Virus record (IMG/VR): IMGVR_UViG_3300026533_000020
Span: 1 to 21,119 of that record
Source: a virus
DNA: 21,119 nt
Reading direction: 5' to 3' (one strand)
Position numbers and translations under genes: made by a program
Notes under the pieces: model-generated
The model's database searches: none
The model's input: only the letters and a program-made list of their open reading frames with translations
Told to the model about the DNA's origin: nothing
Shown: positions 1 to 21,119 of the stretch, in pieces
Layout: every line of letters starts with the position of its first letter
Position numbering within the stretch: the stretch's first letter is position 1

Positions 1-202
1 GAATTTAGATTGGACTAAAGAAGTTAAAAAAATAACATTCGGAACTAAAGAAGTGATGAATTTCTGGTCAGTAAAACAAAAAACAAACGAGTTCAGTATT
101 GATACAAAAAGCTATAAGTTCAGTACCACAAAAAAAACATTCAAGTTCAGTACCACAAAAAAAACATTCAAGTTCAACTACGGAATAATAATAAAAATAT
201 AA
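1..202 (+). CDS. Partial ORF, C-terminal 66 codons, unknown function
   Basis: The frame starting at base 2 is open from the window edge to the TAA at 200-202, so this is the 3' end of a gene that begins upstream. The visible peptide is rich in Lys, Thr and Phe and ends with a nine-residue unit (KFSTTKKTF) present twice in tandem plus a partial third KF. The next gene starts 9 nt after the stop, consistent with co-transcription. No family is recognised. The alternating Lys/Thr/Phe pattern could be a beta-rich virion or adhesin tail, but that is a guess. The frame has no stop over the whole visible length, which is the main support for it being coding. Confidence 0.55.
   Translation, partial: NLDWTKEVKKITFGTKEVMNFWSVKQKTNEFSIDTKSYKFSTTKKTFKFSTTKKTFKFNYGIIIKI
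116..169 (+). repeat. 27-bp perfect tandem repeat, two copies
   Basis: Two identical 27-bp units lie head to tail at 116-142 and 143-169. The first six bases of a third unit follow at 170-175. The unit length is a multiple of three, so each copy adds nine residues to the partial ORF without breaking its frame. This looks like a recent slippage or unequal-recombination duplication. Confidence 0.9.
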
Positions 203-211
203 GGAATAGAA

Positions 212-820
212 ATGGAAACAATAGAATTAATTAAAGGTGACAGTAGTTCAATATTCGAGTTCAGCAATAAACAAGTACCAACTCTAGGTGATGATTGGGA
301 AGGAGGATGGTTTGTGTCAGAAGCATTAGGAACAAAACCTATTCTTGAAGGTTCGTTAATGAAAAACTCACCTATATTCAATAATGATTCTTTAGTTGGT
401 GAAGAGTTCAGAAAAACATTTAAAATATTTGAAGGTTCTGAAACTGAAAAAGTCCAATGGAATGAAGATATTATAGATGAAGAGTCAGCAATTATATCAG
501 GAATAGTTCATATAGATAATATACCACAACCTAACAGATATATTACTGTTCAACTAAAAGGTATATTCAGTTCATTCACAAGAGATATTAGAATCAAAAC
601 AGACGAAGAAGGGAAATTCAGCTATGATTTCAATATAGGAAATACAGTTAAGACACCCGAAAATAGTTTTTTCTTGTTTCAGTTAATGCCCTTGGAATCT
701 GAGTTGCTAGAAGTAAAAACATATATGATATCCATAGAAATAAGACAGCTGGATAATGAATCAAAACTTCAGTTTAGGAAGGTTGTTATGCAGGCTAAAC
801 TAAAAATAACGGCTAAGTAA
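212..820 (+). CDS. Hypothetical protein, probably beta-rich (202 aa)
   Basis: A good AAGGA lies 6 nt before the ATG, and the start follows the previous stop by 9 nt. The product has no signal peptide or membrane segment. Its second half (about residues 90-200) alternates hydrophobic and polar residues in short runs typical of a beta-sandwich, and the first half is acidic and aromatic. It overlaps the next gene in a TAATG arrangement, so the two are probably translationally coupled. No family is recognised. A small structural or accessory virion protein would fit the beta-rich look, but no motif proves it. Confidence 0.7.
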   Translation: METIELIKGDSSSIFEFSNKQVPTLGDDWEGGWFVSEALGTKPILEGSLMKNSPIFNNDSLVGEEFRKTFKIFEGSETEKVQWNEDIIDEESAIISGIVHIDNIPQPNRYITVQLKGIFSSFTRDIRIKTDEEGKFSYDFNIGNTVKTPENSFFLFQLMPLESELLEVKTYMISIEIRQLDNESKLQFRKVVMQAKLKITAK

Positions 821-1134
821 TGAATGCTAATGATTTAAAAGGATTTATGGGTTCTTTCGCTATTCTAACTGAAATAGGTAAAGAGATAGACAAAATAGAA
901 AACAACACAGATTCACTAAGAAAAGCATTTAAAAATATAATAAGTATAATTGATAAAGATGAAACACTCCCGAAAGATTTAAAGGGAGTGGTTTTAAGTG
1001 CTACTGTCCTAGATTTCCACATTAGGTATTCTGAAGATAACAATATTGAACTTCAAACTCTCTTAAACACCTTAGGAGAATATCATATAGAACATTTTAA
1101 TAAAGCTCTAGCTAATAATCCTTTTAGTAGGTAA
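820..1134 (+). CDS. Hypothetical small protein (104 aa), likely helical
   Basis: The ATG overlaps the last base of the upstream stop (TAATG), which usually means coupled translation with the 202-aa gene. The product is mixed charged and hydrophobic and appears mainly helical. It has no cysteines, no transmembrane run and no motif I can name. The pairing with the upstream gene suggests the two proteins act together, but their role is unknown. Confidence 0.65.
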   Translation: MNANDLKGFMGSFAILTEIGKEIDKIENNTDSLRKAFKNIISIIDKDETLPKDLKGVVLSATVLDFHIRYSEDNNIELQTLLNTLGEYHIEHFNKALANNPFSR

Positions 1135-1194
1135 TTAAGCTAGAACTAAGCAATGCTACATAATAATTACTACAACAAAACAAAGGAACATAAA

Positions 1195-1401
1195 ATGTTA
1201 CATACTTTAGAATTAGAACAAGAATTAAGTGAAGCACTAATTGAAGGTGAAGAAATTTACTGTCTTATTAACCACAACGGGGAACACGAAGTAGAGGCAT
1301 TATTACTTGAAATCCAAGCAGATGATTTGGTTCTTGAATTAATTACAGGTGAAGAAGTTTTTAAAACTTTCGAAGATGTTTATGCTTTAATAAGAGATTA
1401 A
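1195..1401 (+). CDS. Hypothetical acidic protein (68 aa)
   Basis: The start at 1195 is chosen over the in-frame ATG at 1153 because AAAGGA lies 7 nt upstream of 1195, while nothing similar precedes 1153. The product is very acidic, with many Glu in the first 30 residues, and has alternating hydrophobic stretches such as VEALLLEI and LVLELI that look like beta strands. It is the size and charge of many phage accessory or DNA-mimic-like proteins, but no family is recognised. The stop overlaps the next start (TAATG). Confidence 0.65.
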   Translation: MLHTLELEQELSEALIEGEEIYCLINHNGEHEVEALLLEIQADDLVLELITGEEVFKTFEDVYALIRD

Positions 1402-1859
1402 TGATGCAAATAACAATTAACAAACCAATAACAATTAATTTAAGTGATTTAAATGATTTAATATATCAAAATGAAAAAAGTTTTTTTGGTACTGATGTTC
1501 ATTCGCAAAAAGTTGATATTAGAACAGCGATGCAAAATGCAAAAGATGAATTAGATAGTTGGGATTCTTATCAAATTGTTGAACTTGAAAAAGATTTAGG
1601 TGAATTGAATAAAATGTACGAAAAATTAAAAATTTCAATCCCTCTTAAAATTAAAAAATTTAAAGAAAACCCGGATGATGAAATGATTGAAATTTTATCT
1701 GATGTTCTAGTTAAACACGAAAAAGACATTCAAGATAAACAAAATCATATTAATCTTGTTAATAGTATCTATACTCGTTTAACTAATGATTATAAAACTT
1801 TGAAAAAACGTGTTGATTCTATTGATGAACTGCAAAAAACAATAACTTTAGAGTTTTAA
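1401..1859 (+). CDS. Hypothetical coiled-coil protein (152 aa)
   Basis: The gene starts at an ATG overlapping the upstream TAA; a second ATG follows directly, so the true start could be 1404. After a short N-terminal beta-like segment, residues about 45-150 are highly charged and heptad-rich (Glu, Lys, Leu, Ile), suggesting a long helical coiled coil. There are no cysteines or catalytic motifs. Overlap with the 68-aa gene suggests coupled expression. Function unknown. Confidence 0.7.
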   Translation: MMQITINKPITINLSDLNDLIYQNEKSFFGTDVHSQKVDIRTAMQNAKDELDSWDSYQIVELEKDLGELNKMYEKLKISIPLKIKKFKENPDDEMIEILSDVLVKHEKDIQDKQNHINLVNSIYTRLTNDYKTLKKRVDSIDELQKTITLEF

Positions 1860-1882
1860 TAAGAGTTTAAGCTATAACACAT

Positions 1883-1888
1883 TATAAT
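1883..1888 (+). promoter_or_regulatory. Possible -10 box (TATAAT)
   Basis: A perfect TATAAT lies 36 nt before the start of the next gene in a 64-bp gap. No good TTGACA-like box is present at the right distance, so this is a weak promoter call. A phage-factor-dependent promoter lacking a -35 box would also fit. Confidence 0.35.
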
Positions 1889-1903
1889 AACAGTAACAAA
1901 AAG

Positions 1904-1923
1904 ATTAATTAAGGAATTAAAAA
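1904..1923 (+). promoter_or_regulatory. Shared 14-nt leader with Shine-Dalgarno, copy 1
   Basis: The 14-mer ATTAATTAAGGAAT ends exactly 6 nt before the ATG at 1924. The same 14-mer at the same spacing precedes the genes at 5370 and 5897. It contains the SD core AAGGA, so it may be only a favoured RBS. The identity extending 5' of the SD suggests a common translational control element. Confidence 0.6.
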
Positions 1924-2247
1924 ATGGCAACTAGAGCTAACATAGGAATTGAAAACGAAGATGGAACAATAGATTTTATTTACTCTCATTGGGATGGAGA
2001 CATTGTTGGAGCTGAATTACTTAAAAAATGGAATTCAAAAGAAAAAGCAAGAGAGTTAATCAACGAAGGTGATTGTTCTTACCCAGGTGAATCATACATT
2101 TCCAAAGGAGAAGATGTAACTTTAAATAGTTCAAGAACAGCAACTTCTCCTAAAGAAGTTCATGAAGAAGAATACTCTTACATTTTCACTAATAAATGGT
2201 TAGTTAGCAACAACGGAATTCTTTATAGAGAGGTGGTTAATGAATAA
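1924..2247 (+). CDS. Conserved phage hypothetical protein (107 aa)
   Basis: The N-terminus (MATRANIGIENEDGTI, then a YSHWDGD motif at about residues 20-26) matches a family of small proteins common in T4-like and other large phages. They typically start M-(S/A)-T-R and contain a Y-x-H-(W/F)-D-G motif. Their biochemical role is not known to me. The ATG is set by the AAGGAAT leader. Eight bases overlap the next gene, so the pair is probably co-translated. No membrane or signal segments. Confidence 0.8.
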   Translation: MATRANIGIENEDGTIDFIYSHWDGDIVGAELLKKWNSKEKARELINEGDCSYPGESYISKGEDVTLNSSRTATSPKEVHEEEYSYIFTNKWLVSNNGILYREVVNE

Positions 2248-2728
2248 AAAAGATACTATCTTAAAAGATTATGTCTTAAGTACAGAAGTCCAAAAAATAG
2301 GAAAATTTAAAACTTCAAATATTAGTATGTTCATAAAAAAACCTGAAATAATAGAAGGTTTGGATTATATGAAATTTGGAGGAATAACTGTAATAAACAA
2401 ATCTCCTGAAAGAAGTAATTTGTATCCTAACTATATTAAGAAAATCATACAAGAAAATAATCTTACAGATTTAACTAATTTAATTCCTTACTCATTCCTA
2501 AAAGAAACATTAGAGAATAATCTCTCAGTTATTAAAGGAAAATACAGAAAAGTAAAAGTGCAAGGAAAGCAATTTGTCGAAATGGATTATGAACTAAAAG
2601 ATATTTTTATGTTGAAATCATTAGTTAGGATAATAGTTGATGATAAAGAATTAGAGTTCTTAGTTAAAGAAAAATTAATTCAAGGTTATTTAGGTATCAA
2701 CAATAATAAAACTCTATGTTGGTACTGA
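2240..2728 (+). CDS. Hypothetical protein (162 aa)
   Basis: The gene overlaps the upstream gene by 8 nt, with a purine-rich AGAGGTGG ahead of the ATG. The product is lysine-rich and soluble, with an even mix of predicted helix and strand and one cysteine near the C-terminus. No motif is recognised. It is the last small gene before gp32, and its stop is followed by the hairpin at 2749-2773. Confidence 0.65.
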   Translation: MNKKDTILKDYVLSTEVQKIGKFKTSNISMFIKKPEIIEGLDYMKFGGITVINKSPERSNLYPNYIKKIIQENNLTDLTNLIPYSFLKETLENNLSVIKGKYRKVKVQGKQFVEMDYELKDIFMLKSLVRIIVDDKELEFLVKEKLIQGYLGINNNKTLCWY

Positions 2729-2748
2729 TTCACTAGAAATAAATAACT

Positions 2749-2773
2749 ACGGAGCAATAACATTTAACTCCGT
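2749..2773 (+). promoter_or_regulatory. Hairpin in the gene 32 leader, possible autogenous control site
   Basis: ACGGAG (2749-2754) pairs perfectly with CTCCGT (2768-2773) around a 13-nt AT-rich loop. It lies about 50-77 nt upstream of the gp32 ATG and is followed by A-rich sequence with little structure. In T4, gp32 represses its own translation by nucleating on a leader pseudoknot at a similar distance and then covering an unstructured RBS. The geometry here is reminiscent. A second pseudoknot stem is not evident by eye. Confidence 0.45.
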
Positions 2774-2825
2774 TATAAAAGATATGAAAACTAAAAAATT
2801 ACAAAAAAACAAAAGGAATTACAAT

Positions 2826-3800
2826 ATGGCATTAGATTTTACAAACGGAAACTTAGACTGGGGCAATTTAGAAAAGAACTTAGGTGCAAACATCAACGAT
2901 AAAAAGAAAGATTTTAAAGATGATAGATTTTGGAAACTTTCAAGAGATGAAAACGACAATGGTGGTGCAATCATTAGATTATTACCTGATCCATCAGGAG
3001 TTCCATTCATTCAAATTTACAAACACACTTTTCAATCATTCGATGCAGTGAACAAAAAGAAAAGATGGTATGTTGCAAACTCTCCACAAACAGTAGGACA
3101 CGATTGTCCGGCATCTGATTTATGGTCAGCAATCTTCAACGAGGGTTCAGAAGAAGGAAAACTAGAAGCTAAGAATTTTTCAAGAAAAATTCAATTTCAT
3201 GCAAACATCAAGGTGATTAAAGATCCTGCTAACCCTGAAAACAATGGTAAGAACTTTGTATGGCAGTTCGGCACAAAACTAAAAGATAAGTTTATGGCAG
3301 CCTTACAACCTTCAGAAAATGATATTGCAATGGGTGAAACACCAAAGCAACTTTTTAATCCACTGACAGGTTGTAATATTAAACTTAAAATCCAGAAGGG
3401 AGCAGGTTTTCTTAATTATGATGCTACTACTATTGAAAATGAATCAGCAATTTATGATTCACCAGAAGAAGCAAAAGCAGACATTTTAGAAAATTCTTAC
3501 CTATTAGAAGAGTTTAATTCACCAGAAGCGTTTGATACTTATGATGAATTACTTAAGCGACTTAAATGGGTTCTTGAATGTTATGACCCTAAAAATCTTA
3601 CTCCAGAAAGATTTAAAGAAGTAACTGACCCTATTTTGAACAAAGAAGAAGCTCAGGAACCACAAAAACAAGAAGTAAAAAAAGAGATTCCTAAAGAAGA
3701 ACCTAAGCAAGAATCAAAACCAGCTGAAGTTACAACAGTTAGTGATTCAACAGAACCTAAGGATGAAGATGAATCACTCTCTTTCTTGGACGACCTTTAA
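2826..3800 (+). CDS. 32: Single-stranded DNA-binding protein, T4 gp32-like
   Basis: gp32 binds ssDNA cooperatively and organises T4-type replication and recombination. The start at 2826 (MALDFTNG) is chosen because AAAGGA precedes it; the upstream in-frame ATG at 2784 has no SD. Core landmarks match T4 gp32: an RLLPDP strand near residue 51, the KDP-A-PEN-GK block at 132-142, MGETP at 169-173 and the Y-D/SAI region near 198-215. A Pro/Glu/Lys-rich linker leads to an acidic tail ending SFLDDL, like the T4 partner-binding tail (DLDDLLNDL). The length of 324 aa compares with 301 in T4. The zinc site looks degenerate: H67 and C94 are present, but the positions of T4 C77 and C90 are not Cys (C94 is followed by P-A-S instead of P-V-C). 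Confidence 0.95.
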   Translation: MALDFTNGNLDWGNLEKNLGANINDKKKDFKDDRFWKLSRDENDNGGAIIRLLPDPSGVPFIQIYKHTFQSFDAVNKKKRWYVANSPQTVGHDCPASDLWSAIFNEGSEEGKLEAKNFSRKIQFHANIKVIKDPANPENNGKNFVWQFGTKLKDKFMAALQPSENDIAMGETPKQLFNPLTGCNIKLKIQKGAGFLNYDATTIENESAIYDSPEEAKADILENSYLLEEFNSPEAFDTYDELLKRLKWVLECYDPKNLTPERFKEVTDPILNKEEAQEPQKQEVKKEIPKEEPKQESKPAEVTTVSDSTEPKDEDESLSFLDDL

Positions 3801-3814
3801 GGTTCGTTTAAGAA

Positions 3815-3998
3815 ATGAAAATAGAAACTAAACATTTCTCAACTAAGAATATAGCAAGTGAATCTATACTTAAAAAGTATATAGATCACTGTTATACTAA
3901 TAAAACAGAACTTCACCATATCTTACCTAGCTCTTTATTCCTTCAATACAAAAAATCTTAAACTGAATGAATTCACTGTTCATTCTTTATTATCTTGA
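3815..3998 (+). pseudogene. Remnant of an HNH homing endonuclease
   Basis: A 48-codon ORF (3815-3961) contains YIDHCYTNKTELHHILPSSL, ending LFLQYKKS. The E-x-HHI-x-P-x-S-LF block is the first half of the HNH motif as seen in phage homing endonucleases, usually followed by a hydrophobic-P-E/Q-(Y/F) segment and a second His-containing helix. The frame then stops. Deleting one A from the A-run around 3949-3955 would continue it as YKNLKLNEF through to a TGA at 3996-3998, which looks like the next part of such proteins. The catalytic second half is absent, so it should be inactive. HNH genes between core genes are common in T4-like phages. No clear RBS is seen. Confidence 0.55.
3965..3997 (+). 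terminator. Weak intrinsic terminator candidate
   Basis: GAATGAA (3965-3971) pairs with TTCATTC (3979-3985) around a 7-nt loop and is followed by a T-rich stretch (TTTATTATCTT). The stem is short and AT-rich, so termination would be inefficient. The position between gp32 and rnh is plausible for it. Confidence 0.35.
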
Positions 3999-4051
3999 AG
4001 CATTGAAATAAAGAACTAATCTCACAAAAACAACCTAAAAAAGGAATACTA

Positions 4052-5284
4052 ATGAAACCACTAATAATAGTAGACTTCAGCCACCTCTTCTCACGAAATT
4101 TATTCGTAGCAATCAATCAAGCAAAACCTAGAATCAAAAAAGGAAAATACCTGACTGAGGATATTAAACCTTATTTTCTTCACCTGCTTTTTAATTCACT
4201 TCAGTACAACAAAAACAAGTTCAAGGGTGAAATGGTACTAGCCTTTGATTCTAAAGGTAATTGGAGGAAGGATTTCTATAAAGACTACAAAGGCACAAGA
4301 GCCAAAGGAAAAGAAACAACTGAAATAGATTGGGATGGAATACATCAAATAATAGAAGAAGTCAAAACTACAATAGAAGAAAACTTCCCTTTTAAAGTAC
4401 TTAAAATACCAAAAGCTGAAGCCGATGATATAGGGGGTGTTCTCTCGAAGAAATTCGGCAATGAAAGAAAAGTAGTATTGATTACTTCAGACCACGATTG
4501 GCTTCAAAACATCAGCCACGGAAAATATGTAGAAATGTATGACCCTATAAAAATGGAATATTCAGATTTAACACCCGAAGAAAATGAAATTATACAGACT
4601 CCAGCAGGCGAAATGTCTAAATTCACAGCTATCCATACACTCATAGGAGATTCAGGGGATAATGTTCCTAATATTACTTTTGAGACTAAGTTCAGCGATA
4701 ACTTTTTAGCATTTCTTAAAGAAAACGAAATTATGTCTGATTCAGTAAAAGAAGTTAGAAATATGTCTATCTATGATGAACTACTGAAGAAATATGAAGT
4801 TCTAGCAACTGTTAAATCAGGAAAAAGAAAAGGTCTTCCTATGTTTGATTATAGAGTCTATTACAGATTAAAATCAGGTGAACTTCTACTGAAAGATGAA
4901 TACCTAGCTAGAAACCTAGATGAAGAATATGAAGTCGAGGAACAGTTTCAAAAAGATGTATTTAAGAAAGTTCCTTTTGGAATAAAGAAAGCTGAAAAAG
5001 CAGTCCAAGATGTTCATGAACTTCAAAAGTTAATTACTTCACATCCTATGTACAAAGACAATTTTATGTTCAGCAATACTTTAGTAGATTTTGATAAGAT
5101 ACCTGATTACTTGTCTGAAACTATTCTTCAAGAATATAAAAATACAACTGTGAACTACAACCCTAATGGAATACTGGAGTATTTTGTTGCTGAAGGATTA
5201 GGAAAACAAGTAAATCAAATAACTAAATTCTACTGTACTTCATACATACAGAAATCAACAACTTCACTAGATGATTTCTTTTAG
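4052..5284 (+). CDS. rnh: RNase H / 5'-3' flap exonuclease, T4 rnh-like
   Basis: This family removes RNA primers and flaps from lagging-strand fragments and works with gp32. The acidic metal-binding residues of the FEN/RNase H fold are in order: D8 (IVDFSHLF), D66 (LAFDSKGNWRKDF, matching the T4 W-R-R-D-F region), E123/D125/D126 (KAEADD), D147/D149 (ITSDHDW), and D200/D203 (IGDSGDNV). At 410 aa it is longer than T4 RNase H (about 305 aa), mainly through extra sequence after the GDSGDN motif. The C-terminus ends TTSLDDFF with a Gln three residues before it, resembling a sliding-clamp-binding PIP-type peptide. The start has AAAGGAA 6-8 nt upstream. Confidence 0.93.
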   Translation: MKPLIIVDFSHLFSRNLFVAINQAKPRIKKGKYLTEDIKPYFLHLLFNSLQYNKNKFKGEMVLAFDSKGNWRKDFYKDYKGTRAKGKETTEIDWDGIHQIIEEVKTTIEENFPFKVLKIPKAEADDIGGVLSKKFGNERKVVLITSDHDWLQNISHGKYVEMYDPIKMEYSDLTPEENEIIQTPAGEMSKFTAIHTLIGDSGDNVPNITFETKFSDNFLAFLKENEIMSDSVKEVRNMSIYDELLKKYEVLATVKSGKRKGLPMFDYRVYYRLKSGELLLKDEYLARNLDEEYEVEEQFQKDVFKKVPFGIKKAEKAVQDVHELQKLITSHPMYKDNFMFSNTLVDFDKIPDYLSETILQEYKNTTVNYNPNGILEYFVAEGLGKQVNQITKFYCTSYIQKSTTSLDDFF

Positions 5285-5292
5285 AAAGAATT

Positions 5293-5324
5293 GTAGAAGT
5301 TAAGCTAAAAAGCTTGACTTCTAC
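5293..5324. other. 14-bp inverted repeat overlapping a promoter
   Basis: GTAGAAGTTAAGCT (5293-5306) faces AGCTTGACTTCTAC (5311-5324) across four A residues. The pairing is perfect except for one G-T wobble. The right arm contains the TTGACT -35 box of the promoter at 5314-5342. No T-run follows, so it is unlikely to be an ordinary terminator. A protein-binding operator, or a 3'-end stabilising hairpin for the rnh message, is possible. Confidence 0.7.
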
Positions 5325-5342
5325 TCTAAAAACTGTTATAAT
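5314..5342 (+). promoter_or_regulatory. Sigma70-type promoter (TTGACT-17-TATAAT)
   Basis: TTGACT (5314-5319) and a perfect TATAAT (5337-5342) are separated by 17 bp, close to the bacterial vegetative consensus and by far the best promoter match seen in the window. It would start transcripts about 20 nt before the ATG at 5370 and could drive the downstream unknown gene, the AAA+ ATPase and the primase. Confidence 0.8.
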
Positions 5343-5349
5343 ACTGTAA

Positions 5350-5369
5350 ATTAATTAAGGAATTAGAAA
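5350..5369 (+). promoter_or_regulatory. Shared 14-nt leader with Shine-Dalgarno, copy 2
   Basis: ATTAATTAAGGAAT at 5350-5363, with 6 nt to the ATG at 5370, identical in sequence and spacing to the copies before 1924 and 5897. It lies within the predicted 5' leader of the promoter at 5314-5342. Confidence 0.6.
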
Positions 5370-5852
5370 ATGAAAGCAAGTAGAATATTATTAGATTGTG
5401 TTAAAGTTTTAGCAGAGAAAAATGTAAGAGAAACAGATATAGAAATTCCAGGATATGTATCACTAGAATTATTTGAAGTAAAAGAATTTAATCTTTTAGA
5501 TTCATTAGATGGTTCGGTAGTTAAAACATACAAGTACACAGGTGAAGAGTATGTTAAATTAGATTTGAATACTAGAGTTAATCTAGGTAAGTTACCAAAA
5601 AATCATCACTTCGATAACGAAGGTTATGAGAAAGCACAAGAAGAACAAAAGAAAATCAAAAAAGCATTTTCGGAAGCCATCTACAAAGAGTATATTAACC
5701 TTATAGAGTACGAGTACAAATTATCAAAAAAACAAGAAGAAGTAATTGCTTCAGTAATTGAAACAGTAAGATTCAATTACACTATTGATGACGAAGATGA
5801 AATTCTTGAAACTGAACTTCGTATTGTAGACCAAATGAAGAAGTTAAGCTAA
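5370..5852 (+). CDS. Hypothetical protein (160 aa)
   Basis: The gene is preceded by the strongest promoter in the window and the shared leader, suggesting early, high expression. The product is acidic overall with two charged helical stretches (about residues 85-125 and 130-158). It has one cysteine, no membrane segment and no recognisable catalytic motif. It sits between RNase H and the AAA+ ATPase, so a replication accessory role is plausible by context only. A hairpin overlaps its stop codon. Confidence 0.7.
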   Translation: MKASRILLDCVKVLAEKNVRETDIEIPGYVSLELFEVKEFNLLDSLDGSVVKTYKYTGEEYVKLDLNTRVNLGKLPKNHHFDNEGYEKAQEEQKKIKKAFSEAIYKEYINLIEYEYKLSKKQEEVIASVIETVRFNYTIDDEDEILETELRIVDQMKKLS

Positions 5853-5864
5853 CACTTAACTTCT
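5839..5864 (+). other. Hairpin at gene end, related to the one at 5293
   Basis: AGAAGTTAAG (5839-5848) pairs with CTTAACTTCT (5855-5864) around a 6-nt loop, spanning the stop codon of the 160-aa gene. The left arm shares AGAAGTTAAGCTAA with the 5293 inverted repeat. There is no T-run after it, so it is either a factor-dependent end or an mRNA-protecting structure. Confidence 0.55.
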
Positions 5865-5876
5865 CTTCAAAAACAA

Positions 5877-5896
5877 ATTAATTAAGGAATAAGAAT
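5877..5896 (+). promoter_or_regulatory. Shared 14-nt leader with Shine-Dalgarno, copy 3
   Basis: ATTAATTAAGGAAT at 5877-5890, with 6 nt to the ATG at 5897, as in the copies before 1924 and 5370. Confidence 0.6.
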
Positions 5897-6865
5897 ATGA
5901 GAATAGCTAACATTCAGATACTAGGCGTGAACAAAGGAAGAATAATAATATCAAATGGTCATAAGACAGTTTGGGAACGCAACTTTAAAATGATTGATGA
6001 TAGAGTAGGAACTTTTATATGGTTAGGTGTAGAGCACTCATATAACATAGAAACAGAGGAGTTGACTCCTTTGGGTTCAACAGAAACAACAGAAAAAACT
6101 AAAAATATAACAATCAAGGATAACATAAAAGAAATAAAAAACTTCACAGAAGAACAATCTGAGTTCAACATTAACGAAAGATTTTCTTTCCTTGAGAACT
6201 TCACAGATATGGTAATCAACGATTTAACCCCTTCGCTTTTAGTGTGTGGTGAAGGAGGACTAGGAAAGACTCACTCCGTCACAAGTAAAATAAACAGTTC
6301 AGGTTTTCAAGAAGATATAGATTATGTGATTATTAAAGGATACAGCACACCAAAAGCTCTTTATGCTACACTTTATGAAAACCAAAATAAATTAATAGTT
6401 TTTGATGATTGTGATTCTGTACTTAAAGACCCTATTTCACTCAATATACTTAAAGGAGCATTAGATAACTACAAAACAAGAACTATATCTTGGTTATCTA
6501 AAGGATTTGCTAATAATGACCTTCCTAGTTCTTTTAATTTCACTGGAAGAGTAATTTTTATAAGCAACCTAACACTAAGTAAGATGGATGGAGCAGTTAG
6601 ATCTAGAACTCTTAGTGTTGATTTAACAATGACTTTAAAAGATAAAATAGAAAGAATGAGAGCCATAGTAAATGAAATAGAACCAAATTATTCTATGGAT
6701 ATTAAATTGAAGGTGCTTGATTTTTTAGATAAAAATAAAGAAAATGCCAAAGAGTTCAATATGAGAACCTTCGAAAAATCAATTAAAGTGCTTGACTTCT
6801 ATACTAAATCCAAAACTGAAGAAGAGGGATTCGAAGCATTAAAATACCTTTTAGTGAATGCTTAG
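5897..6865 (+). CDS. AAA+ family ATPase, possible helicase or helicase loader
   Basis: The 322-aa product has a roughly 100-residue N-terminal region of unknown fold, then an AAA+ core: Walker A GEGGLGKT at 118-125, Walker B LIVFDD at 166-171, sensor-1-like FISN at 221-224 and candidate arginine fingers in VRSR at 234-237. A short C-terminal helical lid follows. The primase starts 2 nt after its stop, so the two are almost certainly co-translated. T4 places a helicase and loader beside its primase, so a role in unwinding or loading at the fork is likely. The sequence is not a gp41 (RecA-fold) helicase, nor clearly a gp44 clamp loader. AAA+ assignment is firm; the precise job is inference. Confidence 0.8.
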   Translation: MRIANIQILGVNKGRIIISNGHKTVWERNFKMIDDRVGTFIWLGVEHSYNIETEELTPLGSTETTEKTKNITIKDNIKEIKNFTEEQSEFNINERFSFLENFTDMVINDLTPSLLVCGEGGLGKTHSVTSKINSSGFQEDIDYVIIKGYSTPKALYATLYENQNKLIVFDDCDSVLKDPISLNILKGALDNYKTRTISWLSKGFANNDLPSSFNFTGRVIFISNLTLSKMDGAVRSRTLSVDLTMTLKDKIERMRAIVNEIEPNYSMDIKLKVLDFLDKNKENAKEFNMRTFEKSIKVLDFYTKSKTEEEGFEALKYLLVNA

Positions 6866-6867
6866 TT

Positions 6868-8034
6868 ATGTTAGATAATATAGATACTGAATATTTCCTC
6901 AGAGTTCATGAGGAAATAGGTACCATTAGTGCATCCGATATATCTGTTAGTTGTCCTTTATGTCAGGAAGGAAAATCCTGGGGTAGAAAGCATAGACTTC
7001 ATCTTTACATTAAACCATCATACGATACAGCTTCTGTTCATTGTTGGAATTGCAGTTACACTTCCAATATCTTTGGATATCTCAAAGAATTCCATCCTCA
7101 AGAGTTCAGTTCATACAGAAAAGCAAAAGCTAATTCTGGCTTTGAAGAATTAAAAATGGATTATTCTAAACCGGTAGAAAAAACTGAAGAAACGAATATT
7201 TCTTCAATAAAAACAGGTTTAGATTTTAATCAACCTGAACCCCAAAAAACTCAAGACGACTTGGCAGAAGGAGAATCTGAACTTTCGACTTCAGATATGG
7301 AAGTCCTGAGCAATATGGATTTTGGTTTTTCCATGGATTCAACAAAACCTAAGAAAGTACAACAAAAACCCAAAGACCCTAATTTGCCTTTGCTGATTAA
7401 CCCATCAGGAGTAATTAAGAACTTAAATGAACCACCACAAGAAGTTATTAATTACCTAAATAAAAGAGGATTGGAACCCCAGGAAGATTGGTTGTATTCA
7501 CCTAGAAACAATAAAATAACATTCAATAAAACATTAATTACTTTATCTGAGTTCATTATTATCCCACTAAAAATAAAAGATGAGTGGTACGGATTTCAAG
7601 CATTAGGTTGGAAGCAAAAGAGATTCTTTATATATCTAGTGACAGGAAATACTTCATGGAAAGTTTGGAATTGGGATTCAATAAACAAAGAAGAACCAGT
7701 TTATATTTTCGAATCTGTATATGATGCCTTGTCCTCTGGTTTAGATAATGTAGTTAGTGCATTAGGTGCAAACTTACACGAAGACAGATTAAAACAGCTT
7801 AAGAACCCTGTATTCTGCCTTGATAACCAGCATATAGACGAAAAGTCCAAGGAAGAATCCTTAAAATATCTTGAGGAGGGATATGAAGTTTTTATCTGGC
7901 CGGACAAGACTGAAAAATTCAAAGACACCAATGATTTAAGGAAGGTAAATGCACCAAAAGAAAAAATAAAAAGAATGATAAATAATAACATATACAAAGG
8001 AATGACAGGAGTACTTAAATTAAAGTTTATCTAA
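6868..8034 (+). CDS. 61: DNA primase, T4 gp61-like
   Basis: The primase makes the short RNA primers for lagging-strand synthesis. An N-terminal zinc ribbon has CPLC (C29, C32) and CWNC (C59, C62) with GYLKEF at 70-75, closely matching T4 gp61. A Pro/Lys/Gln-rich linker of about 80-90 residues follows, longer than in T4 (388 aa here, about 342 there). The TOPRIM part shows the acidic pair region IFESVYDALSSG (E282) and CLDNQ (D319), and the T4-like ending DTNDLRK...NIYKGMTG. The start is 2 nt after the AAA+ stop, without a strong separate SD, pointing to coupling. It is the last gene of the replication module. Confidence 0.93.
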   Translation: MLDNIDTEYFLRVHEEIGTISASDISVSCPLCQEGKSWGRKHRLHLYIKPSYDTASVHCWNCSYTSNIFGYLKEFHPQEFSSYRKAKANSGFEELKMDYSKPVEKTEETNISSIKTGLDFNQPEPQKTQDDLAEGESELSTSDMEVLSNMDFGFSMDSTKPKKVQQKPKDPNLPLLINPSGVIKNLNEPPQEVINYLNKRGLEPQEDWLYSPRNNKITFNKTLITLSEFIIIPLKIKDEWYGFQALGWKQKRFFIYLVTGNTSWKVWNWDSINKEEPVYIFESVYDALSSGLDNVVSALGANLHEDRLKQLKNPVFCLDNQHIDEKSKEESLKYLEEGYEVFIWPDKTEKFKDTNDLRKVNAPKEKIKRMINNNIYKGMTGVLKLKFI

Positions 8035-8068
8035 GCTTCATTCCATATAATAATTAAAAGGAGAATAA

Positions 8069-8884
8069 ATGGCAATTCCAATAGATGAAATATTCGGGGA
8101 TAACAACAAATCAAGCAACGGAGGTGGAACTCTTCAAGGAGAAGGTTTAAGAATGGGAATACCAAGTATCTTCATCAGAACCGGAGGGTGTAATCTTACC
8201 TGCCCAGGTTTTGGTTGTAGTATGGTTTCAGCACTAGATAAAGAAACTATTATTACTGGTTGTGATTCAATTCATGCAGTTAATGCAAAACATTTTAGGG
8301 GAACCTGGGATTACTTCGATTCAAGTGCTGAACTAATTCAAGAAATACTCAAACACTACAAAGCAAGACCGGGAGGCAACTCAGAAAAACCAGACCTTGT
8401 GTTTACAGGAGGAGAACCTTTAATTCATCATAGTGACCCTGCTCTAATAGGAGCATTGGAATACTTTGTATCCAGAGGTCATAAAGTCTATTTTGAAACA
8501 AATGGAACTCAATACATAGACTTTGAAAAACACCCTATCTACAAGAAATGTTCGTTTTCTATGTCTGTTAAAATGTCTTCATCAGGTGAACCCAAATCTA
8601 AGAGATGGAAACCAGAAGTTATTAATCAGTACCTACTTAACACAGAGGGTTCTTACTTTAAATTTGTCTTGAGTAAGAAATCACTTGAAACTGAAAAACA
8701 CGAAGTTCAAGAATTCTTAGCACAAGTTCCTACTTTTGGAATAGTGTACTGTATGCCTTTAGGTGAAACATCAGATGAAATTAAAGAAAATGCCAAAGCC
8801 GTATATACATTCGCGGCTGAACAAGGATTTAGGTATTCTGATAGATTACATATTCGAATATTTGAAGCACTAAGAGGAGTATAG
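8069..8884 (+). CDS. queE: 7-carboxy-7-deazaguanine synthase (QueE), radical SAM
   Basis: QueE converts 6-carboxy-tetrahydropterin to CDG, the ring-contraction step of 7-deazaguanine synthesis. The SAM-cluster region is RTGGCNLTCPGFGC at 37-50, with Cys at 41, 45 and 50 and another at 65. FTGGEPL later in the chain is the glycine-rich SAM-binding motif, and the N-terminal LQGEG is typical of QueE. The Cys spacing C-x3-C-x4-C differs from the canonical radical-SAM C-x3-C-x2-C. The SD AAAAGGAG is strong, and a TATAAT at 8046-8051 could be a weak promoter. The first gene of the modification island, it is followed directly by dpdA. Confidence 0.92.
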   Translation: MAIPIDEIFGDNNKSSNGGGTLQGEGLRMGIPSIFIRTGGCNLTCPGFGCSMVSALDKETIITGCDSIHAVNAKHFRGTWDYFDSSAELIQEILKHYKARPGGNSEKPDLVFTGGEPLIHHSDPALIGALEYFVSRGHKVYFETNGTQYIDFEKHPIYKKCSFSMSVKMSSSGEPKSKRWKPEVINQYLLNTEGSYFKFVLSKKSLETEKHEVQEFLAQVPTFGIVYCMPLGETSDEIKENAKAVYTFAAEQGFRYSDRLHIRIFEALRGV

Positions 8885-10342
8885 ATGATTAAAAAAACAA
8901 CAATAGAATCAGCAACACTGAGTTTCGCTAAACTTAAAGGAATACTTACAAGTTCAGAGTCATTAGGTTATGGTAAAGAATACAGCAATTTCGTAAAAGA
9001 TGTACTCTTAGACCTAAGCAACAAAAGTACCAACTGTGAATTCGGACTTCTGTGGAATGCCTGGAATGAGAAAAATGAAGCTGATGTTCTTATGGGTTTA
9101 ACTCACCCTGATAACCCTGTGATTATTCATGCTGACTCAGGAGGTCTACAAGAAATAACTCTAGGAATAACATTAACTCCTGAAGATAAACAAGGAATTT
9201 ATACTCGACAAGGCAAGTTCAGCACTAGAGCAATGTCTTTCGATAAGATGCCTATTGTTACTGATGAAGGAGCTAGAAATACAGCAGTAGATATGTCTAC
9301 TAGATACTTTGTTCGTGATATGCTTTTTGATGTAGGTGTTGAGTCAGGATATAATGTTCTTAATCAATGCAAAGTAATAGCTGAACTTCCTGAAGAAGAG
9401 AGAAAATCCAAAATTTTAGTTATAATCCAAGGTTCAACTTTCGAAGATTACCTAGAATATGCACGGGGCTTATTCTCTGTATTCGATGATTTAGACGAAG
9501 AAACTAAAAAATTGTATTATGAACAAATAGGTGGTTTATCTATGGGAATGTCTGGTATATCTAACTACTTCGATTTAGTGGATTTAATCCTAAGAAGTCC
9601 TGTTGAATTCACTATGATTCCTGAACGTCTTAGAAACGAAATACACTTTTTAGGTATCGGTGGTTTTACTAGGGTGGCTCCTATATTTGCAATAAAAGAT
9701 GACTTTTTTGGAGAGGAAAGGGATGTTCACTATACTTTTGACAGCACTTCAAGAACTTCAGCGGCGACTTACGGAAAATACACTCATCTAGAAGAAAAGG
9801 AAGAAGGAGTCTACACAAAGAAAACACTTCAACTAGGAAGAAAATATAATAAAACAGTACAGAAACATATTGAAATACTATATGAAACTTATAAAGACAT
9901 CATAAATAAAAACCTAACAGATAAACCAGTAAAAGATGTTGAAGATTTTAGGAATAACTTCAGTTCTTACAGAAAAGATGGTCTGAGATTAAATGCTCAG
10001 ATGTTAAAAGCAGGTATGACAGAGGAAGAATCTAGATATATGAGATTAGGAACTTCACTTATCTCAGACTTCCTGCATTGGTCAAGCGAAGTAATAGTTT
10101 TTTATAAAATCTTAGATATGTATGCAGATAAGAACTTTGATGTTCTAGGAAATCAGCAGTACAGAAAAGCAATATACTATCTTTCTAAAATAGATTCTTA
10201 CGAGGAATATATGAAGGATAAGAATAGAGGATATTTGAAATTAATCCTATCAGAAATGAAAATGTCAGAGATTAATATCGTTGAAACCAGAGATGATATA
10301 AAACATAAAAGAGTCAATATAATAGAAGATGAGGAGTGGTAA
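8885..10342 (+). CDS. dpdA: DpdA-family DNA transglycosylase (TGT-like)
   Basis: DpdA enzymes exchange guanine in DNA for a free 7-deazaguanine base, by analogy with tRNA-guanine transglycosylase. TGT hallmarks are present: ADSGGLQ with D84 (TGT DSGGFQ), a VIIQGS...YARGL segment (substrate loop), FLGIGGF (TGT GIGG), and FDSTSRTS with D286 where TGT has the nucleophile in FDCV-P-TR. The C-terminal zinc ligand set of tRNA TGTs (C-x-C-x2-C...H) is not seen, as expected for a DNA-acting member. The 485-aa length fits DpdA. The ATG follows the queE stop directly with AGAGGAG as SD, so the two are coupled. The DpdA subfamily cannot be fixed by eye. Confidence 0.88.
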   Translation: MIKKTTIESATLSFAKLKGILTSSESLGYGKEYSNFVKDVLLDLSNKSTNCEFGLLWNAWNEKNEADVLMGLTHPDNPVIIHADSGGLQEITLGITLTPEDKQGIYTRQGKFSTRAMSFDKMPIVTDEGARNTAVDMSTRYFVRDMLFDVGVESGYNVLNQCKVIAELPEEERKSKILVIIQGSTFEDYLEYARGLFSVFDDLDEETKKLYYEQIGGLSMGMSGISNYFDLVDLILRSPVEFTMIPERLRNEIHFLGIGGFTRVAPIFAIKDDFFGEERDVHYTFDSTSRTSAATYGKYTHLEEKEEGVYTKKTLQLGRKYNKTVQKHIEILYETYKDIINKNLTDKPVKDVEDFRNNFSSYRKDGLRLNAQMLKAGMTEEESRYMRLGTSLISDFLHWSSEVIVFYKILDMYADKNFDVLGNQQYRKAIYYLSKIDSYEEYMKDKNRGYLKLILSEMKMSEINIVETRDDIKHKRVNIIEDEEW

Positions 10343-11731
10343 ATGAGAGTTTTTAAGAAAAGAATATTAATATTAGATACTATGGTTTGTAGAGAATCAG
10401 GAGGTAGAACATTTATCGAGGAGTTCTTACAAACTCTCGATTCCTTGGATATAGTTGTAGATTATCTAACTTACGGAGGGACTGATGAGTGCATCAGTCA
10501 CTTCAAGAACTTCAATAATATGAATGAATTCATTGCTTTGAACAAAGATATGCCTGATTTGCAGAGATATAGATTGGATTATGAGAACAAAAAAGCATTT
10601 TATGGTGTCTATTTTCATAATCCTTTTACTGATGCTATGGTTATTTCAAAAGTTCATGAACTTTTGAATACGTACATATACGATAACATATTCATTAATC
10701 ATGTAGATAATTATCCTGCAATGAGCAATTATTTTCCTTTGAGTTCTATGATTAATACATTCACATACACTCATTGCTGTCAAACTTTTACTGATACACC
10801 TGCTTTCAATATGGGTGCTTATGAGAAGCTGAATACTACATTCTTAAGGGATATCTTAGCTAAAGATACTCAAATAGATATTATTACTCAAAAAACTAAT
10901 AGATTTGTAGAAGAGAACTTCCCCAATAACCAAAAACTTATCATAGGATTACCTCTAGATGTTGATAAGTTTCATAACTTCTTCAATCCTGATGAAGTTC
11001 AGGATTCAGTTCTTTTTCTAGGCAGATTCAACCAAACAGCTAAAAATATGAAAGGTTGGGTTAGCACTCTAGCAAAAACAAATCTTAAAGGGGTTATCAT
11101 TGTCCCTACTAAGAAAAATGCAGATTCCTTCATTGCTTTAATGGAAAAACTATCCTTCACAAACTACGAAATCCATTATGATTTAAGTTTTGAAGAAAAG
11201 ATGAAGGTTTCTTCAAAATGCAAGGTTTGTTTTATACCTAGTTTTATAGAGACTTTTTCCTTTGTGGCATACGAAAATCTTAGTATAATGAAAGTAGTTG
11301 CAATAGATAGAGAGTGGTCTTCAGAGTTCAAGAATTCATTATCTGAGATGATTCTTACTTCAGAAGAAGATGCTCCCAAGGTTCTAGAGGAAACAGTGAA
11401 AAACTGGAATAAAGAAGATATCATAAAGCAGTACAACACACTAATAAAATTCAATGATGAAATAAGCATCAGTTGGAGTGATTACCTTCTTAATAAAGAA
11501 CACAAATACACTGATTCACCCAAGAGAGAAACACAGATTATAAATGCTTTAATTGAAAACAACAATCTACCTTCAGCCTTGAAATCATTAGGTAAAGACT
11601 CTTTGGAATTCACTGAAATATCAACCTTATATAGGAATATAATTTGGGATGATGTAATACAAACCAAAGAAGCTTCATCTTACAGAGAAGTGAGTTCTAA
11701 CAACACTGAAGAGTTTTATAATGAATGGTAG
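10343..11731 (+). CDS. GT-B fold glycosyltransferase (GT4-like)
   Basis: The 462-aa product has an N-terminal Rossmann-like half starting RILILDTM...ESGGRTF. The second half shows VLFLGRF (about residue 223) and a canonical E-x7-E donor-binding motif in PSFIETFSFVAYE (E303, E311). Phage glycosyltransferases of this type often glucosylate modified DNA bases. Here the gene lies directly after dpdA with a strong GAGGAGTGG SD, so a 7-deazaguanine-DNA substrate is an attractive inference. Alternatives are glycosylation of host surface or virion proteins. It is not obviously T4 alpha- or beta-glucosyltransferase by sequence. The HAD gene overlaps its end by 11 nt. Confidence 0.8.
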   Translation: MRVFKKRILILDTMVCRESGGRTFIEEFLQTLDSLDIVVDYLTYGGTDECISHFKNFNNMNEFIALNKDMPDLQRYRLDYENKKAFYGVYFHNPFTDAMVISKVHELLNTYIYDNIFINHVDNYPAMSNYFPLSSMINTFTYTHCCQTFTDTPAFNMGAYEKLNTTFLRDILAKDTQIDIITQKTNRFVEENFPNNQKLIIGLPLDVDKFHNFFNPDEVQDSVLFLGRFNQTAKNMKGWVSTLAKTNLKGVIIVPTKKNADSFIALMEKLSFTNYEIHYDLSFEEKMKVSSKCKVCFIPSFIETFSFVAYENLSIMKVVAIDREWSSEFKNSLSEMILTSEEDAPKVLEETVKNWNKEDIIKQYNTLIKFNDEISISWSDYLLNKEHKYTDSPKRETQIINALIENNNLPSALKSLGKDSLEFTEISTLYRNIIWDDVIQTKEASSYREVSSNNTEEFYNEW

Positions 11732-12308
11732 AAGAGATAGACTATTGATTATTGATGTGGATGATGTTCTTTTAGATTGGACATCATCCTTCGGGAAGTT
11801 CATAACTGAACATTACGGATATAAAGGTGTTCCTTTGGGTGAGAACCCTAAAAGATTATGGGATATTTTAAACACAGATAAAGAAACAGTAATTAAAATA
11901 ATGAAGGAACATAATAATTCATCTTATTTCGGGGAACTTGAATATTTCAAAGACTCCAAATTATTCAATGAACCCAACAATTTCGATAAGGTTGTTTGTG
12001 TTACTTCTTGTGGTACTGAACCTGAAGTTCAGTTAGCTAGAACTAAAAATCTAAATAACTTATTTCCTGGATTCATAGATGAAATAACATTTTTACCTTA
12101 CTTCTCTGAGAAATCTAAGGAGTTCACTAAGATAGTGCTAGAACATAAAGACTACGAAATTTTCTTGTTGGATGATAATGTTGCAGATGTTGAGTTCGCA
12201 CTTACAAAAGGGGTCCTAGCAACTGTTTATAAGAGTTCATTCTATAGTAGCAAAGGACTTCAAACTGTCAATAATTCACAAGAGTTCTTAGATTTAAGCA
12301 AACAATAA
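11721..12308 (+). CDS. HAD-superfamily hydrolase (phosphatase)
   Basis: HAD motif I is DVDD at 12-15 (nucleophile D12, acid/base D14) in LLIIDVDDVLLDW. Motif II is a VTS segment (VCVTSCG), and motif IV is LLDDN near residue 148. The size and motif pattern fit small phage HAD phosphatases, including 5'-nucleotidase-like enzymes. It overlaps the glycosyltransferase by 11 nt, so their products are made together. It could dephosphorylate a nucleotide or sugar intermediate in the modification pathway, or simply trim nucleotide pools. The substrate is not predictable from sequence. Confidence 0.78.
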   Translation: MNGRRDRLLIIDVDDVLLDWTSSFGKFITEHYGYKGVPLGENPKRLWDILNTDKETVIKIMKEHNNSSYFGELEYFKDSKLFNEPNNFDKVVCVTSCGTEPEVQLARTKNLNNLFPGFIDEITFLPYFSEKSKEFTKIVLEHKDYEIFLLDDNVADVEFALTKGVLATVYKSSFYSSKGLQTVNNSQEFLDLSKQ

Positions 12309-12345
12309 GCTACGACTATATATAATTTGTGCATAAAGGAAGCAG

Positions 12346-12900
12346 ATGCAAAAAAAGAAAATTAAAACCCTTTTAATAGGGCATACATCAGGAATAGGTT
12401 CCAAAATATTCGATATTCTAGATAATACAGTAGGTGTTTCTAAATCCACTGGTTTTGATATCAGCACTGATATTAGCAAAGAATATGATTATGGTAGTTA
12501 TGATTGTATAGTACTCAATGCAGTTGGGCTTGATTCATTCGCACAAATCAAGACTTTCTTCAATATAATAGAACACAAGTCATTTACTAAAGATAAATTA
12601 GTTCTTGTTATGTCAAGCATCAGTGCTTTTAAGGAGAATCTTGACTCAGTAGATAAAATAAAATACTCAACCGAAAAGATGTCCCTGAACAAAGCAACTA
12701 GAAATCTTAATTCGATAGGATATTCAACTTCTGTGATTTGTCCTAGTTATGTGGATACTGAATGGAATAAAAACAGAGATGATATTATGAAATTAGAACC
12801 AGAGAAAGTGGCTTCTGTAACAAAAACAGTTATAGATAATTATTTCGAAGAGGGAGTTCTAATAAATGAAATAGTACTTCAGCAGAAACTTCAGCAGTAA
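12346..12900 (+). CDS. Short-chain dehydrogenase/reductase
   Basis: The SDR cofactor motif is IGHTSGIG at 11-18 (T-G-x3-G-x-G type). The NAG-like LNAVG lies near residue 57-61. The catalytic triad candidates are Ser in VMSSIS (90-93) and Y107/K111 in KYSTEK. At 184 aa it is short for an SDR (usually about 250), lacking much of the substrate loop and C-terminal part. It uses an AAAGGA SD; a TATAAT at 12321-12326 upstream has no matching -35. An NAD(P)H-dependent reduction or oxidation of a base side chain or sugar in the island is plausible but unproved. Confidence 0.78.
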   Translation: MQKKKIKTLLIGHTSGIGSKIFDILDNTVGVSKSTGFDISTDISKEYDYGSYDCIVLNAVGLDSFAQIKTFFNIIEHKSFTKDKLVLVMSSISAFKENLDSVDKIKYSTEKMSLNKATRNLNSIGYSTSVICPSYVDTEWNKNRDDIMKLEPEKVASVTKTVIDNYFEEGVLINEIVLQQKLQQ

Positions 12901-12909
12901 AGGATAAAA

Positions 12910-13665
12910 ATGAAAAAAACAAATTTAACAATAATGTATAGTGGTGGGTTGGATAGTTTTATTGCTTGGCACTTCGCCATAAAATCAGGTTTTAAACCAG
13001 AAGCAGTATTCGTGGACTTAGGACATCCTTATGCCTGGAAAGAATGGGAAGCGATACAGAATATGCCTAAGGAAATAAGACCTGAAGTAAAAAAGATAGA
13101 CTTCACTTCTTTGTTCAGTGTGATAGGTGATAGGATGGATAACCAAATAATTCCTAGCAGAAATGTTTTCTTAGGAGTCTTAGGTTCTATGTTAAATGAA
13201 AGAGTATGGATTAATGCGCTTGATGGTGAACAAAATGGTAAAGAACACGATAAATCTTTTAGATTTTTTGCTGATACAACTGAACTTCTTTCTTTCACAA
13301 ACAGTTATTTCCAGGAGAGAACTACAATAGAAACTCCTTTTTCGCATCTATCCAAAGCTGAAACAATCAAGTGGGCTATAGATAACGGGATACCTGAGGA
13401 ATCATTATTCCAGACAACTAGTTGTTATGATGATTCTCATAGAAAATGTGGGAAATGTTTAACTTGTTATAAAAGAAAAGTTGCTTTTTTATTAAACGAT
13501 ATTGATGAACCTGGTTACTTAGTAGATCCTTTTGAACAGGAATATGCTAAAGAATTGGATATTGAAATACCTAAAGCAGATAAAAACAAAGATTATTCTA
13601 GATTCACAAAGAAACGAATTGAAGAATACTTCATTATCAAGAAGAAGTTGCAAGATTTAAAATGA
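12910..13665 (+). CDS. queC: 7-cyano-7-deazaguanine synthase (QueC)
   Basis: QueC uses ATP and ammonia to turn CDG first into the amide ADG and then into the nitrile preQ0. The N-type PP-loop SGGLDS is at residues 11-16. PSRN follows near 82, and the zinc site is formed by C172, C180, C183 and C186 (SCYDDSHRKCGKCLTC). The 251-aa length is slightly above the family norm (about 230). The SD AAAGGA is 6 nt before the ATG. The gene follows the SDR by 9 nt, and its end overlaps the next start by 4 nt. Confidence 0.93.
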   Translation: MKKTNLTIMYSGGLDSFIAWHFAIKSGFKPEAVFVDLGHPYAWKEWEAIQNMPKEIRPEVKKIDFTSLFSVIGDRMDNQIIPSRNVFLGVLGSMLNERVWINALDGEQNGKEHDKSFRFFADTTELLSFTNSYFQERTTIETPFSHLSKAETIKWAIDNGIPEESLFQTTSCYDDSHRKCGKCLTCYKRKVAFLLNDIDEPGYLVDPFEQEYAKELDIEIPKADKNKDYSRFTKKRIEEYFIIKKKLQDLK

Positions 13666-13901
13666 GTCCAGCAATAATAGGTGGTCTCCTTATTATAGGA
13701 GGCTCTATTTTTATGTACAGAGGCGAAGTATTCAGAGCTAGTATCTTCTTTCTTCTAGCTGATATTGCCTGGATATTCTTAGGAATTCAGTCAGGAGATT
13801 GGATAGGAACAGGCCTTATTATAGTTGGAGCTATTCTAGGCTTAGGAACTTTCATAAAAATGCACTCAGGTAAATTAAAGAAAACACTTCATATAAACTA
13901 A
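13662..13901 (+). CDS. Small multi-pass membrane protein (79 aa)
   Basis: Three hydrophobic segments span about residues 3-20, 27-44 and 47-65, with a basic C-terminus (KMHSGKLKKTLHIN). The second segment carries Asp and Trp, which is unusual for a pure anchor. It starts inside the queC stop (ATGA overlap), so it is coupled to queC translation. It could be a small transporter subunit or a holin-like protein. Being inside the modification operon rather than beside the endolysin (17298) makes a lysis role less natural. No family is recognised. Confidence 0.7.
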   Translation: MSPAIIGGLLIIGGSIFMYRGEVFRASIFFLLADIAWIFLGIQSGDWIGTGLIIVGAILGLGTFIKMHSGKLKKTLHIN

Positions 13902-13914
13902 CAAAGGAAAATTA

Positions 13915-14676
13915 ATGAAAAAATACATAAAAGAAAGATTTAAGTTGAAATTTCCAGATTCAAATTTCAAAAAGCAATTCAAGAAATACAATAAAATCAA
14001 AGACTTTGCTCCTGATTCTAATGTTTTTGAGACTCAAGAAATAAATGAGGAACAGCATTTTATAATGAGAACAGCAACTCAATATCATATTAATGAAGCA
14101 TTTAAAGCAATGAAAGTGGATTTAACTGACCCCAATGTTAAAGAAGACTTAGGAGAAGGTAATATTTCTACGCCTGGAAGGATTGCGAAAGTCTGGTGCG
14201 GAGATGGTATCCACGATGACCGTGAACTTGGGGGTGGTAGATGGAGTGTTAAACCAAGATTGGCTTCATTCCCTAACAAAAACAAAGAGAATAATATTCC
14301 TATAACAAAAAGAGTAGACATTATATCTAATTGTTCACATCATTTCATTCCTTTTACTTCATTACAAAGAGAAGATTCTTATGCAATTATAAGTTATATC
14401 CCTAAAGATAAAGTTCTTGGAATATCAAAACTTCAAAGAGTTGCAGACCATATTTCACAAAGATTCTGGCTACAAGAAAACCTTACAGAAGCACTTTATA
14501 AAGAAGTTCAAGCAGTAGCAGAAACAGATTCTGTATATGTAGGTTTATTTAATATCGTACACGGATGTGAATCAAACAGAGGAGCAAAATCAAAAGATGG
14601 AGCATTTAGTTCAGAGTTCTACGGTGGAGATTTTAACAATTCAGAACTAAGACAATCTATAAAACAAGGAAAATAA
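13915..14676 (+). CDS. folE: GTP cyclohydrolase I (FolE)
   Basis: FolE opens GTP to 7,8-dihydroneopterin triphosphate, the first step toward 7-deazaguanines. Family motifs are complete: STPGRIAKVW at 85-94, SNCSHHFIPF at 138-147 with zinc ligands C140 and H143, GISKLQRVADHISQRF at 169-184, LQENLTEAL, and HGCESNRGA with zinc ligand C218. The 253-aa length includes an N-terminal extension relative to E. coli FolE (222 aa). The SD AAAGGA is well placed. It heads the pterin end of the island and is followed without a gap by the QueD-like gene. Confidence 0.94.
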   Translation: MKKYIKERFKLKFPDSNFKKQFKKYNKIKDFAPDSNVFETQEINEEQHFIMRTATQYHINEAFKAMKVDLTDPNVKEDLGEGNISTPGRIAKVWCGDGIHDDRELGGGRWSVKPRLASFPNKNKENNIPITKRVDIISNCSHHFIPFTSLQREDSYAIISYIPKDKVLGISKLQRVADHISQRFWLQENLTEALYKEVQAVAETDSVYVGLFNIVHGCESNRGAKSKDGAFSSEFYGGDFNNSELRQSIKQGK

Positions 14677-15015
14677 ATGTATAAAATAACAGATGTAGTA
14701 GAAATGGGTCACTCAAAATTCACAGGTGCTTCGGTGCAAATATCTTTATCTTTTAAGGATATTTTATCTGAAGAAGACAGAGATTTAGTCCTTGGTATTA
14801 TCGATGAGTTAGATCATACTTTGCTGACTAATGATATTGATTATATTCCTTTTTCGGAAAGATTCTTTATTGTGGAAGCTAAAAATCCATTCTATGATAT
14901 TCACTATGTAATCTACTATTTAATCAAAAGACATATCAAAAGACTAAAATGCAAAAAAATATCTATTACAATAGGTAAAGAAACATATACTCAGAACATA
15001 AAAGGACTCAAATAA
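14677..15015 (+). CDS. QueD/PTPS-like protein lacking the zinc site (112 aa)
   Basis: Three blocks match the QueD / 6-pyruvoyl-tetrahydropterin synthase fold in order: ELDHTLLTND at 44-53 (family LDHxxLND), NPFYDIHYVIYYLIKR at 70-85 (family NPTAENIAxYIxxxL), and ISITIGKET at 95-103 (family V-x-V-x-E-T). The N-terminal His and H-x-H zinc ligands and the catalytic Cys are missing, so it should not be an active synthase alone. It sits between folE and a complete queD, with a stop/start overlap (TAATG) to the latter. It may be a regulatory or structural partner of QueD, or a repurposed T-fold. The similarity is by eye and moderate. Confidence 0.55.
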   Translation: MYKITDVVEMGHSKFTGASVQISLSFKDILSEEDRDLVLGIIDELDHTLLTNDIDYIPFSERFFIVEAKNPFYDIHYVIYYLIKRHIKRLKCKKISITIGKETYTQNIKGLK

Positions 15016-15623
15016 TGTTAATAAGAAAATTGTTCAAATTCAATGGTCAGCATATAGTTAGAAACTGTTCATCTCAAAGATGCAAAAAATCAATTCACGC
15101 TCATACATACACAGTTGAAGTCCTATTCAAATCTTCGGGTTTGGATAATGGATTTATGGTTATGGATTTTGGTCTTATGAAAGGCACAGTTAAAGATATA
15201 ATTAAGTCCTTCGATAACTCATATTCGTTATGGGACAAAGAAACTGAAGAGTTCAAAGACTTAATTAAACAAAACCATAAAAGAATAGTTACTATGCCCA
15301 CATCTCCATCAGCTGAATCGTATAGTCTTATGTTTTTGTTTATCATAGATAAGTTAATCAAAGCAACAGAGTTCAACAACGGAGAAAAAAATGTTGAAGT
15401 TCATTCAGTAAAAGTACACGAAACAGCGACTGGGTATGCTGAATCTTTCATTGAAGATTTGGATTGGATGGATTATTCACTAAAAGATATTAAGTTCTCT
15501 GAAGAAGTGAAGAAAAGTTGGTCTAATCCTAAAATGTTCAAAGAACTAAAAAAATACTCAAAAGGCAAAACAGCAAAGAAACCATTCAAAAACCCTAAAG
15601 AGGTGCTTCAAATTGTATCATAG
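15015..15623 (+). CDS. queD: 6-carboxy-tetrahydropterin synthase (QueD)
   Basis: QueD converts dihydroneopterin triphosphate to 6-carboxy-tetrahydropterin, the QueE substrate. Zinc ligands are H13, H28 and H30 (FNGQHI, then IHAHTY), with C23 as the likely catalytic Cys. VMDFGLMK, PSAESY and VHETATGYAE match the family's later motifs. At 202 aa it is larger than bacterial QueD (about 120 aa), with an insertion before PSAESY and a basic C-terminal tail of about 45 residues that could bind nucleic acid or partners. The ATG overlaps the upstream stop; an AAAGGAC SD is in place. Its end overlaps the next gene by 11 nt. Confidence 0.87.
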   Translation: MLIRKLFKFNGQHIVRNCSSQRCKKSIHAHTYTVEVLFKSSGLDNGFMVMDFGLMKGTVKDIIKSFDNSYSLWDKETEEFKDLIKQNHKRIVTMPTSPSAESYSLMFLFIIDKLIKATEFNNGEKNVEVHSVKVHETATGYAESFIEDLDWMDYSLKDIKFSEEVKKSWSNPKMFKELKKYSKGKTAKKPFKNPKEVLQIVS

Positions 15624-16074
15624 TTCAGGAAAAGTTCATTTCGAGCCCGAAGATTTCGAGGAAGCAGTTCAGGATTTTGGTGTTCACTTTAGCCTAACCA
15701 ATCCTATTTCTAAAACTGAAGAATATTCATTAGTTGCACTCTACAGAGGAGGTCTTCCTCTTGGAGTTAGACTTTCTAATCAATTTAATTTAACATTAAG
15801 TATAGTAGATTATCAAAGATTGGATGGAGATTCATCTGAACCAGCATTTATTAAAAATATAGTTAAATCAGATAATATTATTTTGGTTGATGATATTGCT
15901 GATGAAGGAATTACCATAAGCAGAACTCTGGAATTTTTGAAGAAGGAATTCCCCAAAAAAGAAATTTTAGTCTATACTATATTTGGCAACAACAAAAAAC
16001 ACCCTTCTGGGTGGAAATATACATTCTTGCATCATAAAGAGTGGATTCAATTCGTACCTTGGGAGGGTAAATAA
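15613..16074 (+). CDS. Type I phosphoribosyltransferase
   Basis: The start is a TTG at 15613, supported by a strong AGAGGTG 7 nt upstream; no ATG fits. The PRPP-binding motif is VDDIADEGIT at 92-101, preceded by a hydrophobic strand (NIIL), and the upstream PPi loop is LYRGG at 43-47. The pattern is that of hypoxanthine/xanthine/guanine-type PRTases (153 aa). It overlaps queD by 11 nt, tying it to the pathway. It could raise the GTP pool that feeds FolE by purine salvage, or activate a 7-deaza base. Substrate unknown. Confidence 0.82.
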   Translation: MYHSSGKVHFEPEDFEEAVQDFGVHFSLTNPISKTEEYSLVALYRGGLPLGVRLSNQFNLTLSIVDYQRLDGDSSEPAFIKNIVKSDNIILVDDIADEGITISRTLEFLKKEFPKKEILVYTIFGNNKKHPSGWKYTFLHHKEWIQFVPWEGK

Positions 16075-16950
16075 ATGACAGAAAAACAACTTGAATTAAA
16101 GGCAGAATACCAACAATCAAAAGATAATGCTTCAGGAAAATACACACTTGAAGAAAGACCAGATTGTTGCTTATGCAACAACAAAGCATCAAGGTCCAAT
16201 AAAAAAACAGCATCAACAGTTATATGGAGGTCTCTCCCTATTATCTATAGAGTACATAATGACCTAGAGAAAGGTCATATCTGTGGAAGTTGTCATACTA
16301 GATTAATGCCCTTAAATAGAAAGTATGCTGAAGAACAAGGTTTTAAATCAGCTAAAGAATACACTTCTTTCCTTAAAAATGAAGGAAAAACTGAAGATGA
16401 ACTCAACAATAAAGAAAAGTACAAAAGAAGGAACCTCTCTATTCTCTCAGCATTTTTTTATGGAGAAGATATAGAAATAGAAGATATGTATGATATTGTG
16501 ACTAAAGAAACCATATCAAGAAAACATAGCAAATTCCCTGATGACAAATCCAAGGTTACTTTTGTTCCTAATCTACATCATATTCTAGTACAAAATAACT
16601 CTAGTGTCCACAAAGGAAAAAATGAACCTTCAGTTTTATTAGGTTTAGCAGTTCTTAAATTTAACCAAGTTCTTGAACTAACAAAATGCACTATGGTAAC
16701 AGATAATACCCATAAAGATATACACGATTGGTCTTATACTGATATTAGATATTATAATATTGAACAACTTCCTTTTGGTTTACAGAGTGAAGAAAATTGG
16801 ATTGAAAGCACTAATCTAATAAATGAAATTATGTCAGAAAACTGGAAATTTCCATCTTACCAAGAACAGATAATATCTATGTTTTCTAAAAAGACAGATA
16901 AAGATATAGTGGAAGTAAATAATATTATAATGGATTATTTTTTAAACTAA
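16075..16950 (+). CDS. Hypothetical zinc-binding protein (291 aa)
   Basis: Two CxxC pairs, C31-x2-C34 and C70-x2-C73 followed by H74, form a likely zinc ribbon in the N-terminal quarter (CCLCNN and HICGSCH). The rest is a helical and mixed region of about 200 residues with further His (LHHIL, DNTHKDIHDW) that I cannot assign. The ribbon spacing loosely recalls endonuclease VII-like nucleases, but the DHDH catalytic segment is absent. It begins directly after the PRTase stop with GGGAGGT as SD and may be the last gene of the island operon. Confidence 0.7.
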   Translation: MTEKQLELKAEYQQSKDNASGKYTLEERPDCCLCNNKASRSNKKTASTVIWRSLPIIYRVHNDLEKGHICGSCHTRLMPLNRKYAEEQGFKSAKEYTSFLKNEGKTEDELNNKEKYKRRNLSILSAFFYGEDIEIEDMYDIVTKETISRKHSKFPDDKSKVTFVPNLHHILVQNNSSVHKGKNEPSVLLGLAVLKFNQVLELTKCTMVTDNTHKDIHDWSYTDIRYYNIEQLPFGLQSEENWIESTNLINEIMSENWKFPSYQEQIISMFSKKTDKDIVEVNNIIMDYFLN

Positions 16951-16960
16951 AGGAGAAAAT

Positions 16961-17305
16961 ATGTTAAATGAAGGTTACCAAAGGATAGATGAAAATATGA
17001 GGTTTGAAGCTCTTGCACAGTTAAGAGAAATTCAATCTAATCTGGTAGGGATTTCTTTCCTACCAGTCATAGCAATAATGAAACAAGAAAACCCTCTTAA
17101 GAAAGATGTTTTGAAATTTCAAGATAGATTAGATGAACTAACAGCTGAAATTCAATCATTCATTTCAAAAGCTAAAAATGATATAGACTACCAACCCTCA
17201 GAGGAAGAAATAGAAGCTGAAGAAGTTGAAGCTGAAGAAGAGCCTAAAGAACCCAAAAAAGAAAAGAAAGTAGAAGATTCAACAGAGGATAAGAAAGATG
17301 TATAG
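16961..17305 (+). CDS. Hypothetical protein with acidic tail (114 aa)
   Basis: A strong AAAGGAG SD precedes the ATG. The first 75 residues look helical (a possible coiled coil between about 40 and 75). The last 35 are almost entirely Glu, Lys, Pro and Asp, an intrinsically disordered charged tail. It lies just upstream of endolysin and terminase, where T4-like phages often have the small terminase, and the helical core with charged tail would not exclude that, but no gp16 motif is visible. The coding sequence contains a strong hairpin at 17042-17066. Its end overlaps the endolysin gene by 8 nt. Confidence 0.65.
   Translation: MLNEGYQRIDENMRFEALAQLREIQSNLVGISFLPVIAIMKQENPLKKDVLKFQDRLDELTAEIQSFISKAKNDIDYQPSEEEIEAEEVEAEEEPKEPKKEKKVEDSTEDKKDV
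17042..17066. other. Strong intragenic hairpin
   Basis: CTGGTAGGGA (17042-17051) pairs with TTTCCTACCAG (pairs run to 17066) as a 10-bp stem with one G-T wobble around a 5-nt loop (TTTCT). It is unusually GC-rich for this genome and lies inside the open frame of the 114-aa gene. Confidence 0.7.
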
Positions 17306-17738
17306 ATTCAGCAAAAACTCAGCAAAACACTTAGCAACCTGCCATCCCGATATTCAGTTAATCCTTAATGAACTAATTAAAGTATATGATTTTAGTATAG
17401 TTTCAGCATTAAGAACAACTGAACAACAGCAACACCTATTCAAGTTAGGGAGAAGCACCCTGGATGGAATTAACAAAAAATCAAAACATCAAAGTTCAGT
17501 AGGTGTTTCTATGGCAGTTGATATTGTCCCTTATGCTAAAGGGACTAATGCTAATTCAGGAAAAGAACTAGATAATAGAAGATTTTATTTCATGATGGGT
17601 ATTGTTAAGGGTATCAGCACCAACTTAAAGAAACAAAATAAAATAACTCACGATGTTAGATTTGGTATCGATTGGGATAGAGATAATGTTTTCTCAGACC
17701 AGAGTTTTCATGATTTACCACATTTTGAACTAGAATAG
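17298..17738 (+). CDS. Endolysin, L-alanyl-D-glutamate/D-Ala peptidase type (M15)
   Basis: Zinc peptidase M15 motifs are visible: VSALRT at 35-40 (the family's S-x-x-R-T after a strand), SKHQ...SMAVDIVPY with zinc ligands H64 and D75, and DLPHFEL with H142 near the C-terminus. Such enzymes, for example the T5 endolysin, cut the peptide cross-bridge of peptidoglycan. The 146-aa length is typical. The spacing between H64 and D75 is wider than in the common H-x6-D form, as in several phage members. No signal peptide is present, so release would need a holin. The SD AGAGGATAAG lies within the upstream gene's end. Confidence 0.85.
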   Translation: MYRFSKNSAKHLATCHPDIQLILNELIKVYDFSIVSALRTTEQQQHLFKLGRSTLDGINKKSKHQSSVGVSMAVDIVPYAKGTNANSGKELDNRRFYFMMGIVKGISTNLKKQNKITHDVRFGIDWDRDNVFSDQSFHDLPHFELE

Positions 17739-17741
17739 AAG

Positions 17742-17749
17742 TATAAATC
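17742..17749 (+). promoter_or_regulatory. T4-late-promoter-like box
   Basis: TATAAATC differs from the T4 late promoter consensus TATAAATA only at the last base. It lies about 20 nt before the terminase ATG, right after the endolysin stop. Terminase is a late gene in T4, so the position is right. Late promoters in T4 need the phage sigma gp55, which cannot be checked in this window. Confidence 0.45.
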
Positions 17750-17767
17750 CTTATAAAAAGGATTTAT
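17743..17767 (+). promoter_or_regulatory. Hairpin masking the terminase Shine-Dalgarno
   Basis: ATAAATCCTT (17743-17752) pairs perfectly with AAGGATTTAT (17758-17767) around a 5-nt loop (ATAAA). The right arm contains the AAGGA SD and ends one base before the ATG at 17769, so the folded mRNA would hide the ribosome site. The left arm coincides with the late-promoter-like box. Transcripts starting at a promoter centred there would lack the left arm, whereas read-through transcripts from upstream would carry the closed hairpin. Confidence 0.7.
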
Positions 17768-17768
17768 A

Positions 17769-19100
17769 ATGAAAGGTATATTTGACGAATTAAAAGAAGC
17801 AAATAACAATCTAGAAATAGACGACTCCCTCAAAGACAAATTCCTTGAACAGATTGATACTCCCAAAAACCAAGAAGGATATTACTTAGATGCCTTCGGA
17901 GAAAGAATCTCGTTCAACGGAATACGACAACTCAAAAAACCCTACACCAAACTCAACTTAAACAAACACCAACAGCAAGAAATTAAAGCCTGTCACCAAG
18001 ATTATTTTTATTTCAGGACTAACTATTGCAAGATTCTAACTAAATCAGGAATAGGAAGACCTGAACCTAGAGATTATCAAGTTAGACTAGAAAAAGAACT
18101 TGTTAAGGGTGATGATGTATTAGCTTTCTTTCCTAGACAATGCGTCACTTCAGATACTTTAATTACAGTAAACAACAAAGAAATACCTATTAAAGATTTA
18201 TTCCTAGAACCTGGATTAGAAACTGAACAAAATGAAACATTTATCAAGACTAGAAATATATCAGGAAGCAATTTAAAAATAAAAACAAATACTTCAGTTT
18301 CTAAGATAGTAGAGGTTCACTTAACTGAACCTCTAGACAAATATAAAATAACACTAGAAAATGGAATGGAATTATTTGGTTCTCCTTTGCATACTTTAAT
18401 TAATGAAAATAAAGAAGAAATTTCACTAATAAATTCCTTAGGTGAATATATTATTACTGAATATCAGCCTCAAAAAGTTATACAGATAGATGACTTAAAA
18501 GTAAAAGAACAGATGTACGACGTTTCTATAGAATCAGAAGAACAACTTTATTTCACAAACGGAATTCTTAGTCATAACAGTGGTAAAACAGTTACAATTT
18601 CAACTTTCTTACTTTGGTCAGCATTAACTAGAAAAAATATAATAATAGGTATCGCGGCTAATGTTCTTTCTTTAGCACAAGAAGTCCTAGATAAAATAAA
18701 GAAAATATATGTTGAAATGCCTATATGGCTACAACCTGGATTAGTTTCTTGGAATAAACAATCTGTCGAATTCGATAACGGAACTAAAATCTTAATCAGT
18801 GCTTCGAATTCTGATTCTTTCCGTGGATTTTCTTTAGACATTCTGTATCTTGATGAAGCCGCGTTTCTAAGATCTACTATCTGGAATGAGTTCTTAGATG
18901 CAGTTATGCCGGCAATGGCAGCCAAACAAGATTCACAGGCGATATTCAGTTCAACCGCGAATGGTTTAAATTCTTGGTATCATATGGTAGAAGGAGCAAG
19001 AAAACCCAAAAAAGAAGTTCTTGAACCTGAAGATATTATAGTTCTAGAAGATGGGACAGAAACAACAGTAAAGGATTATTATGAAAATACAACAAAATAA
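17769..19100 (+). CDS. terL: Large terminase, ATPase part, with an intein
   Basis: The ATP-driven DNA-packaging motor, gp17-like. Extein residues 1-124 end FFPRQ; after intein 1 (125-270) the chain continues SGKTV, giving a Walker A PRQSGKT equivalent to T4 SRQLGKT. Walker B is ILYLDEA at 358-364, and the coupling motif SSTANGLNSWYH (394-405) matches the T4 S-T-P-N-G-L-N-H-F-Y region. The ORF ends after GARKPKK and a linker-like tail (ENTTK). It therefore covers the ATPase domain only: 443 aa unspliced, 297 aa after splicing. The nuclease is encoded by the overlapping ORF at 19081. Whether two proteins or one frameshifted protein is made is unresolved. Confidence 0.92.
   Translation: MKGIFDELKEANNNLEIDDSLKDKFLEQIDTPKNQEGYYLDAFGERISFNGIRQLKKPYTKLNLNKHQQQEIKACHQDYFYFRTNYCKILTKSGIGRPEPRDYQVRLEKELVKGDDVLAFFPRQCVTSDTLITVNNKEIPIKDLFLEPGLETEQNETFIKTRNISGSNLKIKTNTSVSKIVEVHLTEPLDKYKITLENGMELFGSPLHTLINENKEEISLINSLGEYIITEYQPQKVIQIDDLKVKEQMYDVSIESEEQLYFTNGILSHNSGKTVTISTFLLWSALTRKNIIIGIAANVLSLAQEVLDKIKKIYVEMPIWLQPGLVSWNKQSVEFDNGTKILISASNSDSFRGFSLDILYLDEAAFLRSTIWNEFLDAVMPAMAAKQDSQAIFSSTANGLNSWYHMVEGARKPKKEVLEPEDIIVLEDGTETTVKDYYENTTK
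18141..18578 (+). other. Mini-intein 1 in the terminase Walker A motif (146 aa)
   Basis: The insert begins with Cys (CVTSDTLITV, splice block A), contains a block B-like segment (LFGSPLH), has block F YDVSIESEEQLYF, and ends GILSHN with the penultimate His and terminal Asn. It is followed by Ser as the +1 residue. Removing it joins PRQ to SGKT and rebuilds the Walker A loop exactly. At 146 aa there is no room for a homing endonuclease, so it is a splicing-only mini-intein. Walker A loops are known favourite intein sites. Confidence 0.95.
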
Positions 19101-20532
19101 AATCAAAGAAATAAAAATTAGAGATGATGGGAAGTATGATGTTATTATGACCTTCGGCGAAAACGGATACAACATATCCGAAGCTGACTGGAAAGAAGTA
19201 CCTAGATGGCATAAGGATGGAAGACTTAAAACTTCTGATGAGTTCAGAGATGAACAGATAGCCAAGAATGGTATTATGCACTTCGAGCAGAACTTCGGGA
19301 ATTGTGTAGGTTACAATACAATAGTAGATATCGATTCAAAAGAAATAAAAATTGGTGATTTATTTCTAGAGTTCAACCCAAAAGAAGAATATAAAGTCTT
19401 AACTCCTAAAGGATATAAAACATTCATAGGAGTACAAAAGTACTCCAAAAAAACATTTAATATTAGAACTGAAACCAAAGAAATAGAAACAGCACAGAAA
19501 CATATTTTTGTAGTAAACAATAAAGAAATATTTGCTTATAATCTTAATATAGGAGATTTACTCCAAACTAAAACAGGATACGAAGAAGTAATTTCTATTG
19601 AGGAAGGTCCCGAAAAAGATGTTTATGACCTTATGTCTGTAGATGGAGAAGTTTACTTCACTAATAATATTTTAAGTCATAATTCATTCCTCGGGTCATC
19701 AAAAACACTTATTTCTACAACAGCATTAAAAGCAGTAGAAACAGCAAAAGACCAAGATATTATATTTAATTCTTTGTTTGAAGGTCTAAGAATATTTGAA
19801 GAACCAAAAGCACACCATAACTATATCTTAGCTTCAGACCCTAAACAAGATGGGATAGATTCAATAGGACTTCAGGTTGTAGATGTTACTAATATTCCTT
19901 TTATTCAAGTTGCTTCAGCAAAAATAGAAGAGAGTTTCCTTGTTATCCCTAATAGAGTATTTGACTTAGGAACTTACTATAATAATGCCCTTGTAGTGCA
20001 AGAAAACAACATAGAAGCAAATCTAATTAATATCCTGCACTCTCAACTAGAGTACGAAGGTGAAATATTCAAAGAAAGAAAAACTTCAGGAAGAGGATTT
20101 AAAAATATTCTGGGAATAAGAACCACAACAAAATCAAAGAAAATGATGACTTCATTCCTTAAGAAGTTCGTTGAAGAAAAAATACTAATTATTAATGATT
20201 CAAGAACACTAGAGGAAATGTATAACTTCATAGAAAAAAGAAATGGTTCATTCTCAGCAGAAGAAGGATATCACGATGATTTAATTATGGCTTTAATGCT
20301 TATTTTTGCTCCTTTCTTTGATGTCAAAAATTGGGATGACTTTAAGGGTTTTAATGACTTAATAGAAAAAAGAAAATCCGAAGAGTCCCAAATACAAGAA
20401 GAAACAGCATCATTTTTATCTTTAGGTTTTAGTTCAGATGAAGATAATGAATCCCCTTTCACTGAGGATTTATGGGGTGACTCCTTTGGAGGTATGAATG
20501 CTAAGGAAATGTGGGAGAATGATATACTTTAA
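19081..20532 (+). CDS. terL: Large terminase, nuclease part, with an intein
   Basis: The C-terminal part of gp17, in the +1 frame relative to the first part and overlapping it by 20 nt. The ATG at 19081 has AAGGA five bases upstream. Extein residues 1-74 (including DWKEVPRWHKDG and MHFEQNFGN) are followed by intein 2, then SFLGSSKTLIS, matching T4 F-E-G-T-S-G-T-L-I-S. The RNase H-fold nuclease acids are D253 (LASDPKQDG), E308 (VVQENN) and D399/D400 (EEGYHDDLIMAL). A Glu/Asp-rich tail follows. It is 483 aa unspliced, 356 spliced; with the first part this makes about 653 aa, close to T4 gp17 (610 aa). Confidence 0.92.
   Translation: MKIQQNKIKEIKIRDDGKYDVIMTFGENGYNISEADWKEVPRWHKDGRLKTSDEFRDEQIAKNGIMHFEQNFGNCVGYNTIVDIDSKEIKIGDLFLEFNPKEEYKVLTPKGYKTFIGVQKYSKKTFNIRTETKEIETAQKHIFVVNNKEIFAYNLNIGDLLQTKTGYEEVISIEEGPEKDVYDLMSVDGEVYFTNNILSHNSFLGSSKTLISTTALKAVETAKDQDIIFNSLFEGLRIFEEPKAHHNYILASDPKQDGIDSIGLQVVDVTNIPFIQVASAKIEESFLVIPNRVFDLGTYYNNALVVQENNIEANLINILHSQLEYEGEIFKERKTSGRGFKNILGIRTTTKSKKMMTSFLKKFVEEKILIINDSRTLEEMYNFIEKRNGSFSAEEGYHDDLIMALMLIFAPFFDVKNWDDFKGFNDLIEKRKSEESQIQEETASFLSLGFSSDEDNESPFTEDLWGDSFGGMNAKEMWENDIL
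19303..19683 (+). other. Mini-intein 2 at the start of the nuclease domain (127 aa)
   Basis: Starts with Cys (CVGYNTIVDI), has KEIKIGDLFLE as in intein 1 (KEIPIKDLFLE), a block B region TAQKHIF in which the usual Thr before x-x-His is Ala, block F VYDLMSVDGEVYF, and ends NILSHN before Ser. Excision joins FGN to SFLGSS, a conserved terminase stretch. At 127 aa it is at the small end of intein sizes and has no endonuclease. The close likeness to intein 1 suggests a shared origin. Confidence 0.95.
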
Positions 20533-20554
20533 GTTTTCTTTAAGGTTACTATAT

Positions 20555-20577
20555 AGTAAGATATATAGTATCTTACT
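20555..20577 (+). terminator. Hairpin after the terminase gene
   Basis: AGTAAGATA (20555-20563) pairs perfectly with TATCTTACT (20569-20577) around a 5-nt loop (TATAG), 23 nt after the terminase stop. No T-run follows, so it may be a poor intrinsic terminator or an mRNA end-stabilising structure. An alternative weaker pairing (TACTATATA with TATATAGTA) overlaps it. Confidence 0.45.
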
Positions 20578-20589
20578 CCTTCAAGAGTT

Positions 20590-20706
20590 GCTTAAGTTCA
20601 TAAATGAATAATTGAATGACTGGTTACTTAGTTGTGCTAAAGAGGATTAAAATTAAATTTATATTTCAGTGGTTCAGTGCTTATTATATTAGATGTTTTT
20701 AGTTTT
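20590..20706 (+). repeat. 117-bp direct repeat, copy A
   Basis: Matches 20722-20838 at an offset of 132 bp, with about four substitutions by eye. It begins GCTTAAGTTCATAAATGAAT and ends at the T-rich stretch after TTAGATGT. A 15-bp spacer separates the two copies. Neither copy encodes a protein. Confidence 0.93.
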
Positions 20707-20721
20707 TGAATTAGTGCATTA

Positions 20722-20838
20722 GCTTAAGTTCATAAATGAATACTTGAATGGCTGGTTACTTAGTTGTACTAAAGAGGATTAAAATTAAATTTATATTTCA
20801 GTGGTTCAGTGCTTATTATATTAGATGTTTTTGGTTTT
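20722..20838 (+). repeat. 117-bp direct repeat, copy B
   Basis: Second copy of the repeat at 20590-20706. The differences are single substitutions (for example TACTTG for TAATTG and GTACT for GTGCT), so the copies are recent or kept alike by recombination. Confidence 0.93.
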
Positions 20839-20862
20839 AAGAAGACCAAGGCTTCACGGACG

Positions 20863-20887
20863 CTTTATTCTAGCGAAGCGAATAAAG
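20863..20887. other. Hairpin in the repeat region
   Basis: CTTTATTC (20863-20870) pairs perfectly with GAATAAAG (20880-20887) around TAGCGAAGC. A competing pairing joins CGCTT (20861-20865) with AAGCG (20876-20880). The stretch is GC-richer than its surroundings, suggesting a structured RNA or DNA element. Confidence 0.65.
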
Positions 20888-20893
20888 TAGACG

Positions 20894-20910
20894 TATTGCT
20901 GAAAGCAATA
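20894..20910. other. Second hairpin in the repeat region
   Basis: TATTGCT (20894-20900) pairs with AGCAATA (20904-20910) around a GAA triloop, 6 nt after the hairpin at 20863-20887. The two hairpins form a compact tandem structure. Confidence 0.65.
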
Positions 20911-20945
20911 AGGACTAAGTAGAATTAATGTTTTTGTGGGATTTA

Positions 20946-20973
20946 AGTCGTAAAAATGTTACACGAAGTAAAA
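20946..20973 (+). repeat. Short dispersed repeat, copy 1
   Basis: Contains the 20-mer AAATGTTACACGAAGTAAAA (20954-20973), preceded by AGTCGTAA. The 20-mer recurs perfectly at 21032-21051, and the AGTCGTAAAAATGT start recurs at 21106-21119. Confidence 0.85.
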
Positions 20974-21031
20974 CCGAACTTTTTAAAAACTTTATTTCCT
21001 AAGTGAACACTAACCATGAATTAAACCATAG

Positions 21032-21051
21032 AAATGTTACACGAAGTAAAA
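21032..21051 (+). repeat. Short dispersed repeat, copy 2
   Basis: Identical 20-mer to 20954-20973, 78 bp downstream. Flanks differ on the left (CCATAG) but share a following AACTTTTT-like stretch on the right. Confidence 0.85.
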
Positions 21052-21105
21052 TAAAACTTTTTTTGTTCACTTTTACTAAGCATAACATTCAAAAACTAAA
21101 TTTTT

Positions 21106-21119
21106 AGTCGTAAAAATGT
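21106..21119 (+). repeat. Short dispersed repeat, copy 3 (cut by window end)
   Basis: AGTCGTAAAAATGT matches the first half of copy 1 (20946-20959) and runs into the window edge, so the array probably continues beyond it. Confidence 0.7.

Follow-up and report, generated by a model that had tools for sequence, protein, structure and literature searches.

What is a glycosyltransferase gene doing in the middle of a set of phage genes for a modified guanine? The question is raised by a fragment of a T4-like phage (IMG/VR record IMGVR_UViG_3300026533_000020, positions 1 to 21,119; "the window" is this whole stretch of 21,119 nucleotides). Phage DNA is known to bear sugars on pyrimidines, as in the T4-type derivatives of hydroxymethylcytosine and hydroxymethyluracil. 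To our knowledge, the 7-deazaguanines so far reported from phage DNA are all small and unglycosylated. In the window, a single tight operon encodes QueE, a DpdA2-type transglycosylase, a glycosyltransferase (GT1), a HAD protein, a short SDR, QueC, FolE, QueD and a phosphoribosyltransferase. We consider it likely that the operon serves to hypermodify phage DNA with a 7-deazaguanine and that it includes a glycosyltransferase dedicated to DNA. Since the glycosyltransferase family adjoins 7-deazaguanine genes in almost every virus that carries it, many phages, this one included, probably cover their DNA with a base that bears a sugar.

The operon and its base-synthesis genes

All genes of the island lie on the plus strand and abut or overlap, at intergenic distances of -11 to +37 bp. 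The initial annotation had named FolE, QueD, QueE, QueC and DpdA, and had placed a glycosyltransferase, a HAD and an SDR gene, tightly packed, between dpdA and queC. Both statements hold, the first through Pfam and PHROG profile matches and through similarity to DpdA2 of the Vibrio phage nt-1. The named genes are real, but the list overlooked the phosphoribosyltransferase, a 79-aa hydrophobic membrane protein (TM79, 13662..13901; 44-47% identity to the 7-deazaguanine islands of contigs L002/L085 and L009) and a 112-aa ORF.

The QueE-like radical SAM protein (7-carboxy-7-deazaguanine synthase, 8069..8884) matches phrog_2076 (1.1e-45) and has the cysteine pattern of its relatives. The Pfam matches of FolE (GTP cyclohydrolase I, 13915..14676; PF01227, 4e-25), the QueC-like ATPase (12910..13665; PF06508, 6.9e-17) and the QueD-like protein (15015..15623; PF01242, 7.6e-19) all exceed the cut-off. 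QueC, the candidate enzyme for amide or nitrile formation, has the SGGLDS and CxKCxxC motifs and is 65-68% identical to QueC of contigs L008 and L038. In QueD the alignment shows FDNSY, with Asn replacing the His of the catalytic dyad, at a site where 9 of 9 aligned relatives have Asp-His. The activity of this QueD is uncertain; all the genes named for a complete route from GTP to a DNA base were found, but because of the His-to-Asn change the route is not fully secure. This change and an 'LDH' motif suggested that the 112-aa ORF (14677..15015) might be a second QueD, or a counterpart of the QueD-fold protein SM described below. The ORF has no profile match to either, and its best family match (phrog_4051, E = 0.004) is not significant.

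The transglycosylase (8885..10342) has no Pfam match. It matches phrog_10773 (3.5e-48), belongs with the DpdA2 subfamily by its similarity to nt-1 DpdA2 (32% identity over 55%, 4e-27), and retains the Asp of the DSGG motif (D84) and the second conserved Asp (D286). Apart from the caveat on QueD, the genes expected of phage 7-deazaguanine DNA modification are in place, namely preQ0-pathway genes and a DpdA-family transglycosylase with its catalytic Asp. As in the bacterial dpd islands (dpdA-K), a TGT homologue would place a 7-deazaguanine in DNA; however, dpdB-K are absent from the window, and its DpdA is of the phage type. The absence of a preQ0 amidotransferase and of QueF, pointed out earlier, is upheld by domain and profile searches, which found no QueF, glutamine amidotransferase or DpdC-type domain in the island or the other scanned ORFs of the window. 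The island also lacks the markers of phages with dG+ (deoxyarchaeosine), which are ArcS, QueF-L or a Gat-QueC amidotransferase, and QueF reductase, that of dPreQ1 phages.

In the proposed pathway, FolE, QueD and QueE would convert GTP to 7-carboxy-7-deazaguanine, QueC would turn this into the amide (ADG) or the nitrile (preQ0), and DpdA2 would exchange guanine in phage DNA for the QueC product. The displaced guanine may be recycled by the phosphoribosyltransferase (15613..16074; PF00156, 3.8e-13), whose family was found at 94 of the loci analysed; at 47 of these the gene lies at most 1 kb from a 7-deazaguanine gene. GT1, as a retaining-type, GT4-like enzyme, would then glycosylate the inserted base, with a nucleotide sugar as donor. 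Plain dPreQ0 would not serve as acceptor, because preQ0 has neither a hydroxyl nor an amine to which a sugar could be attached. We infer that 7-deazaguanine in DNA is the acceptor, that the steps follow this order and that the product would protect against restriction.

GT1 and the enzymes beside it

By sequence, the match of GT1 (10343..11731) to a known family is weak (PF00534, E = 0.04). Its predicted structure is a GT-B fold (pLDDT 70 overall, mostly 80-97 in the nucleotide-binding domain), nearest to bacterial GT4 members, and the glycosyltransferase of phage HY126 (PDB 9ir0) was also matched (E 3.9e-9). The EX7E motif, R228 and K234 are invariant in 27 of 27 homologues, so that fold, motif and phosphate-binding R/K are all those of a GT4-type GT-B enzyme, and the active site looks intact. 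The T4 alpha- and beta-glucosyltransferases and the HY126 enzyme, DNA glycosyltransferases for modified pyrimidines, are likewise phage-encoded GT-B proteins; the T4 acceptor is 5-hydroxymethylcytosine, whereas the only base-modification genes of the window are those for 7-deazaguanine.

A single-sequence scan with the window's GT1 gave no close relatives, and a family alignment was therefore required. In a GT1-only search of IMG/VR, 7-deazaguanine genes lay within 10 kb of GT1 in 24 of 26 dereplicated, flanked loci, a count in which GT1 relatives elsewhere may be under-sampled because the seed alignments were drawn from dpdA loci. The linked loci include two different transglycosylase families. 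Of 80 dpdA loci, 12, among them near-identical ones, have a GT1 gene that shares 4 bases with the 5' end of dpdA. Distant relatives are present in Erwinia jumbo phages. That GT1 decorates a 7-deazaguanine in DNA is, by inference from this gene linkage, well supported.

The suggestion that the three extra enzymes decorate the base is partly supported: it holds for the glycosyltransferase and much less for its companions. Relatives of the HAD-superfamily protein (11721..12308; phrog_420, 1.5e-21) occur in 854 phage records, mostly of enterobacterial phages; a T4-like gene so widely distributed says little in favour of a dedicated role in tailoring, which we have dropped, and the protein is probably a passenger. 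The short classical SDR (12346..12900) has the motifs GHTSGIG, NAVG, SSIS and YSTEK, found by eye, and marginal NCBIfam support (E = 0.04). It has no relative among the phage records and no homologue in any locus retrieved. A PDB match to a phage tail protein (2e-5) broke down into three short alignments with repeats in the tail protein and was rejected. A role in tailoring the sugar donor or the base is plausible only. A different, extended SDR/epimerase lies directly downstream of GT1 in 60 of 79 GT1-anchored loci. It is worth noting that HAD and SDR both lack a specific link to 7-deazaguanine genes, which counts against the favoured explanation, as do the His-to-Asn change in QueD, the unsuitability of preQ0 as an acceptor and the rarity of GT1 together with QueC.

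GT2, SM and the exclusion of QueC

Relatives of the operon differ in what they carry besides the core genes. Contig L002 (IMGVR_UViG_3300026488_000017) resembles the window in DpdA (38% identity), FolE (69%), the phosphoribosyltransferase (48%) and TM79 (47%), but carries a second, GT4-like glycosyltransferase family (GT2) and its QueD-fold partner SM alongside genes for a GDP-heptose route, and QueC was not found in its 105 kb. In the nearest relative, the genes between dpdA and folE encode a GDP-heptose/6-deoxyheptose route including GDP-heptose 4,6-dehydratase, a point in favour of glycosylation, as is the epimerase next to GT1. The cultured Synechococcus phage BUCT-ZZ01 (ON615601) has QueE, phosphoribosyltransferase, QueD, FolE, GT1 and DpdA2 contiguously, all genes shared with the window. 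Unlike the window it also has SM and GT2, with no QueC in the whole record and no HAD or SDR in between; the run FolE-GT1-DpdA2-SM-GT2 is contiguous in a cultured phage.

In 21 of 32 dereplicated loci, dpdA2 has GT2 and SM no more than 3 kb away, and with a GT2 profile built from three sequences, 7-deazaguanine genes were found in 57 of 57 flanked GT2-anchored loci. GT2/SM and QueC are mutually exclusive (0/22 versus 10/10; Fisher 1.6e-8). Five GT2 phages (G003, G027, G028, G053, G058) gave weak matches to the C-terminal part of QueC, and X1 and G021 gave weak matches to its N-terminal part; we did not score these as QueC. This exclusion suggests that the phage pathway forks at 7-carboxy-7-deazaguanine. 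Neither GT2 nor SM is present in the window's 21 kb, which with QueC and GT1 stands outside the GT2/SM branch; GT1 and QueC co-occur in two contigs only, this one among them. In our tentative broader model, a QueC branch would lead to amide or nitrile bases, and an undescribed QueC-less branch with SM and GT2 (sometimes also GT1) would equip the DNA base with sugars, among them hexoses and a heptose or 6-deoxyheptose. The window would be a QueC and GT1 hybrid, and hundreds of viral contigs and several cultured phages would share a new class of glycosylated purine.

The linkage and the exclusion also bear on the strongest alternative, which we regard as unlikely: the phage makes only a known 7-deazaguanine (dPreQ0 or dADG), and GT1, HAD and SDR are neighbours that glycosylate surface glycans, proteins or small molecules. 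The window does have QueC, glycan building is common among GT4 enzymes, and phages L008, L009 and L038 carry FolE, QueD, QueE, QueC and DpdA2 and no such glycosyltransferase. In nt-1 the same five genes are found together, GT1, GT2 and SM were not found near dpdA, in contrast to the window with its GT, HAD and SDR, and the DNA contains dPreQ0 (Hutinet 2019, PMC6884629). This reading does not account, however, for the linkage of GT1 and GT2 to 7-deazaguanine genes across two transglycosylase families or for the mutual exclusion of GT2 and QueC.

The order of steps and its meaning

The genomics fits either order of steps, so the glycosyltransferase might instead act on the free 7-deazaguanine base or nucleotide, with the transglycosylase inserting the finished base. 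The tRNA-guanine transglycosylases use modified free bases, and SM, with a QueD fold that binds pterin-like rings, could hold one. Even so we think this improbable, as the transglycosylase family would not normally be expected to insert so bulky a base as a glycosylated one, and the phage DNA glycosyltransferases known to us (T4 type) all work on polymerised DNA. Very improbable is a pathway serving tRNA (queuosine-like or glycosylated queuosine), in spite of the glycosylated queuosine of animal tRNA (PMC12518689) and of the que genes of phage Ps15, read mainly as tRNA Q genes by the authors (PMC9025141), since the DpdA2 of nt-1 has been connected with dPreQ0 in the DNA of a phage, and QueA, QueG and QueH were not found in the viruses analysed (PMC6884629), which leaves no cyclopentene hydroxyl for a sugar.

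In the literature searched, no description of a sugar-bearing 7-deazaguanine DNA base was found, and an earlier mention of the glycosyltransferases is possible in papers and reviews outside that search. The GT2 proteins of the cultured phages BUCT-ZZ01, ACP17, X1, PA5oct and Paride are annotated solely as hypothetical proteins, and these phages allow direct testing. If glycosylation after insertion is correct, phages would arrive at a sugar-bearing DNA purine through base exchange and subsequent glycosylation, a route unrelated to that of the pyrimidines. The DNA glycosyltransferases involved would form new families, and the presence of GT2/SM or of QueC would give a simple rule for reading genomes. 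Such a modification may also help to explain how large phages resist the nucleases of their hosts.

Gene content of the island

The window (21.1 kb, GC 31%, a virus record) carries T4-type replication and packaging genes, including a single-strand DNA-binding protein, an exonuclease, a clamp-loader-like ATPase, a primase and a terminase. At 8069-16074 there are eleven co-directional ORFs with intergenic gaps of -11 to +37 bp, in the order QueE, DpdA, GT (glycosyltransferase), HAD, SDR, QueC, a 79-aa membrane protein, FolE, a 112-aa ORF, QueD and a phosphoribosyltransferase. The initial annotation described a 7-deazaguanine island here, and its genes are present: FolE, QueC and QueD pass Pfam cut-offs, QueE matches phrog_2076 (1e-45), and DpdA, which has no Pfam match, is by sequence comparison related to Vibrio phage nt-1 DpdA2 and keeps the two Asp expected from the TGT family in the alignment. 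The DpdA2 subfamily was defined in PMC6884629, whose authors detected dPreQ0 in nt-1 DNA. As had also been noted for QueF and amidotransferase, domain scans of the island and the other scanned window ORFs showed no QueF, ArcS, glutamine amidotransferase or DpdC-type domain.

Some members of the island deserve comment. The window QueD (15015-15623) reads FDNSY, that is, Asp-Asn where nine of nine aligned relatives have Asp-His, so this enzyme may be impaired, or else something may compensate. The 112-aa ORF, which adjoins QueD and has an LDH motif, was considered as QueD-related; profile comparison gave no relationship. The HAD had been proposed as an extra decorating enzyme, which is a weak claim: the gene belongs to the common T4-type repertoire and is probably a passenger. 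The SDR carries classical motifs; searches of the loci and of phage records found no relative. Directly after the phosphoribosyltransferase lies a 291-aa protein with CxxC-type motifs (16075-16950), with a weak relative in dpdA locus L008 (39% over 83 aa). Further along, the terminase large subunit (17769-20532) is split into two ORFs in different frames, overlapping at 19081-19100, and each half has an apparent mini-intein (CVTSDTLI...ILSHNS and CVGYNTIV...ILSHNS; the Intein_splicing domain match is weak).

Glycosyltransferases linked to 7-deazaguanine genes

The window GT (10343..11731, 462 aa), which with its family we call GT1, is barely recognisable from sequence (PF00534, E = 0.04), and a PDB sequence search with it gave no match. 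An AlphaFold model built with 26 homologues (mean pLDDT 70, nucleotide-binding domain mostly 80-97) has the GT-B fold, and its nearest structural neighbours are GT4 enzymes including MshA, BshA, PimA and PglA; the phage HY126 glycosyltransferase is also among the structural matches, and those to viral models include a Bacillus phage SP-15 glycosyltransferase. Because the EX7E pair (E303, E311), R228, K234, H144 and G20 are invariant in 27 of 27 sequences, the window GT1 looks catalytically intact.

Linkage was examined from both sides. Scanning IMG/VR with a DpdA profile gave 80 loci, in 12 of which (L029, L042, L043, L046, L052, L056, L059-L064; several near-identical) GT1 overlaps the dpdA 5' end by 4 bases, while in L028 and L051 it lies ~5 kb from dpdA. 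The window arrangement differs, with GT1 3' of dpdA and no gap. In most of the 80 loci, a distantly similar second family, GT2, is found directly downstream of dpdA together with a small protein of ~126 aa, SM. Dereplication and a flank requirement left 32 DpdA2 loci, counting the window, and in 22 of them a GT lies no more than 3 kb away (GT2 in 21, GT1 in 4). GT1 was also searched alone with neighbours unconditioned, counting dereplicated loci with ≥5 kb upstream, some of them from the first scan. Here, 24 of 26 lie no more than 10 kb from a 7-deazaguanine gene. L130 and Xanthomonas phage X1 do not; the X1 genome has a dpdA2 cluster ~40 kb away. A GT2-only search confirmed at least 572 relatives, and among the best 80 of these all 57 flanked loci have 7-deazaguanine or transglycosylase genes. 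As most GT seed sequences were taken from dpdA loci, the searches may under-represent distant relatives with other gene neighbours; such relatives, at about 21-25% identity, occur in Erwinia jumbo phages. The proposal that the GT decorates a 7-deazaguanine in DNA is borne out as far as genomics can show.

DpdA2 is found in few of the newly found GT1-anchored loci. In those examined, a different TGT-like protein, TG, adjoins SM and GT2, and is distantly related to DpdA2 (PA5oct TG profile match 6.5e-8). In L210 (4838-6377) a TG-like gene is in two overlapping ORFs, through a frameshift or assembly error. TG, GT2 and SM are also found in the cultured Pseudomonas aeruginosa jumbo phages PA5oct (L251, 9986-15314) and Paride (L252, 8274-13602), where the island genes are annotated as hypothetical, QueE excepted; in PA5oct, where the order was checked, a 172-aa short Rossmann/SDR-like protein, a phosphoribosyltransferase and QueE follow. 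The phosphoribosyltransferase is recurrent (94 loci, in 47 of which a 7-deazaguanine gene lies 1 kb or less away; 58 of the 80 GT2-anchored loci, the best 80 of at least 572 relatives), and may recycle the guanine released by DpdA.

QueC or GT2 with SM

The SM model has the QueD fold (pLDDT 84; E. coli QueD TM 0.71, E 1.2e-5). SM retains GxH and HxH histidines, which we read as QueD's zinc ligands, and has no Cys before HxH. In the dereplicated DpdA2 set, QueC is found in none of the 22 loci with GT2 (L002 counted) but in all 10 without it, counting the weak QueC-like protein of L080 (Fisher 1.6e-8; 3.6e-7 without L080). QueC is likewise absent from all 80 GT2-anchored loci (best 80 of at least 572), and no match was found in the whole records of the cultured PA5oct, Paride, ACP17 and BUCT-ZZ01; a PTPS/QueD match occurs in 30 of 30 whole records tested. 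We infer that the GT2 branch uses 7-carboxy-7-deazaguanine, with GT2 and SM replacing QueC in finishing the base, a picture that host QueC could blur. Five records without full QueC (those of L018, L068, L049, L131 and L132) each have two short stretches, in open frames of 175-224 aa, that match the C-terminal part of QueC (roughly profile positions 150-209).

The window is unusual in having GT1 together with QueC, otherwise seen only on the L065/L165 contig. QueC works via an amide intermediate, so the acceptor for the window GT1 could be the amide, ADG.

Apparent sugar supply and possible other tailoring genes

In the nearest relative, L002, HddA (3.7e-110), GmhA, HddC, GmhB and a match to the GDP-D-glycero-D-manno-heptose 4,6-dehydratase 7us5 (4.5e-160) lie between dpdA and folE, followed after the dehydratase by another SDR (by eye), SM and GT2. 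This island apparently encodes the synthesis of GDP-heptose and its conversion to the 4-keto-6-deoxy form. A GalE-type epimerase gene (8e-83) is found beside GT2 in L059, and the sugars appear to differ between phages. An extended SDR/epimerase is directly 3' of GT1 in 60 of 79 GT1-anchored loci. Several ankyrin-like ORFs of one virus (L002 1129-2515 and 4209-4616, L085 17109-17699) share a C-terminal tail, KK(L/I)GKYADLL.

Islands without GT2, or without any GT, may have other tailoring genes. In Stenotrophomonas phage YB07 (L170, 3506-9029), a cluster without GT2, a myo-inositol-1-phosphate synthase gene (PF01658, 1.4e-21) between FolE and QueC-DpdA2-QueE is perhaps another route. Another possible tailoring gene, recognised by eye as SAM-methyltransferase-like, is at or near the QueC 5' side in the GT-less dpdA2 islands L008 (7735-8373), L038 (5540-6163) and L009 (17986-18627).

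In the titles, abstracts and passages searched, no paper describes a glycosyltransferase with dpdA, 7-deazaguanine or dCDG as a DNA modification. Hutinet 2019 (PMC6884629) contains neither "glycosyl" nor "sugar", and the Paride paper neither "deazaguanine" nor "DNA modification". The base-exchange chemistry is known and the proposed glycosylation step, as far as could be searched, unreported; cultured phages with these genes make chemical analysis feasible.
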